Positions 1-64,000 of a DNA stretch of 64,000 nt are shown here, in pieces. This DNA comes from Halorubrum sodomense (GTDB lineage: Archaea > Halobacteriota > Halobacteria > Halobacteriales > Haloferacaceae), in the NCBI RefSeq assembly GCF_900111935.1, contig NZ_FOYN01000001.1, positions 310,001 through 374,000 on the forward strand, written 5' to 3'. Each line of letters opens with the position of its first letter. Position 1 is the stretch's first letter. The notes under the pieces were generated by a model. It did not search any database. It had not been told where the DNA came from and worked only from the letters and a program-made list of their open reading frames with translations. Both the position numbers and the translations under genes were made by a program.

Positions 1-181
1 GCGGCGGACGGCTTCGAACGAGCGATCTGACCGTCGATCGGGACTGGTTTCGCCTCTGGTCGCTTCCGGATTTATCCGTTCTCACCCCACTCAATCGACG
101 ATACTCGTGTCTCAGCGTGCTTTCTCACGGCTGATATTTTGAGGGGTGAATTGAAGTGGGTTCTGCGGGTGGTACACGGTA

Positions 182-2197
182 ATGGGCCTCGAACTACCGG
201 TGTGGGGAGCCTCAACCGCCGTCTGGGCAGTCGCCACGCTGGGGCTCGTCGGTGCGAGCGTCCTCGACAGGTTCCTCGACGACGACGGATCCGACGACGA
301 CGGTTCCGGAGGTATGGACGGCGACGACGATCCCTTCGGCGGCGACATGGGCGGCGGCGACATGGGCGGCGGCGACATGGGCGGCGGCGACATGGGCGGC
401 GGAGGGATGGGCGGCGGCATGGGCGGTGGCGGCGGTGGCGGCGGCGACGGCTTCGACGACTTCGACGGCATGGACGAGTGGGACGACGAGTTCGACGACG
501 GCGGGGGCGGTGGTGGCGGGGGTGCCGCCACCGACGAGCTCGAGAACCGGCTCGACGAGCTCGAGAACGAGGTCGCGTCGCTGTCCTCGACCGTCTCGAC
601 GGTTCGCTCGGAGAACGAGGAGATCTCGAACGCTGTCGACGACATCGAGGAGGACGTCCGCAACCTGCTCGACATCTACGAGATGGTCACCCGCGGGATC
701 AACCCGTTCGTCGACGACGGCGGCGGCTTCGACAACGTCGCCGGCGGCGGCGAGGGCTCGTTCGGCATCTTCGACGACGAAGACGGCGGCGAGGAGGAGG
801 ACCTCGACGAGGACGTCGCGAACGCGGACGCGGACGGGTTCTTCGACGACGACCTCCTCGACGAGGAAGCGGACGACGACGAGTTCGACGACCTCGACGA
901 CGGCGACGATACCGGTGAAGACGGGTTCGACGACCTCGACGGCGACGACGAATTCGACGACCTCGACGAGGAGTTCGAGGAACCGGACGACGACAGCACG
1001 GACGACGCCGCGTCCGAGACCGAAACGGCGGCCGACGGAGACGACATGAACGACGATGGAAAGAGTTTCAGCGAACTGAAAGAAGAGTACGACTCCGGGG
1101 AGGCCGACTGGGCCGAGGAGGGCGACGACGGGGACGACGACCCGTTCGAGGACGGGAACGACTCGTTCGACGACCCCGGCGACGAAACCGACTCGTTCGA
1201 GGACGGGGACGACTCGTTCGACGACCCCGGCGACGGGTTCGACGGCGACGGCCTCGGTGGCGGTGCCGAGGGCGACGGCTTCGACGAGTTCGATGAACCG
1301 GCGGATCCCGAGCCTGCGGGCGGCGCGTCCGACCCCGAGCCGGCGGCTGGCCGTGCCGACCCCGACCCCGAACCGGACCGCCGGCCCGGCGGCGACCCCG
1401 CCGAGGCCTCCGGCGGCTTCGAGTACGTCGGCGAGGACGACCTCTCGGGGAGCGGCGGTCGCGGCAAGCCGTACCTCACCGAACTCCCCGGCGACTACGT
1501 CGGCGACCTCCTCGTGATGGAGTGGCTGGAGTTCCTCGTCTCCGAGAGCGACGTCACCGACGCGGTGCGCGCCATCAACTACTACGAGCGGATCGAGTGG
1601 ATCGGCCCCGACGCCGCGGCGCGGCTCCGGGACTTCCTCTCCGGGTTCGGCACGATCGACCGCAACCTCGTCGACCGGCCGGGGACCGACCGGCTCGCCC
1701 GCGAACACCACACCCGCAGCCTCCGGTACGTGACCCAGCTCAACGGCACCAGCAGCCACACGGTCCTCTTGGACCGCTGGGACGACCTCGCCGGCGGGTC
1801 GCTCGTCGGCGGCGGGCCCGTCGGCGGTCGCCGCGGCGACCGGCGCGGCGGGCGAACCGACTCCGGCCGCAACGGACGCGGCGGCCGGAACGGTCGAAAC
1901 GGCCGCGCTCCGCGGGACGACCGCTCGGCGGCCGAGCGAAACGGCCGCGACGCGTCCGGCCGCCGAGACGCGCCCGACGAGGGCGAGCGACGCGAGAACG
2001 GTGCGGGCCGCGAGGCGGACGCGGACAGTCGCGACGGGCACCGCGACGACCGACGCGACGGGCACCGCGACGACCGGCGTGACGGGCACCGCGACGACCG
2101 GCGTGACCGGAACGGTTCGACCCGACCGATGAACGATCCGAATCCCCGTTCCGACCGCGCCGATCCGGCCGACGGAGGGTGGGGAGATGGGCGTTAG
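182..2197 (+). CDS. arlCE: Archaellum stator/switch-associated protein ArlCE (FlaC + FlaD/E fusion)
   Basis: This is a component of the archaellum motor complex at the cytoplasmic membrane. ArlC/D/E proteins sit around the ArlH/I/J motor and connect it to chemotaxis input. A hydrophobic stretch lies near residues 5-28. Next comes a Gly/Met/Asp-rich segment with a tandem 12-bp repeat (about residues 50-90). A heptad coiled coil (about 116-180, ELENRLDELENEVASL) matches the FlaC family. A very acidic, probably disordered linker covers about 185-420. The FlaD/E domain is at about 431-525 (GDYVGDLLVMEWLEFLV). The tail from about 540 is rich in Arg, Gly and Asp and includes three 24-bp repeats. 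The next five genes are arlF to arlJ, which fixes the assignment. The ATG at 182 follows a TATA-like box near 131-140. The linkers and tail make it much longer than its recognised domains require. Confidence 0.9.
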   Translation: MGLELPVWGASTAVWAVATLGLVGASVLDRFLDDDGSDDDGSGGMDGDDDPFGGDMGGGDMGGGDMGGGDMGGGGMGGGMGGGGGGGGDGFDDFDGMDEWDDEFDDGGGGGGGGAATDELENRLDELENEVASLSSTVSTVRSENEEISNAVDDIEEDVRNLLDIYEMVTRGINPFVDDGGGFDNVAGGGEGSFGIFDDEDGGEEEDLDEDVANADADGFFDDDLLDEEADDDEFDDLDDGDDTGEDGFDDLDGDDEFDDLDEEFEEPDDDSTDDAASETETAADGDDMNDDGKSFSELKEEYDSGEADWAEEGDDGDDDPFEDGNDSFDDPGDETDSFEDGDDSFDDPGDGFDGDGLGGGAEGDGFDEFDEPADPEPAGGASDPEPAAGRADPDPEPDRRPGGDPAEASGGFEYVGEDDLSGSGGRGKPYLTELPGDYVGDLLVMEWLEFLVSESDVTDAVRAINYYERIEWIGPDAAARLRDFLSGFGTIDRNLVDRPGTDRLAREHHTRSLRYVTQLNGTSSHTVLLDRWDDLAGGSLVGGGPVGGRRGDRRGGRTDSGRNGRGGRNGRNGRAPRDDRSAAERNGRDASGRRDAPDEGERRENGAGREADADSRDGHRDDRRDGHRDDRRDGHRDDRRDRNGSTRPMNDPNPRSDRADPADGGWGDGR

Positions 2198-2660
2198 CGT
2201 CTCCGCGTCCACGGCCATCATCGTCGCGGGGCTGTTCTTCGCGTTCACGACGTTCTACCCCGTGGCGGCCAACGGGTTCGACCGCGTCTCCGACGCCCAA
2301 CACGGCGTCAACGAGCGCGCGCTCGAGCGGCAGAACACCGACTTCGCGGTGACGAACGCGACCTTCGACGCCGGCACCGACACCCTCACCGTCAACGCCA
2401 CCAACGAGGGGTCGATCGGACTCGTCGCCGGCGACGCGACGCTGGTCGTCGGCAACGAGTACGTGGACGTGGGCGGGCCGAACGCCTCCACGACCGTCGA
2501 CGGCAACGCCGACACCGACCTCTGGCTCGGCGGCGAGAGGCTCACGGTGCGAGTCGCACAGGGGAACACGACGACGGCGATCGGGAACGGCACGCGCGTC
2601 GTCCTCGTCGTCGAGTCCGGCGTCCGCGACGCCGCGACCGTGACGGAGGTGGGCGCGTAG
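2187..2660 (+). CDS. arlF: Archaellum protein ArlF (FlaF)
   Basis: ArlF is a small single-pass protein whose C-terminal domain lies outside the membrane. In studied archaea it binds the S-layer and, with ArlG, acts as the stator of the archaellum motor. The 157-residue product starts with a hydrophobic helix (STAIIVAGLFFAFTTFYPVA) resembling an archaellin N-terminus, followed by a beta-rich Asn/Thr-containing domain. It overlaps arlCE by 11 bp and has a strong GGAGGG-type ribosome binding site inside the arlCE end, so translation is probably coupled. Position between arlCE and arlG supports the call as much as the sequence does. Confidence 0.88.
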   Translation: MGVSVSASTAIIVAGLFFAFTTFYPVAANGFDRVSDAQHGVNERALERQNTDFAVTNATFDAGTDTLTVNATNEGSIGLVAGDATLVVGNEYVDVGGPNASTTVDGNADTDLWLGGERLTVRVAQGNTTTAIGNGTRVVLVVESGVRDAATVTEVGA

Positions 2661-3158
2661 ATGGCCAGCGTCCCCGTCTCTCACCTCATCCTGTTCATCG
2701 CGAGCCTGGTGATCGCCGCGGGCGTCGTCGGCACGATCACGACCGGCGTCGACCGGGTGAGCGCGGCGGTCGAGGACGCCGGCCTCGACGCGACCGAACA
2801 GCTCCGGACCGACGTGACGATCATCTCGGACCCCAGCGCGGGGGTGTACAACGCGAGCGGCGACCAGAACGTCACGCTGTTGATAAAGAACACCGGCACG
2901 TATCGGTTGGCGCCCGACGGCTCCGACCTCGACGTCGTCTTCGACGGCGCGTACGTCCGACCGGACGCGCTCTCCGGGACGCTGGTCTCCGCCGACGGCG
3001 CGAACGCGTGGAGCCGCGGCGACGTGCTCCGACTCACGATCGACGTGAGCGCGATCGAGGGTCGGGACGGCGGACTCGTCGACGGCGACCACCGCGTGTT
3101 CCTCTCCGTGAACGGCGACGAGGAGCTGTTCCAGTTCCGCGTGGAGGGAGGTAACTGA
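2661..3158 (+). CDS. arlG: Archaellum protein ArlG (FlaG)
   Basis: ArlG is the partner of ArlF. It forms a filament-like stator element capped by ArlF between membrane and S-layer. The 165-residue protein has an N-terminal transmembrane helix (SHLILFIASLVIAAGVVGTI) and an extracellular beta-sandwich-like domain with acidic surface residues. The ATG follows the arlF stop codon directly. A GGAGGTG ribosome binding site lies about 10 bp upstream, within the end of arlF. Confidence 0.88.
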   Translation: MASVPVSHLILFIASLVIAAGVVGTITTGVDRVSAAVEDAGLDATEQLRTDVTIISDPSAGVYNASGDQNVTLLIKNTGTYRLAPDGSDLDVVFDGAYVRPDALSGTLVSADGANAWSRGDVLRLTIDVSAIEGRDGGLVDGDHRVFLSVNGDEELFQFRVEGGN

Positions 3159-3159
3159 G

Positions 3160-3909
3160 ATGCCACACGACAATCTCCTCTCTTTAGGCCTCGGCGAGCG
3201 CGACCGGCTCAACAAGGAACTGGGCGGCGGCATCCCGCGCGGGAGCATCGTCCTCATGGAGGGCGACTACGGGGCCGGGAAAAGCGCCATCTCCCAGCGG
3301 TTCGCCTACGGACTCGTCCAGGAGGGCGCGTCGGTGACGATGATGTCGACGGAGCTCACCGTCCGCGGGTTCATCGACCAGATGCACTCGCTGGAGTACG
3401 ACATGGTAAAGCCGCTCTTACAGGAGGAGCTCCTCTTTCTCCACGCCGACTTCGACTCCGGCGGGGCGTTCTCCGACGGCGACGGCGAGCGCAAGGAGCT
3501 GCTCAAGCGGCTGATGGAAGCCGAGGCGATGTGGAACTCCGACGTCGTCTTCCTCGACACGTTCGACGCCATCTTCCGGAACGACCCCACGTTCGAGGCC
3601 TTGGTGCGGAAGAACGAGGAGCGACAGGCCGCCCTGGAGATCATCTCCTTCTTCCGCGAGATCATCTCGCAGGGGAAGGTGGTGGTGCTCACCGTCGACC
3701 CCTCGGCGGTCGACGACGACGCGATCGGCCCGTTTCGGTCCATCGCGGACGTGTTCCTCCAGCTGGAGATGATCGAGGTCGGCAACGACATCCGCCGGCA
3801 GATCAACGTCAAGCGGTTCGCGGGCATGGGCGAACAGGTCGGCGACACGATCGGGTTCTCGGTTCGCTCGGGAACCGGCATCGTCATCGAGAGCCGCAGC
3901 GTCGCCTAA
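3160..3909 (+). CDS. arlH: Archaellum regulatory ATPase ArlH (FlaH, KaiC-like)
   Basis: ArlH is a RecA/KaiC-family protein that binds ATP without vigorous hydrolysis and docks on ArlI to form the motor. The Walker A motif GDYGAGKS places the lysine at residue 41. The Walker B region is VVFLDTFDAI (about residues 128-137). Length (249 aa) is normal for the family. It begins two bases after the arlG stop and has a GGAGGT ribosome binding site in the arlG end, so it belongs to the same transcript. Confidence 0.93.
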   Translation: MPHDNLLSLGLGERDRLNKELGGGIPRGSIVLMEGDYGAGKSAISQRFAYGLVQEGASVTMMSTELTVRGFIDQMHSLEYDMVKPLLQEELLFLHADFDSGGAFSDGDGERKELLKRLMEAEAMWNSDVVFLDTFDAIFRNDPTFEALVRKNEERQAALEIISFFREIISQGKVVVLTVDPSAVDDDAIGPFRSIADVFLQLEMIEVGNDIRRQINVKRFAGMGEQVGDTIGFSVRSGTGIVIESRSVA

Positions 3910-3981
3910 CACCATGACCCGTAGACGCACAGCCGGTCCGCCTGCCCGGGCCGAGACGACCGCGACGACTCAGCGTGGGAC

Positions 3982-5655
3982 ATGACCGAACACGGCACCG
4001 CCAAACCGTCCGAGGAGCTCCGGAAGGCCGCCATGCGGCGACCTCACCTCCGGGAGCACCTCCGGGAGTTCAAACAGATCACGGGGGAGTTCCCGCAGTT
4101 CATCGAGGAGCCGAAAGACGAGTACGAGTCCGACCGCCCGAACGTCATCTACCCGGTCGGCGGCCCAATCTACAGCCACATCTACGGCGACCTCGGCCAG
4201 GACACGAAGTACTACGCCATCGAGCCGGAGGTCTCCGGCCCGCAGGCGGAGATCCTCAACGAGGTGAAGAACCGACTGCTCACGGCCAGCGGCCAGCACA
4301 CCGCCCCCGACAACGAGGCTGAGTACGACGACCTCATTGAGGAGCTGTTAGAGGAGGTGACCCACGTCGACGACACCGCCTCGGGCTGGCGCCGCGGGCT
4401 CTCGAAGATCCGCAACTTCGGGAAGCTGTCGATCACCGAGGAGACCTACGAGAACATCCGCTACCGGCTCAACCGCGACATCGTCGGGCTCGGCCCGCTC
4501 GAACCGGTGATGCGCGACCCGGCCAACGAGGACATCCACGTCATCGGCCCCAAGGAGTGTCACGTCGACCACGGCACCTACGGGATGTTGGAGACGACCG
4601 TCGACTTCGGCACGCCCCAGGAGTTCGACAGCTGGCTTCGCAACATGGGCGAGCGGATCGGCGACCCGCTCTCCGACTCCGACCCCATCGTCGACTCCAC
4701 GCTGCCGGACGGGTCGCGTATCAACATCATCTACTCCGACGACGTGTCGCTGAAGGGCTCCTCGCTCACGATCCGACAGGGGGACGAGGTGCCGCTGTCG
4801 ATCAACCAGATCACCAACTGGGGGACGCTCTCGCCGCAGTTGGCGGCGTACCTCTGGCTCTGTCTGGAGAACGAACAGACCGTGTTCGTCGTCGGGGAGA
4901 CGGCGTCCGGGAAGACGACGACGCTGAACGCCATCCTCTCGTACATCCCGGACGACTCGAAGATCTACACCGCGGAGGATACCGCCGAGGTCATCCCGCC
5001 GCACAGCACCTGGCAGCAGCTGTTGACTCGCGAGGGGGGCGGCGAGGGGTCCTCCGACGTCGACATGTTCGACCTGGTCGCCGCCGCGCTGCGGTCGCGC
5101 CCCGACTACATCATCGTGGGCGAGGTCCGCGGCGCCGAGGGGCGGATGGCGTTCCAGGCCGCTCAGACCGGCCACCCGGTCATGCTGACGTTCCACGCGT
5201 CCGACATCGTCTCGATGATCCAGCGGTTCACCTCCGAGCCGATCAACGTCCCGGAGACGTTCATGGACAACGCCGACGTGGCGCTGTTCCAGAACCGGGT
5301 GAAACAGGGCGATCAGGTCTTGCGCCGCGTGACGAGCGTTCAGGAGATCGAGGGGTACTCGAAGGAGATGGAGGGGGTCGTCACCCGCGAGGTGTTCAGC
5401 TGGGACCCCGTCGAAGACGAGATCGTCTTCCAGGGAATGAACAACTCCTACGTGCTCGAAGAGCAGATCGCGACGCTGTTGGGCTACGCCGACACCCGCG
5501 ACATCTACGACGACCTCGAGTTCCGCGCGGAGCTCATCGAGCGGATGATCCAAGAGGGCATCTTGGGCTATCACGAGGTGAACGACGCGATCAACGCCTT
5601 CCAGCGCGACGGCGTCGAGGGGCTCCCCTTCGACATGCACCGGAACACGAGGTAG
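3982..5655 (+). CDS. arlI: Archaellum assembly and rotation ATPase ArlI (FlaI)
   Basis: ArlI is the hexameric type II/IV secretion ATPase that powers archaellum assembly and rotation. The Walker A motif GETASGKTT is present with the lysine at residue 311. It is followed by an Asp box (YTAEDTAEV), a Walker B region (DYIIVGEVRG) and a His box (MLTFHASD). The N-terminal domain of about 250 residues is of the kind that contacts ArlJ. A 72-bp spacer separates it from arlH, the largest gap in this operon. Confidence 0.95.
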   Translation: MTEHGTAKPSEELRKAAMRRPHLREHLREFKQITGEFPQFIEEPKDEYESDRPNVIYPVGGPIYSHIYGDLGQDTKYYAIEPEVSGPQAEILNEVKNRLLTASGQHTAPDNEAEYDDLIEELLEEVTHVDDTASGWRRGLSKIRNFGKLSITEETYENIRYRLNRDIVGLGPLEPVMRDPANEDIHVIGPKECHVDHGTYGMLETTVDFGTPQEFDSWLRNMGERIGDPLSDSDPIVDSTLPDGSRINIIYSDDVSLKGSSLTIRQGDEVPLSINQITNWGTLSPQLAAYLWLCLENEQTVFVVGETASGKTTTLNAILSYIPDDSKIYTAEDTAEVIPPHSTWQQLLTREGGGEGSSDVDMFDLVAAALRSRPDYIIVGEVRGAEGRMAFQAAQTGHPVMLTFHASDIVSMIQRFTSEPINVPETFMDNADVALFQNRVKQGDQVLRRVTSVQEIEGYSKEMEGVVTREVFSWDPVEDEIVFQGMNNSYVLEEQIATLLGYADTRDIYDDLEFRAELIERMIQEGILGYHEVNDAINAFQRDGVEGLPFDMHRNTR

Positions 5656-5677
5656 CGACGATGGAGGTACGATACTG

Positions 5678-7414
5678 ATGGCCGTAAAGGAGATGGGCGA
5701 CGGGTTCGCGACGGCGCTCAAACTCACCTCCGAGGTGATGGAGTCGTACGACCAGCTCGACATCTCCAAGCGGAAGTACGTCGGGCTGGTGTTGCTGCCG
5801 GCCGTCCTCGTCTTCCTCGCGAGCGTCGTCGGGCTGATCGCGCTCCCTCTCCCGATCGCCGCTCGCGTCCCGATCCCGATGTTCGGCGGGCTCGTGCTGT
5901 TCGCGGCGGTCATCTACCCGAAGATCTACCTCTCCGGGCTGGAGACGAAGATCGACAACCAGCTACATCTCGTGATGACGCACATGACGGTGTTGTCGAC
6001 GACGAACATCGACCGGATGGAGGTGTTCCGGACCCTGGCGAAAGAGGAGGAGTACGGCGTCGCCGCCGAGGAGATCGGCCGCGTCGTCCACCTCGTCGAC
6101 ACGTGGAACCAGAGCCTCGACGACGCGTGTCGCCGCCGTGCACAGGAGGTTCCCTCCGACGCGATGGCCGACTTCTTCGACCGACTCGGCTACACGATGG
6201 GCGCGGGGCAGTCGTTAGAGGAGTTCCTCGTCTCCGAGCAGGACGTCATGCTGGCGCAGTACGAGACCCGATACGAGTCCGCGCTCTCGAACCTGGAGGT
6301 GATGAAGGACCTGTACATGTCGATGATCCTCTCGATGACGTTCGCGCTGGTGTTCGCCGTCGTCCTCCCGATCCTCACCGGCAACAACCCGACTGCGACG
6401 GTGGCGGCCGTCATCGTGCTGTTCGTGTTCGTTCAGCTCGGCTTCTACGCGATGATCCGCGCGACCTCGCCGTACGACCCGATCTGGTACCACCCGGACG
6501 AGCGGTCCCCCGGCGACCTGAAGCTGTGGGGGTCGCTGATCGCCGGCGGCGGGCTCTCGCTCCTGCTCATCGGGATCACGGCCGCCGGGATGTTCGGATA
6601 CGGTCCCGGCCTCCCCGGCCTCCTCTTCTTCCTCGACGACGTCCGGCTACCGCTGTACCTCGCGGTCCCCATCTCGCCGCTCATCATTACCGGGGTGATA
6701 CTCCGGAGCGAGGAGCAGGCGATCACGGCCCGCGACGGCGAGTTCCCCTCCTTCGTCCGCGCGCTGGGCGCGACCGAGAGCGCGAAGCAGTCGACGACCA
6801 CCGACGTGCTGACGACGCTGCGCGACAAGAACTTCGGCGAGCTCTCCGAGTCGATAGAGCGGCTCTACCGCCGACTCAACATGCGGATCAGCACTGAGGG
6901 CGCGTGGCGAGCGTTCTCGCGTGACACGCGCTCGTACCTCATCCAGAAGTTCTCCGAGATGTACCTCGTCGGCCGGCGGATGGGCGGGGACCCGAAGATG
7001 CTCGGCGAGCTGATCTCGAAGAACATGAACGCCGTCAACCAGCTGCGCGAGCAGCGGCGGCAGGCGGCGATGACGTTCATCGGCCTCCTGTACGGGATCA
7101 CCGCGGCCGCGACGTTCGCCTTCTTCATCGGGCTCGAGATCGTCGCCATCCTAGCGGACCTGACCGCCGATTTCGGGCTCGACCAGATGGACATCGGCCA
7201 GATCGTCTATCCCGGCGCCTACGACATCCCGCTCATCGAGTACCTCCTCCTGACGGTCGTGTTATTCAACGCGGCGCTCTCCTCGCAGATGATCCGCCGG
7301 ATCGACGGCGGCAACCCCGTGAACGGCTACATCCACTTCGTCCTCCTGACGTGGCTCGGCGCGGGCACCGCCATCGCCACGCGGACGCTCGTCAACGCGA
7401 TCCTGTCGATCTGA
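5678..7414 (+). CDS. arlJ: Archaellum membrane platform protein ArlJ (FlaJ)
   Basis: ArlJ is the polytopic membrane core of the archaellum motor, homologous to GspF/TadC, on which ArlI acts. The 578-residue protein has several clusters of hydrophobic helices (about residues 35-80, 205-250, 285-340, 465-500 and 530-575). They separate two cytoplasmic, charged domains typical of the T2SSF fold. It ends the operon. The following gene is on the other strand, 28 bp away. Confidence 0.93.
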   Translation: MAVKEMGDGFATALKLTSEVMESYDQLDISKRKYVGLVLLPAVLVFLASVVGLIALPLPIAARVPIPMFGGLVLFAAVIYPKIYLSGLETKIDNQLHLVMTHMTVLSTTNIDRMEVFRTLAKEEEYGVAAEEIGRVVHLVDTWNQSLDDACRRRAQEVPSDAMADFFDRLGYTMGAGQSLEEFLVSEQDVMLAQYETRYESALSNLEVMKDLYMSMILSMTFALVFAVVLPILTGNNPTATVAAVIVLFVFVQLGFYAMIRATSPYDPIWYHPDERSPGDLKLWGSLIAGGGLSLLLIGITAAGMFGYGPGLPGLLFFLDDVRLPLYLAVPISPLIITGVILRSEEQAITARDGEFPSFVRALGATESAKQSTTTDVLTTLRDKNFGELSESIERLYRRLNMRISTEGAWRAFSRDTRSYLIQKFSEMYLVGRRMGGDPKMLGELISKNMNAVNQLREQRRQAAMTFIGLLYGITAAATFAFFIGLEIVAILADLTADFGLDQMDIGQIVYPGAYDIPLIEYLLLTVVLFNAALSSQMIRRIDGGNPVNGYIHFVLLTWLGAGTAIATRTLVNAILSI

Positions 7415-7442
7415 CGGGGCGTCTCTCCTCTCCGGCCCCGCG

Positions 7443-8381
7443 TCACTCCTCGAACAGCGCCGGCTCGGCGACCGACTCGTCGGCCGCGTCGCGCCACGAG
7501 CGCGACGGCATCCACCCGAACAGCCGCTCCGCCTTCTCGATCGCGTAGGCGCCGCGGTCGTCGCCCCCGGCGAGTCGGCCCTCGTCGATCGCGCAGTCGT
7601 CCGGGATCTCGTCGTAGGACTCCCGCAGGAGGTCGAGCAGCGGCCGACCGAGCGCGTTGTCGGCCGCGACGCAGTTGACCGCCTCGTGGGCCCCCGGCTC
7701 GACGGACGGGTCGTCGCCGAGGAGGTCCGAGAGCGCGACCGCGACGAGGTCCGCGACGTCGCGCACGTCGACGTACGACCAGAAGTTACCGGCGCCGGCG
7801 TCGAGATCGGAGACGTACTCGTCCGCGCGACAGGCGTACGCGCCGGGGTACTGGATCCACGACGGGCGGATCGAGACGGCCGGCACGTCGCGGCGGCGCG
7901 CCACGGCGCCCGCGGCCGCCTCCGCGGTCACCTTCGAGAGCCCGTACGGGTCCTCGGGTCGGAGCGGATGGGCCTCGGTGATCGGTAACTCGTCCGGGAA
8001 CGGGGTCGGATCGGCGAAGAAGAAGCCGTAGGCGCCGTCGCTGGAGGCCTGGACGACCGGGGCGTCGGCCCGGCCGGCGGCGTCGAGGACGTGTTTCGCG
8101 GCGAGCGCGTTCGTCTCGAACACCCGTCCCTCGGGATGGGTGCCGGCGACGGGAATCGCCGCCCAGTGGACGACGGCATCGGGGTCGACGGCGGCGACGA
8201 CGTCGAGCGCCTGGTCGCGCTCGGCGAGGTCGGCCGCGCGGAACGAGACGTTCGGCGCGGGGTCGACGTCGAGTCCGGGGTGGTCGTAGTCGACGACGAC
8301 GACCTCGTGGTCGCCCGCGAGGCGGTCGACGACCCAGCGCCCGGAGGCGCCGCGGCCGCCGGTGACGAGGACTGTCTCCAT
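7443..8381 (-). CDS. NAD-dependent epimerase/dehydratase (extended SDR family)
   Basis: This is a short-chain dehydrogenase of the sugar epimerase type. The N-terminal nucleotide-binding motif is VTGGRGASGRWV (residues 5-16). Downstream are the expected acidic residue after strand 2 (VVVDYDHPG) and the active-site YGLSK motif. The substrate cannot be read from sequence, and no glycan cluster surrounds it. I chose the ATG at 8381 because it leads straight into the Rossmann motif and a T-rich TATA-like box (about 8403-8412) lies 27 bp upstream. Convergent with arlJ. Confidence 0.85.
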   Translation of the reverse strand: METVLVTGGRGASGRWVVDRLAGDHEVVVVDYDHPGLDVDPAPNVSFRAADLAERDQALDVVAAVDPDAVVHWAAIPVAGTHPEGRVFETNALAAKHVLDAAGRADAPVVQASSDGAYGFFFADPTPFPDELPITEAHPLRPEDPYGLSKVTAEAAAGAVARRRDVPAVSIRPSWIQYPGAYACRADEYVSDLDAGAGNFWSYVDVRDVADLVAVALSDLLGDDPSVEPGAHEAVNCVAADNALGRPLLDLLRESYDEIPDDCAIDEGRLAGGDDRGAYAIEKAERLFGWMPSRSWRDAADESVAEPALFEE

Positions 8382-8515
8382 GCGTCGGGGTCGCCGTCCC
8401 CGGGCAAAAACGCACCGTTGCGGCGGCGAGCGCACCGGCCGCGGTCCGGGGGATTCGGGCGCGCACCGTCCGGGGCTCCGGCAGGCTTTAACGCGCCGAG
8501 CGGTAACTCTCGGGT

Positions 8516-9388
8516 ATGGACTGGAAGACAGACTGGGGACTCCGCGGACGCATGGGGTTCACGATGTTCCTCCTCTTCGCCCTCTACGTCGTGTTCATCG
8601 GCGTCCTAATCCAAGTGTTCAACGTCGGGATCATCTTCACGCTCGCGATGTTCGGCGCGTTCTCGCTGGCGCAGTACTTCTTCAGCGACAAGCTGGCGCT
8701 GCGGAGCATGGGCGCCCGCGAGGTGAGCGCGGACGAGTACCCGGACCTCCACCGCCGGATCGAGCGCCTGAGCCAGCAGGCCGACCTCCCGAAGCCGACG
8801 GTCGCGGTCGCGGACACGCAGGTGCCGAACGCGTTCGCGACCGGCCGGAACAAGAAGAACGCGACGGTCGCGGTGACGACCGGGCTGCTCCGGGCGCTCG
8901 ACGAGGACGAGCTCGACGGCGTGCTCGCCCACGAGCTCGCGCACGTCAAGAACCGCGACGTGATGGTGATGACCATCGCCTCGTTCCTCTCGACGATCGC
9001 CTTCTTCATCGTCCGGTGGGGCTGGCTGTTCAGCGGCGACAACCGGCAGGGCGCGCCCGTCATCGTGGCGATCGTCGCGTCGCTTCTGGTGTGGGTGATC
9101 TCGTTCCTGCTCATCCGGGCGCTCTCGCGGTACCGCGAGTACTCCGCCGACCGCGGCGCGGCGCTGATCACGGGCAAGCCCGGCGCGCTCGCCTCGGCGC
9201 TGATGACGATCGACGGCCGGATGGACAAGGTGCCCGAGGAGGACCTCCGCGAGGAGGCGGAGATGAACGCGTTCTTCATCATCCCGATCAAGGCCGGCTT
9301 CGTCGGCAAGATCGCCTCGACGCACCCGTCGACGGAGAACCGGATCGAGAAGCTCCGCGAGCTGGAAAAGGAGATGGAGACGGCCTAA
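8516..9388 (+). CDS. htpX: HtpX family membrane zinc metalloprotease
   Basis: HtpX is a membrane-bound M48 protease for quality control of membrane proteins. The zinc motif HELAH has its catalytic Glu at residue 140 and its histidines at 139 and 143. A third ligand is expected in the EYSADRGAAL segment. Two hydrophobic helices lie near the N-terminus (about residues 15-60) and two more after the active site (about 155-205). The 290-residue length is normal. A TATA-like box (ggctttaacg, about 8483-8492) sits 28 bp before the ATG, consistent with a leaderless message. Confidence 0.92.
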   Translation: MDWKTDWGLRGRMGFTMFLLFALYVVFIGVLIQVFNVGIIFTLAMFGAFSLAQYFFSDKLALRSMGAREVSADEYPDLHRRIERLSQQADLPKPTVAVADTQVPNAFATGRNKKNATVAVTTGLLRALDEDELDGVLAHELAHVKNRDVMVMTIASFLSTIAFFIVRWGWLFSGDNRQGAPVIVAIVASLLVWVISFLLIRALSRYREYSADRGAALITGKPGALASALMTIDGRMDKVPEEDLREEAEMNAFFIIPIKAGFVGKIASTHPSTENRIEKLRELEKEMETA

Positions 9389-9420
9389 GACGGATTTGTC
9401 TCGGAGTTTCTAGTCGGTCA

Positions 9421-9889
9421 TTTATAAGCCGTTGAGCGCGGACAGGTGACGAACATCGCCGAAGTCCCAGCCGCTTGTTTATAAATCGTTGCGGGCAGAT
9501 CCGTGACGACCACCGCCGAAGCCCCAGCCGCTCGCTTATAAATGGTTGTGAGTAGATCCGTGACGACCACCGCCGAAGCCCCAGCCACTCGGCTGTACGG
9601 TGGTGCGGTTTATAAACGACTGATCGACGCGAACACCGCCGAAGCCCCAGTCGCGAGGGCGGCGCACGCTCGCTGCGCGCCTCAGTCGTTCGCTTCGCTC
9701 ACTCCTTGCGGTGCTTACGTCGCCTGCGCCGCCCTCGCGACTGCCCCTTCGAGTCCCGCCCCGCTCCGCACAGCACCTCACACCTCCCCAGCCTCGCGGC
9801 TCCCTCCGCTTCGCTCCGGTCGCCGCGTCCCTCGCGCGTGCTGTCTCGCGGCCGCCGGTGGCGGCCGCTCGCAGGCACGCGCCACCGCA
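9421..9889 (+). repeat. Dispersed hairpin repeat family, copy 1, with TATA-bearing 57-bp tandem units
   Basis: This fills the non-coding stretch between htpX and rnpB. It opens with units starting at 9421, 9478 and 9535, an exact 57-bp period. Each starts with TTTATAA or CTTATAA and contains CCGAAG(C/T)CCCAGCC. A fourth box (TTTATAAACG) is at 9609, offset by 57+17 bp. Then a perfect 17-bp inverted repeat (9650-9666 with 9725-9741) encloses 58 nt. GC-rich sequence follows to the closing box GCTCGCAGGCACGCGCC (about 9867-9883). The same architecture recurs at 19904-20377 and, on the other strand, at 45490-45787. Short frames open here but are not conserved as protein, so I treat it as non-coding. 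It could be a structured RNA gene or a small mobile element. Confidence 0.75.
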
Positions 9890-9934
9890 GTCATTTATAA
9901 ACAATCACGTGGCAGTCGCGCCGCTGGTCGGTGT

Positions 9935-10258
9935 GAGCGGACTGAGGGGAGTAAGCCCCCTTCGGTTCGTCCCGACATTCGGCTGAGCGTCCGCGCCGCG
10001 GCCGGACTACCTTGTGGCGCGGACTTGCACCGGCGAGGATTCGCCGTTCCATCCGTTCCCGCCCGTCGGCCCTCCTCGGGTTAACTCCCTTCCCTTGCGG
10101 GTCGGTTCGCACGAATCACGGGTCGGGGCGGGGGGTGTCGTTGCTGTTCCAGAGCCAGCCGTCTCCGACTCCGGGCGTGTGCCCGGTCGCCTGTCCGGCC
10201 GGTGGGGGGACTTTCCTCATGCCGGAGGCACGGGAGTCGGGCTCCCTCTGTCCGGTTC
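9935..10258 (-). ncRNA. rnpB: RNase P RNA
   Basis: This is the catalytic RNA of RNase P, which removes tRNA 5' leaders. On the minus strand the universal 5' motif GAGGAAAGTCC lies at 10208-10218 and the 3' motif GAAGGGGGCTTAC at 9951-9963. They pair as helix P4, AAAGTCCCCC with GGGGGCTT, leaving the conserved bulged U. P1 can form from GGACAGAGGGAG (10243-10254) with CTCCCCTCAGTCC (about 9939-9951). P2 is CCCGAC with GTCGGG, and P3 is the hairpin TGCC-TCC-GGCA. The promoter at 10276-10284 fits a start near 10255. Ends are approximate to about 10 nt. The protein partner Rpp29 is encoded at 54801 in the ribosomal operon. Confidence 0.93.
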
Positions 10259-10275
10259 CGGCTTCTTTCCGCCGG

Positions 10276-10284
10276 CGAATAAGC
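10276..10284 (-). promoter_or_regulatory. Core promoter (TATA-like) of rnpB
   Basis: On the minus strand the sequence GGCTTATTC forms a TATA-like box. Its centre is about 25 bp upstream of the predicted 5' end of the RNase P RNA near 10255. Spacing matches the usual archaeal TATA to start-site distance. Confidence 0.6.
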
Positions 10285-10381
10285 CGTTCGGTCGGCGGCC
10301 TTTCTGGCGAGACGCCGCGAACGAGGCGAGAACGGTGCCACAAGGGAAGCGTTCAAGTCGTCAGCAACGTAATGGACTCTC

Positions 10382-10984
10382 ATGTCCGAGGCTCAGACCG
10401 TTCAGCTGTCGTACGACGACGGTGCACGAGCGGTCGAACTCGCGCGGGAGGCGGTCGAGTCGTTCGTTCGACACGGACAACGCGAACAACCCGGCAGTAT
10501 GCGCGAGGCGTTCTACGCCCGCACCGGAGCGTTCGTCCGACTCGAATCCACTCGGGGCCGCGGTCGCCTCCGCGGCTGCGCCGGTGCGTGGGAGACCTCC
10601 GACCAGCTCGGGCACGCCATCGTCGAGGCCGCCATCAAGGCGGCGTCCGACGACTCCTGCGGCTCCGAGGTGGAGCCGAAAGAGCTCGATAACCTCACCG
10701 TCTCGGTGTTCGTCGTCTCCAACTCCGTGCTCACGAACGACCCGCTCGCGGACCTCGAAATCGGCACCCACGGCGTCGCCGTCGACAGCGGCAACGCGCA
10801 CGGCTGGCTCTACCCGACGGTCCCCGTCGAGAACGGCTGGTCCGGCGCCGAGTTCCTCTCGCGCGCCTGCCGCAAGGCGAAGCTCTCGCCCACCGCTTGG
10901 CAGGACGAGGAGACGATGGTGACGCTCATCGAGGGGCAGGTGTTCCGAGAGCGCGCCGACGGCGGCGCCGTCGAAGAACTGTAA
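10382..10984 (+). CDS. AMMECR1 family protein
   Basis: The 200-residue product matches the AMMECR1/TIGR00296 family, found in archaea and eukaryotes with no settled biochemical role. The family hallmark hexapeptide appears as LRGCAG (about residues 62-67) rather than the common LRGCIG. The C-terminal part contains the conserved AWQDEET segment. The gene starts about 125 bp from the rnpB 5' end and is divergent from it. Confidence 0.88.
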   Translation: MSEAQTVQLSYDDGARAVELAREAVESFVRHGQREQPGSMREAFYARTGAFVRLESTRGRGRLRGCAGAWETSDQLGHAIVEAAIKAASDDSCGSEVEPKELDNLTVSVFVVSNSVLTNDPLADLEIGTHGVAVDSGNAHGWLYPTVPVENGWSGAEFLSRACRKAKLSPTAWQDEETMVTLIEGQVFRERADGGAVEEL

Positions 10985-11028
10985 GACCGCCGACTCGCCG
11001 GACGGGTTGCTTTCCTTCTCCGCCCTCC

Positions 11029-12189
11029 TCACCTGTTCGCGCCGTATCCCACCGCCTCCGCGTCCGCGAGCGCCCGCGTCGTCGCGGCCGACAGGTCGAA
11101 GGCGTTCTCGTCGACGACCTCGCCGTCGCGGATCACCGGCTCCATGAGCGACTCGGCGCCCTCGGGTCCCGAGCGGTCCGCGAGCCCGACGGCGTGGGCC
11201 CCGTCGGCGGTGCGGTAGGCGTCTTTCGCGCCCGAGAGCTTCCCGCGCTTGGCCGCCGGTTCGCCGTCGACGGCGACGATGTCGAGCGCGAAGTCGACCG
11301 GGTCCGCGTTGGAGACGTACCCGCCCACCCCGAACCCGTCGACCGCGTCGCGCAGGTCGCGGAGGTCGTCGGGGCCGAGCCCGCCGGAGACGTACACGTC
11401 GACGTCCTCGTGGCCCCGCGCGTCGAGTTCCCACTGTACCTCGCGGACGATGTGCCGGAAGTTCCCCCTCCGCGAGCCGGTCGTGTCGAGGCGGACGCCG
11501 TCGAGGTCGTCGCCGAGCGTCTCGACCGCCCGGAGCACCTCGTCGACCTCGTCTGAGTAGGTGTCGCACAGCGCGATCCGCGGCGCGTCCGCGGGGACGC
11601 CCTCGTCGTAGGCGCGCCAGGCGGCCTCCTGTGCGCCGCGCCCGAAGCAGATGGCGAGCGCGTGGGGCATCGTCCCGGACGCCTCCCGGCCGATCAGGTC
11701 GCCGGCGGCGACGTGCGAGAAGCCGTCGAACCCGCCGACCAGCGCGGAGCGCTCGACCGCCGCGGTCATCGCGGGGTGGACGTGGCGAGCGCCGAACGAG
11801 AGCACCGACGACTCCGGCGCGGCGACCCGGCAGTCGAGCGCCGCCGTCGCCATCCCGGACGCGTGCGAGACGAAGCCCAGGAGCGACGTCTCCAGCCGCG
11901 CGAACGCGAGGTACGGCCCCTCGATCCGCATCACCGGCCCGCCGTCGAACAGCCGACCCTCCGGGATCGCGTGAACGTCGACCTCGCGGCCGGCGAGCAG
12001 TTCGACGGCGTTGCCGAGACCGGCGAACAGCTCGAACTCCCCGTCCGGGAACTGGTCCGCGGTCACTTCTGCGACCACGCGTGGGTTCCGGCCCGCCGCC
12101 TCCAGCGCCGCCTCGGTCCGCTCGAAGTACGCGTCGGTCGCGCGCCCCTCCCGGACCGCGGCCGCGTCGACGATGTCGAACTCGCTCAT
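11029..12189 (-). CDS. Nicotinate phosphoribosyltransferase
   Basis: This enzyme of the Preiss-Handler NAD salvage route makes nicotinate mononucleotide from nicotinate and PRPP. The 386-residue sequence has the phosphoribosyltransferase-type alpha/beta barrel features: SFGARHVHPAMT, DTYSDEVDEVL, GVRLDTTGSRRG and DVYVSGGLGPDDLRDL. A TATA-like GGCTTTTCG near 12213-12221 lies upstream of the ATG. A nicotinamidase-like hydrolase at 14153 could supply its substrate. It is convergent with the AMMECR1 gene. Confidence 0.88.
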   Translation of the reverse strand: MSEFDIVDAAAVREGRATDAYFERTEAALEAAGRNPRVVAEVTADQFPDGEFELFAGLGNAVELLAGREVDVHAIPEGRLFDGGPVMRIEGPYLAFARLETSLLGFVSHASGMATAALDCRVAAPESSVLSFGARHVHPAMTAAVERSALVGGFDGFSHVAAGDLIGREASGTMPHALAICFGRGAQEAAWRAYDEGVPADAPRIALCDTYSDEVDEVLRAVETLGDDLDGVRLDTTGSRRGNFRHIVREVQWELDARGHEDVDVYVSGGLGPDDLRDLRDAVDGFGVGGYVSNADPVDFALDIVAVDGEPAAKRGKLSGAKDAYRTADGAHAVGLADRSGPEGAESLMEPVIRDGEVVDENAFDLSAATTRALADAEAVGYGANR

Positions 12190-12281
12190 ACCCGGCGGTT
12201 CGACCGCCGGGACGAAAAGCCACCCGTGTCGCGGCGGGCCCGCCTCGCCCCCGCGGCGACCGCGCCGCAGCGAGCGTCGGG

Positions 12282-14015
12282 TTACGCCGCTCGCCGCGCG
12301 AACAGCCCCAGCGCGGCTGCGAGGGCGACCAGCGCCGCCGCGACCCCGAACCCGGGAGCGCTGGTACCGGTGCTGTCGCCCCCGTCTCCGTCCTCGCTGC
12401 CGTTCGCGCCGTCGGAACCGTTGGTGCCGTTTCCGCCGTCACCGGTACCGCTTCCGTCGCCGCTCTCGTCCGTCCCGTTCGCGTCGGGGAGCGCGAGGTC
12501 GGCGTTCGGACGGAGCTCGAGGACGCCCTCCGGCGAAGGCGCGTGGGTTATCGTCACGCTCGTCCCGTCGCGCTCGACGCCGTACGCGCCGGGGAAGTCG
12601 GCGCCGTCGCCGTCGTCGATGGTGTACACCGTCCCGTCGTCGTACTCGCGGTCGCCGTGCGCGGTCAGCATCCGGACGTAGGCGTCGCGGAACGCGGCGG
12701 CGTCCGCCTCGGTCTGCCACTCGGTCGCCCAGACGTAGCCGTCGCGGTCCCCGTTCCGGTAGGGGTACAGCTCGTCTCCGGCCCACCCGTCCGTCACGGG
12801 ATGCGCGTAGTCGTAGTTCTGTCGGGTCCGGAGCTGCGCCTCCGCGTCGAGGTGGATCTGGACGTTCTGCCGGACGGTCGCGTCGGGCTCTAACACGGCG
12901 TACCGGTACTCCAGGCTCTGGTACCAGAACATCACGAACATCGACGCCTCGCCGGCCGTCTCCGCGCCGTCGACGCCCTGATCCGGGTAGGTCTCCCACC
13001 CGCCGGTCGCCGTATCCTCGAAGCTGACGTTGCGCTCCTCGTAGTCGGGGTTCCGATGGATGACCTCCGCCGTCGACTCCGGCGGGGCGTTCATCGTCTC
13101 GTTGACGGCCGCCCATCCCCCCGCTTCGACGAGGTCGCGGACGTAGAGCGCGCCGTCGCCGTACGGCTGGAGCACGGTCTGGAGGATGCCGAAGTTGAAG
13201 TCCGGAGCGTCGCCGCCCCCGCCGCCGCCCGCGGGCGCCTCGACGCAGGTCCAGTTGTCCGCGCATCGGGCGGCGTACCGCTCCTCGACGTGGACCGCCT
13301 CCCCCTCGATGATCCCGTCGATCGCGAGGTCGCCGTCCTGGGTCGCGCCGACGTAGCGCGGAGCGGTCAGGTCGTGGTACTGGTCTTGCATCGCGTGGAG
13401 CAGTTCGTGCGCGAGCGTCGAGGGGCCGATGGCGGCGGACTCGCCGTCCGGAACGACGATGACGATCCGGTCTCGGGACGGCGAGTAGAAGCCGGAGACC
13501 GCGCCGCCGAACACCGAATCGATCTCGTCGTTGGCGTTCGTCTCGTCGCCGACGACGAACAGCGCCTCCCACACCTGGTCGTTCCAGCGCCGGAACGCCT
13601 CGGAGCTGTTCCCGCCGCTCGCGGTGTCGTTGGCGTACTCGCTCCGGGAGACCGTCTCGACCGGTACGTCCTCGCGGAAGGGGCGCTGACGGATGTGTTC
13701 GACGCGCGCCATCGTCAGGTCCGTCAGGGCCGCCAACTGCGTCTCGTTGAGTCCGTCGGTCTGCTCGAAGCTCAGCGACTCCTCGTAGTGGGTCCCGTTC
13801 CAGCAGCCGACCAGATCGGTGCCGTCTCCGGGACCGCACTCCTCGGCGGACGCGGAGGGGACGGCGCCCGGCGCCGCGGGCCCGGTGTCGGCCGACGCGG
13901 AGGGAGCGATGTCGACGTTCGGCGCGGCCGCGGCGCCGGCGGTGAACGCGACGCACAGGACGGCGACCGCGGCGACGGCGGCGGCCGCGGTCGAGGGGGT
14001 GAGAACCCGTCGCAT
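12282..14015 (-). CDS. Hvo_1808-type surface protein with metalloprotease motif and PGF-type C-terminus
   Basis: This is an exported, cell-surface protein of 577 residues. It begins MRRVLTPSTAAAAVAAVAVL, a Sec-type signal peptide, and ends with an acidic Gly/Asp/Ser spacer, a PGF motif (SAPGFGVAAAL), one hydrophobic helix and RRAA. That is the arrangement of archaeosortase-processed S-layer-anchored proteins. A zinc-protease-like motif HELLHAMQDQYHDL occurs in the first half. It resembles the haloarchaeal Hvo_1808 family. I chose the ATG at 14015 because the signal peptide starts there and a TATA-like box lies at about 14038-14046. Protease activity is inferred from the HExxH motif only. Confidence 0.8.
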   Translation of the reverse strand: MRRVLTPSTAAAAVAAVAVLCVAFTAGAAAAPNVDIAPSASADTGPAAPGAVPSASAEECGPGDGTDLVGCWNGTHYEESLSFEQTDGLNETQLAALTDLTMARVEHIRQRPFREDVPVETVSRSEYANDTASGGNSSEAFRRWNDQVWEALFVVGDETNANDEIDSVFGGAVSGFYSPSRDRIVIVVPDGESAAIGPSTLAHELLHAMQDQYHDLTAPRYVGATQDGDLAIDGIIEGEAVHVEERYAARCADNWTCVEAPAGGGGGGDAPDFNFGILQTVLQPYGDGALYVRDLVEAGGWAAVNETMNAPPESTAEVIHRNPDYEERNVSFEDTATGGWETYPDQGVDGAETAGEASMFVMFWYQSLEYRYAVLEPDATVRQNVQIHLDAEAQLRTRQNYDYAHPVTDGWAGDELYPYRNGDRDGYVWATEWQTEADAAAFRDAYVRMLTAHGDREYDDGTVYTIDDGDGADFPGAYGVERDGTSVTITHAPSPEGVLELRPNADLALPDANGTDESGDGSGTGDGGNGTNGSDGANGSEDGDGGDSTGTSAPGFGVAAALVALAAALGLFARRAA

Positions 14016-14152
14016 ACGGATCGCATCGTGCGCCCCGGTAAGTAGTCTGTCGGTTCCTTCGGCGCCGTGGCCGGCGGATTTTTCGGGACGGGTCGCCGCC
14101 GCGGACGCGGACCGGGACGACGGTTTTTGAGGCGGGCGCTCCAACCGCCGAT

Positions 14153-14731
14153 ATGGCGTTCGATCCGACAGCAACCGCGGTGGTCGTCGTCGACATGCAG
14201 AACGGGTTCTGTCATCCCGACGGGAGCCTCTACGCCGAACCGAGCGAGGCGGCGGTCGGGCCCGTGACGGCGCTCGTCGACCGCGCCCGCGAGGCCGGCG
14301 CGAGCGTGGTCTACACCCGCGACGTCCACCCGCCGGACCAGTTCGACGGGGCCCACTACTACGACGAGTTCGACCGGTGGGGCGAACACGTCGTCGAGGG
14401 GTCGTGGGACGCCGAACTCGTGGCCGACCTCGACGTCCGCGACGCGGACCACGTCGTCGAGAAGCACACCTACGACGCCTTCTATCGGACGGAACTGGAG
14501 GGGTACCTCGACGCGCACGGGATCGACGACCTGCTGATCTGCGGCACGCTCGCGAACGTCTGCGTCCTCCACACCGCGGGCAGCGCCGGACTCCGAGACT
14601 ACCGCCCGGTCGTCGTCGAGGACGCGCTCGGCTACATCACCGAGGACCACCGCGAGTACGCCGTCGACCACGCCGACTGGCTGTTCGGCGAGACGACGAC
14701 CCGCGACGCGGTCTCCTTCGCGTCCGAGTAG
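14153..14731 (+). CDS. Isochorismatase-family cysteine hydrolase, probable nicotinamidase
   Basis: The protein has the catalytic triad pattern of this family: Asp14 in VVDMQNGF, Lys104 in VEKHTYDAF, and nucleophile Cys137 in LANVCVLHTA. Metal ligands are expected in the YTRDVHPPDQF region. Nicotinamidases share this pattern, and the nearby nicotinate phosphoribosyltransferase (11029) makes nicotinamide deamidation the likely role. Other amidases of the family cannot be excluded. A T-rich TATA-like box (about 14119-14130) precedes the ATG. Confidence 0.82.
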   Translation: MAFDPTATAVVVVDMQNGFCHPDGSLYAEPSEAAVGPVTALVDRAREAGASVVYTRDVHPPDQFDGAHYYDEFDRWGEHVVEGSWDAELVADLDVRDADHVVEKHTYDAFYRTELEGYLDAHGIDDLLICGTLANVCVLHTAGSAGLRDYRPVVVEDALGYITEDHREYAVDHADWLFGETTTRDAVSFASE

Positions 14732-14837
14732 CCGCGGTCGTCGTTCTCGCGTCCGCGGTCCCGAATCCCGCGACTGCGATTATCACGCGCGACAACCGGC
14801 GTGTAACCCTTTTTGTCGCTCGCCGGAACCGCCGGGT

Positions 14838-15419
14838 ATGGACATCTCTCGACGGGGCGTACTCGGCGGCCTCGGCGCGGTCTGTGCGGTCGGCGCCGTC
14901 GGCTTCGCGGGCGCGACGCGGGTGACGGACGGCGACGCGATCGCGGGCGTCGGCGGCGACGGTCCGGGACCGGCGGGCGGCGGCACGGCCGCGCCCGGCG
15001 ACGGCGCTGCCGGCGCGAGCGGCTCCGGTCCCTCCGCGGCCGCCGTCGACCCCGACGCGCCGTTCGTGGCCCGGATCACCGGCGACGACGGCACCGACAC
15101 GCGGCTGTTCGACGCGAGCGACCTCGGCCGCGTCAAGGGCGTCTTCGTCGAGGGCGACGAGTACCTCGTCCAGGTCGCGCTCTCCGACGCGGGCGTCGAA
15201 TCGTTCCGGAGCCGCCTCGAAGCCGCCGGCGCGACCGACGACCCGGCGGCGTTCGTGGTGTCGATGACGCTCGACGGGACCGAGGTCAGGCGCGTCGAAC
15301 TCGACCGGGAGACGGTCGACGGGCTCACCTCGTCCGAGTGGGGCGGCGTGTTGACGCTCCCGTTCGGCGAGGAGTCGGTCGCCCGGTCGGTGTTCGACCG
15401 ACTGGCGAGCGACGACTGA
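14838..15419 (+). CDS. Tat-exported hypothetical protein
   Basis: The 193-residue protein opens with a twin-arginine signal (ISRRGVLGGLGAV followed by a hydrophobic run). A Gly/Ala-rich spacer (about residues 35-70) leads into a compact alpha/beta domain. No lipobox cysteine is evident. The second half (YLVQVALSDAGVESFRSRL, then VVSMTLDG) loosely resembles the P1 head region of SecD. That is my impression, not a family match. A TATA-like ccctttttg (about 14806-14814) fits the start. Confidence 0.7.
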   Translation: MDISRRGVLGGLGAVCAVGAVGFAGATRVTDGDAIAGVGGDGPGPAGGGTAAPGDGAAGASGSGPSAAAVDPDAPFVARITGDDGTDTRLFDASDLGRVKGVFVEGDEYLVQVALSDAGVESFRSRLEAAGATDDPAAFVVSMTLDGTEVRRVELDRETVDGLTSSEWGGVLTLPFGEESVARSVFDRLASDD

Positions 15420-15469
15420 GCGGTCGTCGAACCGCCCGGAACGACTGACTGGTCAGGTTTCCCGCTGGG

Positions 15470-15667
15470 GTGGCGGTGAACGGACCGTGGGTGGCGGAGG
15501 ATAGGACTTTGGCTTTCGAGCCCGTGGGGTCCGACGTGAGAGACGGAGCCGCGGACGACGGCGGCCGCCCCTGTCCGGCCTGTGAGACGCCGATGTACCG
15601 TCGACACTGTAAGTACGTCTGCCCGGCGCACGGCGTCGTGTACGACTGTAGCGACACGTTCTACTGA
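15470..15667 (+). CDS. Small zinc-finger protein, HVO_2523-like
   Basis: The conserved core is at the C-terminus: CPACETPMYRRHCKYVCPAH then YDCSDTFY. Its Cys/His pattern can bind zinc and matches the small haloarchaeal HVO_2523 zinc-finger type. The GTG at 15470 is only one possible start. A TTG at about 15511 or a GTG within the first 35 codons could also serve, since the residues before the zinc core look unconserved. Function unknown. Confidence 0.72.
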   Translation: MAVNGPWVAEDRTLAFEPVGSDVRDGAADDGGRPCPACETPMYRRHCKYVCPAHGVVYDCSDTFY

Positions 15668-15744
15668 TCGGACGATCGCTCCGCACGCCCCACCGGCCGT
15701 CGGAATCTCCGCGCTCGACCGAGAGCCAAACTGAGTCGTGCGAA

Positions 15745-15754
15745 CTGTTATGTT
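15745..15754 (+). promoter_or_regulatory. TATA-like box for the uORF-crtB transcript
   Basis: The sequence ctgttatgtt is centred about 27 bp upstream of the ATG at 15777 and about 77 bp upstream of the crtB ATG. Haloarchaeal transcripts usually begin at this distance. The message would therefore begin at the small upstream frame rather than at crtB. Confidence 0.45.
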
Positions 15755-15776
15755 CTTGGAGGCCGACTTTTCTTCC

Positions 15777-15833
15777 ATGATGGGCGACCCGTATGTGACC
15801 CTCCACGCCGACCCACCGAGGTCAGCATGGTAG
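15777..15833 (+). CDS. Possible 18-codon upstream ORF overlapping the crtB start
   Basis: The frame starts ATG ATG GGC GAC CCG and runs 18 codons to a TAG at 15831-15833. That stop lies inside codons 2-3 of crtB, whose ATG is at 15827. The predicted start of transcription coincides with this ATG, so the frame would be read from the 5' end of a leaderless message and end on the crtB start. It may be a translational coupler or leader peptide. It has no recognisable homology and may be fortuitous. Confidence 0.35.
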   Translation: MMGDPYVTLHADPPRSAW

Positions 15834-16792
15834 AGCAAAACCAGGTTGCCCGGAGCAAGCGGATCCAGCGCCGCACCGGGAAGACGTTCCACGTCGCCAC
15901 CCGGCTACTGCCGAAGCGGATCCGCCACCCGACGTACGTGCTGTACGGATTCTTCCGGATCGCGGACGAGGTCGTCGACGCCGAAGACACCGGATCGCCA
16001 GCCGAACAGCGGGCCGAACTCGACCGGCTCCGGGCGGCCGCGCTCGGCGAGGAGCCGACCGACGACCCGGTGTTGGAGGCGTTCGCCGAGGTGTGCGAGC
16101 GCAACGGCATCCCCGACGAGGACGTCCACTCGTTCGTGGACGCCATGGAGAGCGATATCGACACCGACCGCTACGAGACGTACGCCGACCTGGAGGCGTA
16201 CATGGACGGCTCCGCGGCCGCCGTCGGGCGGATGATGACGGCGATCATGGATCTCGACCCGGAGGCGGAGGCCGAGGCGCTCCCCCACGCGACGAAGCTC
16301 GGCGAGGCGTTCCAGATGACGAACTTCCTCCGGGACGTCCGCGAGGACGCCGTCGAGCGCGACCGGATCTACCTCCCGCTGGAGACGCTGCGGCGCCACG
16401 GCGTGAGCGAACAGCAGATCCTCGATCTGGAGTTCGACGAGAGCGTCGCGGCCGCGGTCCGCGAGGAGATGGCCCGCACCGAGCGGCTCTACGAGGAGGG
16501 CATCGCGGGGATCAAGTACCTCCCCGAGGACTGCCAACTCGCGGTGCTGCTCGCGGCGGTGCTGTACGTCGACCACCACCGCCTCATCCGAAACCTCGGG
16601 TACGACACGGTATCGACCACGCCCGAGCTGTCGCTCACCCGGAAGCTGTCGCTGCTCGTTCGTACCCGCTGGAAGTGGCAGTGGAACCGCGACCCGGAGG
16701 CGGTGTTTTACGACATGTGTACCGACTTCGACCCCAGCCGCGAGCGCCACGGCCACGGTCCCCACGGCACGGGCGTCCCGCAGACGGACTAG
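15827..16792 (+). CDS. crtB: Phytoene synthase (squalene/phytoene synthase family)
   Basis: The enzyme condenses two geranylgeranyl diphosphates to phytoene, the first committed step to bacterioruberin and retinal in haloarchaea. Both Asp-rich metal/substrate motifs are present: DEVVD at residues 47-51 and DVRED at 170-174. Between them is YMDGSAAAVGRMM. The length of 321 aa is typical. No other carotenoid gene is adjacent. A short upstream ORF overlaps its start, suggesting translational coupling. Confidence 0.93.
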   Translation: MVEQNQVARSKRIQRRTGKTFHVATRLLPKRIRHPTYVLYGFFRIADEVVDAEDTGSPAEQRAELDRLRAAALGEEPTDDPVLEAFAEVCERNGIPDEDVHSFVDAMESDIDTDRYETYADLEAYMDGSAAAVGRMMTAIMDLDPEAEAEALPHATKLGEAFQMTNFLRDVREDAVERDRIYLPLETLRRHGVSEQQILDLEFDESVAAAVREEMARTERLYEEGIAGIKYLPEDCQLAVLLAAVLYVDHHRLIRNLGYDTVSTTPELSLTRKLSLLVRTRWKWQWNRDPEAVFYDMCTDFDPSRERHGHGPHGTGVPQTD

Positions 16793-16801
16793 GCGGTCCG
16801 C

Positions 16802-17011
16802 GTGGATCGCTCCCGGTTCGTCGCTCTCGCGTTCGCCGCCTTCGGACTCGTGTTCCTCTCGTTTCTCCTCCGCGGAGTCGCCCGGCTCGTGGCGCCCTAC
16901 GGGGTCGCGGTCGCCGTGTCGGCCCCCGTCCTGGTCGCGGCGGCCGGCCTGCTCGCCGCGCTCGTTGTCCTCGCGCTCCTCGACGTAACCGGGATCAGTC
17001 CGCTGGAGTGA
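16802..17011 (+). CDS. Small two-helix membrane protein, unknown
   Basis: The frame begins with GTG 9 bp after crtB. It encodes 69 residues with two hydrophobic helices (about residues 7-26 and 33-62) and almost no other content. Close spacing suggests co-transcription with crtB. I do not recognise the family. Confidence 0.6.
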   Translation: MDRSRFVALAFAAFGLVFLSFLLRGVARLVAPYGVAVAVSAPVLVAAAGLLAALVVLALLDVTGISPLE

Positions 17012-17081
17012 ACGCGCCGACCGGTTCGGGGCGTTCCGACCGAGTCGGAACGCCCTTGCCCCGCCGCGCCCGAGGGCGCGC

Positions 17082-18359
17082 ATGGACGTACGAACGGTTG
17101 CCGACCTCTCGCCGGCCGAGCGTCGCGCCTTCTTCGAGCGCGACGCCGGCGTCGAGGGGGTCCGCGAGGACGTGCGAGGCATCGTCGAGCGGGTCCGCGA
17201 GGAGGGCGACGTCGCGGTCCGCGAGTTCGCGGAGGAGTTCGACGGGGTCGCCGTCGGCAACGTCGACGTGACGGACGCGGCGGAACGGGCGCACGACGAA
17301 CTGGCCGACGCGGACGACCCGGTCCTCGACGCCGTTCGGGAGGCGGCCGCGAACGTCCGCGAGTTCCACGAGCGCCAGCGCCCCGAGGACTGGCGCGACG
17401 ACTTCGACGGCCGAGAGCTGGGTCGCCGCTTCCGCCCCATCGACCGCGTCGGGGTGTACGTGCCGGGCGGGTCGGCCGCGTATCCCTCCAGCGCGCTGAT
17501 GGGCGTTATCCCCGCGGTCGTCGCCGGCGTCGACCACGTCGCGGTCGCGACCCCGCCCGCGGAGGAGCTCAACCCCGTCACGCTCGCGGCGATCCACGAG
17601 GCGGGCGCCGACGCGGTGTATCAGGTCGGCGGCGCGCAGGCCATCGCCGCGCTCGCGTACGGGACGGAGACGGTGACGCGGGTCCAGAAGGTGGTCGGCC
17701 CGGGCAACAAGTGGGTCACCGCGGCCAAGTCGATCGTCCAGGGCGACGTGGAGATCGACTTCCTCGCCGGCCCGAGCGAGGTCCTCGTCCTCGCGGACGG
17801 GACCGCCGACCCGGACCTCGTCGCGGCGGATCTGGTCGCGCAGGCCGAACACGACCCGAACGCATCCGTGGTCGCGGTCACCCCCGACGCCGACCTCGCC
17901 GCGGCGGTCGCCGCGGCGGTCGACGACCAGGCCGCCGAGCGCGAGCGCGAGGAGACGATCCGGGCCGCCCTCGACAGCGACGCCTCCGGCGTCCTCCACG
18001 CGCGTTCGATGCCCGAGGCGGTGCTGTTCGCCGAGGAGTACGCGGCCGAGCACCTCTCGATCGCCGCCGACGACGACGAGGCCCTCCTCGACCGGATCAC
18101 GAACGCCGGATCGGTGTTCCTCGGTCCGTACTCCCCGGTAGCCGCCGGTGACTACGCGGCCGGAACGAACCACGTGCTGCCGACGAACGGCGGCGCGAAG
18201 CGGTACGGCGGGCTCTCCGTCGACACGTTCCTCCGGTCGTCGACGGTCCAGCGGCTCGACCGCGACGCCCTCGACGACCTCTCGGAGACGATCACGTCGC
18301 TCGCGGAGGCCGAGGGGCTGGAGGCGCACGCCGAGAGCGTGCGGAAGCGGTTCGAGTGA
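17082..18359 (+). CDS. hisD: Histidinol dehydrogenase
   Basis: The enzyme catalyses the last two oxidations of histidine synthesis, L-histidinol to histidine, with NAD and zinc. Signature segments include DRVGVYVPGGSAAYPSS, QVGGAQAIAALAYGTETV, KVVGPGNKWVTAAK, DFLAGPSEVLVLAD and AEHLSI. The length of 425 residues is normal. It stands alone here without other his genes, which is common in haloarchaea. Confidence 0.96.
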   Translation: MDVRTVADLSPAERRAFFERDAGVEGVREDVRGIVERVREEGDVAVREFAEEFDGVAVGNVDVTDAAERAHDELADADDPVLDAVREAAANVREFHERQRPEDWRDDFDGRELGRRFRPIDRVGVYVPGGSAAYPSSALMGVIPAVVAGVDHVAVATPPAEELNPVTLAAIHEAGADAVYQVGGAQAIAALAYGTETVTRVQKVVGPGNKWVTAAKSIVQGDVEIDFLAGPSEVLVLADGTADPDLVAADLVAQAEHDPNASVVAVTPDADLAAAVAAAVDDQAAEREREETIRAALDSDASGVLHARSMPEAVLFAEEYAAEHLSIAADDDEALLDRITNAGSVFLGPYSPVAAGDYAAGTNHVLPTNGGAKRYGGLSVDTFLRSSTVQRLDRDALDDLSETITSLAEAEGLEAHAESVRKRFE

Positions 18360-18428
18360 GGGGCCGACCCGCCCGATCGGATCGACCCGGTCGGCAGGGT
18401 TTTGAGTGTCGGCACCGAACAGGTTCGC

Positions 18429-18803
18429 ATGAGTACCGAACCGGCCGACACCGGGACCGAGGGGAACGACCCGGCGATCGAGGTGACTCCGGACGCCGCC
18501 GAGGAGGCGCTCTCGCTGCTGGAAGGCGAGGGGCTCGACACCGACGTCGCCGGACTGCGGCTGTTCGTCCAGCAGGGCGGCTGTGCGGGGCTGTCGTACG
18601 GGATGCGCTTCGACACCGAGCCGGAGGACGACGATCTCGTCGTGGAGCACCACGGGCTCCGGGTGTTCGTCGATCCCGCGAGCAGGAACTACATCGGCGG
18701 GAGCACGCTCGACTACGAACACGGGCTCCAGGCCGCCGGCTTCGAGGTCGAGAACCCGAACGTCGTCTCGGAGTGCGGCTGCGGCGAGTCGTTCCGGACG
18801 TAG
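18429..18803 (+). CDS. HesB/IscA-type iron-sulfur carrier
   Basis: This is an A-type carrier that accepts and delivers Fe-S clusters. The three conserved cysteines are present: Cys52 (GGCAGLSYGM) and Cys116/Cys118 (ECGCGESF). I use the ATG at 18429 rather than an in-frame TTG nine codons upstream, because a TATA-like gttttga near 18399-18405 sits about 27 bp before it. The N-terminal 15 residues are an acidic haloarchaeal extension. Confidence 0.9.
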   Translation: MSTEPADTGTEGNDPAIEVTPDAAEEALSLLEGEGLDTDVAGLRLFVQQGGCAGLSYGMRFDTEPEDDDLVVEHHGLRVFVDPASRNYIGGSTLDYEHGLQAAGFEVENPNVVSECGCGESFRT

Positions 18804-18882
18804 CGAGTCGCGGTTCGATTCTCAGGTTTTCTACCGACGTGCGAGTCCGCCGCTTAAGTCGCTCCGACGGGTAGCGGGAGCC

Positions 18883-19128
18883 ATGAGTCTAGAAGCGTCG
18901 ACGACGCCGAGCGGCGAGCGGGTGTACACCGACCGGTCGCGCACCGAGCGCGGCGCGGACGGCCCCTTCTACCTCGTGTTCGCGGACGAGGCGGGCGAGT
19001 CCCGCTGGGGGTTCCGCTGCGGCAACTGCGAGTCGTTCGACACCGCGATGGACACGATGGGCCGGATCCAGTGTACCGAGTGCGGCAACCTCCGGAAGCC
19101 GGACGAGTGGGACGCGGCCCACGAGTGA
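18883..19128 (+). CDS. Small zinc-binding haloarchaeal protein (DUF5816-like)
   Basis: The protein has 81 residues. Two CxxC pairs, CGNCESFD and CTECGNLRKP, about 20 residues apart, form a likely zinc ribbon preceded by a conserved FYLVFADE strand. It resembles the haloarchaeal DUF5816 type, as recalled from family knowledge rather than searched. A TATA-like gcttaagt (about 18853-18860) precedes the ATG. Confidence 0.75.
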   Translation: MSLEASTTPSGERVYTDRSRTERGADGPFYLVFADEAGESRWGFRCGNCESFDTAMDTMGRIQCTECGNLRKPDEWDAAHE

Positions 19129-19263
19129 GGATCCGCCGGACCGCTCGTCTCCGGAGACGGGCCGAGTTCGCGGTTCTCCCGGCCGTTCCGGGCGACCAGC
19201 GTGATTCTCTGAGCCCGAAATCGTGGGAAAGTTTATCACGGATGGTGCCGAACTCCGAAGCAG

Positions 19264-19602
19264 ATGGCCACTGCGAGCATCCCCCCGACGACCGAGGCCA
19301 GAGACGTCTTCCGCGAACTGGGATACACCGTCTCCGAGGGCGGACGAGAGTTCGTCGCCGAGCGCAAGTGGCGGCGCGTGTTCGTGACGGTGCTGTGTCT
19401 GGACGACGACGATCTCGACCCGTATCTCGCAGACGGCGGCGACACGCCGAGACTCCGGTGTTTCGTCACGTGGCGCGACCGCGCGGCCGACCTCCAGGAG
19501 CGGCTCGTCGCCGCGAAACCCCCCTACGACTGGGCGGTGATCGGCATCGACCGCGACGGCGAGGACTTCGCCGTGATGGAAGGCGCGCCCGGCAGTCCGT
19601 AG
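19264..19602 (+). CDS. Conserved hypothetical protein
   Basis: The product is 112 residues with an alternating alpha/beta pattern and no membrane segment. A helix (EARDVFRELGY), strands (RRVFVTVLCLD; RLRCFVTW) and a C-terminal DWAVIGIDRDGEDF strand are visible. A good TATA-like box (agtttatcac, about 19227-19236) places a leaderless start at 19264. I do not recognise a function. Confidence 0.7.
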   Translation: MATASIPPTTEARDVFRELGYTVSEGGREFVAERKWRRVFVTVLCLDDDDLDPYLADGGDTPRLRCFVTWRDRAADLQERLVAAKPPYDWAVIGIDRDGEDFAVMEGAPGSP

Positions 19603-19680
19603 CCGGGCGGCGACTCCCTCCGTCTCCGCCGTCCCCCGACGCGTATTTTTATCCCCCCGTGTTCCCTACCGACACGTGAC

Positions 19681-19881
19681 ATGGTCTTCAAGAAGATCAC
19701 GCTGATCGGGACGAGCGAGGAGAGCTTCGACGCCGCGGCCGACGACGCCATCGACCGCGCGGAGGACACCCTCGACAACGTCTACTGGGTGGAGGTAGAG
19801 GAGTTCGGGGTAGAGCTCCAGTCCGCGGCCGACCGCGAGTACCAGGCCGAGGTCGAGGTCGCGTTCGAGCTGGAGGGCTGA
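19681..19881 (+). CDS. Dodecin (flavin storage protein)
   Basis: Dodecin is a 12-subunit hollow shell that binds riboflavin/lumichrome and protects the cell from flavin photochemistry. The 66-residue sequence has the flavin-stacking Trp36 ([13 protein letters not shown]) and Gln55, at the same positions as in Halobacterium salinarum dodecin. A TATA-like atttttatcc (about 19644-19653) lies upstream. It is a free-standing gene. Confidence 0.94.
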
Positions 19882-19903
19882 GCGCGGTCCGCGGTTTTTA
19901 CGG

Positions 19904-20377
19904 TTTATAAACGGTCGCGAGCGGTGCCGGTGTCTCTTTATAAGCAGTGGAGCGCGGATCGTCGACTCACACTGCCGAAGCCTCAGCCGCTCGGCTGTAC
20001 GATGGGGCGGTTTATAAACGATCGATCGACGACGAACACCGCCGAAGCCCCAGCCGGGAGGCGGCCTGACGCTCGCTGTCGCCCGAAAATCTCCGATTTT
20101 CGGGATGACGAGAGAGCTTCGCTCTCTCGAACCACGCTCCTCACTCGGTCGCTCACTTCGTTCGCTCCCTCGTTGCGGTGCTTGCGTCGCCTCAGGCCGC
20201 CTCGCGCCTGCCCCTTCGAGTCCCGCCCCCGCACCGCACAGCACCTCACGCCTCCCCATCCTCGTCGGGCGCGTCCGTCGGGCTCCCTTCGGTCGCCCTC
20301 GGGGCGCCCGACTCCCTCGCGCGGGCTCCTCGCGACCTCCGCTTCGCTCCGGCCGCTCGCAGGCACGCGCCGCCGCA
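19904..20377 (+). repeat. Dispersed hairpin repeat family, copy 2
   Basis: This occupies the 560-bp gap between dodecin and the AlaX gene. TTTATAA boxes are at 19904, 19937 and 20011; the last two are 74 bp apart, as between boxes 3 and 4 of copy 1. After the last box comes CACCGCCGAAGCCCCAGCC. The main stem AGGCGGCCTGA (20059-20069) pairs with TCAGGCCGCCT (20192-20202). Its loop carries two extra perfect hairpins absent from copy 1: CCCGAAAATC/GATTTTCGGG (20082-20104) and GAGAGAGC/GCTCTCTC (20110-20128). The closing box GCTCGCAGGCACGCGCC is at about 20355-20371. The downstream AlaX promoter lies just outside. Confidence 0.75.
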
Positions 20378-20444
20378 CCGCAGTTCGTCGATGAGTTCCC
20401 GCGCGGCGGCCACCTATTTATCCGCCCGTGCCCACGACCCGGCA

Positions 20445-21710
20445 ATGACCGCTTCACGCGCGCCGGCCGAGCCGACGGTCCGGGAGTTCGAAGCGACGGT
20501 CGACCGCGTCGACGGCCGCGAGGTCGTCCTCGACGAGACGTACTTCTACCCCGAGTCGGGCGGGCAGCCCGCTGACCGGGGAACGCTCGACGGCCACCTC
20601 GTCGACGACGTATTCGAGCGCGACGGGGAGGTGGTCCACCTGCTCGACGACGACGCGGGGGGTTCCCTCGCGCCCGGCGACGAGGTGACGGGCCTGATCG
20701 ACGACGCGTTCCGCACGTACTGCGCTCGCGCGCACACCGCCTCGCACGTGCTGTACGGGGCCGCGCGTCGGATCGCCGACGACCTCGGCTACGCCGGCTT
20801 CGACATCTCTCCGGAGAAGGTCCGCGTCGACCTGACGACGGCCGAGCCGCTGGGCGACGACGAGCTGATCGAGTTAGAGCGGCTCGCCAACCGCGCAGTC
20901 TGGGACTCGCTGCCCGTCTCGTGGGCGACCTACCCGGCCGACGAGGCCCGCGACATCGACGGGATCGCGTTCAACACCAAGACCGAGGAGGGCGCGATGA
21001 GCGGCGGCGACGCGGTCCGCGTCGTGACGGTCGGCGGCGGCGCGGACGCCGGGGGAAACCCGGCTGCGGACCCGGACGCCGCCCCGTGGGACGTCGCCGC
21101 CTGCGGCGGGACCCACGTCGAGAACACCGCGGAGATCGGCCCGATATCGGTGTTGGACCGGTCGAACCCCGGCGAGGGCGTGACCCGCGTCGAGTTCGCG
21201 GTCGGCCCCACCGCGATAGACGAGATCGGCGCGGTCCACGGCGCCGCGCTCGACGCCGCGACGACGCTCGACGCGCGCGTCGGCGACCTCCCGGACGCGG
21301 CCGCCCGCCTCCGCGACGAGGTCGACCGGCTGGAGACGGAGCTCCGAGACGCCCGCGGGGAGCTGCTCGCCGCCCGACTCCGCGACCTCCCGACCGCCGA
21401 CGTCGACGGCGCGCACTGGGCGATCGGGACCGTCGACGACGCCGACCCGAACGAACTGCGGGAGCCGGCGACGGCGGCGGTCGAGGCCGACGGCGACCTC
21501 GACGCCCTCGCCGCGGTCGGGACCGGCGACGCTCCCTTCGTCGTGGTTGCGGCCGACGGTGGCGATGACGCCGGAGTCGACGCGGGCGACGCCGTGAGCG
21601 CGGTCACCGACGAGTTCGGCGGCGGCGGTGGCGGCGGCCCGACGTTCGCGCAGGGCGGCGGCCTGGACGCCGACCCCGAGACGGTCGCCGCGTGGCTCCG
21701 GGAGCGATGA
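20445..21710 (+). CDS. AlaX-type alanyl-tRNA editing protein with DHHA1 domain
   Basis: This is a stand-alone protein of the alanyl-tRNA synthetase editing family that would hydrolyse Ser- or Gly-tRNA(Ala). The zinc-binding signature is complete: HTASH (His97, His101) and CGGTH (Cys220, His224). A coiled coil (about residues 280-310) and a Gly-rich DHHA1 module (GGGGGGPTFAQGGG) follow, so it is the long AlaX form. The ATG at 20445 is 29 bp after a TATA-like tatttatcc (20414-20422). Frames extending upstream run into the repeat and are rejected. Its end overlaps the next gene by 4 bp. Confidence 0.88.
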   Translation: MTASRAPAEPTVREFEATVDRVDGREVVLDETYFYPESGGQPADRGTLDGHLVDDVFERDGEVVHLLDDDAGGSLAPGDEVTGLIDDAFRTYCARAHTASHVLYGAARRIADDLGYAGFDISPEKVRVDLTTAEPLGDDELIELERLANRAVWDSLPVSWATYPADEARDIDGIAFNTKTEEGAMSGGDAVRVVTVGGGADAGGNPAADPDAAPWDVAACGGTHVENTAEIGPISVLDRSNPGEGVTRVEFAVGPTAIDEIGAVHGAALDAATTLDARVGDLPDAAARLRDEVDRLETELRDARGELLAARLRDLPTADVDGAHWAIGTVDDADPNELREPATAAVEADGDLDALAAVGTGDAPFVVVAADGGDDAGVDAGDAVSAVTDEFGGGGGGGPTFAQGGGLDADPETVAAWLRER

Positions 21711-22711
21711 CCGGGAAGCTCGGTCCCGACGCGCTCGCGGCGGCGCTCGCGGCGACCGGCGCGGCGGACCCGACCGTGACGCAGGGGCCCGCTTACGGCG
21801 AGGACGCGGCCGCGATCGACCTGGCCGGCGCCGGCGAGACGCTCGTCGTCGCGGCCGATCCCCTCTCGCTGGCCGCGGCGTCGGTCGGCACTTTGGCGGT
21901 CCACGTCGCCTGTAACGACGTCGCCGCGAGCGGCGCCGACCCGCGGTGGCTCACGCACACGCTCTTCCTGCCCGACGACGACCTCGACCGGCTCGGGGCC
22001 GTCGTCGAGCAGGTCGACGCGACCGCGAGCGACCTCGGGTGCGCGGTCGTCGGGGGGCACACCGAGGTGCTGGACGCGCTCTCCCGTCCGCTCTGCTCGA
22101 TGACGGCGATGGGAACCACGGACCGCTTCGTGTCGAGCGGCGGCGCCGAGCCGGGCGACCGCCTCCTCCTCACGAAGGGGGCGGCGATCGAGGCGACCGC
22201 GATCCTCGCGAGCGACTTCCGCGAGGCGTGCCGCGAGGCCGGCGTCCCGGCCGCGACGCTCGATTCCGCCGCCGACTTCCTCGACGAGGTGAGCGTCGTC
22301 CCCGACGCGGCCGCGGTCCGCGACGCCGCGACCGCGCTCCACGACCCGACCGAGGGCGGCGTGGCGACCGCGCTCGTCGAGATGGCCTCGGCCAGCGGGG
22401 GCGCCTTCGCCGTCGAGCGCGACGCGGTCCCGGTCCGCCCCGAGACCCGCGCCTGCTGTGACGCGCTCGGCGTCGACCCGCTCGCGGCGTTCGGCTCCGG
22501 CGCGCTGCTGGCGGCCGTCCCGCCGGAGCGGGTCGACGACGCGCTCGACGCGCTCGACGCCGCCGGGATCGAGGGGGCGGCGATCGGCGTCGTCGAGTCC
22601 CCCGCCGACGAGTCGGCGGCGGGGACCGTCCGGATCGACGGCGAGCCGCTCGCGGAGCCGCCCCGGGACGAGCTGTACCCGTTGTGGGAGGCGCGCGAGG
22701 CGGAGACGTAG
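21707..22711 (+). CDS. AIR synthase-related protein (PurM/HypE-like fold)
   Basis: The 334-residue protein has the two-domain PurM/SelD/HypE ATP-binding fold. Visible segments are GEDAAAIDL, HVACNDVAASGADPRWLTHTL, VVGGHTEVLD, GDRLLLTKGAAIEATAILA and DPTEGGVATALVEMA. It resembles archaeal HypE-like proteins, but no hydrogenase genes are nearby and no terminal cysteine peptide is present. It is therefore probably not a hydrogenase maturase. The ATGA overlap with the AlaX gene implies translational coupling. Substrate unknown. Confidence 0.82.
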   Translation: MTGKLGPDALAAALAATGAADPTVTQGPAYGEDAAAIDLAGAGETLVVAADPLSLAAASVGTLAVHVACNDVAASGADPRWLTHTLFLPDDDLDRLGAVVEQVDATASDLGCAVVGGHTEVLDALSRPLCSMTAMGTTDRFVSSGGAEPGDRLLLTKGAAIEATAILASDFREACREAGVPAATLDSAADFLDEVSVVPDAAAVRDAATALHDPTEGGVATALVEMASASGGAFAVERDAVPVRPETRACCDALGVDPLAAFGSGALLAAVPPERVDDALDALDAAGIEGAAIGVVESPADESAAGTVRIDGEPLAEPPRDELYPLWEAREAET

Positions 22712-22798
22712 GTCGCCCCGATACCGGCCGACGGTCCGTCGGTCGAGCTCGCCTCGCCGATCGCTCACCTTTTTCGGTGAGGGACCGAACTCCGTCTC

Positions 22799-23983
22799 AT
22801 GACCGGAGCACGCGTCGGGTCGGCGCTCACCGACGAGCAGGTAGCGGTCCGCGACCTCGTTCGCGAGTTCGCGGCCGAGGAGGTCCGGCCCACCGCGGCC
22901 GAGGCGGACGAGACGGAGGCGTTCCCCGAAGACGTCTGGGACGGGCTCGCGGAGCTCGGCCTCACGGGGCTGACGGTCCCGGAGGAGTACGGCGGGTTCG
23001 GCGCCGACGAGACGACCTACGCGGTCGCGAACGAGGCGCTGGCGCACGGGTCGCTCGCGGTCGCGACCGCCCTCTCCGTCCACTGTCTCGCGACCTCCTG
23101 TATCGCCGAGTTCGGCACGGAACCGCAGCGCGAGGCGTGGCTGCCGGAGATGGCGGAGACGGGTCGGCCGGTCGGCATGTTCTGTCTCTCCGAGCCGCAG
23201 GCGGGCTCGAACCCGGCCCAGATGGCGACCACCGCCACGTACGACCCCGAGACCGACGAGTACGTCCTGAACGGCGAGAAGCAGTGGATCACGAACGGGG
23301 AGCGCGGCGGCGTCGCCGTCGTCTTCGCGAAGGCCGCGCGCGAGGGCGGCGACGGCCGTTCCGCCGAGGCCGACGACGCGATCACCCAGTTCCTCGTGCC
23401 GGCCGACACTGACGGCTTCGAGGTCGGCAAGAAGGAGGAGAAGCTCGGCCTCCGCGCGTCGGACACCACCGGCATCACGTTCGACGACTGCCGGATCCCC
23501 GCCGAGAACCGGCTCACCGAGGAGGGGAAGGGGCTCTCTGCGGCCTTCCGGACGCTCACCGAGGGGCGGATCGGCATCGCGGCGCAGGCGGTCGGCGTCG
23601 CGCAGGCCGCGCTCGACGAGGCGAAATCGTACGCGACGGAGCGCGAGCAGTTCGACCGCCCGATCGGTGACATCCAGACGATCCGGCACAAGCTCGCGGA
23701 GATGTCGACCGACGTGTCGGCGGCGCGGCTGCTCGTCCGCGAGGCGTGCCGGCAGGCGGAGGCGGGCGAGGACTACCGCGTCGCCGCCTCGAAGGCGAAG
23801 TACCGCGCCAGCGAGGCCGCGATGTCGGTGACGAACGAGGCGGTCCAGATCCACGGCGGCTACGGCTACACGACCGAGTTCGACGTCGAGCGCCTCTACC
23901 GCGACGCGAAGATCACGGAGATCTACGAGGGGACGACGGAGATCCAGAAGACGATCATCGCCCGGGGGGTGTTGGGGGAATGA
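22799..23983 (+). CDS. Acyl-CoA dehydrogenase
   Basis: This is an FAD-dependent dehydrogenase of acyl-CoA beta-oxidation or branched-chain catabolism. Family signatures are MFCLSEPQAGSNPAQM, YVLNGEKQWITNG, GLRASDTTGITFDDCRIP and QIHGGYGYTTEFDVER. The catalytic glutamate lies in IYEGTTEIQ near the C-terminus. At 394 residues it has full length. A TATA-like cacctttttcgg precedes the ATG. The stop codon overlaps the ATG of the next gene. Confidence 0.93.
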   Translation: MTGARVGSALTDEQVAVRDLVREFAAEEVRPTAAEADETEAFPEDVWDGLAELGLTGLTVPEEYGGFGADETTYAVANEALAHGSLAVATALSVHCLATSCIAEFGTEPQREAWLPEMAETGRPVGMFCLSEPQAGSNPAQMATTATYDPETDEYVLNGEKQWITNGERGGVAVVFAKAAREGGDGRSAEADDAITQFLVPADTDGFEVGKKEEKLGLRASDTTGITFDDCRIPAENRLTEEGKGLSAAFRTLTEGRIGIAAQAVGVAQAALDEAKSYATEREQFDRPIGDIQTIRHKLAEMSTDVSAARLLVREACRQAEAGEDYRVAASKAKYRASEAAMSVTNEAVQIHGGYGYTTEFDVERLYRDAKITEIYEGTTEIQKTIIARGVLGE

Positions 23984-24615
23984 GCGGCGTCGACGCCGAT
24001 GGCGCGGCCCGCGACTCCCGCGACCCGGTCGCCCTCGGCTCGCGGCTCGCCGGCTACGACGCGGTCGTCTACGACCTCGACGGCACCCTCGTCGAACTCG
24101 CGGTCGACTGGGACGCCGTCGCGGACGCGGTCCTCGACGTGTACGCCGACCACGCGCTCATTCCGCCGACCGAGGAGCTGTGGGGGCTGCTCGGCGCGGC
24201 CGACGAGTACGGGATCCGCGCCGAGGTCGAGGAGGCGATCGCGGGCCACGAGCGCGCCGGCGCCCGCGAATCGACCCGCCTCCCGCTCGGTGATCGACTC
24301 GCGGCCGGGGCCGCGGACGGCGACGCCGCTGACTCACGTTCCCGCGTCGGCGTCTGCTCGCTCAACTGCGAGGAGGCGTGTCGGATCGCGATCGAGGCCC
24401 GCGGGCTCGACGACGCCGTCCTCTCGGACGCGATCGTCGGCCGCGACACCGTCGACAGCCACAAGCCGGACCCGGAGTCGCTGCTCGCGGCGATCGATCG
24501 GCTCGGTGGCGTCCCCGAGGACGCGCTGTTCGTCGGGGACTCGCGGCGCGACGCGGTCGCCGCCGAGCGCGGCGGCGTCGACTTCGCGTGGGCCTCCGAC
24601 CTGCTCGGGGAGTAG
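23980..24615 (+). CDS. HAD-superfamily hydrolase (phosphatase)
   Basis: HAD motif I is VVYDLDGTLVEL with the nucleophile Asp. Motif II is VGVCSLNCE, where Ser replaces the usual Thr-Asn context. The motif III lysine is in DSHKPDPESL, and motif IV is ALFVGDSRRDAVAA. It is likely a small-molecule phosphatase, for example phosphoglycolate phosphatase-like, but substrate is unresolved. The ATG overlaps the upstream acyl-CoA dehydrogenase stop (ATGA), so the two are co-translated. Confidence 0.88.
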   Translation: MSGVDADGAARDSRDPVALGSRLAGYDAVVYDLDGTLVELAVDWDAVADAVLDVYADHALIPPTEELWGLLGAADEYGIRAEVEEAIAGHERAGARESTRLPLGDRLAAGAADGDAADSRSRVGVCSLNCEEACRIAIEARGLDDAVLSDAIVGRDTVDSHKPDPESLLAAIDRLGGVPEDALFVGDSRRDAVAAERGGVDFAWASDLLGE

Positions 24616-24665
24616 CGCGGGGCGGTCGAGGGCGAGGCGAACGGGGACGGGCCGCGAGCGCGCGC

Positions 24666-24968
24666 TCAGGCGTGCTCTTCGGTTTCGTCGCCCGTCGGTT
24701 CGCCGTCGCTGCCTTCGTCTCCCTCCGAGTCGCCGTCGCCCGTCTCGGCCCGCTTCGCGTACAGCGCGACGGCGACCGCGGTGACGAACCAGATCGGTGC
24801 GCCGACCCGGACCGCGAACGCGGCGCGCGCGCCCCACGACTCCAGCGTCACGAGCGTCGACAGCAGGGCCGCGGCGGGCGCGCCCACGAGAATGGTGACG
24901 ACGAACGTCGTCTGCATCACCCACGCGTAGTCGACCCCCTCGTACTCGGCCCGCTCGACTGGTTGCAC
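24666..24968 (-). CDS. Small two-helix membrane protein (DUF5822-like)
   Basis: The 100-residue product begins MQPVERAEYEGVDYAWVMQT and has two transmembrane helices (about residues 18-42 and 50-72). It ends in an acidic tail. The start is GTG at 24968, since an extension upstream runs through sequence antisense to panB. It resembles the haloarchaeal DUF5822 type from memory. A weak TATA-like CGATTTGCC is about 25 bp upstream. Confidence 0.68.
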   Translation of the reverse strand: MQPVERAEYEGVDYAWVMQTTFVVTILVGAPAAALLSTLVTLESWGARAAFAVRVGAPIWFVTAVAVALYAKRAETGDGDSEGDEGSDGEPTGDETEEHA

Positions 24969-25100
24969 GCGAGAGACTCCGCGGTGAAGCGGCAAATCGG
25001 TGGCGGTCGGCCCGCGGCGACGGTCTGCTCGCGGCGGCCTCGCCGTGTCGGCTTTCCGGTTCCCGACGATTTTACCACGCGGCGCGGGTGACTCGGAGGT

Positions 25101-25907
25101 ATGACCACGACGCGGGGACTCCGGGAGGGCGACGATCCGATCACGATGCTCACCGCCTACGACGCCCCGACGGCGGCGGTCGTCGACGAGGCCGGGATCG
25201 ATATCGCCCTCGTCGGTGACAGCATGGGCAACGCCGCCCTCGGCTACGACTCCACGCTCCCCGTGACGTTCGACGAGGTCGCGAGCCGGACCGCGGCGGT
25301 CGCGCGCGCGACGGAGGACGCCCTCGTCGTCGCCGACATGCCGTTCCTCTCGTTCGGCGTCGACGAGGCCGACTCCGTCCGCAACGCCGGCCGCCTGCTG
25401 AAGGAGGCGAACGCCGACGCGGTGAAGATCGAGAGCGGCCCGCACACGGTCGAGACCACCCGCCGCATGACCGAGGTCGGGATCCCGGTCATGGCGCACC
25501 TCGGCTTGACCCCACAGCACGTGAACCGGCTCGGCGGCTACACCCGACAGGGGACCGAGCAGGAGGCCGCCGAGGAGATAATCGAGCTGGCGGGCGACCA
25601 CGCCGACGCCGGCGCGTTCGCGCTCGTGTTGGAACACGTCCCCGCGAACCTCGCGGGCGCGGTGACGGAGGCGCTCGATATCCCGACGATCGGCATCGGT
25701 GCGGGGCCCGACTGCGACGGCCAGGTCCTCGTGATCAACGACGCGGTCGGCCTCGGGGAGTGGTCGCCGCCGTTCGCGAGGCGGTTCGGGGACGTGCGCG
25801 GGGAGATGGTCGACGCCGTCGAGGCGTACCGGGAGGCCGTGACGACCGGCGAGTTCCCGGCCGAGGAACACTCGCACGTCGAGGAGGATCTGGAGGACCT
25901 GTACTGA
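25101..25907 (+). CDS. panB: 3-methyl-2-oxobutanoate hydroxymethyltransferase
   Basis: PanB makes ketopantoate from 2-oxoisovalerate and methylene donor, the first committed step toward pantothenate and coenzyme A. Conserved segments are MLTAYDAPTA, LVGDSMGNAALGYDST, VVADMPFLSFG, VKIESG, MAHLGLTPQHVNRLGGY, IGIGAGPDCDGQVLVINDAVGL and the late SPPFARRF. The 268 residues cover the complete barrel. A TATA-like gattttacc (25069-25077) precedes the ATG. Confidence 0.95.
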   Translation: MTTTRGLREGDDPITMLTAYDAPTAAVVDEAGIDIALVGDSMGNAALGYDSTLPVTFDEVASRTAAVARATEDALVVADMPFLSFGVDEADSVRNAGRLLKEANADAVKIESGPHTVETTRRMTEVGIPVMAHLGLTPQHVNRLGGYTRQGTEQEAAEEIIELAGDHADAGAFALVLEHVPANLAGAVTEALDIPTIGIGAGPDCDGQVLVINDAVGLGEWSPPFARRFGDVRGEMVDAVEAYREAVTTGEFPAEEHSHVEEDLEDLY

Positions 25908-25958
25908 CGGGCGCGGCCGGCCGGGCCCGACCCCGTCGCACCCGTTCCTCCCGCGTTC

Positions 25959-26837
25959 TTAAATCGGAACGAATCCGAGGACCGCCGGCAGGTCGCTCGG
26001 GTCCATCCGGGTCACGGTGACGTAGAGGACGGTGAAGATCACGGCGTTGTGGAGGCCGTGGAGCAGCGCGGGGACGACGAGGTTCTCGGTGTACTCGTAC
26101 ACCGCGCCGAACACCAGGCTCGGCACGAAGAGGATGGAGACGGTCGTCAGCCGCGCGGAGAGGCCGCCGGTCAGCGCCATCAGGTGGATCGTGGCGAAGA
26201 TGGCGGCAGAGAGGAGTATCGACGGGGCCGCCGGCAGCGACTCGCGGAGTCGTCCCTGAACGACCCCGCGGTAGAGTATCTCCTCGCAGGGGCCGATGAC
26301 GAGGAACGAGGCCGCGATGAAAAGCGGGATGATAGACGGGTTTCCCATCGCTAGTTCGGCGCTCTGGTTCGCCGCGGTCTCCGTGCCGAGCAGCTGGACG
26401 ACAGTCGAGACCGCGAGGATCAGAACGAGGATCACGACCCAGCTGCCGAGGACGATCCCGACCTCCCTGAGGCTCGGCACCCGGACGCCGAGGTACGAGA
26501 CGATCTCCTCGCGGTCGAGGCCGCGCCACGCGAGGTAGCCGACCGCGAGCCCGCCGAACGCGACGTACTGGCCGAATACCAGCGTGAGAACGACGCTCGC
26601 TGCGAGCGAGAGGCCGCCGGCCACCGCGTCGATCGCGAGGACGGCCACGCCGCTCGCGAGCGCGATGACCGGGCCGAGGACGCCGAGGACTAGGGCGGTC
26701 GCGATCGCGATGCCCGGCGACCCGCCGGTCCCCCCTGAACCGTCCGCGTCGTCGGAGGCGGGGTCCGGGTCGACGTCGTCGAACTCGTCGTGAACCCCGC
26801 CGTCCGGGGTCGGGTCGCCGCTGGAGGGATCTGCCAT
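25959..26837 (-). CDS. CPBP family intramembrane metalloprotease
   Basis: This is a membrane protease of the CAAX-processing/bacteriocin-processing (Abi) family. About eight hydrophobic helices follow an acidic N-terminal tail. The conserved motifs are present: EEILYR (EExxxR), FATIH (FxxxH) and HGLHN (HxxxN). Its substrate is unknown. The start at 26837 was chosen because upstream frame extensions are antisense to the Nudix region. A duplicated promoter segment lies directly upstream. Confidence 0.87.
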   Translation of the reverse strand: MADPSSGDPTPDGGVHDEFDDVDPDPASDDADGSGGTGGSPGIAIATALVLGVLGPVIALASGVAVLAIDAVAGGLSLAASVVLTLVFGQYVAFGGLAVGYLAWRGLDREEIVSYLGVRVPSLREVGIVLGSWVVILVLILAVSTVVQLLGTETAANQSAELAMGNPSIIPLFIAASFLVIGPCEEILYRGVVQGRLRESLPAAPSILLSAAIFATIHLMALTGGLSARLTTVSILFVPSLVFGAVYEYTENLVVPALLHGLHNAVIFTVLYVTVTRMDPSDLPAVLGFVPI

Positions 26838-26862
26838 CGCTCCGAGTACGACCCGCCCGGCA

Positions 26863-26921
26863 AAATGATTGTCCGTCTCGGAAGCCGCGGGGGAAATGGT
26901 TGTCCGCGTCGGAAGCCGCGC
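26863..26921 (-). repeat. Tandem imperfect duplication of the CPBP-protease promoter region
   Basis: Two copies of a 28-bp sequence start at 26863 and 26894 (AAATGATTGTCCGTCTCGGA and AAATGGTTGTCCGCGTCGGA, both followed by AGCCGCG). On the minus strand the proximal copy places the CAATCATTT element about 28 bp upstream of the protease ATG, the position of a TATA box. The distal copy is 31 bp further up. Confidence 0.5.
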
Positions 26922-26953
26922 GGACGGGGCCCTCGCGGGCGTCCGAGCGCCGG

Positions 26954-27544
26954 TCACCGGTGGAGCAGCTCGTACCACAGCACCGCGGTGACTGCCCGGC
27001 CGTCGCGCAGGCCGTCGTCGACGACCGCGGCGAGCAGGTCGTCGTACGGCACCGTCTCGACCGCGATCGACTCGTTGTGGTCGAGGTCGCGGTCGGCGGT
27101 CGGCTCGCAGCCGGTCGCCAGCACGTGGTGGTGGACCGCGTTCGCCATCCCGTTGGTCGGCTCGACGGTCGTCAGCCGCTCGAACGAGTCGGCCTCGTAC
27201 CCCGTCTCCTCGGCGAGTTCCCGGGCCGCGGCGCGCTCGATCGCGTCGTCGGTCGCCCCGCCGTCCGCGCTCTCGGCCCCCTCGTCCGTCGGCTCCATCG
27301 TCCCCGCCGGAATCCCGCGGTTCACCCGGCCGACGGCCTGCCGCCACTCGTCGATGACGACGGCGTCGCCGTCGGGCGTCAGCGGCAGCACCACGACCGC
27401 CGGCGGCTCGTCGACGTAGTGGAACCCGTCGGTCTCGCCGTCCGGGAACCGCACCTCGTCGCGTCGCACGTCGAAGCCGGGGCAGGCGTAGTCGACGGCC
27501 GAGTCGAGCGTCTCCCACGCGAGGTCGGGGGCTGCGTCGTCCAT
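26954..27544 (-). CDS. Nudix hydrolase
   Basis: The 196-residue protein carries a Nudix box ending in AARELAEETGYE. An acidic insertion (PTDEGAESADGGATDD) lies between the leading Gly and the helix. Neighbouring elements (VVVLPLTPDGDAVVIDEWR) resemble ADP-ribose pyrophosphatases, which remove NAD breakdown products, but the substrate is not certain. A TATA-like GTATTTACG (27567-27576, minus) supports the ATG at 27544. Confidence 0.85.
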   Translation of the reverse strand: MDDAAPDLAWETLDSAVDYACPGFDVRRDEVRFPDGETDGFHYVDEPPAVVVLPLTPDGDAVVIDEWRQAVGRVNRGIPAGTMEPTDEGAESADGGATDDAIERAAARELAEETGYEADSFERLTTVEPTNGMANAVHHHVLATGCEPTADRDLDHNESIAVETVPYDDLLAAVVDDGLRDGRAVTAVLWYELLHR

Positions 27545-27635
27545 GGGTCGCGGTCGTCGCTCGGGGCGTAAATACCCCGCCGTCGCGCGCCCCGACGCCG
27601 GTCACGCGTCCGGTTCGGTCACGCGGCCGGTTCGG

Positions 27636-28070
27636 TCACGCGGCCCGGACGCGACCGACCGCGAGGCGGCCGACCGTCCCGACGACCCACGCGAGCGTCC
27701 CCAGGGCGAGCGCGGCGGCGGCGAGGACGGCGAGCCCGTCGACCCCGAGGAGGGCGACGAACCGCTCGCCGGGCGACCGACCGGAGAGGCCCAGGAGGTA
27801 GTGGTCGACGCGGTGTCCGAGGAGCGCGGCGTAGACGGTCGCCCACGAGGCGACCAGTCCGCTCCGCCGGGCCGCGAGCGCGGCGGCCGCGAGCATCCCC
27901 GCGACCGTCGCGTCTCCGGGGAGGACGATCACGCCGCCGGTGACCTCGAAGAGCCCGACCGCGTAGGCGGCGAAGACGAGCGCGAAGCACAGCGCTGGCG
28001 CGGCGAGCCGCGGGTCGGGACGCGGGCGGTCGCGGTCGGTTCCGAGGAGGAGCGCGCGGCGGGATGGCAC
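27636..28070 (-). CDS. Multi-pass membrane protein, unknown
   Basis: The protein has 144 residues and four hydrophobic helices after a basic, Pro-rich N-terminus: residues 25-45, 50-70, 75-90 and 108-135 approximately. The linker between the third and fourth contains HRVDHYLLGLSGRSPGE. A TATA-like GGTTTTTCT lies about 27 bp upstream of the ATG. I do not recognise a family. Confidence 0.65.
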   Translation of the reverse strand: MPSRRALLLGTDRDRPRPDPRLAAPALCFALVFAAYAVGLFEVTGGVIVLPGDATVAGMLAAAALAARRSGLVASWATVYAALLGHRVDHYLLGLSGRSPGERFVALLGVDGLAVLAAAALALGTLAWVVGTVGRLAVGRVRAA

Positions 28071-28135
28071 GCGAGGACCGTCCGCGCCGCGGCAGAAAAA
28101 CCTCGGGGCTCGCGGCCGGCGCCGTCTCGGCGCGG

Positions 28136-29599
28136 TCAGTCCCAGTCGCCGAGCGTCGCCTGCCCCTCGTCGGCGTCCCGGCGGTCGCGCCCGCCGGTCG
28201 GCCCGTCTCCGTCGCCGCGGTCCGGCGGCCCGTCGACCCAGTCGGTGAGCTTCCCGCCGTCGGGGCCGCCGCGGGCCTCCGGCGCGGCCTCCCGGTCCCG
28301 TCCGTCGCCCCCGTCGCCGCCGCCGGCGTCGAACCCGCCGAGCGTCGCCTGGTCGGTCTCCGCGAAGTCCAGCTTGGAGACGCGGACGCCCAGCTTGCGG
28401 ACCCGGGCGTCGTCGAACTCCGCCAGCAGGTCGAGCGCCACCTCCTCGACGAGGTCCGGGTCGTCGACGGGGCCGGGGAGGCTCCGCGCACGGGTGTTGA
28501 CGTCGAACGGGGGCTCGACCGCCTTGATCCCGATGGTGCGGTAGAGGCAGCCGCGCTCACGGGCGCGGCGGGCCACGTCCGCGGCGAGCGCGGAGACGGT
28601 CTCCCGCTTCGTCGACTCGTCGGCGGTCGTCGGCAGCGCCGACTCGCGCGAGAGGCTCTTCGGGAGGCCGGTCGGCGTCACCTCGCGGTCGTCGTCGCCG
28701 GCGGCGCGCCGGGAGAGCTCCGGACCGCGCTCGCCCAGCGCGTCGGCGAGTCGATCGCGGTCGGCGGCCGCCAGGTCGCCCGCGGTGTCGATCCCCAGCT
28801 CCGACAGGGTCTCCTCGGTCACGGGACCGACGCCGTGAACGTCAGCGGTCGGCAGCGGCGCGAGGAACTCCGCGACGGACCCCGGCGGGACGACGACGAG
28901 TCCGTCGGGCTTGTCGGCGTCGCTGGCGACCTTCGCGGCCGACATGTTCGGCGCGACGCCGACGCTCGCCGGCACGCCCGCCTCCCGCTCGATCCGGTCT
29001 TTCACGTGGCGGGCGTACCCCTCGGCGAGCGTCCGCGCCTCGGCGGGGCCGGCGGCGCCGCTCGGCGGCGGGTCGGCGGGGTCGTCGTCGCCGTCGGCCG
29101 GGTTCCCACCGCCCCCCGCGGCCGCCCACGAGGTCCGGTCCGTGACGTCGAGGTACGCCTCGTCGATGCTCACCTCGCGGCGGGTGTCGGCGCAGTCGCG
29201 CAGGACCGCCTTCACCTCGGCCGCCACGTCCTCGTAGAAGTCGAGGTCGACGGGGACGTACCGCCCCGTCTCCTCGGGGTCCGGAGCGTCGGGGTCGTCC
29301 GGGTCGGCGTCGGCGCGGCGGGGGAGCAGCGCTAACGCCTCCGAGACGGGCATCGCGCTCTCGACGCCGAACTCGCGGGCCTCGTAGCTCGCGGTCGCGA
29401 CCGCGCCGATCGACTCGCCCGGCTCGTACCCCATTCCGACCACGACGGGCTCGCCGTCGAGGTCGTCGTGGCGCAGCCGCTCGCAGGAGGCGTAAAAACA
29501 GTCCATGTCGACGTGGCAGACGACGCGGTCGGGCGCGTCGTCCCCCTCGTCGCCGGCGCCCGGGAGCGTCTCCCCGGCGACGGGCGTCCCGCCGGTCAT
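28136..29599 (-). CDS. dinB: DNA polymerase IV (DinB, Y-family)
   Basis: This is a translesion DNA polymerase. The palm motif HVDMDCFYASCE carries metal ligands Asp31 and Asp33, and the second catalytic site is VSIDEAYLDV. The helix-hairpin-helix PTADVHGVGP follows, then the little-finger domain (about residues 305-415). An acidic Gly/Pro insertion sits within the palm (about 160-190). The last residues, QATLGDWD (480-487), form a PCNA-interacting peptide. A second near-identical QATLGGF lies at 417-423, separated by a disordered Gly/Asp linker. A TATA-like ATTCTTAAGG (29622-29634 minus) precedes the ATG. Confidence 0.94.
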   Translation of the reverse strand: MTGGTPVAGETLPGAGDEGDDAPDRVVCHVDMDCFYASCERLRHDDLDGEPVVVGMGYEPGESIGAVATASYEAREFGVESAMPVSEALALLPRRADADPDDPDAPDPEETGRYVPVDLDFYEDVAAEVKAVLRDCADTRREVSIDEAYLDVTDRTSWAAAGGGGNPADGDDDPADPPPSGAAGPAEARTLAEGYARHVKDRIEREAGVPASVGVAPNMSAAKVASDADKPDGLVVVPPGSVAEFLAPLPTADVHGVGPVTEETLSELGIDTAGDLAAADRDRLADALGERGPELSRRAAGDDDREVTPTGLPKSLSRESALPTTADESTKRETVSALAADVARRARERGCLYRTIGIKAVEPPFDVNTRARSLPGPVDDPDLVEEVALDLLAEFDDARVRKLGVRVSKLDFAETDQATLGGFDAGGGDGGDGRDREAAPEARGGPDGGKLTDWVDGPPDRGDGDGPTGGRDRRDADEGQATLGDWD

Positions 29600-29755
29600 C
29601 GCGTTCGGCTCCGCGCCCCGGGCCCTTAAGAATCAGCCACGCGCGCCGGAAGTGGTCTCGGTCCGCCGTCGCCCTCGATTCCGGTCCCGGACTCGGATCC
29701 AGATCCGATAGCCGGGGCGGTAGTCGTTTATTCCGTGCGTCCGTACCACGCCGGT

Positions 29756-31537
29756 ATGCCCGGAGCGATCGACGTGCTACACGTCGACGACGACCCGTCG
29801 GTCCTCGACCTCGCGGAGGCGTACTTCGAGCGGGAGCTCGACTCGGTGGCGGTGACGACCGTGACCGACCCGGAGACGGCGCTGGAGCGGCTCGACGAGA
29901 CCCGGTTCGACTGTATCGTCAGCGACTACGACATGCCCGCGATGGACGGACTGGAGTTCTTCGAGGCGCTGCGCGAGCGTCACCAGCGGGTTCCGTTCGT
30001 GCTGTACACCGGCAAGGGATCCGAGGAGATCGCGAGTCAGGCGCTCAACGCCGGCGTCACCGGGTACTTCCAGAAGGGCGGGCCCGAGCAGCTCCGCCGG
30101 CTCGCGAACCGCGTCGACCAGGCCGTCGACGAGTACCGGACGAAGGAGATCGCCGACCGCTACTCGACCGTCATCGAGGCGCTCGGCTACCCCGTCTACG
30201 TCGTCGACGAGACCGGCGTCTTCCGGTTCGTCAACGAGCCGTTCGCCGAGCTCACCGGCTACGACCGCGAGGAGATCGTCGGGGAGACGCCCGGGTTCAT
30301 CAAGGACGACGCGGCGGTTCAGGAGGCGGAGGACCGGCTCGGCACGATCCTCTCCGACTCCGGGCCCGACGTCCAGCACTTCGCCGTGGACATCGTCCCG
30401 AAGGAGGGGGAGCCGATCCCCTGCCGCGACCACATGGCCGCGCTGCCGTACGAGGGCGACTCGTTCGACGGCAGCGTCGGCATCCTCCGCGACGTCTCCG
30501 ACGAGCGCGAGCGCCGCGAGGAGCTGGAGACGAAGACGCGCGCGCTCGACGAGGCGCCCGTCGGGATCACCATCACCGACCCCGCGCAGGCGGACAACCC
30601 GATGGTGTACGTCAACGACCGGTTCGTCGACATGACCGGGTACGGTCGCGACGAGTCGCTCGGCGTCAACTGCCGGTTCCTCCAGGGGCCGGACACCGAG
30701 GCGGAGTCGGTTCAGGCCCTCCGGAACGCGATCGACGCCGAGGAGTCGACGAGCGTCGAGCTGTTGAACTACCGGAAGGACGGGACGGAGTTCTGGAACC
30801 GGGTGAGCATCGCCCCCATCTGCGACGCGGACGGCACCGTCACGCACTGGGTCGGCTTCCAGGAGGACATCACGGCGTTCAAGGAGCGCGAGGCCGCCCT
30901 CGAACGACAGAACGACCGGCTCGACTCCTTCGCCAGCATCGTTTCACACGACCTGCGAAACCCCCTCAACGTCGCGCAGGGGCGCGTCCAACTGGCGAAG
31001 GACGCCTCCGACGACGCGAACCTCGACGCCGCCCTCGACGCGCTCGACCGGATGGAGTCGATCGTCGAGCGCACGCTCGCGCTCGCCCGCGAGGGCGAGA
31101 CGGTCGGCGACCCGGGGCACGTCGCGCTCGCGGATGTCGTCAGCGACAGCTGGTCGACGGTCGACACCGCGTCGGCGACGCTCTCGGTCGAGACCGAGCG
31201 CGAGGTACTCGCGGACCCGGACCGCCTCCGGAACCTCTTCGAGAACCTGATGCGCAACGCGGTCGACCACGCCGGATCGGACGTGTCGCTCCGCGTCGGC
31301 GACCTCCCGGACGGCTTCTTCGTCGAGGACGACGGGCCGGGCATCGACCCGGCCGTCGCTGACTCCCTCTTCGAACCCGGCGAGAGCGGAACCGCGGGCA
31401 ACACCGGGTTCGGCCTCGCGATCGTCAAAGAGATCGCCACCGCGCACGGCTGGACCGTCGAGGCGACGACCGGCGAGGACGGCGGCGCGCGCTTCGAGGT
31501 CCGCGGGATCGACAGGCGGATGCCGGCGGCCCGCTGA
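29756..31537 (+). CDS. Hybrid sensor histidine kinase: receiver-PAS-LOV-HisKA-HATPase
   Basis: Domain order: a response-regulator receiver (about residues 5-120, phospho-acceptor Asp57 in VSDYDMP); a PAS domain (about 135-255); a second PAS of LOV type (about 265-385); HisKA with phospho-acceptor His398 in IVSHDLRNPLN; and a HATPase domain (LMRNAVDHA, VEDDGPGID, GNTGFGLAIV). The second PAS holds GVNCRFLQGP, the flavin-adduct motif of LOV photoreceptors, with Cys306. This suggests blue-light or redox sensing. There is no membrane segment, so it is cytosolic. I start at the ATG at 29756, 29 bp after a TATA-like tttattcc, rather than the GTG seven codons upstream. Confidence 0.92.
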   Translation: MPGAIDVLHVDDDPSVLDLAEAYFERELDSVAVTTVTDPETALERLDETRFDCIVSDYDMPAMDGLEFFEALRERHQRVPFVLYTGKGSEEIASQALNAGVTGYFQKGGPEQLRRLANRVDQAVDEYRTKEIADRYSTVIEALGYPVYVVDETGVFRFVNEPFAELTGYDREEIVGETPGFIKDDAAVQEAEDRLGTILSDSGPDVQHFAVDIVPKEGEPIPCRDHMAALPYEGDSFDGSVGILRDVSDERERREELETKTRALDEAPVGITITDPAQADNPMVYVNDRFVDMTGYGRDESLGVNCRFLQGPDTEAESVQALRNAIDAEESTSVELLNYRKDGTEFWNRVSIAPICDADGTVTHWVGFQEDITAFKEREAALERQNDRLDSFASIVSHDLRNPLNVAQGRVQLAKDASDDANLDAALDALDRMESIVERTLALAREGETVGDPGHVALADVVSDSWSTVDTASATLSVETEREVLADPDRLRNLFENLMRNAVDHAGSDVSLRVGDLPDGFFVEDDGPGIDPAVADSLFEPGESGTAGNTGFGLAIVKEIATAHGWTVEATTGEDGGARFEVRGIDRRMPAAR

Positions 31538-31635
31538 ATCCCCCGGCTCCGGTCGACCGGAATCCGCTCCGACGGAACCGGATCGACTCCCCCCGTTCAC
31601 AAGCGCCTTTATCCTCCGCTCCGAACGGCGAGTGA

Positions 31636-32952
31636 ATGGGATCGCTCTCCGGAATCGCCGAGACCGACCGTCGCGTGATCGTGTTGGCGCTCGCGCGGAT
31701 GGTCGGCGCGGCCGGGAACTCCTTTCTCATCGTCGTCCTCCCGCTGTACATCACCAGCGACGTCGTCGACATCGAGGGGTTACTCGGGACCGAGGTCGGG
31801 ATCGGCGCGGCCGCGGTCACCCTGACCCAACCGCTGCTCATCGGGATCGTCCTCTCGCTGTTCGGTTTCCTCAACAGCCTCTCGCAGCCGTTCACGGGGC
31901 GACTCTCCGACCGCGTCGGTGCGCGGCGCCCCTTCGTCCTCGCCGGCATCCTCCTCTTGGGCACCGCCAGCGGGCTCTACACGATCGCCACGAGCTACCC
32001 GGCGCTGGTCGCGCTGCGCGCGGTCCAGGGACTCGGCGCGGCGCTCATCATCCCCGCGACGGTCGCCCTGGTCAACGAGTACGCCGCGGGCGACGCCGAC
32101 CGCGGCGGGAACTTCGGGGTGTACAACACGTTCCGGCTCATCGGGTTCGGCTTCGGTCCGGTGCTCGCGGGCGCGGTGGTGTCGGGCGGCCCGTACGACC
32201 TCTCCGCGGTCGGGCTCCCGGTCCTCGACGGGTTCGACGCGGCCTTCGTCGCGGCCTGCGCGGGGGCGTACCTCAGCTTCACGCTCGTGTTCCTGCTCGT
32301 CCGCGACGCCGACGTGGAGGGCGAGGCGGGCGACGACGTCTCGATCCGGGTCCGCGGCGAGGACCGCCTGCTCGACCCCGTGTTCACGCTGGGGCTCGCG
32401 ACCGTCGCGATGGGCGCCTGTATCGCGCTGTTCGCGACGCTCCAGAACCAGGTGAACGTCCGGCTCGACCAGGCCCCCATCTGGTTCGGCGCCCAGTTCG
32501 CGGCCGTGACGATCGCCAACGTGATCTTCCAGGTCCCGGTGGGGCGCGCCAGCGACCGGATCGGTCGCCGGCCGTTCCTCCTCGCCGGATTCGTCCTCCT
32601 GATCCCGACGACCTTCCTCCAAGGGGTCGTGACGGAGCCGGCGCTGATGATGCTCGTCCGGCTCGGGCAAGGGATCGCGGTCGCGTGCGTGTTCGCCCCG
32701 TCGCTCGCGCTCGCCGGCGACCTCGCCCGCGAGGGCGAGTCCGGCACTACCCTCTCCGTGCTCACGATGGGCTTCGGCTTCGGCGTCGCCTTGGGGCCGC
32801 TGGCGTCCGGCTGGCTCTACGGCTTCGGCTTCGTCGTCCCCTTCGCCGTCGGGGCCGCGGCCGCCGCGCTCGGCCTCGTCGCGGTGTTCACGCAGGTGGA
32901 GGAGACGCTCGACGTCGGCGACGAGCCGAGCGCGGCGGCGGGCGCGGACTGA
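31636..32952 (+). CDS. Major facilitator superfamily transporter
   Basis: The 438-residue protein has about twelve hydrophobic helices. The MFS signature between helices 2 and 3 is GRLSDRVGARRPFVLAG, repeated in the second half as GRASDRIGRRPFLLAG. The substrate is not deducible; multidrug or metabolite efflux is possible. A TATA-like ctttatcc (31607-31614) fits a leaderless start. Confidence 0.9.
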   Translation: MGSLSGIAETDRRVIVLALARMVGAAGNSFLIVVLPLYITSDVVDIEGLLGTEVGIGAAAVTLTQPLLIGIVLSLFGFLNSLSQPFTGRLSDRVGARRPFVLAGILLLGTASGLYTIATSYPALVALRAVQGLGAALIIPATVALVNEYAAGDADRGGNFGVYNTFRLIGFGFGPVLAGAVVSGGPYDLSAVGLPVLDGFDAAFVAACAGAYLSFTLVFLLVRDADVEGEAGDDVSIRVRGEDRLLDPVFTLGLATVAMGACIALFATLQNQVNVRLDQAPIWFGAQFAAVTIANVIFQVPVGRASDRIGRRPFLLAGFVLLIPTTFLQGVVTEPALMMLVRLGQGIAVACVFAPSLALAGDLAREGESGTTLSVLTMGFGFGVALGPLASGWLYGFGFVVPFAVGAAAAALGLVAVFTQVEETLDVGDEPSAAAGAD

Positions 32953-33018
32953 AGCGAGGGCGGGCACCGACCGGCCGCGGGCGCGCGTCTTTTCCCGGCC
33001 GCGGCCGAAGCGCCTCGC

Positions 33019-33297
33019 GTGTCGAGCGACCGCCTCCGCTGCGTCGAGTGCCGGGAGCCGATCCCCGCCGGCGCGCGGATCTGCCCGCACTGCCGGAGCA
33101 TCCAGCCCTCGCCGCTGCTCGACGTCGGCGTGGTCGTCGCGGGCGCCTTCGCGCTGCTTTTCGGCGTCGTCCTCGCGGTGATGACCGTCGGGGCGAGCCG
33201 CCTCCTCGGACTCGTCCTGCTCGTCGTCGGGTTCGGCCTCGCCGTCGGCGGCTGCGCGCGGTACGTCGACCGGCGGGCGGCGGCACGGGCCCGGTGA
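33019..33297 (+). CDS. Zinc-ribbon plus two-helix membrane protein, unknown
   Basis: The GTG-started 92-residue frame opens with a zinc ribbon (CVECREPIPAGARICPHC). Two hydrophobic helices follow (about residues 34-58 and 61-80) and then an Arg/Ala tail. Such proteins are common and mostly uncharacterised in haloarchaea. The next gene, 87 bp downstream, is also a membrane protein. Confidence 0.68.
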   Translation: MSSDRLRCVECREPIPAGARICPHCRSIQPSPLLDVGVVVAGAFALLFGVVLAVMTVGASRLLGLVLLVVGFGLAVGGCARYVDRRAAARAR

Positions 33298-33384
33298 GTG
33301 CCTCTCAGGCTCGACGGCGCCGCCCGCGTTTCCCGTCGTCTCGGTCGCGACAATTTAAGTGCCAGCGCGCGCCACGATACGCAC

Positions 33385-34065
33385 ATGCTCACCCCACTCA
33401 ACGGCGGGCTGGTCCTCGCGGGGCTCGCGCTCGCGTTCGTCGGCGCGGCGGTCTCCGTCTACGCGGTGACGCTGACGGGGCTGCTCGTCGGCGCCGGCGC
33501 GGGCTACCTGTTCGCGCCGAACGTCGTCGGCCTGGTCGCGGTCAACGGGGCCGTCCTGACCGCCGGCGTCGTCGCGGTCGGCGGCCTCCTCGGCGGGTTC
33601 TTGGCCTACGCCGGGCTCTCGTTCGCGGTGCTGGGAATCGGGGCCGTCGTCGGCGGGTTCGCCGGTCGGTTCGCGGTGGGCCCCTTCTACGCGGCGGACG
33701 CGACGGGGATCGAGGGGACGGCGCTGCTCGTCGGCGCGACGCTGGCGGGCGTCGCGGTCGGCGCGCTGTTCGGGTTCGTCCTCACCCGGACGACGCTCGT
33801 GGTCTCGACCGCGCTCATCGGCGCGGCGTTCGCCTCCCGGTCGCTCACCCCGGCGAGCTTCGAGACCGCCGCGGCGGAGACGACCGTCCAGCCGCTCCTC
33901 TTCGACCTCTCCGCGCCCGCGTTCCTCGCGGTGTTCGTCCTCGGGACGCTCTCGCAGCTCGGCCTGTTCAAGTTCGGCTACGTGACGAAGCTGGTCGGGC
34001 TCCTGCCCGGCGCGCGCCGGTGGACGGCCGGCGACGACCGCGACGCGGACGCGGACGCGGCCTGA
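33385..34065 (+). CDS. Multi-pass membrane protein, unknown (DUF4203-like topology)
   Basis: The product has 226 residues with about seven Gly/Ala/Val-rich hydrophobic helices and a short acidic tail. The helix-dense, Gly-zipper-like pattern resembles DUF4203/TMEM198-type proteins, but I see no defining motif. The ATG at 33385 is 27 bp after a TATA-like caatttaag. The longer frame to 33298 is rejected for that reason. Confidence 0.68.
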   Translation: MLTPLNGGLVLAGLALAFVGAAVSVYAVTLTGLLVGAGAGYLFAPNVVGLVAVNGAVLTAGVVAVGGLLGGFLAYAGLSFAVLGIGAVVGGFAGRFAVGPFYAADATGIEGTALLVGATLAGVAVGALFGFVLTRTTLVVSTALIGAAFASRSLTPASFETAAAETTVQPLLFDLSAPAFLAVFVLGTLSQLGLFKFGYVTKLVGLLPGARRWTAGDDRDADADAA

Positions 34066-34086
34066 CTCCTCTCGTCCCCCGGCGGC

Positions 34087-34944
34087 TCACTCGTACTCGT
34101 AGAAGCCGCGACCGGTCTTCTTGCCGAGGTCGCCGGCCTCCACCTTGCGCTTGAGGAGGTAGGCGGGCTTGTAGCGGTCGCCGAGCTCCTCGTGGAGCGT
34201 CTCGCTGGCGTCGAGCGCTACGTCGAGGCCGATGTGGTCCGCGAGTTCGAGCGGCCCCATCGGGACGTTCGTACCGAGCTTCATCCCGCGGTCGATGTCG
34301 GTCTTCTCGGCGACGCCCTCGTCGTACGCGCGGATCCCCTCGTTTATCCACGGCATCAGGATGCGGTTGGTGACGAAGCCGGGCTTGTCGTCGGCCTCCC
34401 ACGTCTCCTTGCCGAGGTCCTCGGCGAACGAGTGGGCGAAGTCGACGACTTCGGGGTCGGTGCGCTCGCCGACCACGACCTCGACGCCGTCCATGATCGG
34501 GACGGGGTTCATGAAGTGGAGGCCGACCACGTCGCTCGCGCGGTCGGTCGCGCTCGCGATCGTCGTGATCGACAGGGTGGAGGTGTTCGTCGCGAGGACC
34601 GCGTCGTCGTCGGTGACGCGGTCGAGGTCCTCGAACACGTCGCGTTTCACGTCGAGGTCCTCGATCACGGCCTCGACCGCGACGTCGGCGTCGGCGAGGT
34701 CGTTGAGGTCGGTCGTGCCCGCGATTCGGTCGCGGATCGCGTCCGGCTCCTCGTCGAGCGCGTCCTTCCCGGCCAGCCGGTCGAGGCTGTCGGCGACGCT
34801 GTCGAGGCCGCGCTCGACGTACTCGGTCTCGACGTCCCGCATCACCACGTCGTAGCCCGCGGTCGCCGCGACCTGCGCGATGCCGTTGCCCATCGTCCCG
34901 GCGCCGACGACGCCGACGACGTCGACCTCGGAGAGTGCTCGCAT
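34087..34944 (-). CDS. 3-hydroxyacyl-CoA dehydrogenase
   Basis: This NAD-dependent enzyme of beta-oxidation, or of 3-hydroxybutyryl-CoA metabolism, has 285 residues. The Rossmann motif is VGVVGAGTMGNGIAQ. The catalytic region includes HFMNPVPIMDGVEVV, and the C-terminal domain has KPGFVTNRILMPWINEG and GPLELADHIGLD. The ATG at 34944 places the Rossmann motif close to the N-terminus. A TATA-like AATACTTACC (34970-34979, minus) is upstream. It is transcribed divergently from the aldolase operon. Confidence 0.93.
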   Translation of the reverse strand: MRALSEVDVVGVVGAGTMGNGIAQVAATAGYDVVMRDVETEYVERGLDSVADSLDRLAGKDALDEEPDAIRDRIAGTTDLNDLADADVAVEAVIEDLDVKRDVFEDLDRVTDDDAVLATNTSTLSITTIASATDRASDVVGLHFMNPVPIMDGVEVVVGERTDPEVVDFAHSFAEDLGKETWEADDKPGFVTNRILMPWINEGIRAYDEGVAEKTDIDRGMKLGTNVPMGPLELADHIGLDVALDASETLHEELGDRYKPAYLLKRKVEAGDLGKKTGRGFYEYE

Positions 34945-35096
34945 GCGAACCGCTGCCGCGTCGTGGGTGGTAAGTATTGCGGAAGCCGGGCCCGAGCGTC
35001 CCGCCCGATAAATTAACAATTCGAGTAGTAACTGTCGGGTCCGTTCGATCGCTCGGCACTCGCCTCGAAACGCCGTTCAGACGGCCGCTCAGATTC

Positions 35097-35139
35097 TTTA
35101 CGTCCGGTAAAACGACCATAGCTCTTTTTACATATGTAA
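35097..35139 (+). promoter_or_regulatory. Promoter and candidate operators of the aldolase-FBPase operon
   Basis: The inverted repeat TTTAC-gtccg-GTAAA (35097-35111) lies upstream of the TATA-like ctcttttta (35122-35130). The perfect 12-bp palindrome TTACATATGTAA (35128-35139) overlaps its downstream edge. The TATA centre is 28 bp from the ATG at 35155. The arrangement suggests regulator sites on both sides of the box. The regulator cannot be named. Confidence 0.5.
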
Positions 35140-35154
35140 CTGAAATACGAACTG

Positions 35155-35958
35155 ATGCTTCCTCACGCCGCCGACGACATCTCGCGCGACGGCAAGTCGC
35201 TCATCTTAGCGTACGACCACGGGATCGAACACGGGCCGGTGGACTTCGAGCCGAATCCGGACACGGCGGACCCGGAACGGATCTTCGAGCTCGCCACCCA
35301 CGAGGCGGTCACCTCGCTGGCCGTCCAGAAGGGGCTCGCGGAGGCGTACTACCCCGACTACGAGGACGAGGTCAACCTCCTGTTGAAGCTCAACGGGACC
35401 TCGAACCTCTGGATGGGAGAGCCGGACAGCGCGGTCAACTGTACGCCGGAGTACGCGGCCGAGCTGGGCGCGGACGCGATCGGGTTCACCGTCTACGCCG
35501 GCTCGAACCACGAGGTCGAGATGGCCGAGGAGTTCCGCGAGGCCCAGGAGGGCGCCCGCGAACGCGGGATGGGCGTCGTCATGTGGTCGTACCCGCGCGG
35601 ACAGGGGCTGCGCAACGACGGGAGTCCGGACGTGATCTCGTACGGCGCGCGGCTCGGCTTAGAGCTCGGCGCCGACGTGGTGAAGGTGAAGTACCCCGGC
35701 TCCGCCGAGGCGATGGGCGACGCAGTCGAGATGGCCGGCCCCGCGGACGTCGTGATGTCCGGCGGAACGATGCGCGACGACGAGGCGTTCCTCCGGAACG
35801 TCTCGAACGCCATCGACGCGGGCGCCACCGGCATCGCCGTCGGCCGCAACGTCTTCCAGCGCGACGAGCCCGAGCGCATCCTCGACGCGTTAGAGGCCGT
35901 GATCTTCGAGGAAGTCGACCCGGCCGAGGCGCTGGCCGTCGCCGAGAGCGCCGACTGA
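35155..35958 (+). CDS. Class I fructose-bisphosphate aldolase, archaeal DhnA/FbaB type
   Basis: The enzyme forms fructose 1,6-bisphosphate from triose phosphates. Signatures are LILAYDHGIEHGPVDFE, LKLNGTSNLWMGEP, VVMWSYPRGQG, the Schiff-base lysine region ADVVKVKYPGSAE, VVMSGGTMRDDEAFL and GIAVGRNVFQR. Close relatives in haloarchaea act in aromatic amino-acid synthesis (ADH synthase). The gene's one-base overlap with FBPase argues for the gluconeogenic role. Confidence 0.9.
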   Translation: MLPHAADDISRDGKSLILAYDHGIEHGPVDFEPNPDTADPERIFELATHEAVTSLAVQKGLAEAYYPDYEDEVNLLLKLNGTSNLWMGEPDSAVNCTPEYAAELGADAIGFTVYAGSNHEVEMAEEFREAQEGARERGMGVVMWSYPRGQGLRNDGSPDVISYGARLGLELGADVVKVKYPGSAEAMGDAVEMAGPADVVMSGGTMRDDEAFLRNVSNAIDAGATGIAVGRNVFQRDEPERILDALEAVIFEEVDPAEALAVAESAD

Positions 35959-36884
35959 TGTCCGACCCTACCCCCCGCGGCGACGGCGGCTCCGCCGACC
36001 CGGTCGTCGACCCCGTCTTCGACGCGGTCGCGGCGACGGCCCCGGAGATCCGCGCCGCGCTCCCCGGCCGCCGCGTCGAGAGCGGGACGGAGAACGCCTC
36101 CGGCGAATCGGTGCTGGCGGGCGACCTCTACGCCGACGAGCTGCTCGGCGACGCGATCACCGCGGTCGACGGCGTCGGCTCGTTCGTCAGCGAGGAGCGC
36201 GAGTCGGCGGTCGACGCGGGCGGCGCGGTCGGGAGCGGGCCGGACGACGCCTACGCGGTCGCGATCGACCCCCTCGACGGCTCCTCGAACCTCCGGTCGA
36301 ACAACGCGATGGGCACGGTCGTCGGGATCTACGACGCCCCGCTGCCGGCGAGCGGTCGCGACCTCGTCGCCGCCGGCTACGTCCTCTACGGCCCGATCAC
36401 GACGATGGTCGTCGCGGACGAGACGGGCGTCCGCGAGGAGGTCGTCGAGCGCACGTCCGACGGCGACGGGGTCGAGCGCTCGGTCGTCGAGGCCGACCTG
36501 ACGCTCCCGGAGACGCCGACCGTCTACGGGTTCGGCGGTCGCGTCCCCGACTGGACCGCGGAGTTCCGGGCGTACGCCCGGGCGATCGAAGACAGCCTGA
36601 AGCTCCGCTACGGCGGCGCGATGGTCGGCGACGTGAACCAGGTGCTCACTTACGGGGGCGTGTTCGCGTACCCCGCGCTCCGGAGCGCGCCCGAGGGGAA
36701 ACTCCGCCTCCAGTTCGAGGCGAATCCGATCGCGTACGTCATCGAGCGCGCGGGCGGCGCCTCCTCGGACGGGACCGGCTCGATCCTCGACGTCGAGCCC
36801 GAGGCGGTCCACCAGCGCACGCCGCTGTACGTCGGCAACGAGGCGCTGATCGAGCGGCTGGAGGCGGCCGTCGACGCGGACTGA
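35958..36884 (+). CDS. fbp: Fructose-1,6-bisphosphatase class I
   Basis: The enzyme hydrolyses fructose 1,6-bisphosphate, the irreversible step of gluconeogenesis. The metal-binding signature is IDPLDGSSNLRSNNAMGTV. Substrate-binding segments LKLRYGGAMVGDVNQVLTYGG and FEANPIAYVIERAGG follow. The 308 residues span the complete enzyme. The TGATG overlap with the aldolase stop gives a two-gene gluconeogenic operon in which consecutive reactions are made from one message. Confidence 0.93.
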   Translation: MSDPTPRGDGGSADPVVDPVFDAVAATAPEIRAALPGRRVESGTENASGESVLAGDLYADELLGDAITAVDGVGSFVSEERESAVDAGGAVGSGPDDAYAVAIDPLDGSSNLRSNNAMGTVVGIYDAPLPASGRDLVAAGYVLYGPITTMVVADETGVREEVVERTSDGDGVERSVVEADLTLPETPTVYGFGGRVPDWTAEFRAYARAIEDSLKLRYGGAMVGDVNQVLTYGGVFAYPALRSAPEGKLRLQFEANPIAYVIERAGGASSDGTGSILDVEPEAVHQRTPLYVGNEALIERLEAAVDAD

Positions 36885-36992
36885 GGGAGGGAGCCGTTTC
36901 GCGGAGCGGACGGTTGCGTCCCGCCGTCGCCGGCGCGACCGCGCCGGTCTCGCATGGAAAACTGTTTAGGATCCACCGCAAATCTTGCGTCC

Positions 36993-38813
36993 ATGAATGT
37001 CCACGTCGGCGCGGCGGCGACCCCCGAGGAGGCCGAGGCGATCGCGAAGTCGCTGGCGGAACATCTCGGCGTCGGCGTCGACGTCCACGTCGGGGACGAG
37101 GAGACGCCGGCCGCGACCGCAGCGCCGCCGGAACCGAGCTATCCGCTCGACGACGACCTCGGCCCCACGGACCGCGAGCGCGATCTCCGAGCCGAGATCG
37201 ACGACATCCTGAAGGGCGGGCCGGAGAAGTACCGCGACCGCCTCTCCGAACAGGGGAAGCTGTTCGTCCGCGACCGCCTCGACCTCTGGTTCGGCGGCGA
37301 GGACGGCACCCGCGGCGCCGGCGACGCGAGCGCGCTCGACGGCGAGCCGGCAGGGGTGAAGTTCGAGGACGGGAAGTTCGCGGCGTTCGACGACTGGCAC
37401 CCGGACGCGCCCGGACGCGGCGATGACGCGGACGGGAAGGACGATGCGGGCGACGGCGACCGCCTCCCCGGCGACGGGCTACTGACGGGCGCCGCCGAGT
37501 TCGAGGGGCGCGACGTCCACTTCATGGCCAACGACTTCACGGTGAAGGCGGGGTCGATGGCGTCGAAGGGCGTCGAGAAGTTCCTCCGGATGCAGCAGCG
37601 CGCACTGAAGACGGGGAATCCGGTCCTCTACCTGATGGACTCCTCCGGGGGGCGGATCGACCAGCAGACCGGCTTCTTCGCCAACCGCGAGGGGATCGGG
37701 AAGTACTACTACAACCACTCGATGCTGTCGGGGGCGGTCCCGCAGATCTGCGTCCTCTACGGCCCCTGTATCGCCGGCGCCGCTTACACGCCCGTCTTCG
37801 CGGACTTCACGGTGATGGTCGAGGGGATGTCCGCGATGGCGATCGCCTCGCCGCGGATGGTGGAGATGGTCACCGGCGAGGAGATCGAGATGGACGAGCT
37901 CGGCGGGCCGCGGATCCACGCCGAGGAGTCCGGCTCCGCCGACCTCGTCGCCCGCGACGAGGAACACGCCCGCGAACTGGTCGCGGACCTGATCGGGTAC
38001 CTCCCGGATCGGGCCGGCGAGAAGCCCCCGAAACGGGAGACGAAGCCGCCGAAGTTCTCGCCGGCGGGGATCGACGAGCTGATCCCGGAGTCGCCGAACC
38101 GCGCGTACGACGCCCGCGACCTGCTCGACCGGATCGCCGACGCCGAGTCGGTGTTCGAGCTGAAGGAGGGGTACGGGCCGGAGATCGTCACGGCGTTCTG
38201 CCGGATCGACGGGCGGCCGGTCGGCGTCGTCGCCAACCAGCCGACCGAGCGGTCGGGCGCCATCTTCCCGGACGCCGCGGAGAAGGCCGCCGAGTTCATC
38301 TGGACCTGCGACGCCTACGAGATCCCCCTGTTGTACCTCTGTGACACGCCCGGCTTCATGGCCGGGTCGGGCGTCGAGAAGGACGCCATCTTAGAGAAGG
38401 GGAAGAAGATGATCTACGCCACCTCCTCGGCGACGGTGCCGAAACAGACCGTCGTCGTCCGGAAGGCGTACGGCGCGGGCATCTACGCGATGGGCGGCCC
38501 CGCCTACGACCCTGAGAGCGTTATCGGGCTCCCCTCCGGCGAGATCGGTATCATGGGGCCGGAGGCCGCGATCAACGCCGTCTACGCCCGGAAGCTCGCC
38601 GAGATCGACGACCCCGAGGAGCGCGCGGCCGAGGAGGATCGCCTCCGCGAGGAGTACCGCGAGGGGATCGACGTCCACCGGATGGCGAGCGAGGTGGTCA
38701 TCGACGAGATCGTTCCGCCCTCCGACCTCCGCGCCGAACTGGCCGCCCGGTTCGACTTCTACGAGGACGTTCGGAAGGACCTGCCGGACAAAAAGCACGG
38801 GACCGTCCTCTGA
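36993..38813 (+). CDS. Acyl-CoA carboxylase carboxyltransferase subunit (propionyl-CoA carboxylase beta-like)
   Basis: The subunit transfers carboxyl from biotin to an acyl-CoA. The two crotonase-fold halves are visible: LYLMDSSGGRIDQQ, GPCIAGAAYTPVFADF, IGYLPDRAGEKPP and then RPVGVVANQP, LYLCDTPGFMAG, VVRKAYGAGIYAMGGPAYDP. The canonical N-terminal helix (about GPEKYRDRLSEQGKLFVRDR) starts only at residue 77. Before it is an extra alpha/beta segment (VHVGAAATPEEAEAIAKSL) and an acidic linker. No biotin carboxylase or biotin carrier gene is adjacent. The ATG at 36993 is 28 bp after a TATA-like ctgtttagg. Confidence 0.88.
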   Translation: MNVHVGAAATPEEAEAIAKSLAEHLGVGVDVHVGDEETPAATAAPPEPSYPLDDDLGPTDRERDLRAEIDDILKGGPEKYRDRLSEQGKLFVRDRLDLWFGGEDGTRGAGDASALDGEPAGVKFEDGKFAAFDDWHPDAPGRGDDADGKDDAGDGDRLPGDGLLTGAAEFEGRDVHFMANDFTVKAGSMASKGVEKFLRMQQRALKTGNPVLYLMDSSGGRIDQQTGFFANREGIGKYYYNHSMLSGAVPQICVLYGPCIAGAAYTPVFADFTVMVEGMSAMAIASPRMVEMVTGEEIEMDELGGPRIHAEESGSADLVARDEEHARELVADLIGYLPDRAGEKPPKRETKPPKFSPAGIDELIPESPNRAYDARDLLDRIADAESVFELKEGYGPEIVTAFCRIDGRPVGVVANQPTERSGAIFPDAAEKAAEFIWTCDAYEIPLLYLCDTPGFMAGSGVEKDAILEKGKKMIYATSSATVPKQTVVVRKAYGAGIYAMGGPAYDPESVIGLPSGEIGIMGPEAAINAVYARKLAEIDDPEERAAEEDRLREEYREGIDVHRMASEVVIDEIVPPSDLRAELAARFDFYEDVRKDLPDKKHGTVL

Positions 38814-39043
38814 CGCCCCGAACCACGGCGCCGCGATCAGTTCGCCGCCGCGCGCCCCGAGGACCCTCGAACCCGAGCCCGACCGCCAGTCCGGTCCGAG
38901 GAGCGCGCCGACGCACGCCGTCGACCACGAGGCCGTTGAGAGACCGACGGCTGAGGCGGGTTTCCGGCCGAAATGACGGTCTCCGCGTTCCGGCGCTCGC
39001 GGCCGCAGTAGTTTTAATATCAACGTCGAAATACGACTGACCC

Positions 39044-40924
39044 GTGACACTCCGAGTGAACGGGAGCTGCCGGTTCCGCTTTCCGGTGCCCGACTACGAG
39101 GCGGCGTTCCCGTGGCTTGACTCCCCCCCGAAGTGGCGCCTCGGGAGCGCCGATGCGGGGTCCGGCGTCGAGGACGGCGCCTGGCACTGCCCCCACGAGG
39201 CGTACGGCGACCGCGACCGGTGTCTCTTCCACCTCGACCCCGACGAGCGGCCGCCGAGCGACCGCGCGAACGTCTCCGTCCGACTCGTCGAGACCGTCGC
39301 GGCGGCGAACGAGGAGAGCGACCCGGTCGTCAGCCGGCGGCGCTGCCAGTTCGTCGGCGCGAAGTTTCCGACGCTCGACCTCGAACAGCGCGAGATCGGC
39401 GGCGGGAGCCGGGAGACGATCGACTTCAGACACGCGGAGTTCGGCGCCGTCGTCTGTCGGAAGACCGAGTTCGCGCAGCCGGTCGACTTCTCCGGCGCGA
39501 CGTTCGACCCCGGGGCCGCGCCGCCGGCCGACCCCGGCACCGACGTCCTCGACCCGACCCTGGAGAGCGTCCCCTTCGGGATCGACTTCAGCCGCGCGAC
39601 GTTCTCGGACTTCCTCGAACTCAAGAGCGCGCTGTTCCGCCGACCGGCGCTGTTCCGCGAGGCGCAGTTCGACAGGGCCGTCAGCGCCGGTCACGCCCGG
39701 TTCCTGGATCACGCCTCCTTCCTCGCGGCCGACTTCGACGACCTGGCGATGTTCAACGACGCCCTGTTCCGCCGCGACGCCCGCTTCCAAGCCGCCCGGT
39801 TCTTCGACCTCGCGGACTTCAAGCGCGCGTGCTTCGGCGGTCGAGTCAACTTCGACAGGGTGCTCTGCGAGGGCGACCTCGAAGTCGACGAGTCGGACTT
39901 CGTCGAGCCGCCCCCCGACGGCCCCGTCCGGTCGACCCCGGCGTTCAGGGGGTCGCTGAGCGCGGACATGGCGGTCGTGACCGGTCGCCTCTCGCTCAAC
40001 CGCGTCGCCGTCGTCGACGACGTTCGGGTCCGGGACGCGGAGCTGTCGCGGATCCGGTTCGAGTCGCCGGACACCGGCGGGGAGACCGGGTACGTCGACC
40101 TGAGTCGCTCGACCGTGAACCGGGGGACGCTCGGGCAGCCCGCCGCCGAGGGAGAGATGCTGTACGACCTGTACCGGGCGACGCTGGGCGACGTCAAGTT
40201 CAGCGGCGACGCCGACGAGCTCCTCTCCACCCGGATTCGGATCCTCCGGACGCGCTACGACGGGTTCGACTTCACCGACGAGGACTCCGTCGACCTCTCT
40301 CGCGTCGACAACTGGATCCACCGGTTCGAGGTCGACCCGATGGCGCTCCCCTGCTACTGCGGTGACGGGCCCGAACACGTCGGACGCTACATCATCGACG
40401 ACGCGGTCTGCCCGCGTCACGACCGGGAGTCCGACAACGCCGCGCTCCAGGCGACGTACGCGTACGCGAAAAACGGCGCGGACGAGGCCGGGGACAACGT
40501 CAGCGCCGGGGCGTTCTTCTACCGCGAGATGCGGTTCAACCGGGCGGAGTACTTCGACAACGCGCTGCGCGGCGACGCCGAGTCCGGCGTCCTCGGCCGA
40601 GTCAGGAACGGCTCTCGGTGGACCCGGTCGTGGTTGCTCGCGGCCTCGACGGGCTACGGTGAACTGCCGTATCGGGTGGTCGTCACGTCGTTGGCACTCA
40701 TCGGCGGCTTCGGGTACGTCTACTGGAACTGGTCCGGCCTCGCCGCTGAACAGGGCCCGGTCGAGGCGCTGATCTTCTCGTTCCAGTCGTTCATCTCGTT
40801 CGTGCTCGGCCCCCCGGGGACGACGACGCTGGTCCAGGAGATCCTCTCGGCGGTGGAGGGGTTCGTCGGAGCGTTCCTGATCGCGCTGTTCGTGTTCACG
40901 TTCACCCGCCGCATTCACCGCTGA
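39044..40924 (+). CDS. Pentapeptide-repeat-like protein with C-terminal channel-like membrane domain
   Basis: The 626-residue product begins at GTG 39044, about 27 bp after a TATA-like ttttaatatc. The N-terminus has a Cys/His cluster (WHCPHEAYGDRDRCLFH). Residues about 95-310 show degenerate A(D/N)F-type pentapeptide repeats (FRHAEFGAV, DFSRATFSDF, ARFLDHASF, LADFKRACFGG). A second Cys/His cluster (CYCGDGPEHVG then CPRH) is at about 440-465. The last 90 residues hold two membrane helices flanking a re-entrant-like segment (SFQSFISFVLGPPGTTTL), as in two-helix ion channels. A canonical TVGYG filter is absent. Function unknown; channel activity is inferred. Confidence 0.72.
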   Translation: MTLRVNGSCRFRFPVPDYEAAFPWLDSPPKWRLGSADAGSGVEDGAWHCPHEAYGDRDRCLFHLDPDERPPSDRANVSVRLVETVAAANEESDPVVSRRRCQFVGAKFPTLDLEQREIGGGSRETIDFRHAEFGAVVCRKTEFAQPVDFSGATFDPGAAPPADPGTDVLDPTLESVPFGIDFSRATFSDFLELKSALFRRPALFREAQFDRAVSAGHARFLDHASFLAADFDDLAMFNDALFRRDARFQAARFFDLADFKRACFGGRVNFDRVLCEGDLEVDESDFVEPPPDGPVRSTPAFRGSLSADMAVVTGRLSLNRVAVVDDVRVRDAELSRIRFESPDTGGETGYVDLSRSTVNRGTLGQPAAEGEMLYDLYRATLGDVKFSGDADELLSTRIRILRTRYDGFDFTDEDSVDLSRVDNWIHRFEVDPMALPCYCGDGPEHVGRYIIDDAVCPRHDRESDNAALQATYAYAKNGADEAGDNVSAGAFFYREMRFNRAEYFDNALRGDAESGVLGRVRNGSRWTRSWLLAASTGYGELPYRVVVTSLALIGGFGYVYWNWSGLAAEQGPVEALIFSFQSFISFVLGPPGTTTLVQEILSAVEGFVGAFLIALFVFTFTRRIHR

Positions 40925-40983
40925 CGACGCCGCTTCCGGCGTGACCACCACAAAAAAGAGCCTGGCTTTCGTACGCGGTTCCA

Positions 40984-43380
40984 ATGGTGACTCACCTCGT
41001 CTCCGCCGTCGACTCCTACTCCCTCTCCGACGACGCCGTCGAACTCCGCTGCCGACTCGAGACTCCCGGGACCGAGACGACCCCCGACGAGGACCGAACC
41101 GTCCCGGTCCGGATCCGGTTTTTCGCGCCCGACGTGTTCCGGTTCGAGATGCTCTCGACGCCGGAGAACCCGACCTCGGAGTCCCCGATCTCGTACGATC
41201 TCGACGCCGTCACGCGTCCGGTCTCGCTGTCCGCGAGCGAGCGTGACGGGACGCTCCGGGTCGAGACGTCGGCGCTTTCGGTGCGGATCGGCCTGGGGGA
41301 GTGGTCCTTCGAGGTCCGCGCGGACGGCGATCGACTCCTCCGCGAGCGCCGCGACGACCGCACCGCCAAGGGCGAGCGACGGACGCAGCCGCTGCGGTTC
41401 GTCGAGGAGGAGGTCAACCGCTGGCCGCTCCGGGTGACCGAGACGGGGACGGCGTTCGGCCTGGGCCCGGACGAGCGCCTCTTCGGCCTGGGCGAGAAGT
41501 TCACGGACCTCGACAAGCGCGGACAGGCGATCGAGTCGTGGGTGACCCAGCCGAACGGGACCGAGACCGAGTTCGCGCACAAGAACGTCCCGCTGTACCT
41601 CTCGACACGCGGATACGGGCTCCTAGCCGACACCGCCCGCAAGACCACCTTCGACTTCGGGGCGTCCTCCTCCGGGACCATCGACCTCCGCGTGGAGGGC
41701 GACGCCCTGCGGTTCTTCTTTTTCACCGGCGACCGGCTGAAGGAGCTGCTCCGACAGTACACCGCGCTCACCGGACGCCCGCACCGCCCGGAGCGGTGGA
41801 CGTTCGGCCTGTGGATGTCGCGGCTCAGCTACCAGTCCCGGTCGGAGCTCGAGTCGGTGGCCGACGCCCTCAGGGAGCGGGAGATCCCCTGCGACGTGCT
41901 CCACGTCGACCCGTACTGGATGGACATCGAGAGCATCTGCGACCTGGAGTGGGACGAGGAGGCGTTCCCGGCCCCCGAGGCGATGATCGAGTCGCTCTCC
42001 GACCGCGGCTTCAAGCTCTCCCTCTGGGAGTACCCGTACGTCCGGGTCGATTCACCGCTGTTCGAGGAGTTCGCCGACCGCGGGTTCTTCGTCGAGGACG
42101 GGGCCGGAGACCCGTACGTCCTCTCGCGGCTCAGCGTCGACGACCGCGGCGGTATCGTCGACTTTACCGATCCCGACGCCCGGGAGTGGTGGTCGGACCG
42201 GCACCGGGAGCTGGCCGAGTCGGGCGTCGACGTGTTCAAGCTCGACTTCGGGGAGTACCTCCCGCGGGACGCCGTGTTGAGCAACGGGAAGACCGGCGCG
42301 GCGATGCGGAACCGCTACCCGCGGCTGTACTACGAAACGGTTCAGAACGCGCTCCGCGAGGCCGGGCGGGACCGGCCGACGCTGTGGGTCCGCTCCGGCT
42401 GGATCGGCGACCAGGAGTTCCCGATACACTGGGGCGGCGACCCCGACACGACCTTCGAGGCGATGGCGGCGAACCTCCGGGGAGGACTCAGCCTCGCGCT
42501 CTCGGGGTACTCCTTCTGGGCCACTGACATCGGCGGTTTCCGCGGCGAGCCCACGCCGGAACTGTACGTCCGCTGGGCCCAGTGGGGACTGTTGGGGACC
42601 AGCCACGCCCGCTTCCACGGGACGACGCCCCGGGAACCGTGGCACTTCGGCGAGGAGGCGGAGGCGATCGTTCGCGACTACGCGAAGGAGCGCTACCGCC
42701 TCCTCCCGTACCTGTACTCGTACGCCGAACGGGCCGCCAGGACGGGTCTCCCGGTGATGCGGCCGCTGGTGCTCGAGTTCGAGGACGACCCGGCCGCGGC
42801 GGGCGTCGACACGCAGCTCCTCCTGGGAGAGGAGATCCTGGTCGCCCCGATACTGCGTCCGGGCGGCCGACGGGAGGTGTACCTCCCCGAGGGGGAGTGG
42901 GTCGACTACTGGTCCGGCGCGCGGCACGAGGGCGGACGCTCGATCGACGTCGACGTTCCGCTCGACACGATGCCGGTGTACGTCCGCGCTGGCAGCGTCG
43001 TTCCGTACCGTCCGTGGACGCAGCACCTCGACGGCGATCCCGGACCGATCCACCTCCGGGTCGAGTTCGGCTCCCGGGGCGAGACCTCCGGCCCCCGCGA
43101 GGCGACGTTCGAGTACTTCGACGAGTCCGCCGACGAGTTCGTCCCCGTCGCGGCGGCTCACGAGACCGCGGCCGACTCGGTGACGCTCGACGTTCCGGGA
43201 GGCGTCGCGTCCGCCCGCCTGCGGCGCTTCGACGATCCGCCGGCGTCGCTCGCGGTCAACGGCGACTCGTACGAGCGCGTCGCCGGCGATCCCGGCCCCG
43301 GCGAGTGGACGCACGCCGACGGCGACGGCGCCGTCCGCGTCGTCATCGCGGCGACGGACGGCGAGAACCCCCTGCCGTGA
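40984..43380 (+). CDS. Glycoside hydrolase family 31, alpha-xylosidase-like
   Basis: This retaining alpha-glycosidase most resembles YicI-type alpha-xylosidase. The nucleophile is Asp421 in VFKLDFGEYLP and the acid/base Asp486 in PIHWGGD; spacing and context match YicI. The GH31 barrel is preceded by a beta-sandwich with FGLGEKFTDLDKRGQ and followed by C-terminal beta domains. There is no signal peptide, so it acts in the cytosol on imported oligosaccharides. The neighbouring Gfo/Idh enzyme resembles a xylose dehydrogenase, which supports a xyloside substrate. Alpha-glucosidase activity remains possible. Confidence 0.86.
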   Translation: MVTHLVSAVDSYSLSDDAVELRCRLETPGTETTPDEDRTVPVRIRFFAPDVFRFEMLSTPENPTSESPISYDLDAVTRPVSLSASERDGTLRVETSALSVRIGLGEWSFEVRADGDRLLRERRDDRTAKGERRTQPLRFVEEEVNRWPLRVTETGTAFGLGPDERLFGLGEKFTDLDKRGQAIESWVTQPNGTETEFAHKNVPLYLSTRGYGLLADTARKTTFDFGASSSGTIDLRVEGDALRFFFFTGDRLKELLRQYTALTGRPHRPERWTFGLWMSRLSYQSRSELESVADALREREIPCDVLHVDPYWMDIESICDLEWDEEAFPAPEAMIESLSDRGFKLSLWEYPYVRVDSPLFEEFADRGFFVEDGAGDPYVLSRLSVDDRGGIVDFTDPDAREWWSDRHRELAESGVDVFKLDFGEYLPRDAVLSNGKTGAAMRNRYPRLYYETVQNALREAGRDRPTLWVRSGWIGDQEFPIHWGGDPDTTFEAMAANLRGGLSLALSGYSFWATDIGGFRGEPTPELYVRWAQWGLLGTSHARFHGTTPREPWHFGEEAEAIVRDYAKERYRLLPYLYSYAERAARTGLPVMRPLVLEFEDDPAAAGVDTQLLLGEEILVAPILRPGGRREVYLPEGEWVDYWSGARHEGGRSIDVDVPLDTMPVYVRAGSVVPYRPWTQHLDGDPGPIHLRVEFGSRGETSGPREATFEYFDESADEFVPVAAAHETAADSVTLDVPGGVASARLRRFDDPPASLAVNGDSYERVAGDPGPGEWTHADGDGAVRVVIAATDGENPLP

Positions 43381-43453
43381 CCCTCGCGCCCCCGGAGCGC
43401 TCTCGCGCGCTCGTCGCCGTGGTTATTTGACGCCCGCGCGCCGAGGGTCCGGT

Positions 43454-44548
43454 ATGGAAGCCGCCTTCGCGGAGTACCTCGACGAGTTCACGCGCCGAGA
43501 CTGGGAGACGCTCGACCCGAACGCCGTCACCGACCCCGTCCGGGTCGCGGTGGTCGGCCTCGGCTGGTTCGCCCGCGAGTGGGCGCTGCCCGGCATCGAG
43601 CGGTCGGCGTACACCGAGGCGACCGTCGTCACCGACGTCGACGCCGACGCCGTCGAGGCGGTCGCCGCCGAGCGCGACGTGACGGGCGTCACGCCCGACG
43701 AGCTCCGATCGGGCGCCGCCGCGGACGCGTACGACGCGGTGTACGTCGCGACGCCCAACGCGACCCACCTTGAGTACGTCGAGGCCGCCGCGGCGCAGGG
43801 GAAGGCCGTCCTCTGTGAGAAGCCGCTGGAAGTGACGCCGGACCGCGCCCGTCGGCTCGTGGGCGCGTGCCGCGACGCCGGCGTCCCCCTGATGGTCGGC
43901 TATCGGATGCAGACCGACCCCGCCGTCCGGCGGCTCCGCGACCTCCTCGACGCGGGCGTCGCGGGCGAGGTGATCCACGTCCACGCGACGATGTCGCAGA
44001 CGATGCTCGGGGAGCTCGGCGGCGACCACGACCAGTGGCGGCTCGACCCCGATCTCTCCGGCGGCTGCGCCGTCATGGACCTGGGCGTCTACCCGCTCAA
44101 CACGACGCGGTTCGTCCTCGGCGAGGACCCGATTCGGGTGTCCGGGCGGACCCGCTCGGAGCACGAGGCGTTCGCCGACGTCGACGAGCACGCCACCTTC
44201 CGGCTGGAGTTCCCCGGCGACGTCGACGCGCTGTGTACGGTGAGCCAGAACGCCCAGCACGCGAGCCGGCTGGAGGTCACCGGGACGGACGCTCGGCTAC
44301 TTCTGGACCCGGCCTTCTACGAGCGGGAGGACCGCGGGTTCGCGGTCGTCCGCGACGGCACGCGGGTCGACGTCGAGTTTGATCAGGTCCACCAGATCGA
44401 AGCGGAGTTCGCGTACTTCGGCCACCAGCTGCTGGCGGGCGAGCCGTTTCACGCCGACGGCGAGCACGCGCTCACGGACATGCGCGCGCTCGACGCCGTC
44501 TACGAGTCCGCCGAGACGGGGGAGCCGGTCGACCTCGGCGGCGACTGA
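43454..44548 (+). CDS. Gfo/Idh/MocA oxidoreductase, D-xylose 1-dehydrogenase-like
   Basis: The 364-residue protein has the NAD(P) motif VAVVGLGWFARE and the family signature CEKPLEVTPDRARRL, followed by the (beta/alpha) catalytic domain with DLGVYPLNTTRF. Its N-terminus (FTRRDWETL) resembles haloarchaeal xylose dehydrogenases of the Gfo6 type, recalled not searched. The TATA-like ggttatttg (43420-43428) fits the ATG at 43454 and not the in-frame TTG at 43427. It lies 73 bp after the GH31 gene. Confidence 0.83.
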   Translation: MEAAFAEYLDEFTRRDWETLDPNAVTDPVRVAVVGLGWFAREWALPGIERSAYTEATVVTDVDADAVEAVAAERDVTGVTPDELRSGAAADAYDAVYVATPNATHLEYVEAAAAQGKAVLCEKPLEVTPDRARRLVGACRDAGVPLMVGYRMQTDPAVRRLRDLLDAGVAGEVIHVHATMSQTMLGELGGDHDQWRLDPDLSGGCAVMDLGVYPLNTTRFVLGEDPIRVSGRTRSEHEAFADVDEHATFRLEFPGDVDALCTVSQNAQHASRLEVTGTDARLLLDPAFYEREDRGFAVVRDGTRVDVEFDQVHQIEAEFAYFGHQLLAGEPFHADGEHALTDMRALDAVYESAETGEPVDLGGD

Positions 44549-44560
44549 CTCCGCTTCGGA

Positions 44561-45403
44561 TCACTGTTCGATCCCGTACACGTCGCTCGTCCAGTCGCGG
44601 GCCGGGGTGTCGTACACCGGCGCGTCGCGGTCGCGCTCGTCGAGGCGCCGCCGGTCGGCCGCGTCGAGCTCCCAGTCCGTCTCGGCGTTGGCCCGGACGT
44701 GGTCCGGGGTCGACGACCGCGGGAGCGGGACGACGCCGCGGTCGAGCGCCCACCGGATCACGATCTGCGCGGGGTGTTTATCGTACTTCTCGGCCAGCTC
44801 GGCGACGACCTCGTCGCCGAACACGTCCGTCCGCGCGAGCGGCGCCGCCGCCTCGATCACGGTGTCGGTCTCGCGGCAGTAGTCGACGAGGTCCGGCCGC
44901 TGGAACCACGGGTGGAACTCGATCTGGTTGACCGCGATCGGCACGTCCGAGACGTGGTGCGCGCAGCTCAGCTGGTACGCGCTGAAGTTCGAGACGCCCA
45001 CGTCCCGGACGAGCCCGCGCTCGCGAAGCTCCGCCATCGCCCGGAGCGTCTCGCGCAGCGAGATTGCGGGGTTCGGCCAGTGGATGAGGTATAAATCGAG
45101 GTAGTCGGTGCCGAGCCGGTCGAGCGACGCCTCGCAGGACGCGATCACGGACTCGTAGTTGAGGTTCTTCGCGAGCACCTTCGAGGTGAGGAAGACGTCC
45201 TCGCGGTCGACGTCGCTCGCCGCGAGCGCGTCGCCGACGGCCGCCTCGTTGTGATACCCCTCGGCCGTGTCGACGTGCGCGTAGCCGGCGTCGAGCGCCG
45301 CGCGCACGCTGTCGGCCGTCTGTTCGTCCGTGAGGTCGTACGTGCCCAGTCCGAGCGCCGGCAGCTCCGCGCCGCTCGGGAGCGTCTTCGTTGGTACGGT
45401 CAC
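44561..45403 (-). CDS. Aldo/keto reductase
   Basis: The 280-residue NADPH-dependent reductase has the catalytic tetrad context: GYAHVDTAEGYHNE (Asp, Tyr), VFLTSKVL (Lys) and YLIHWP (His). Cofactor-binding segments near the end include VVPLPRSSTPDHVRAN. It starts with GTG at 45403, since extensions run into the dispersed repeat. A TATA-like AGTTTCAAT (45428-45436, minus) is about 28 bp upstream. It is convergent with the Gfo/Idh gene, 12 bp apart. A sugar reductase role is plausible. Confidence 0.88.
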   Translation of the reverse strand: MTVPTKTLPSGAELPALGLGTYDLTDEQTADSVRAALDAGYAHVDTAEGYHNEAAVGDALAASDVDREDVFLTSKVLAKNLNYESVIASCEASLDRLGTDYLDLYLIHWPNPAISLRETLRAMAELRERGLVRDVGVSNFSAYQLSCAHHVSDVPIAVNQIEFHPWFQRPDLVDYCRETDTVIEAAAPLARTDVFGDEVVAELAEKYDKHPAQIVIRWALDRGVVPLPRSSTPDHVRANAETDWELDAADRRRLDERDRDAPVYDTPARDWTSDVYGIEQ

Positions 45404-45449
45404 ACCCGGGGGTTCGCCGGATCGACGATTGAAACTACCGGTCGGGGAA

Positions 45450-45489
45450 CCGTGTCCCTCCGAGAACGACCGTGTCCCTCCGAAAACGA
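45450..45489 (-). repeat. Two tandem 20-bp repeats upstream of the aldo/keto reductase promoter
   Basis: The unit CCGTGTCCCTCCGAGAACGA (45450-45469) is followed immediately by a copy with one change (45470-45489). The pair lies about 47-86 bp upstream of the reductase start and 14-53 bp upstream of its TATA-like box. That is a usual position for an archaeal activator site. Confidence 0.5.
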
Positions 45490-45787
45490 TGCCGTGGCGC
45501 GCGCCCGTGAGCGCCCGCCGGGCGCGAACGGCGCGTGCGAGGGAGTCGCGAACGAAGTGAGCGACGAGGCTGGGGAGGCGTGAGGTGCGGTCGCTGTGCG
45601 GTGTGGGGCGGGACGCGAAGGGGCAGCCGCGAGGTGTGCGCAGATGACGTACGCACCGCAGAGAGCGAGCGGAGTGAGCGACCGAGGAGCACAGCGAGTG
45701 TGCGCCCGCCTCGCGGCCGGGGCTTTGAGAGCGGTCCGAGCGGAAGCAACTGGGTATTGCCGAGCGGTCGGGGCTTCGGAGGTGTTC
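45490..45787 (-). repeat. Dispersed hairpin repeat family, copy 3 (minus strand)
   Basis: Read on the minus strand it shows the family order: GAACACCTCCGAAGCCCCGA (45768-45787); a stem GCCGCGAGGCGGGCGCA (45701-45717) pairing with TGCGCACACCTCGCGGC (45626-45642), 15 of 17 Watson-Crick plus one wobble; the CACACCGCACAG/CACCTCACGCCTCCCCAGCC box; and a degenerate closing box (GCTCACGGGCGCGCGCC). TATA boxes are less clear than in copies 1 and 2. It sits upstream of the aldo/keto reductase, in the same orientation. Confidence 0.65.
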
Positions 45788-45867
45788 GCCCCGATCCGCC
45801 ATCCGGTTATCAATCGCCGATGGCGTTCGCATCTCGCTCGGTGATTTCGCTGACTTCGTTCACGAGA

Positions 45868-45963
45868 TGTACCGGCCGAGACTCCCGCGAGCACAGCGAG
45901 CTGGAGTCAGGCCGGTGGATCTCCGAGCGCAGCGAGAAGATACACCGGCCGAGATTTGAACTC
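45868..45963. repeat. 96-bp direct repeat with tRNA-Gly 3' end fragment (copy a)
   Basis: This copy runs from TGTACCGGCCGAGACTCCCG to GAGATTTGAACTC. It matches the copy at 46067-46162 with 5 differences in 96 bp. Its last 21 bp are the reverse complement of the tRNA-Gly T-arm and acceptor end. Inside are two hairpins with GAGCGCAGCGAG-type loops. Confidence 0.75.
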
Positions 45964-46037
45964 AGAATCAGACGTGCTCGCTCACGGCTCGCTTCGCTCG
46001 CCGTTCGCTGCGCGCGACTGATAGCGTTCAAATCTCG
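45950..46037. repeat. 88-bp near-palindrome bounded by 12-bp inverted repeats
   Basis: CGAGATTTGAAC (45950-45961) and GTTCAAATCTCG (46026-46037) are perfect inverted repeats identical to the T-arm of tRNA-Gly. Inside, ATCAG/CTGAT and ACGGC/GCCGT are also inverted, so the whole segment can fold as a cruciform. Confidence 0.65.
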
Positions 46038-46066
46038 CGGAGATTTCTCTCACTACGTTCGAGAAA

Positions 46067-46162
46067 TGCACCGGCCGAGACTCCCGCGAGCGCAGCGAGC
46101 GGGAGTCAGGCCGGTGGATCTTCGAGCGCAGCGAGAAGATGCACCGGCCGAGATTTGAACTC
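46067..46162. repeat. 96-bp direct repeat ending inside tRNA-Gly (copy b)
   Basis: This is the second copy of the 96-bp repeat, offset by exactly 199 bp from copy a. Its last 22 bp are the 3' part of the functional tRNA-Gly gene. GACTCCCGC/GCGGGAGTC and GGCCGGTG/CACCGGCC form nested hairpins. Confidence 0.75.
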
Positions 46163-46210
46163 GGGTTGCAACCATGGCAAGGTTGCGTGATACCACTACA
46201 CTACCGGTGC
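46141..46210 (-). tRNA. tRNA-Gly (anticodon GCC)
   Basis: On the minus strand the cloverleaf is complete: acceptor GCACCGG/CCGGTGC, anticodon arm CAACC-TTGCCAT-GGTTG with anticodon GCC, and T-arm CCGAG-TTCAAAT-CTCGG. It is 70 nt and the CCA end is not encoded, as usual in haloarchaea. The promoter is at 46242-46250. Its 3' end is copied several times downstream. Confidence 0.96.
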
Positions 46211-46241
46211 GTGCTTCGCATTCGATCGTAGCCCGGGTCGG

Positions 46242-46250
46242 AGATATAAG
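46242..46250 (-). promoter_or_regulatory. TATA box of tRNA-Gly
   Basis: The minus-strand sequence CTTATATCT lies 32-40 bp upstream of the mature 5' end. This matches the usual spacing for a tRNA transcript starting a few bases before the mature end. Confidence 0.65.
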
Positions 46251-46317
46251 GGTTCCGAACGACGGTCGGCGGAAGGGTCATCGGCGTCGCGTCCCCACAC
46301 GCAACCGTACCCGAACG

Positions 46318-47598
46318 ATGGCCGACTCCCCCGACCGCATCGACAGACGCACCGCCCTCCGCGCGGCTGGCGGCCTCGCCGGGACTGCTGCCCTCCCGAC
46401 GCTCTCCGGCTGTCTCGGCGGCGAGAGCGACGGCGGCGACGGATCCGACGGCGACGACGCCCCGCCGGACGACGGCGCCGACGTGAACTACGCCGTCGAG
46501 ACCGTCGCGGAGGGGTTCACGAACCCGTGGGGGCTCGCGTTCCTCCCGGCCGACGGCCGCCTGCTCGTCACCGAGCGCCCGGGGCGGCTCTCGCTCGTCG
46601 ATCCCGCGGACGGGACGGTCGAGGCGGTCGCGGGCGCGCCCGACGTGTTCGCGGAGGGCCAGGGCGGCCTGCTCGACGTCGCGGTCCACCCCGACTACCC
46701 GGACGACCCGCGCGTGTACCTGACATATTCGGCGAGCGCCGCGGACAGCCCGGCCGGCGACGGGGCGGACGGCGCGACGACCCACGTCGGCGTCGGTCGG
46801 CTCTCGCTCGACGGCGACGGGGCGCCCGCGCTCGACGGCTTCGAGGCGCTGTTCGTCGCGGAGCCGTTCCGCGACACGGACCTCCACTTCGGCTCGCGGG
46901 CGGCGTTCGGCCCCGACGGCGCGCTGTTCGTCACGGTCGGCGACCGGCGCGACACCGACTTCGGGCCCGATCACGTCTCGCAGGACCGCTCGAACGAGCT
47001 GGGCGCTACCCTCCGCCTGACCCCTGACGGCGACGCGCACCCGGACAACCCCTTCGCTGACGACCCGAGCGCGGCCGACGCGTTGTACAGCTACGGGCAT
47101 CGGAACCCGCAGGCGATGGCGGTCCGCCCGGGGACGGGCGCGGTCTGGCAGTGCGAGCACGGGGAGGAGGACGGCGACGAGATCAACGTGATCGAGCGCG
47201 GCGGCAACTACGGGTGGCCGATCGCGAGCGAGGCGTGCCGCTACGGGACCGACGACCCCGTCGCGCCGGGCCACGACGAGCGCGACGGCGTGATCGCGCC
47301 GGTCCACTACTGGCCCTGCGGTTCCGAGGGATTCCCGCCGAGCGGCGCGGCCTTCTACGACGGCGACGCGTTTCCCGAGTGGCGCGGTGACCTCTTCGCG
47401 GGCACGCTCGCGGCGCAGTACCTCGGGCGGTTCACGGTCGACGGCGACGGCCTCGACGCGACCGTGACCGAGCGCGAACCGCTGCTCGACGACCGGGGAT
47501 GGCGGATGCGCGCCGTCGCGGTCGAACCGGGCACCGGTCACCTCTACGTCGCGGTCGACGCGGCCGACGCGCCCGTGGTGCGGCTGGTCCCCGAGTGA
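46318..47598 (+). CDS. PQQ-dependent sugar dehydrogenase-type lipoprotein (soluble GDH/YliI family)
   Basis: The 426-residue protein has a twin-arginine signal (RRTALRAAGGLAGTAALP) and a lipobox (LSGC). It would be exported folded by Tat and anchored as a lipoprotein. The mature part is a six-bladed beta-propeller of the glucose/sorbosone dehydrogenase family: PWGLAFLPADGRLLVTERPG, GGLLDVAVHPDYP, YSYGHRNPQAMAV, CEHGEEDGDEINVIERGGNYGWP. The substrate could be an aldose. PQQ itself is not generally made by haloarchaea, so the cofactor is uncertain. I chose the ATG at 46318 because the signal peptide starts there. Confidence 0.87.
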   Translation: MADSPDRIDRRTALRAAGGLAGTAALPTLSGCLGGESDGGDGSDGDDAPPDDGADVNYAVETVAEGFTNPWGLAFLPADGRLLVTERPGRLSLVDPADGTVEAVAGAPDVFAEGQGGLLDVAVHPDYPDDPRVYLTYSASAADSPAGDGADGATTHVGVGRLSLDGDGAPALDGFEALFVAEPFRDTDLHFGSRAAFGPDGALFVTVGDRRDTDFGPDHVSQDRSNELGATLRLTPDGDAHPDNPFADDPSAADALYSYGHRNPQAMAVRPGTGAVWQCEHGEEDGDEINVIERGGNYGWPIASEACRYGTDDPVAPGHDERDGVIAPVHYWPCGSEGFPPSGAAFYDGDAFPEWRGDLFAGTLAAQYLGRFTVDGDGLDATVTEREPLLDDRGWRMRAVAVEPGTGHLYVAVDAADAPVVRLVPE

Positions 47599-47703
47599 AT
47601 CGGACGCGCCCGCCTCGGCTACTCAAACGGATTTACGTAGCGCGGCTTACAAAAACATCGTTCAGATTACATTTATCCCCGAACGGCGCCTCCGATCGGG
47701 TAC

Positions 47704-47976
47704 ATGCGACCCGATCGACTACCGACGCAACGCGACGCACCGACACCCCCGCTCGACCCGCCGCTGACGGCGCGCGGGACGGCGTTGCTGACCGCACTCC
47801 TGGCGGCGGTCCTCGTCGTCGCCTCGCACCCGATCCCGAGCGCGGCGTTCGTCGCGGGCGTCCTCGCGGCGCGGTGCGGCGTCCGGGCCTTCGCTCGGCG
47901 GCTCCGGCCCGGAGCGATCCGCCGTCGCCTCGCGCCGGTGTGCGTCCCCGGGACGAACGTCTGTCTCGGCGCGTGA
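47704..47976 (+). CDS. Small hypothetical protein with one hydrophobic helix
   Basis: The 90-residue frame has a Pro/Arg N-terminus, a hydrophobic segment (about residues 26-55) and a basic tail ending VCVPGTNVCLGA with two cysteines. A TATA-like acatttatcc (about 47669-47678) lies 30 bp upstream. I do not recognise it. Confidence 0.55.
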   Translation: MRPDRLPTQRDAPTPPLDPPLTARGTALLTALLAAVLVVASHPIPSAAFVAGVLAARCGVRAFARRLRPGAIRRRLAPVCVPGTNVCLGA

Positions 47977-48027
47977 GACGGTGCCGCCGGCGAATCTTTA
48001 CGTGAAGCGACCCCACCGACGACCGCA

Positions 48028-48984
48028 ATGAGCGACGAGGACACGGGCGGTCGGCTCTCGCCCGACGACGCGTTCGCCGCGCTCAGCAACGAGCACCGGG
48101 TGCGGATTCTCCGCGAGCTCGGCGACGCCGGGTCGCCGCTCGCCTTCTCGGAGCTGTACGACCGCCTCCCCGTCGACGACACGGCCCGGTTCAACTACCA
48201 CCTCGGCGAGCTCCGCGGCCACTTCGTCCGGAAGACCGCCGACGGGTACGCGCTGGACCACCCCGGCCAGCGGGTCGTCGAGGCGATCCGCTCCGGCGCG
48301 GTCACCCATGACCCCGAGATCGAACGGACGACGGTCGACGACCGCTGTCCGACCTGCGAGAGCCCCCTGGAGATCCAGTGGCTCGACGGCAGCGTGGAGG
48401 TGTTCTGTTCGGTCTGTGAGAGCCGCTGGGACCGCTCTCACGGTCGCGTCGGCGGTCCGGGCGAGGTGGAGTCGGGATACCTCGGACGGCTCCCGTTCCC
48501 GCCTGCCGGCCTCCGCGACCGCACTCCGAGCGAGGTGCTCCGCGCGGCCCACGCGTGGACGAACCTCGAACTGCTCGCCGTCGGTTCCGGGATCTGTCCG
48601 CGCTGCGCGGCGGCCGTCGAGACGGAGCTGGACGCCTGTCCGGACCACGACGCCGACGGCGTCTGCTCGACCTGCCGGTCGCGGTTCGCGGTGCTGCTGT
48701 ACGCCGCCTGTCCCAACTGTCCTTATCAGGTGGGAGGCGCCGCCGCGCTCGGGCTGTTGTCCTCGCCGGAGCTGCTGGCGTTCACCCTCGACCACGGCAT
48801 CGACCCGTTCTCTCCGGAGTCGGTCCTCCGGCTCGACCGGCTCCTCAGCGAGTACGACGAGGAGGTCCTGTCGAGGGACCCGCTCCGTGCCGTCCTGACG
48901 TTCTCGGCGGGCGGGGACACCCTCTCCCTCCGCGTCGACGAGACGGGCGATGTCGTCGACGGACCGACGCGGCCGTCGTCGTAG
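48028..48984 (+). CDS. ArsR-type winged-helix regulator with zinc-ribbon C-terminus
   Basis: The 318-residue protein starts with a winged-helix domain (residues about 10-85; AFAALSNEHRVRILRELG, RFNYHLGELRGHFV) of the ArsR-like haloarchaeal type. A treble-clef-like zinc ribbon (CPTCESPLEIQW then CSVCESRW) and a second Cys-rich cluster (CPRCAAAV, CSTCRSRF, CPNC) follow. The C-terminal domain may sense a ligand or protein partner. It is likely a DNA-binding transcription regulator. A TATA-like atctttacg (47994-48002) precedes the ATG. Confidence 0.82.
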   Translation: MSDEDTGGRLSPDDAFAALSNEHRVRILRELGDAGSPLAFSELYDRLPVDDTARFNYHLGELRGHFVRKTADGYALDHPGQRVVEAIRSGAVTHDPEIERTTVDDRCPTCESPLEIQWLDGSVEVFCSVCESRWDRSHGRVGGPGEVESGYLGRLPFPPAGLRDRTPSEVLRAAHAWTNLELLAVGSGICPRCAAAVETELDACPDHDADGVCSTCRSRFAVLLYAACPNCPYQVGGAAALGLLSSPELLAFTLDHGIDPFSPESVLRLDRLLSEYDEEVLSRDPLRAVLTFSAGGDTLSLRVDETGDVVDGPTRPSS

Positions 48985-49090
48985 GTCCCTCCGCTTCGGC
49001 CCTCCCCGTGTGAACAGCTCCCTCGATTTGCGGGTCGAAATCTCCCGCCAGACCCCGTGTGAACGCGCCGCAGCCCGAAATCGGGACCGC

Positions 49091-49101
49091 TATCCTTTTA
49101 C
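49091..49101 (+). promoter_or_regulatory. Probable promoter of the methyltransferase-ribosomal protein operon
   Basis: TATCCTTTTAC forms a TATA-like box about 43 bp before the ATG at 49139. It predicts a leader of roughly 15 nt. Upstream, CCCCGTGTGAAC occurs twice (about 49006 and 49054) around GATTT-gcgggtc-GAAATC. These may bind a regulator. No other clear promoter is seen before uL3, so the whole block may be read from here. Confidence 0.45.
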
Positions 49102-49138
49102 GGGGCCGTCCGAAATCGAGGGGTACAGTCTCGCCACG

Positions 49139-50005
49139 ATGCGTACCAAAGACGGGCTCACGATCTGTGTTCCGTCTTCGCTCGTTCGGGAGGCCGAGGA
49201 CGACCGCGAGGCGACTCGCAAACTCGGCTACGTCGCCCGTGCGGCGGCGGTGTTCCGGGCGGATCGGCTCGTCGTCTTCCCGGACCGGGACGGCGACGGT
49301 CGACGGGGCGGGGAGTACGTCCGCACCGTGCTGGGGTACGCCGCGACGCCGCCGGAGCTCCGGAAGGACCTCTGGGGGCAGCGCGACGAACTCCGGTACG
49401 TCGGCGTGCTCCCCCCGCTCCGCGTGCCGTGGCGGACCGGCTCGACCCCTAGCGGGGGAGAGTCGAAAACACAGGGACTCGTGACCGAGGTCGGACCTGA
49501 AGGCCGCGTCCGGGTCAATTCCCCGCTGCGGGAACACCCGATCTCCCTGCTCGTTCCCTCCGGAATGGAGGTCGAGCAGGGGGAGCGCGTCACCATCAGG
49601 GTCTCTTCGAGAGAACCGGTCCGCGCCCGCATCGCCGGGAAGCCGGAGGTCGGTTTCCAGGTCGTGGCCGCGGACCTGTCGGAAGCGCTCGCCGGCGACG
49701 GACTGGCCGTCGCGACGTCGCGACACGGAGCGGAACTCTCCGTCTCGCGGCTCGGCGACCTCGTCTCGGACGCGCGGGAGGCCGGCGGGTACACCGTCGC
49801 CTTCGGCGCGCCCGAGCGGGGGCTTCCGGAGATGCTCGGGCTTTCGCCCGACCGCATTCGGGCGGCCGTCGCCGACGGCCGCTCGGTCGAACCCGATCCG
49901 GGGTTCGACCTCTGGCTGAACACGATCCCGGCACAGGCGAGCGAGGTCGTCCGGACGGAGGAGGCTCTGTTCGCGACCCTCGGCTCGCTCACACTCACGG
50001 AGTAA
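49139..50005 (+). CDS. SPOUT-superfamily RNA methyltransferase
   Basis: The 288-residue protein belongs to the archaeal/eukaryotic RNA (uridine-N3) methyltransferase group (DUF171, SPOUT fold) with an inserted OB-like domain (about residues 100-170). Features are RADRLVVFPD, GYAATPPELRKDLWG, YVGVLPPLR and, in the knot, AFGAPERGLPEML. It precedes uL3 by 4 bp, so its target is probably rRNA, as expected from this conserved archaeal location. Upstream frame extensions are rejected. Confidence 0.87.
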   Translation: MRTKDGLTICVPSSLVREAEDDREATRKLGYVARAAAVFRADRLVVFPDRDGDGRRGGEYVRTVLGYAATPPELRKDLWGQRDELRYVGVLPPLRVPWRTGSTPSGGESKTQGLVTEVGPEGRVRVNSPLREHPISLLVPSGMEVEQGERVTIRVSSREPVRARIAGKPEVGFQVVAADLSEALAGDGLAVATSRHGAELSVSRLGDLVSDAREAGGYTVAFGAPERGLPEMLGLSPDRIRAAVADGRSVEPDPGFDLWLNTIPAQASEVVRTEEALFATLGSLTLTE

Positions 50006-50009
50006 ACAC

Positions 50010-51026
50010 ATGCCACAACCAAGCCGACCACGAAAGGGCTCGCTGGGCTACGGCCCGCGCACCCGCGCAGACAGCGAGGTGCCGCGCATCCGTTCGTGGC
50101 CAGACGACGACGGGGCCCCTGCGCTGCAGGGATTCGCCGGCTACAAAGCCGGAATGACCCACGTCATGATGGTCAACGACGAGGCGAACTCGCCGCGTGA
50201 GGGGATGGAAGAGGCCGTCCCCGTCACCGTCGTCGAGACGCCGCAGATGTACGCCGTCGCCCTGCGTGCCTACGAAGACACGCCGTACGGAAAGAAGCCG
50301 GTCGAAGAGGTCTGGGCGCCCGAGTTCCACGAGGAGCTCGACCGCGCGCTCGACCTGCCGGCCGAAGACACCTTCGAGGCGGACGCGGACGAGCTGCGCG
50401 CGCTGCTCGACGACGACGTCGTCGACGACCTGCGCGTCATCACGCACACGGCCCCCTCGGAGCTCGCGAACATCCCCAAGAAGAAGCCCGACGTCATGGA
50501 GACGCGCGTCGGCGGCGGCTCCCTCGAGGAGCGCGCCGACTTCGCGCTGGACCTGGTCGCCGAGGGCGGCGCCCACGAGTTCGGCGACGTCTTCCGCGCG
50601 GGACAGTACACCGACGTCTCCGGCATCACGAAGGGGAAGGGGACCCAGGGTCCCGTCAAGCGCTGGGGCGTACAGAAGCGGAAGGGCAAACACGCCCGTC
50701 AGGGATGGCGGCGCCGGATCGGGAACCTCGGTCCGTGGAACCCCTCCCGAGTCCGTTCCACCGTGCCCCAGCAGGGGCAGACCGGCTACCATCAGCGCAC
50801 CGAGCTCAACAAGCGCCTCATCGACTTCGGCGAGGGCGACGACGCCTCCGTCGACGGCGGCTTCGTCAACTACGGCGAGGTCGACGGCGAGTACGCGCTC
50901 ATCAAGGGCTCGCTGCCGGGACCGGACCAGCGTCTGCTGCGACTCCGTCCGGCCGTCCGGCCGAACGACCAGCCGCGCCTCGACCCCGAGGTCCGGTACG
51001 TTTCCACCGAATCCAACCAGGGATAA
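50010..51026 (+). CDS. rpl3: 50S ribosomal protein uL3
   Basis: uL3 is an early assembly protein near the peptidyl transferase centre. The archaeal-type N-terminus MPQPSRPRKGSLGYGPRTRA is followed by GYKAGMTHVM. The tryptophan-loop region GTQGPVKRWGVQKRKGKHA and GQTGYHQRTELNK are clear. An acidic insertion (about residues 105-150) is typical of halophiles. It begins four bases after the methyltransferase stop. Confidence 0.97.
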   Translation: MPQPSRPRKGSLGYGPRTRADSEVPRIRSWPDDDGAPALQGFAGYKAGMTHVMMVNDEANSPREGMEEAVPVTVVETPQMYAVALRAYEDTPYGKKPVEEVWAPEFHEELDRALDLPAEDTFEADADELRALLDDDVVDDLRVITHTAPSELANIPKKKPDVMETRVGGGSLEERADFALDLVAEGGAHEFGDVFRAGQYTDVSGITKGKGTQGPVKRWGVQKRKGKHARQGWRRRIGNLGPWNPSRVRSTVPQQGQTGYHQRTELNKRLIDFGEGDDASVDGGFVNYGEVDGEYALIKGSLPGPDQRLLRLRPAVRPNDQPRLDPEVRYVSTESNQG

Positions 51027-51029
51027 CCA

Positions 51030-51776
51030 ATGAACGCAACAGTACACGACCTGGACGGCGACGAGGCGGGCAGCATCGAGCTGCCGGCCGTCTTCGACAC
51101 CGCGTTCCGACCGGACCTCATCGGTCGCGCGGTCGGCGCCGCCCAGGCAAACAGGAAGCAGGCCTACGGGGCCGACGAGTTCGCCGGGCTGCGGACGCCC
51201 GCCGAGTCGTTCGGCTCCGGCCGCGGACTCGCGCACGTGCCCCGTTCCGAGAACGTCGCCCGTCGCGTCCCGCACGCCGTGTCGGGCCGCGCCGCGCACC
51301 CGCCGAAGGCCGAGAAGGACCAGACGAAGAAACTGAACGACAAGGAGCGACAGCTCGCCATCCGGTCGGCCATCGCGGCCACGACCGACGCCGAGCTCGT
51401 CGCCGAGCGCGGCCACGCGTTCGACGAGGACCTCGACCTCCCGCTCGTCGTGAGCGACGAGTTCGAGTCCCTCGAGAAGACGCAGGAGGCCCTGGGCGTG
51501 CTCGAAGCGGTCGGCGTCGACGCCGACATCGAGCGCTCCGAGGAGGGCCGTTCCGTCCGCGCCGGACAGGGGAAGGCCCGCGGCCGCAAGTACCGCCAGC
51601 CGAAGTCCGTCCTCGTCGTCACCAGCGAGGAGCCGTCCCGCGCCGCCCGTAACCTCGCGGGCGTCGACGTCGCGACCGCGGGCGAGGTCAACGCGGAAGA
51701 CCTCGCGCCGGGCGCGCACCCGGGCCGACTCACGCTGTGGACCGAAAGCGCCGTCGAGGAGGTGGCGGACCGATGA
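51030..51776 (+). CDS. rpl4: 50S ribosomal protein uL4
   Basis: uL4 lines the exit tunnel. The long loop has the conserved GSGRGLAHVPR and RAAHPPKAEKDQTKKLNDKER; KARGRKYRQPKSVLVV follows. The 248 residues match the archaeal L4 (L1e) size. It starts three bases after uL3 and overlaps uL23 by four. Confidence 0.96.
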   Translation: MNATVHDLDGDEAGSIELPAVFDTAFRPDLIGRAVGAAQANRKQAYGADEFAGLRTPAESFGSGRGLAHVPRSENVARRVPHAVSGRAAHPPKAEKDQTKKLNDKERQLAIRSAIAATTDAELVAERGHAFDEDLDLPLVVSDEFESLEKTQEALGVLEAVGVDADIERSEEGRSVRAGQGKARGRKYRQPKSVLVVTSEEPSRAARNLAGVDVATAGEVNAEDLAPGAHPGRLTLWTESAVEEVADR

Positions 51777-52027
51777 ACTCGATCATCGAGCATCCGATCG
51801 TCACCGAACAGGCGATGAACGAGATGGACTTCAACAACAAGCTGCTGTTCCTCGTCGACGTGGACGCGACCAAACCGGAGATCGAGTCCGAGGTCGCCGA
51901 CCGCTACGACGTGGGCGTCGTGGACGTGAACACGCAGGTGACGCCGCAGGGCGAGAAGAAGGCGATCGTCACCCTCTCCGCGGACGACGACGCGACCGAA
52001 ATCGCCTCGCGCATCGGGGTGTTCTAA
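51773..52027 (+). CDS. rpl23: 50S ribosomal protein uL23
   Basis: uL23 sits at the tunnel exit and docks SRP and the translocon. The 84-residue protein begins MNSIIEHPIVTEQAMNEMD and contains VNTQVTPQGEKKAIVTL. The ATGA overlap with uL4 and a GGAGGTGG ribosome binding site decide this start over a frame 12 codons longer. Confidence 0.95.
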   Translation: MNSIIEHPIVTEQAMNEMDFNNKLLFLVDVDATKPEIESEVADRYDVGVVDVNTQVTPQGEKKAIVTLSADDDATEIASRIGVF

Positions 52028-52028
52028 G

Positions 52029-52751
52029 ATGGGACGACGAATTCAAGGACAACGGCGCGGACGCGGCGGCCCGACGTTCCGGGCCCCCTCCCACCGTTAC
52101 AAGGCTGAACTGTCGCACAAGAAGCTCGAAGACGTGGACACGATCACCGGCGAGATCGTCGGGATCGAACACGACCCCGCTCGCTCGGCTCCGCTCGCGG
52201 AGATCGAGTTCGAGGACGACGACCGTCGCCTCGTGCTCGCGCCGGAAGGCGTTCGCGTGGGCGAGACGATTCAGGTCGGCGTCTCGGCGGAGATCAAGCC
52301 GGGCAACACGCTCCCGCTGGCGGAGATCCCCGAGGGCGTCCCGGTGTGTAACGTCGAGAGCAACCGCGGGGACGGCGGGAAGTTCGCGCGCGCCTCCGGC
52401 GTGTCCGCGACGCTGCTCACCCACGACCGCGACGTCGCGGTCGTTCAGCTCCCCAGCGGCGAAGTGAAGCGGCTCGACCCCCAGTGCCGCGCCACGATCG
52501 GCGTCGTCGCGGGCGGCGGCCGGACGGAGAAGCCCTTCGTCAAGGCCGGTAACAAGCACCACAAGATGAAGGCGCGCGGCACCAAATACCCGCGCGTGCG
52601 CGGCGTCGCGATGAACGCCGTCGACCACCCCTTCGGCGGCGGTGGTCGCCAACACCCCGGCCAGCCGAAGTCCGTCTCGCGGGACGCCCCGCCGGGACGC
52701 AAGGTCGGTGACATCGCATCCAAGCGAACCGGACGAGGTGGCAACAAATGA
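52029..52751 (+). CDS. rpl2: 50S ribosomal protein uL2
   Basis: uL2 contacts the peptidyl transferase centre and bridges the subunits. Signatures are [31 protein letters not shown] and the C-terminal [20 protein letters not shown] with its functional His. At 240 residues the length is normal. It overlaps uS19 by four bases. Confidence 0.97.
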
Positions 52752-53173
52752 GTTCAGATTACCGAACCGGCCGCGAGGACGAGGAGTTCGCCTACCGCGG
52801 TCACTCGCTCGACGAGCTGCAGGAGATGGACGTAGACGAGGTCGCGGAACTGCTCCCCGCACGCCAGCGGCGAACCATCGTTCGCGGACTGGGCACCGAA
52901 CAGCAGAAGCTGCTGGAGACGGCCCGGAGCCGCGACAAGGAGACGACGGCGGACGACCCGATCCGGACGCATCTGCGCGACATGCCGATCCTGCCGGAGT
53001 TCGTCGGCGTCACCTTCTCCGTGTACAACGGACACAGCTTCGAGCGCGTTCAGGTCGAGCCCGAGATGATCGGGCATTACCTCGGTGAGTTCCACCTCAC
53101 GCGAAGCACCGTCGAACACGGTCAGGCCGGCATCGGCGCGACCCGGTCCTCGAAGTTCGTGCCCCTCAAGTAA
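52748..53173 (+). CDS. rps19: 30S ribosomal protein uS19
   Basis: uS19 lies in the 30S head. The core is [19 protein letters not shown], then [18 protein letters not shown] and RSSKFVPLK. An archaeal N-terminal extension (about 60 residues, [20 protein letters not shown]) is present. ATG overlaps the uL2 stop. Confidence 0.96.
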
Positions 53174-53176
53174 CCC

Positions 53177-53641
53177 ATGGGAATCAACTACAGCGTCGAG
53201 GCCGACCCGGAGACCACCGCCAAGGGGATGCTCCGCGATCGGCCCATCAGCGTGAAGGACAGCAAGGAGATCTCCCGAGAGATCAAAGGCGAGACGGTCG
53301 CCGACGCCGAGGAGTTCCTCCGGGAGGTCATCGACGAGGAGACCTCGGTGCCGATGCGCCAGCACAACGCCGGCGCGGGCCACCGCTCCGACATCGACGG
53401 CTGGGACGCGGGCCGGTACCCCGAGAAGGCCGCCAAGGACTTCCTCAAGCTCTTGGAGAACGTCAAGAACAACGCGACCGAGCAGGGGTTCGACGGCGAC
53501 GAGATGGTTATCAAACACGTCGCCCCCCACAAGGTCGGCGAACGACCCGGTCGGAACCCGCGCGCCGCGGGCGCGACCGAGTGGAACACCACGCTCGCGG
53601 ACGTCGAACTGATCATCGAGGAGCCGGAGGCTGACAACTAA
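53177..53641 (+). CDS. rpl22: 50S ribosomal protein uL22
   Basis: uL22 lines the exit tunnel with a long beta hairpin. Conserved segments are [20 protein letters not shown], the hairpin [20 protein letters not shown] and the terminal DVELIIEE. At 154 residues the length is archaeal. The last base of its stop overlaps the uS3 ATG. Confidence 0.96.
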
Positions 53642-54579
53642 TGGCTGACGAACACCAATTCATCGAGGACGGCCTGCGCCGTTCCCAGATCAACGAGTTC
53701 TTCGCGGACGAGCTCGGCCGCGCCGGCTACGGCGGGATGGACGTCGCCCAGACGCCGATGGGCACGCAGATCGTCTTGAAGGCCGAAAAGCCCGGCATGG
53801 TGATCGGGAAGGGCGGGAAGAACATCCGCAAGATCACCACCGAGCTCGAGGAGCGCTTCGACATGGACGACCCGCAGATCGACGTTCAGGAGGTCGACGA
53901 GCCCGACCTGAACGCCCAGATCGTCGCGGACCGTCTCGCGAACGCCCTCGAGCGCGGCTGGTACTTCCGGAAGGCCGGCCACACCACGATCGACCGGATC
54001 ATGGACGCGGGCGCGCTCGGCGCCGAGATCGTCTTATCCGGCAAGGTCACCGGCGCGCGCTCGCGCGTCGAGAAGTTCAACCGCGGCTACATCAAGCACA
54101 ACGGCGAGCCCGCCGAGGAGGTCGTCGACCACGGCCAGGGCGTCGCCGTCATGAAGCTCGGGACGATCGGCGTCAACGTGAAGATCATCCCGCCGGGCGC
54201 GACCCTCCCCGACGACTTCGAGGTCCGCGAGGACGCCGAGGTGCCGGAGGTCGAGCAGGCGGCGGTCGACGCCGACGCCGACGAGGGCGTCGAGTCGCTC
54301 CTCGAGGAGGAGCCCGACGAGGTCCCGGACGCCGACGACGACGTCGACGTGCCCGACGAGGACCCCGCGGAGGTCATCGACGAGGAGGTCGTCGAAGAGG
54401 TCGTCGAGGAGACGCAGGGGACGGCCGCCGAGGCGACCGACGTCGCGGCGGAGGAACCGGTCGACGAGGACGTCGACGCCGACGAGCTCGACGAACTCGA
54501 CGAGGAGATCGAGTCCGAGGCGGCCGACCTCGTCGCGGAGATGGAGGCGGCCGACGAGGAAGACGAGGAGGACGAGTAA
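53641..54579 (+). CDS. rps3: 30S ribosomal protein uS3 with long acidic tail
   Basis: uS3 guards the mRNA entry channel. The KH domain ([16 protein letters not shown]) and C-terminal core ([20 protein letters not shown]) end near residue 200. The remaining 110 residues are almost wholly Asp, Glu, Val and Ala, a halophile-type extension. It is likely disordered. Confidence 0.96.
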
Positions 54580-54580
54580 T

Positions 54581-54799
54581 ATGGCGATCCTCTACACCGA
54601 CGAGATCCGCGACATGACCGCGGCGGAGCGACGGGTCGAACTCGAGGAGCTCGAGACCGAGCTGCTCAACTCGAAGGCGCAGCGGGCGGCCGGCGGCATG
54701 CCGGAGAGCCCGGGCCGCGTCAACGAGCTGAAGAAGACGATCGCGCGGATCAAGACGATCCAGACGGAAGAAGGCGACTTCGACGACGAGGACCAGTGA
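54581..54799 (+). CDS. rpl29: 50S ribosomal protein uL29
   Basis: uL29 is a small helical-hairpin protein at the tunnel exit. The 72 residues begin [20 protein letters not shown] and include the conserved [17 protein letters not shown]. It starts one base after the uS3 stop. Confidence 0.95.
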
Positions 54800-54800
54800 G

Positions 54801-55259
54801 ATGATCGCCCCCGACAACATCGTTCGACACGAGCTCGTCGGCCTCCCGGTTCGGGTGGTCGACGCCGACAGCGACGCCCGCGTTGGCGTCGCCGGTCGCG
54901 TGCTCGACGAGACGTTCGGCACCCTCGTGGTCCGGACGGCGTCGGGGGACAAGCGCGTGCCCAAGTCGGGCGCGACGTTCGAGTTCGGCGTCGTCGAGAC
55001 GCCGACCGCTCGCACAGATGAAGCCGCCGGCGACGACCAGTCGCCGGGGTCCGCGTCCCAACTCGGGTCGGATACTACGGGGGTCCGCCCCCGTCAGTCT
55101 GGCCCGTCCGGGTCCGAAAGCGTCGTCGACGGTGACGGCGCGGGTCCGGCGAGCCGACGAGGCGAGTGCAAAGACGCGGTCTACGCGACGGTGGATGGCG
55201 ATCGGTTGCGACATCGGCCCGCCGAACGCACCGAACGAGGTGCCACACAATGGCGATAG
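54801..55259 (+). CDS. rnp1: Ribonuclease P protein component 1 (Rpp29/Rnp1)
   Basis: This is an archaeal RNase P protein with an Sm-like fold that binds the specificity domain of RNase P RNA. Core segments are NIVRHELVGLPVRVVDA, GRVLDETFGTLVVRT and VPKSGATFEFG (residues about 5-70). The remaining 80 residues include a low-complexity linker and a short domain (DAVYATVDGDRLRHRPAERT). The RNA subunit is encoded at about 9935-10258, 45 kb away. Overlaps uS17 by 10 bp. Confidence 0.92.
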   Translation: MIAPDNIVRHELVGLPVRVVDADSDARVGVAGRVLDETFGTLVVRTASGDKRVPKSGATFEFGVVETPTARTDEAAGDDQSPGSASQLGSDTTGVRPRQSGPSGSESVVDGDGAGPASRRGECKDAVYATVDGDRLRHRPAERTERGATQWR

Positions 55260-55591
55260 GAATCGACGTACCCACGCCTCCGGAGCCAGACAACCCGGAG
55301 GATTACGACTACGAGAAGTGCCCGTTCTACGGGCAGCTCTCCGTCCGCGGCCAGACCCGCGAGGGGACGGTCGTGTCGACGGATATGGCAAAGACCGTCA
55401 TCGTCGAGCGAGAGTACGACGTGTTCGTACCGAAATACGATCGGTACATGAAGCGTCGCTCGCGCATCCCGGCCCACGTGCCGGGCGTGCTCGACTCGCT
55501 CGAAGTCGGTGACGAAGTGACAATCGCGGAGACGCGACCGCTCTCGAAGACGAAGTCCCACGTCGTCGTCGAGATCCTGGGTGATGGGTGA
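55250..55591 (+). CDS. rps17: 30S ribosomal protein uS17
   Basis: uS17 is an OB-fold protein binding 16S rRNA. The 113 residues begin [20 protein letters not shown] and contain [20 protein letters not shown] and [12 protein letters not shown]. The ATG at 55250 lies inside the rnp1 end. The frame is open further upstream but the conserved N-terminus starts here. Confidence 0.95.
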
Positions 55592-55989
55592 TGGAGGCGC
55601 TCAAGGCCGACGTCACGCAGGGGCTCTCGAAGGGCTCGCTCATCACGTGCGCCGACAACACCGGCGCCCGTGAGCTGAAGGTCATCTCCGTGTCGGGCTA
55701 CTCCGGCACGAAGAACCGTCACCCGAAGGCAGGGATCGGCGACAAGGTGACCGTCTCGGTCACCAAGGGGACGCCGGAGATGCGGCGGCAGGTGCTGGAG
55801 GCGGTCGTCGTCCGCCAGCGCAAGCCGATCCGCCGTCCGGACGGCACGCGCGTGAAGTTCGAGGACAACGCGGCCGTCATCATCGACGACCTCGAGGAGC
55901 CGCGGGGCACGGAGATCAAAGGCCCCGTCGCCCGCGAGGTCGCCGAACGGTTCGGGAGCATCGCCTCGACCGCGACGATGATCGTCTAA
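55591..55989 (+). CDS. rpl14: 50S ribosomal protein uL14
   Basis: uL14 forms part of the factor-binding interface. Conserved segments are [39 protein letters not shown] and [11 protein letters not shown]. Start ATG overlaps the uS17 stop as TGATG; a GTG one codon upstream is also possible. The product is 132 residues. Confidence 0.96.
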
Positions 55990-55991
55990 CT

Positions 55992-56348
55992 ATGACGAAA
56001 CAGCCACGCAAACAGCGAAAACGGTCGGAGACCGCGCCGCTCCACGAGCGGCAGAATCAGGTCCGGGCCACCCTCACCGACGACCTCCGCGAGGAGTACG
56101 GGCAGCGGAACGTCCGCGTCAACGCCGGCGACACCGTCGAGGTGCTTCGCGGCGACGCGGCCGGGACGGAGGCGGAGGTCGTCTCCGTCGACCTGTCCGC
56201 CGAGCGGATCACGGTCGAGGACGTCACCGTCGAGAAGGCGGACGGGGAGGAAGTTCCCCGCCCCCTCCCGGCGAGCAACGTCCGGGTGACCGAACTGGAC
56301 CTCGAGGACGAGCGCCGGGAGGCGCGGCTCCGGGAGGACAACGAATGA
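55992..56348 (+). CDS. rpl24: 50S ribosomal protein uL24
   Basis: uL24 initiates 50S assembly and contains a KOW motif ([20 protein letters not shown]). The basic N-terminus [20 protein letters not shown] is archaeal/eukaryotic in type. The product has 118 residues. It overlaps eS4 by four bases. Confidence 0.95.
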
Positions 56349-57070
56349 CGCGACACCAGAAGCGACTGTCGGTACCGAACTCCTGGCCGGTCGAGCGCAA
56401 GACGGACACGTTCACCGTGAAGGCGGGCGCGGGCCCGCACGGCGAGGCGGGCGTTCCGCTCGTCGTCCTGCTGCGGGACGTGCTCGGCTACGTCGACTCG
56501 ACGAAGGAGGCGCGCTACGCGCTGAACAACGACTCGATCCTCGTCAACGGGGACGCGGTCTCGGACGAACAGCGTCCGATCGGGATGTTCGACATCCTGG
56601 CGTTCCCCGAGCGCGGGGAGTACTTCCGCGTCTTCCCCGACGAGGGCGGTCGGCTCGCGCTGACGCCCGTCGACGAGGAGGCCGCGGGCAGCCGGCTCGG
56701 GAAGATCACGAACAAGACCGTCGTCCCCGGCGGGGTCGTCCAGCTGACGCTCCACGACGGGACGAACGTCCGCGTCGACGACGACGCGGGCTACGACACG
56801 AACGACTCGATCGTCGTCGACACCGAGACGAAGGAGATCGTCGCCCACTTCGAGTACGAGGAGGGCGCCCTCGTCACCGCCGTCGCCGGCCAGCACGCCG
56901 GGCAGATCGGCGAGGTCGACGACATCGACGTGACGCTCGGCTCCGGCGACAACACCGTGACCGTCGCCAGCGAGGACGGCGGCTACGAGACGGTCGAGGA
57001 GTACGTCGTCGTCATCGACGAGAACTTCACCGACGACGACGCCGACGAGGCGGGTGGTTCCGATGAGTGA
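56345..57070 (+). CDS. rps4e: 30S ribosomal protein eS4
   Basis: eS4 is an archaeal/eukaryotic small-subunit protein with S4-like, central and KOW domains. Conserved segments are [39 protein letters not shown] and a KOW ([18 protein letters not shown]). The acidic C-terminus overlaps the uL5 start by eight bases. Confidence 0.95.
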
Positions 57071-57587
57071 AGCCGAGAGCGCCGACCACGAGATGCGCGA
57101 GCCGTACCTCGAGAAGGTCGTCGTCCACATGGGCGTCGGGCAGGGCGGTGAACCCCTCGCCGACGCCGAGGAGATCATCGAGGAGATCACGGGCCAGCAG
57201 TCGGTCCGGACCACCTCGAAGCGCACCATCGCCGAGTTCGGGATCCGCAAGGGCGACCCGATCGGCGTCAAGGTGACGCTGCGGGGCGAGGACGCGCACG
57301 CGTTCCTCGAGACCGCGCTGGAGCTGGTCGAGATCGGCCGGAGCCAGTTCGACGACACGGGTAACCTCAGCTTCGGGGTCGAGGACCACACCGACTTCCC
57401 GAGCCAGGAGTACGACCCCAACACCGGGATCTACGGCCTCGACGTGACGACGACGATCGTCCGTCCCGGCTACCGCGTCTCGAAACGCGACAAGGCGACG
57501 GGGACCATCCCCGCCCGCCACCGGATGACAGCCGAGGACGCGGCCGCGTTCCTCGAAACGAACTTCGACGTCGAGGTAACCGAATGA
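57063..57587 (+). CDS. rpl5: 50S ribosomal protein uL5
   Basis: uL5 binds 5S rRNA and contacts P-site tRNA. Conserved segments are [40 protein letters not shown] and [20 protein letters not shown]. The ATG at 57063 is preferred to a GTG three codons upstream. Overlaps eS4 and uS14. Confidence 0.95.
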
Positions 57588-57757
57588 GCGAAGCGAACAA
57601 CGACACGGGCGAGCACGCCGCGAAGCGCACCGACTCCCGGCACACGTGCCGGCGGTGCGACCGCGAGCAGGGACTCGTCGGCAAGTACGACATCAACCTC
57701 TGCCGGCAGTGCTTCCGCGAGGTCGCCCGAGACATGGGATTCGAGAAGTACAGCTGA
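57584..57757 (+). CDS. rps14: 30S ribosomal protein uS14, zinc type
   Basis: The 57-residue protein is short enough to be missed by ORF callers. It has the zinc ribbon [14 protein letters not shown] followed by [20 protein letters not shown]. The four cysteines define the C+ form. It overlaps uL5 as ATGA and ends two bases before uS8. Confidence 0.95.
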
Positions 57758-57759
57758 TC

Positions 57760-58152
57760 ATGACGGGAAACGATCCATTCACCAACGCGCTCGCCGGCAT
57801 GGACAACGCCGAGAGCGTTGGCCACCTGTCGTACACGGTAGAGCCCGCTTCGAACATCATCGGCTCCGTCCTCGAGGTCCTCTACGACCGCGGGTACGTC
57901 GACGGCTTCGAGTACGTCGACGACGGGAAGGCCGGGAAGTTCGAGGTCGAACTGAAAGGCGCGATCAACGAGTGTGGCGCCGTCAAGCCCCGCTACTCGG
58001 CGGGCGCAGACGAGTTCGAGAAGTGGGAGAAGCGGTACCTCCCCGCCCGCGACTACGGGACGCTCATCGTCACGACGAGCCACGGCGTCATGAGCCACTA
58101 CGAGGCCCGCGAGGAGGGCATCGGCGGCCAAGTGATCGCATACGTCTACTAA
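57760..58152 (+). CDS. rps8: 30S ribosomal protein uS8
   Basis: uS8 is a central-domain 16S rRNA binder. The 130 residues include NDPFTNALAGMDNAESVGHL, ASNIIGSVLEVLYDRGYVDG and LIVTTSHGVMSHYEAREEGI. Upstream in-frame extension is rejected because the conserved N-terminus starts at the ATG 57760. Confidence 0.96.
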   Translation: MTGNDPFTNALAGMDNAESVGHLSYTVEPASNIIGSVLEVLYDRGYVDGFEYVDDGKAGKFEVELKGAINECGAVKPRYSAGADEFEKWEKRYLPARDYGTLIVTTSHGVMSHYEAREEGIGGQVIAYVY

Positions 58153-58154
58153 CA

Positions 58155-58688
58155 ATGAACAGAGTCGAAATCGAGATTCCGGACGACGTCTCCGCCGAGA
58201 CCGACCACCTCGAACTCACCGTCGAAGGGCCTAACGGAAGCGTCACGCGACGCCTCTGGTACCCCGACGTCGACGTTGCGGTCGAGGACGGCGCGGTGGT
58301 CATCACCGCCGACAACGAGGACGCGAAGACCAACGCCACGGTCGGCACCTTCGAGAGCCACGTCGCCAACATGATCCACGGCGTCACCGAGGGCTGGGAG
58401 TACGCGATGGAGGTGTACTACGCCCACTTCCCGATGCAAGTGACCGTGGAGGGCGACGAGGTCGTCATCGAGAACTTCCTCGGAGAGAGCGCCGCGCGGC
58501 GCACTCCGATCCGCGGAGACACGGACGTACAGATCGACGGCGAGACGGTCACGCTCTCGGGCTCCGACAAGGAGGCCGTCGGGCAGACCGCCGCCGACAT
58601 CGAACAGCTGACGAAGGTGACCGACAAGGACACGCGCGTCTTCCAGGACGGCGTGTACATCGTCGAGAAGCCCACCGGAGGTGCCTAA
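58155..58688 (+). CDS. rpl6: 50S ribosomal protein uL6
   Basis: uL6 lies near the sarcin-ricin loop. It has two repeated domains: LTVEGPNGSVTRRLWYPDVD and, later, VENF-like VIENFLGESAARRTPIRGD. The product has 177 residues. It follows uS8 by two bases. Confidence 0.95.
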   Translation: MNRVEIEIPDDVSAETDHLELTVEGPNGSVTRRLWYPDVDVAVEDGAVVITADNEDAKTNATVGTFESHVANMIHGVTEGWEYAMEVYYAHFPMQVTVEGDEVVIENFLGESAARRTPIRGDTDVQIDGETVTLSGSDKEAVGQTAADIEQLTKVTDKDTRVFQDGVYIVEKPTGGA

Positions 58689-58691
58689 CCG

Positions 58692-59399
58692 ATGGCAGAC
58701 GAACTGGAAGACATCAGCGGTGTCGGTCCCTCGAAGGCGGACGCGCTTCGCGAGGCCGGCTACGAGACGGTCGAGGACGTGAAGGCCGCCTCCCAGTCGG
58801 AGCTCTCCGAGGTCGACGGCGTCGGCAACGCGCTCGCAGCGCGTATCAAGGCCGACGTCGGCGGGCTGGAGGTCGACGAGGAGGCGGACGCGGAGATCGA
58901 AGACGAGACGGACGAGGAGGAGGCCGACGAGGCCGACGCCGACGAGACCGTCGAGACGGAGCTTCGCCCCCGCGGGCACGCCGACAAGACGCCGGAACTG
59001 GACGACGAGACCGCTCGCGCGCTCGCGCAGAAGCACCGCGAGGGGAAACCGCAGTTCAACCGGCAGGACTACCACAAGAAAAAGCGGATCCCGACGTCGT
59101 GGCGCAAGCCGCGCGGCGGGCTCTCCAAGCAGCGACGCCGCATGAAGGCGAAGGGCCCGGTCGTCGAGGCCGGCTTCCGCTCGCCGACGGCGTCGCGCGA
59201 CCTGCACCCGAGCGGCTTCGAGGAGGTCCGCGTTCACAACACGGACGACCTCGAGGGCGTCGACGGCGACACGCAGGCGGTGCGTATCGCCTCGAAGGTC
59301 GGCGGTCGCAAGCGCGAACTGATCGAAGACGAGGCGGAGGAGCGCGAGATCCGCGTGCTGAACCCGACCTACGTCGAAGTGGAGGTCGACGATGAGTGA
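58692..59399 (+). CDS. rpl32e: 50S ribosomal protein eL32 with N-terminal helix-hairpin-helix domain
   Basis: The eL32 core occupies the second half ([39 protein letters not shown]). The first 60 residues form a HhH module ([20 protein letters not shown] and [15 protein letters not shown]), joined by an acidic linker. This fusion is known in haloarchaea. A GGAGGTG ribosome binding site lies 10 bp before the ATG. Overlaps eL19 by eight bases. Confidence 0.95.
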
Positions 59400-59853
59400 C
59401 CTGAAAGCGCAGAAACGGCTCGCGGCGGACGAGCTCGACGTCGGCAAGGGCCGCGTCTGGCTCGACCCCGACGCACAGGAGGAGATCGCGGACGCGATCA
59501 CCCGCGAGGACGTCCGCGAACTCATCGAACAGGGAACGATCCGCGCGAAAGACGAGAAGACGAACTCGCGCGGTCGCGCCCGCGAGCGCGCCGACAAGCG
59601 CTCGTACGGACACCAGTCCGGCGCCGGCTCCCGCAAGGGCCGTTCCGGCGCGCGGCAGGACACGAAGGACGACTGGAAGGCGCGCATCCGCGCGCAGCGG
59701 GCGCGCCTGAAGGAGCTTCGCGACGAGGAAGACGTGCTCGACGCCTCCGAGTACCGCACGCTCTACAACAAGGCGAGCGGCGGAGACTTCGAGGACGTCG
59801 CCCGTCTCGAGGCGTACATTCGGACGCAGTACGGTTACGAGGTGACGGACTAA
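59392..59853 (+). CDS. rpl19e: 50S ribosomal protein eL19
   Basis: eL19 is an extended helical protein that bridges the subunits. Signature segments are [40 protein letters not shown] and [20 protein letters not shown]. The product has 153 residues. The final base overlaps the uL18 ATG. Confidence 0.96.
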
Positions 59854-60410
59854 TGGCGACAGGACCACGATACAAGGTGCCGATGCGGCGCCGCCGCGAG
59901 GTCCGGACGGATTACCATCAGAGGTTGCGCCTGCTGAAATCGGGCAAGCCTCGCCTGGTCGCTCGGGTGAGCAACGCTCACGTCAGGGCGCAGCTGGTGA
60001 CCCCCGGATCGGACGGCGACGAGACCCACGCGGCCGCCTCCAGCGAGGAGCTCGGCGAGTACGGCTGGGACGCCCCCACGGGCAACCTCCCCAGCGCGTA
60101 CCTCACCGGCTTCCTCGCGGGCGCCCGCGCAGTCGACGCCGGCCTCGACGAGGCCGTCCTCGACATCGGGCTCAACACGGCGACGCCCGGCAACAAGACG
60201 TTCGCGGTACAGGAAGGAGCGATCGACGCGGGGCTCGAGATCCCGCACAACGACGACGTGCTGGCCGACTGGTCGCGCACGCGCGGCGAGCATATCGCCG
60301 ACTACGCCGAGCAGCTCGACGAGCCGCTGTACAGCGGCGAGTTCGACGCCAGCGAGCTACCCGAGCACTTCGACGACGTGCTCGCGACAATCCAGGAGGA
60401 CCATGAGTAG
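59853..60410 (+). CDS. rpl18: 50S ribosomal protein uL18
   Basis: uL18 binds 5S rRNA. Conserved segments are [39 protein letters not shown] and [20 protein letters not shown]. It has 185 residues and overlaps uS5 by eight bases. Confidence 0.96.
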
Positions 60411-61050
60411 ACACAACGACGGCTGGGAACCGCGGACGCGACTCGGCCGCAAGGTACAGGACGGCGACGTCACGTCGATGGAACAGGCGCTCAACTCCGG
60501 GCTCCCGCTGAAGGAGGCGGAGATCGTCGACCAGCTCCTTCCGGGGCTCGAAGACGAGGTGCTGGACATCAACATGGTCCAGCGCATGACCGACTCCGGC
60601 CGCCGCGTGAAGTTCCGCTGCGTGGTCGCCGTGGGCAACCGCGACGGCTACCTCGGCTACGCGCAGGCCCGCGACGACCAGGTCGGCGGCGCGATCCAGA
60701 AGGCGATCGACGTTGCGAAGCTGAACGTCATCTCGGTCGACCGCGGCTCGGGTTCGTGGGAGGACCAGCCGGGCGGCACCAACTCCCTGACTCGCACGGC
60801 GACGGGGAAGGCCGGCTCCGTCACCGTCGAGATCAAGCCCGCCCCGCAGGGGCTGGGCCTCGCGGCGGCGGAGACGGTCCGCAACATCCTGGAGCTCGCC
60901 GGCGTCGAGGACGCCTGGACGAACTCCGACGGCAACACCCGTACGACGGTGAACCTCGCGAAGGCGACGTTCAACGCCTTGGAGAACGCGGCGCAGTCCC
61001 GCACTCCGCAGCACGCCCGCGAAGTCCACTACGACGAGGTGAGCGAGTGA
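60403..61050 (+). CDS. rps5: 30S ribosomal protein uS5
   Basis: uS5 lines the mRNA entry site and affects fidelity. It begins with the archaeal [20 protein letters not shown]. The S5 double-stranded-RNA-like domain has [20 protein letters not shown], and the C-terminal domain has [20 protein letters not shown]. The product has 215 residues. Stop and uL30 start share TGATG. Confidence 0.96.
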
Positions 61051-61514
61051 TGCAGGCGATCGTTCAGCTCCGCGGCGACGTCAACCTCGAGTACGGCGTC
61101 GAGGACACGCTCGACATGCTGAACGTCGGGCGCGTCAACCACGCGACGTTCGTCCCCGAGACGGAGTCGTACCGCGGCATGATCACGAAGGTCAACGACG
61201 TCGTCGCGTTCGGGGAACCGAGCGTCGAGGCCGTCGCGCGGACCGTCTCGCTGCGCGGCGAGCCCCTGGAGGGCTCGGCCGACATCGACGACGAGTGGAT
61301 CGACGACAACACCGACTACGCCGGTCTGGAGGCGCTGGCCGAGGCGCTCGTCGACGAGGAGACGACCCTGCGCGATCAGGGTCTCTCGCCGACGCTGCGG
61401 CTCCACGCGCCCCGCGGCGGTCACGAGGGAATTAAACACCCCGTGATCGAGGGCGGCGAACTCGGGAAACACACCACCGAGGAGATCGACAGTCTCCTGG
61501 AGGCCATGCGATGA
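61050..61514 (+). CDS. rpl30: 50S ribosomal protein uL30
   Basis: This is the archaeal-length uL30 (154 residues). The N-terminal core is [20 protein letters not shown], then LNVGRVNHATFVPETESYRG. The C-terminal extension includes LRLHAPRGGHEGIKHPVIEG. Overlaps uL15 by four bases. Confidence 0.95.
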   Translation: MQAIVQLRGDVNLEYGVEDTLDMLNVGRVNHATFVPETESYRGMITKVNDVVAFGEPSVEAVARTVSLRGEPLEGSADIDDEWIDDNTDYAGLEALAEALVDEETTLRDQGLSPTLRLHAPRGGHEGIKHPVIEGGELGKHTTEEIDSLLEAMR

Positions 61515-62008
61515 CGAGCAAGAAACGACGACAGCGCGGCTCTCGGACGCACGGCGGCGGCACGCACAAGAACCGGCGCGGCGCCGGGCACCGCGGCGGC
61601 CGCGGCGCGGCCGGTCGCGCGAAACACGAGTACCACAACTACGGCCCGCTCGGCAAGCACGGGTTCAAGCGTCCCGAGGACGCCCAGACGGAGGTCCTCG
61701 AGGTGAAGGTACAGAAGCTCGACGAGGACGCGGCGCTGTACGCCGCGGACGGCCTCGCCGAGGCCGACGGCGACGCGTACGTCTTCGACGCGCGCGATGT
61801 CGTGGAGGACGGCCACGAGGCGGACGTCGTGAAGGTGCTCGGCGGCGGACAGGTCCGTCGCGAGCTCCGCGTCACGGCCGACGCGTTCACGGCCGGTGCG
61901 GTCGAGCTCATCGAGGAGGCCGGCGGCGAGGCGACGCTCTCCGAGCGCGCCGAAGACGCCGCTGACGAACCGGAAAACACTTCAGACGACGAGAACGACG
62001 AGGCGTAA
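61511..62008 (+). CDS. rpl15: 50S ribosomal protein uL15
   Basis: uL15 is a late-assembling 50S protein. Signatures are RQRGSRTHGGGTHKNRRGAG, GHRGGRGAAGRAKHEYHNYG and KHGFKRPEDAQ. The C-terminus is acidic (DEPENTSDDENDEA). It ends one base before secY. Confidence 0.95.
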   Translation: MTSKKRRQRGSRTHGGGTHKNRRGAGHRGGRGAAGRAKHEYHNYGPLGKHGFKRPEDAQTEVLEVKVQKLDEDAALYAADGLAEADGDAYVFDARDVVEDGHEADVVKVLGGGQVRRELRVTADAFTAGAVELIEEAGGEATLSERAEDAADEPENTSDDENDEA

Positions 62009-62009
62009 T

Positions 62010-63491
62010 ATGAGCTGGAAGGAGGCCGCCGAACCGGTGCTCTCGCGGATGCCCGTCGTGGAGCGGCCCGCGGGACACGTCCCGTTCAGACGGAAGCTCA
62101 CGTGGACGGCCGGAATCCTGATCGTCTACTTCTTCCTGACCAACATCAACCCGTTCGGGTTGGCCGTCGGTCAGGGCTCTGACTTCTTCGGGCAGTTCCG
62201 GTCGGTGCTCGCCGGGTCGTCCGGGTCGCTGTTACAGGTCGGTATCGGACCGATCGTCACGGCGTCCATCGTCCTCCAGCTGTTGGGCGGTGCGAACCTC
62301 CTCGGGCTCGACACGGAGAACGACCCGCGCGACCAGGTCCTCTATCAGGGCCTCCAGAAGCTCCTCGTCATCATCATCGCCGCCCTGACGGCGGCGCCGA
62401 TGGTGTTCACCGGTAGCTTCCTTCCGGCCGACGACGCGGTCGCGAGCGCGCTCGGGATCGGCACCTTCGGCGTCCAGCTGTTGATATTCGCGCAGATATT
62501 CGTCGGCGGTATCCTCATCCTGTTCATGGACGAGATCGTGAGCAAGTGGGGGGTCGGCTCCGGCGTCGGGCTGTTCATCATCGCGTCGGTGAGCCAGCAG
62601 ATCGTCGGCGGCTTCTTCAGTTTCTCCGCGCTCGGCGCGTCCGGCTTCTTCGCGAACTGGTACGGCGTCATCGTCGGTAGCGTGCCGGCGTCGATGTCGC
62701 CGTTTACCGCGGAGGGGCTCCAGAACCTACTCTTCGATCCCGGGAACATTCTGGCGCTTTTCACCACGGTGTTCATCTTCGGGATCGTCGTGTACGCGGA
62801 GTCGGTCCGCGTCGAGATCCCGCTGTCGCACGCCCGCGTGAAAGGCGCTCGCGGACGCTTCCCGGTGAAGCTCATCTACGCGTCCGTCCTGCCGATGATC
62901 CTCGTTCGCGCGCTGCAGGCGAACATCCAGTTCCTCGGTCAGATCCTCTCCTCGCAGTGGGCGGGGATGCCGGCGTTCCTGGGCGAGTACAGCGCGCAGG
63001 GCCAGCCCATCTCCGGGCTGTTCTACTACCTGAACCCCATCCAGAGCCGCAGCCAGTGGATGTGGTTCCTTGGGGAGATCCCGGCCTCGGTCGAGCCGTG
63101 GATGATCGCGGTCCGGCTCGGTGTCGACCTCACGTTCATGATCGTCGGCGGCGCCATCTTCGCGATCTTCTGGGTCGAAACCACCGGTATGGGGCCGGAG
63201 GCGACCGCGAAACAGATCCAGAACTCCGGGATGCAGATCCCCGGATTCCGCCGGAACCCGCAGGTCGTCGAGAAGGTGATGGAGCGGTACATCCCGCAGG
63301 TGACCGTCATCGGCGGCGCCCTCGTCGGGTTCCTCGCCGTGATGGCGAACCTGCTCGGCACTATCGGCGGCGTCTCCGGGACCGGGCTGCTGCTGGCCGT
63401 CTCTATCACGTACAAGCTGTACGAGGAGATCGCCGAAGAGCAGCTGATGGAGATGCATCCGATGATGCGCCAGATGTTCGGGAACGAGTAA
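62010..63491 (+). CDS. secY: Preprotein translocase subunit SecY
   Basis: SecY is the pore-forming subunit of the Sec translocon. About ten transmembrane helices are present in 493 residues. The plug and early helices (LLQVGIGPIVTASIVLQLLG), the cytoplasmic loop with GARGRFPVKLIYASVLPMIL and the late loop EQLMEMHPMMRQMFGNE fit the family. It ends the ribosomal operon. The ATG at 62010 directly follows uL15; the longer in-frame extension lies within uL15 and is rejected. Confidence 0.97.
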   Translation: MSWKEAAEPVLSRMPVVERPAGHVPFRRKLTWTAGILIVYFFLTNINPFGLAVGQGSDFFGQFRSVLAGSSGSLLQVGIGPIVTASIVLQLLGGANLLGLDTENDPRDQVLYQGLQKLLVIIIAALTAAPMVFTGSFLPADDAVASALGIGTFGVQLLIFAQIFVGGILILFMDEIVSKWGVGSGVGLFIIASVSQQIVGGFFSFSALGASGFFANWYGVIVGSVPASMSPFTAEGLQNLLFDPGNILALFTTVFIFGIVVYAESVRVEIPLSHARVKGARGRFPVKLIYASVLPMILVRALQANIQFLGQILSSQWAGMPAFLGEYSAQGQPISGLFYYLNPIQSRSQWMWFLGEIPASVEPWMIAVRLGVDLTFMIVGGAIFAIFWVETTGMGPEATAKQIQNSGMQIPGFRRNPQVVEKVMERYIPQVTVIGGALVGFLAVMANLLGTIGGVSGTGLLLAVSITYKLYEEIAEEQLMEMHPMMRQMFGNE

Positions 63492-63507
63492 CGAACATCG
63501 ACGCCCC

Positions 63508-63521
63508 TTTCAATTCTTTTT
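63508..63521 (+). terminator. T-rich terminator after secY
   Basis: TTTCAATTCTTTTT lies 17 bp downstream of the secY stop. Archaeal termination usually occurs at such T tracts, and the next frames belong to another unit. It could alternatively be a promoter element for a short plus-strand frame starting near 63576. Confidence 0.5.
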
Positions 63522-63758
63522 CGACCCTGAGCGACCGCTCCGTCCTCTGTTGGCTCCCATCTGGGGGTGGTCGCAGTGACCGACCCGGACGACCTCTTCA
63601 GGCAGCTCGACGAGGCCGAGGCGGTCACCGACGATCGGCCTCAGTCGATCCAGCCATCGGCTGAGCAGACGGAAGCCGACGGTCTCCGGCCGAGTGCGGA
63701 TACGCCACTCGACGCAACTGCGTCTACAGAGGGAACGAGGCGAGCGCCCCGAAGCGGT

Positions 63759-64000
63759 TCACGACTCTCGTCCGTCCGCGCCGTTGCCCTGCCCCGTAAC
63801 GGTTTCTTCGACCTTTTCGTCTACTTTCTCGTCGACCGCCTCCTCCACCGTCTCGCTGACCGTCTCCTCAACTTTCTCGCCGACTGTCTCCTCGACCGTC
63901 TCTTCCACTTTCTCGCCGACTGTCTCCTCGACCGTCTCTTCCACCGTCTCCTCGACCGTCTCTTCCACTTTCTCACCGACTGTCTTCTCGACGGTCTCCT
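63759..64000 (-). CDS. Partial gene: tetrapeptide-repeat, E/T/V-rich protein (C-terminal part)
   Basis: Only the 3' end is in the window; the frame stays open to the edge. The 80 or so visible residues are tandem four-residue units of the type E(E/K)(T/K)V (VEETVEETVGEKVEETV) ending in a short tail TGQGNGADGRES. A four-residue period puts a Val stripe along a helix, so a long helical or coiled structure is likely. I do not recognise the family. The opposite strand is also open across this region, so strand is not fully certain. Confidence 0.45.
   Translation of the reverse strand, partial: ETVEKTVGEKVEETVEETVEETVEETVGEKVEETVEETVGEKVEETVSETVEEAVDEKVDEKVEETVTGQGNGADGRES

Follow-up and report, generated by a model that had tools for sequence, protein, structure and literature searches.

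A clade of haloarchaeal pentapeptide-repeat proteins with a K+ channel-like pore module and a hydrophobic strand at the selectivity-filter position

Background

What might a protein do that joins a pentapeptide-repeat solenoid to an apparent two-helix channel pore and has no TxGYG at the place of the selectivity filter? Filters of the TxGYG type are near-universal in K+ channels. The question is raised by a gene of Halorubrum sodomense lying in a 64,000-nucleotide stretch of contig NZ_FOYN01000001.1, referred to here as the window. A first-pass annotation of this stretch had described the product as a degenerate pentapeptide solenoid flanked by two Cys/His clusters and followed by a pore module of about 90 residues, with FVLGPPGTT standing for TVGYG.

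Loss of TxGYG from otherwise intact channel genes is represented in the literature that we found, in its accessible parts, by a few NirBacs and by TbIRK. Among the matches listed, in a search that took in few subscription papers, none dealt with filterless pores coupled to pentapeptide repeats, and in the available portion of a 2021 review of pentapeptide proteins the word 'channel' is absent from the main text (PMC8145042). Here we present evidence that the window protein belongs to a family whose members group as a single clade.

Results and discussion

A conserved gene with a solenoid and a short C-terminal module

The 626-residue open reading frame is real, intact and conserved (Table 1), its nearest named relatives being those of Halorubrum distributum (87% identity) and of H. 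persicum and H. lipolyticum (56-57%). Comparison with the 87%-identical orthologue gives dN/dS values of 0.15-0.45 per region, and purifying selection is seen in the near-orthologue pairs. When the window protein is set against the relatives L035 and L036, conservation among the large regions is highest in TM2 (77% identity, versus 54-56% for the solenoid), and the pore-loop region, at 50-57%, is conserved no better than the solenoid; four pairs give dN/dS values between 0.19 and 0.87 for this pore-loop region. The lowest dN/dS of seven regions, 0.14 and 0.13 against the same two relatives, falls in the second Cys/His cluster. A box similar to the one upstream of the window gene, ttttatta for ttttaata, occurs at an equal distance from the start in L034, the relative used for this comparison, since the 5' stretches of L035 and L036 start some codons within the alignment, and the position of the TATA-like box suggests a leaderless transcript. 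An antisense open frame of 654 residues (39020-40984, minus strand) spans the whole gene; the genome being GC-rich, this frame is most likely a mechanical by-product.

Pentapeptide_3 is the only Pfam family found in the window protein (E 1.1e-11; 45.2 bits against a cut-off of 27), matching in four stretches of which residues 195-240 are the best, and Ion_trans_2 (PF07885) gives no match in it at E<=10. An NCBIfam search with the window protein returned a single sub-threshold match (E 0.11), and a single-sequence search of the PDB only a match at chance level (E 0.87). Both Cys/His patterns noted in the first pass, C49-P-H51-E-A-x6-C60-L-F-H63 and C437-Y-C439-x5-H445-x10-C456-P-R-H459, are present and flank the solenoid.

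Table 1. Features of the gene and its product, in positions of the window
Feature	Position	Strand	Basis
Whole gene, 626 aa, GTG start	39044..40924	+	Intact frame; orthologues 87/56/57% identical
TATA-like box ttttaata, ~28 bp 5' of start codon	39012..39019	+	Read from sequence
First Cys/His cluster, residues 49-63 (CPHEAYGDRDRCLFH), putative zinc site	39188..39232	+	Regex
Degenerate pentapeptide-repeat solenoid, residues ~101-430, limits approximate	39344..40333	+	Pentapeptide_3; strands of low-confidence model
Second Cys/His cluster, residues 437-459	40352..40420	+	Regex; dN/dS
Linker motif, residues 469-502 (...TYAYAKNGADEAGDN...FFYREM...), common to GYG-bearing relatives	40448..40549	+	Alignment A1; consensus of A4
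Juxtamembrane GYGELP motif, residues 537-542, distinct from selectivity filter	40652..40669	+	Alignment
TM1, residues 542-563	40667..40732	+	AlphaFold helix; TM1-to-filter profile match 93.1%
Pore helix, residues 572-588, with S579 and Q581	40757..40807	+	AlphaFold; column counts
Filter position, S585-F586-V587-L588-G589 for T-x-G-Y-G	40796..40810	+	Alignments; column counts
TM2, residues 596-626, end of protein	40829..40921	+	AlphaFold helix; column counts; TM2-alone match 98.3%

The C-terminus is related to K+ channel pores through GYG-bearing pentapeptide proteins

The same genome encodes a paralogue, L002, an open frame of 1499 residues whose C-terminus aligns with that of the window protein: its segment FSIVTFTTLGYGD stands opposite FSFQSFISFVLGP, and LYFSIVTFTTLGYGDIQP opposite LIFSFQSFISFVLGPPG, so placing TTLGYGD against SFVLG. 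GYG-bearing pentapeptide K+ channels such as L002 share with the window protein the solenoid, the linker motif, a GYGERP-like motif, TM1, the pore helix and TM2; they differ from it in having TTLGYGD for SFVLG, V/I/L rather than Q/E at residue 581 and Gly rather than Thr at residue 621.

Over the last 88 columns of the model, profile comparison of the filterless sequences with the GYG/GxG pentapeptide channels gives a probability of 99.5% with E 1.1e-22, a score reached by 0/60 full and 0/60 block shuffles. The match survives when the juxtamembrane motif is left out (TM1 to the end, 99.0%), and TM1-to-filter and TM2 are each recovered alone (93.1% and 98.3%), with 0/60 column shuffles as high in every case. 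The GYG/GxG pentapeptide channels are in turn linked to plain K+ pores of relatives (97.9%, E 5.3e-13), a set of 20 drawn from 24 loci after exclusion of three without a filter motif and removal of L154, which is of the GYG pentapeptide type by sequence. Direct comparison of filterless with plain pores stays at chance level (1.5%, E 0.034; 1/60 full and 5/60 block shuffles as high), and descent from a K+ channel pore therefore rests on this two-step chain. On the profile evidence we regard such descent of the TM1-P-TM2 module as well supported, and the module that the first pass had seen in the last ~90 residues thus has homology behind it.

At E<=0.01 the GYG-type profile (A4) matches 244 distinct sequences of the PDB; of the 60 that were listed, almost every one bears the name of a K+ channel. 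The profile A1, built from 31 rows (30 filterless and one canonical), finds three at E<=1, all of the KirBac1.1 type (PDB 7swj, 1p7b) with a best E of 0.082; these matches include the E-x-F-x-G pattern of TM2. KirBac1.1 itself has a canonical filter and a Kir cytoplasmic domain. Ion_trans_2 matches just 4/31 A1 members at E<=10, and 31/31 are matched over residues 575-625 by phrog_15350, a PHROGs family without assigned function. For relatives in plasmid records the usual name is 'pentapeptide repeat-containing protein', some being entered as 'potassium channel family protein'.

A conserved hydrophobic strand stands at the filter position

C-termini were fetched across the order, aligned to one profile and sorted by their filter columns, so that the counts below are of fetched rows. 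The 117 distinct rows of sufficient length comprise 79 without a GxG filter, 25 with GYG, 9 with GLG, GFG or GMG and four with broken filters (TTVDYG, TTLGNN, TTLGYA, TLEYVG). Six of the rows (L098, L100, L102, L105, L106 and L110), with TLGLGD for TLGYGD, form a sub-clade with SH-aLRT 98.

The columns of T-x-G-Y-G fall in the window protein on S585-F586-V587-L588-G589, in which, of the two filter glycines, the second alone is retained. 'Filterless' denotes absence of the GxG filter, and the first glycine is missing in 79/79 rows partly by definition; the finding is what replaces it. Residue 587 is V/I/L/F in 75/79 filterless rows (M/H/S/P in the other four) and Gly in 34/34 filter-bearing ones. 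Around it, S579 is present in 79/79 filterless rows and F583 in 77/79, residue 585 is T/A/S and residue 586 F/L in 73/79 each, and G589 is retained in 68/79. Residue 581 is Q/E in 61/79 against V/I/L in 34/34 filter-bearing rows. The constraint extends into TM2, with E/Q605 in 79/79, G609 in 78/79, R622 in 72/79 and R626 in 74/74 of the rows that reach it, and with phenylalanines at 607 (69/79), 611 (73/79) and 618 (74/79); residue 621 is Thr in 75/79 filterless and Gly in 25/34 filter-bearing rows. The clade thus carries a conserved signature, S-x-[QE]-S-F-x-[TSA]-[FL]-[VIL]-L-G, along with a strongly conserved TM2 ending in Arg.

The first-pass reading of the filter stood in part: the position does hold a filter of non-K+ type, and GPPG, which had been taken into it, lies after the filter position. 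Nor is GPPG conserved among homologues, being found in 2/79 filterless rows, namely the window protein and its 87%-identical orthologue. We take residue 581 to correspond to Glu71 of KcsA and to the pore-helix Glu of Kir channels, and residue 587 to Gly77 of KcsA, a position with a backbone geometry not readily accessible to a bulky residue; for this reason a four-site K+ filter would probably be unable to form. The hydrophobic character of the strand would be compatible with a closed, non-conducting core as well.

The Cys/His clusters are distributed unevenly over the same rows. A regular expression for the first is matched in 46/79 filterless, 7/9 GxG and 1/4 degenerate rows, and in 1/25 GYG rows, 11 of which are cut at the 5' end; among filterless relatives whose 5' end lies within the fetched DNA the figure is 40/57. 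The second cluster is confined to 4/79 filterless rows, those of the window gene and of the three relatives nearest to it.

Topology and predicted structure

Filterless sequences contain on average 4.63 Lys plus Arg residues before TM1, 0.20 between TM1 and the pore helix, 0.19 after the filter position and 2.05 in the last seven columns, and filter-bearing rows show a similar distribution (4.97, 0.53, 0.12 and 2.35). As the charge is high in the flanks and low beside the pore helix, it fits a topology in which both ends would be cytoplasmic with a re-entrant segment between them. As to the re-entrant loop, whose absence would have counted against the first-pass reading, both AlphaFold runs put a 17-residue helix and a loop between the terminal helices, at a pLDDT of only ~40-60, and the charge distribution is the better support for such a segment. 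With four input sequences AlphaFold places helices at 542-563, 572-588 and 596-625, and in the low-confidence model the solenoid shows regularly spaced short strands, a pattern that may reflect a right-handed quadrilateral beta helix, with a block at residues 181-270 of pLDDT 60-74; mean pLDDT is only 43 for the full protein and 48 for the C-terminus, so that the geometry is not established by these models. A Foldseek search of the PDB with the C-terminal model gave 71 matches at E<=10, of which none reached 0.001; a mutant of NaK, ranked 29th with E 5.9, was given no weight as a fold match. The first-pass architecture of a solenoid and a two-helix pore module is supported by homology and appears right.

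Spread of the family and history of the filter

Relatives, filter-bearing ones included, were found in 85/170 genomes of the family by a full-protein search and in 210/392 genomes of the order by the C-terminal profile. With the filter columns dropped, the 79 filterless rows form one clade (SH-aLRT 97). In a stricter tree made without the whole pore block, from which the long branches L129, L126 and L124 were omitted, 77 filterless rows group together with the degenerate row L103 (support 100/93); the 77 alone form one group in 0/200 trees of an unconverged bootstrap, and forcing that grouping is not rejected (p-AU 0.49). On addition of 20 further archaeal rows from other orders (L229-L248, the better-scoring ones of a search of the phylum), and with L129 and L126 omitted, the 77 stay one clade with SH-aLRT 89. 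Short rows (L004, L125, L142, L143 and L145) were dropped before tree building. The deep branches are uncertain, since no more than 166 alignment columns underlie the trees, along with a profile seeded with 30 filterless sequences and one canonical sequence.

Broken or variant filters recur among the added rows (LGYSN, LGFSN, SFPN, MSYKE, AQSPP, LQPHDS and TPGFGG), and with hand-set labels parsimony requires a minimum of 5 changes between intact and lost filters on one tree. On this evidence the filter was broken on more than one occasion among these archaeal relatives; the trees being unrooted, that it was lost rather than gained is read from its near-universal presence in K+ channels at large. 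L115, whose degenerate filter is TLEYVG, adjoins a clade of GYG channels on a branch that is short for that tree, and is possibly a younger instance of the same process.

Genomic context

In 15/39 searched genomes there is exactly one A1 match, in each case a filterless gene. In 15/15 of these genomes, one of which (G136) is just 79% complete, the GYG-type profile has no further full-domain match, and their residual A4 matches reach at most 31.6 bits over 35-56 profile positions. Because none of the 15 has a GYG pentapeptide partner, the filterless gene does not need one, and a role as obligate silent subunit of such a channel is unsupported; ordinary K+ channels may still be its partners or co-residents.

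Neighbouring genes were compared in 21 loci, the window and 20 selected ones, several of them closely related. A GH31 gene lies downstream on the same strand in 5/21, four of these being near orthologues, and other recurring families occur in at most 4 of the 21 loci, so that beyond GH31 the neighbours are uninformative as to an operon logic. The GH31 glycosidase gene lies at 40984-43380 (+) in the window and at 5790-8129 (-) in L183, from another genus, and a Gfo/Idh/MocA oxidoreductase gene stands beside it in the window, L176 and L183. A role in defence was set aside, there being no PADLOC match for the gene and its two neighbours. No viral relative was found in a scan of IMG/VR with A1, nor did two C-termini compared by tblastn with phage records give any match, despite the match to phrog_15350.

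A pore under solenoid control, or a receptor built on an old pore

We consider the balance to be even on the reading that best accounts for these observations, a pore that is not K+-selective and is gated by its solenoid, on a logic like that of NirBac. A cytoplasm-facing sensor, composed of the zinc-like N-terminal knuckle, the pentapeptide solenoid and the helical linker, would be fused to a 2-TM/P-loop pore of K+ channel descent. In one haloarchaeal lineage the K+ filter has been exchanged for the hydrophobic strand [TSA]-[FL]-[VIL]-L-G, a few pore-helix positions and TM2 being kept under strong constraint. The protein would assemble as a homotetramer in which the four-site K+ filter could not form; the result would be a cation pore of no selectivity or of a different one, and the cytoplasmic solenoid would determine when it opens. 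This would amount to the NirBac solution with another regulatory domain.

According to the accessible part of the report, NirBac1.1 and NirBac1.2, which lack TxGYG, assemble into stable oligomers and conduct Na+, K+, Rb+ and other ions; as in the window clade, a 2-TM/P-loop pore of K+ channel descent has had its filter replaced and the rest of the pore kept (PMC4607889). In that source NirBac is represented by few bacterial sequences and has a Kir cytoplasmic domain, and conduction was shown for it (PMC4607889). The window protein, in contrast, carries an N-terminal pentapeptide solenoid and ends right after TM2, its clade comprises 79 distinct sampled rows, and on its side kinship to the KirBac-type pore of NirBac amounts to the A1 match in the PDB at E 0.082.

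The main rival is a non-conducting receptor, in which the old pore tetramer would do no more than hold the solenoid sensor in the membrane and pass on its signal. That the first filter glycine is gone in 79/79 rows and replaced by a hydrophobic strand would suit it, as would a pore-loop region conserved no more than the solenoid between the window protein and L035/L036, and filters broken repeatedly in the wider family, with a parsimony minimum of 5 changes between intact and lost, are what would be expected if K+ conduction were dispensable. We nonetheless think it somewhat unlikely: TM2, at 77% identity against 54-56% for the solenoid and with polar and glycine positions that hardly vary within the clade, is conserved beyond the needs of a mere anchor, and NirBac, as far as the accessible text goes, indicates that conduction can survive loss of the filter (PMC4607889). 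Retention of K+ preference through an alternative filter has its own precedent in TbIRK of Trypanosoma brucei, a eukaryotic protein with a Kir-like pore and GGYVG for TxGYG, for which the available part of the source gives pK/pNa ~7 (PMC5429665), and the second filter glycine is kept in 68/79 filterless rows. With a single glycine left and V/I/L/F at the position of the first, as opposed to the glycine-rich replacement of TbIRK, the window clade makes this distinctly unlikely.

Two further explanations were weighed. Haloarchaea live under osmotic stress, and the hydrophobic filter strand together with the conserved TM2 phenylalanines (F607, F611 and F618) might suggest a mechanosensitive or osmotic release pore with a hydrophobic gate; this is quite improbable, given that kinship to Msc channels is limited to one chance-level match (1/31 A1 members, E 0.078) and that the proteins, even with their filter-bearing relatives, occur in just about half of the genomes searched. 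It is very improbable, finally, that the protein is an unrelated membrane protein with two or three TM segments resembling a channel by chance. Silence of Pfam on the C-terminus, models of low confidence and the chance-level score of the direct comparison with plain K+ pores would agree with such an origin; against these stand the alignment of both the linker motif and the pore region with GYG paralogues and a profile probability of 99.5%, with each pore segment significant alone and shuffles never as high.

Conclusions

We tentatively propose, on sequence grounds and while holding the proposal to fall somewhat short of probable, that a large haloarchaeal family has turned a K+ channel pore into a pore or receptor under control of a solenoid, with a conserved filter signature of its own, and that it would constitute a separate functional P-loop class rather than a set of decayed channels. 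The family sits in a wider archaeal group in which the filter appears to have been broken several times. The clade is widely sampled and has filter-keeping sister groups as well as intermediates (GLG, GFG, DYG, GYA and GNN), through which the loss of K+ selectivity in a P-loop pore, and its replacement, become testable. It is of greater interest as a clade than as a single gene, and it suggests that relatives of channels can be found among archaeal proteins whose only name is 'pentapeptide repeat-containing'.
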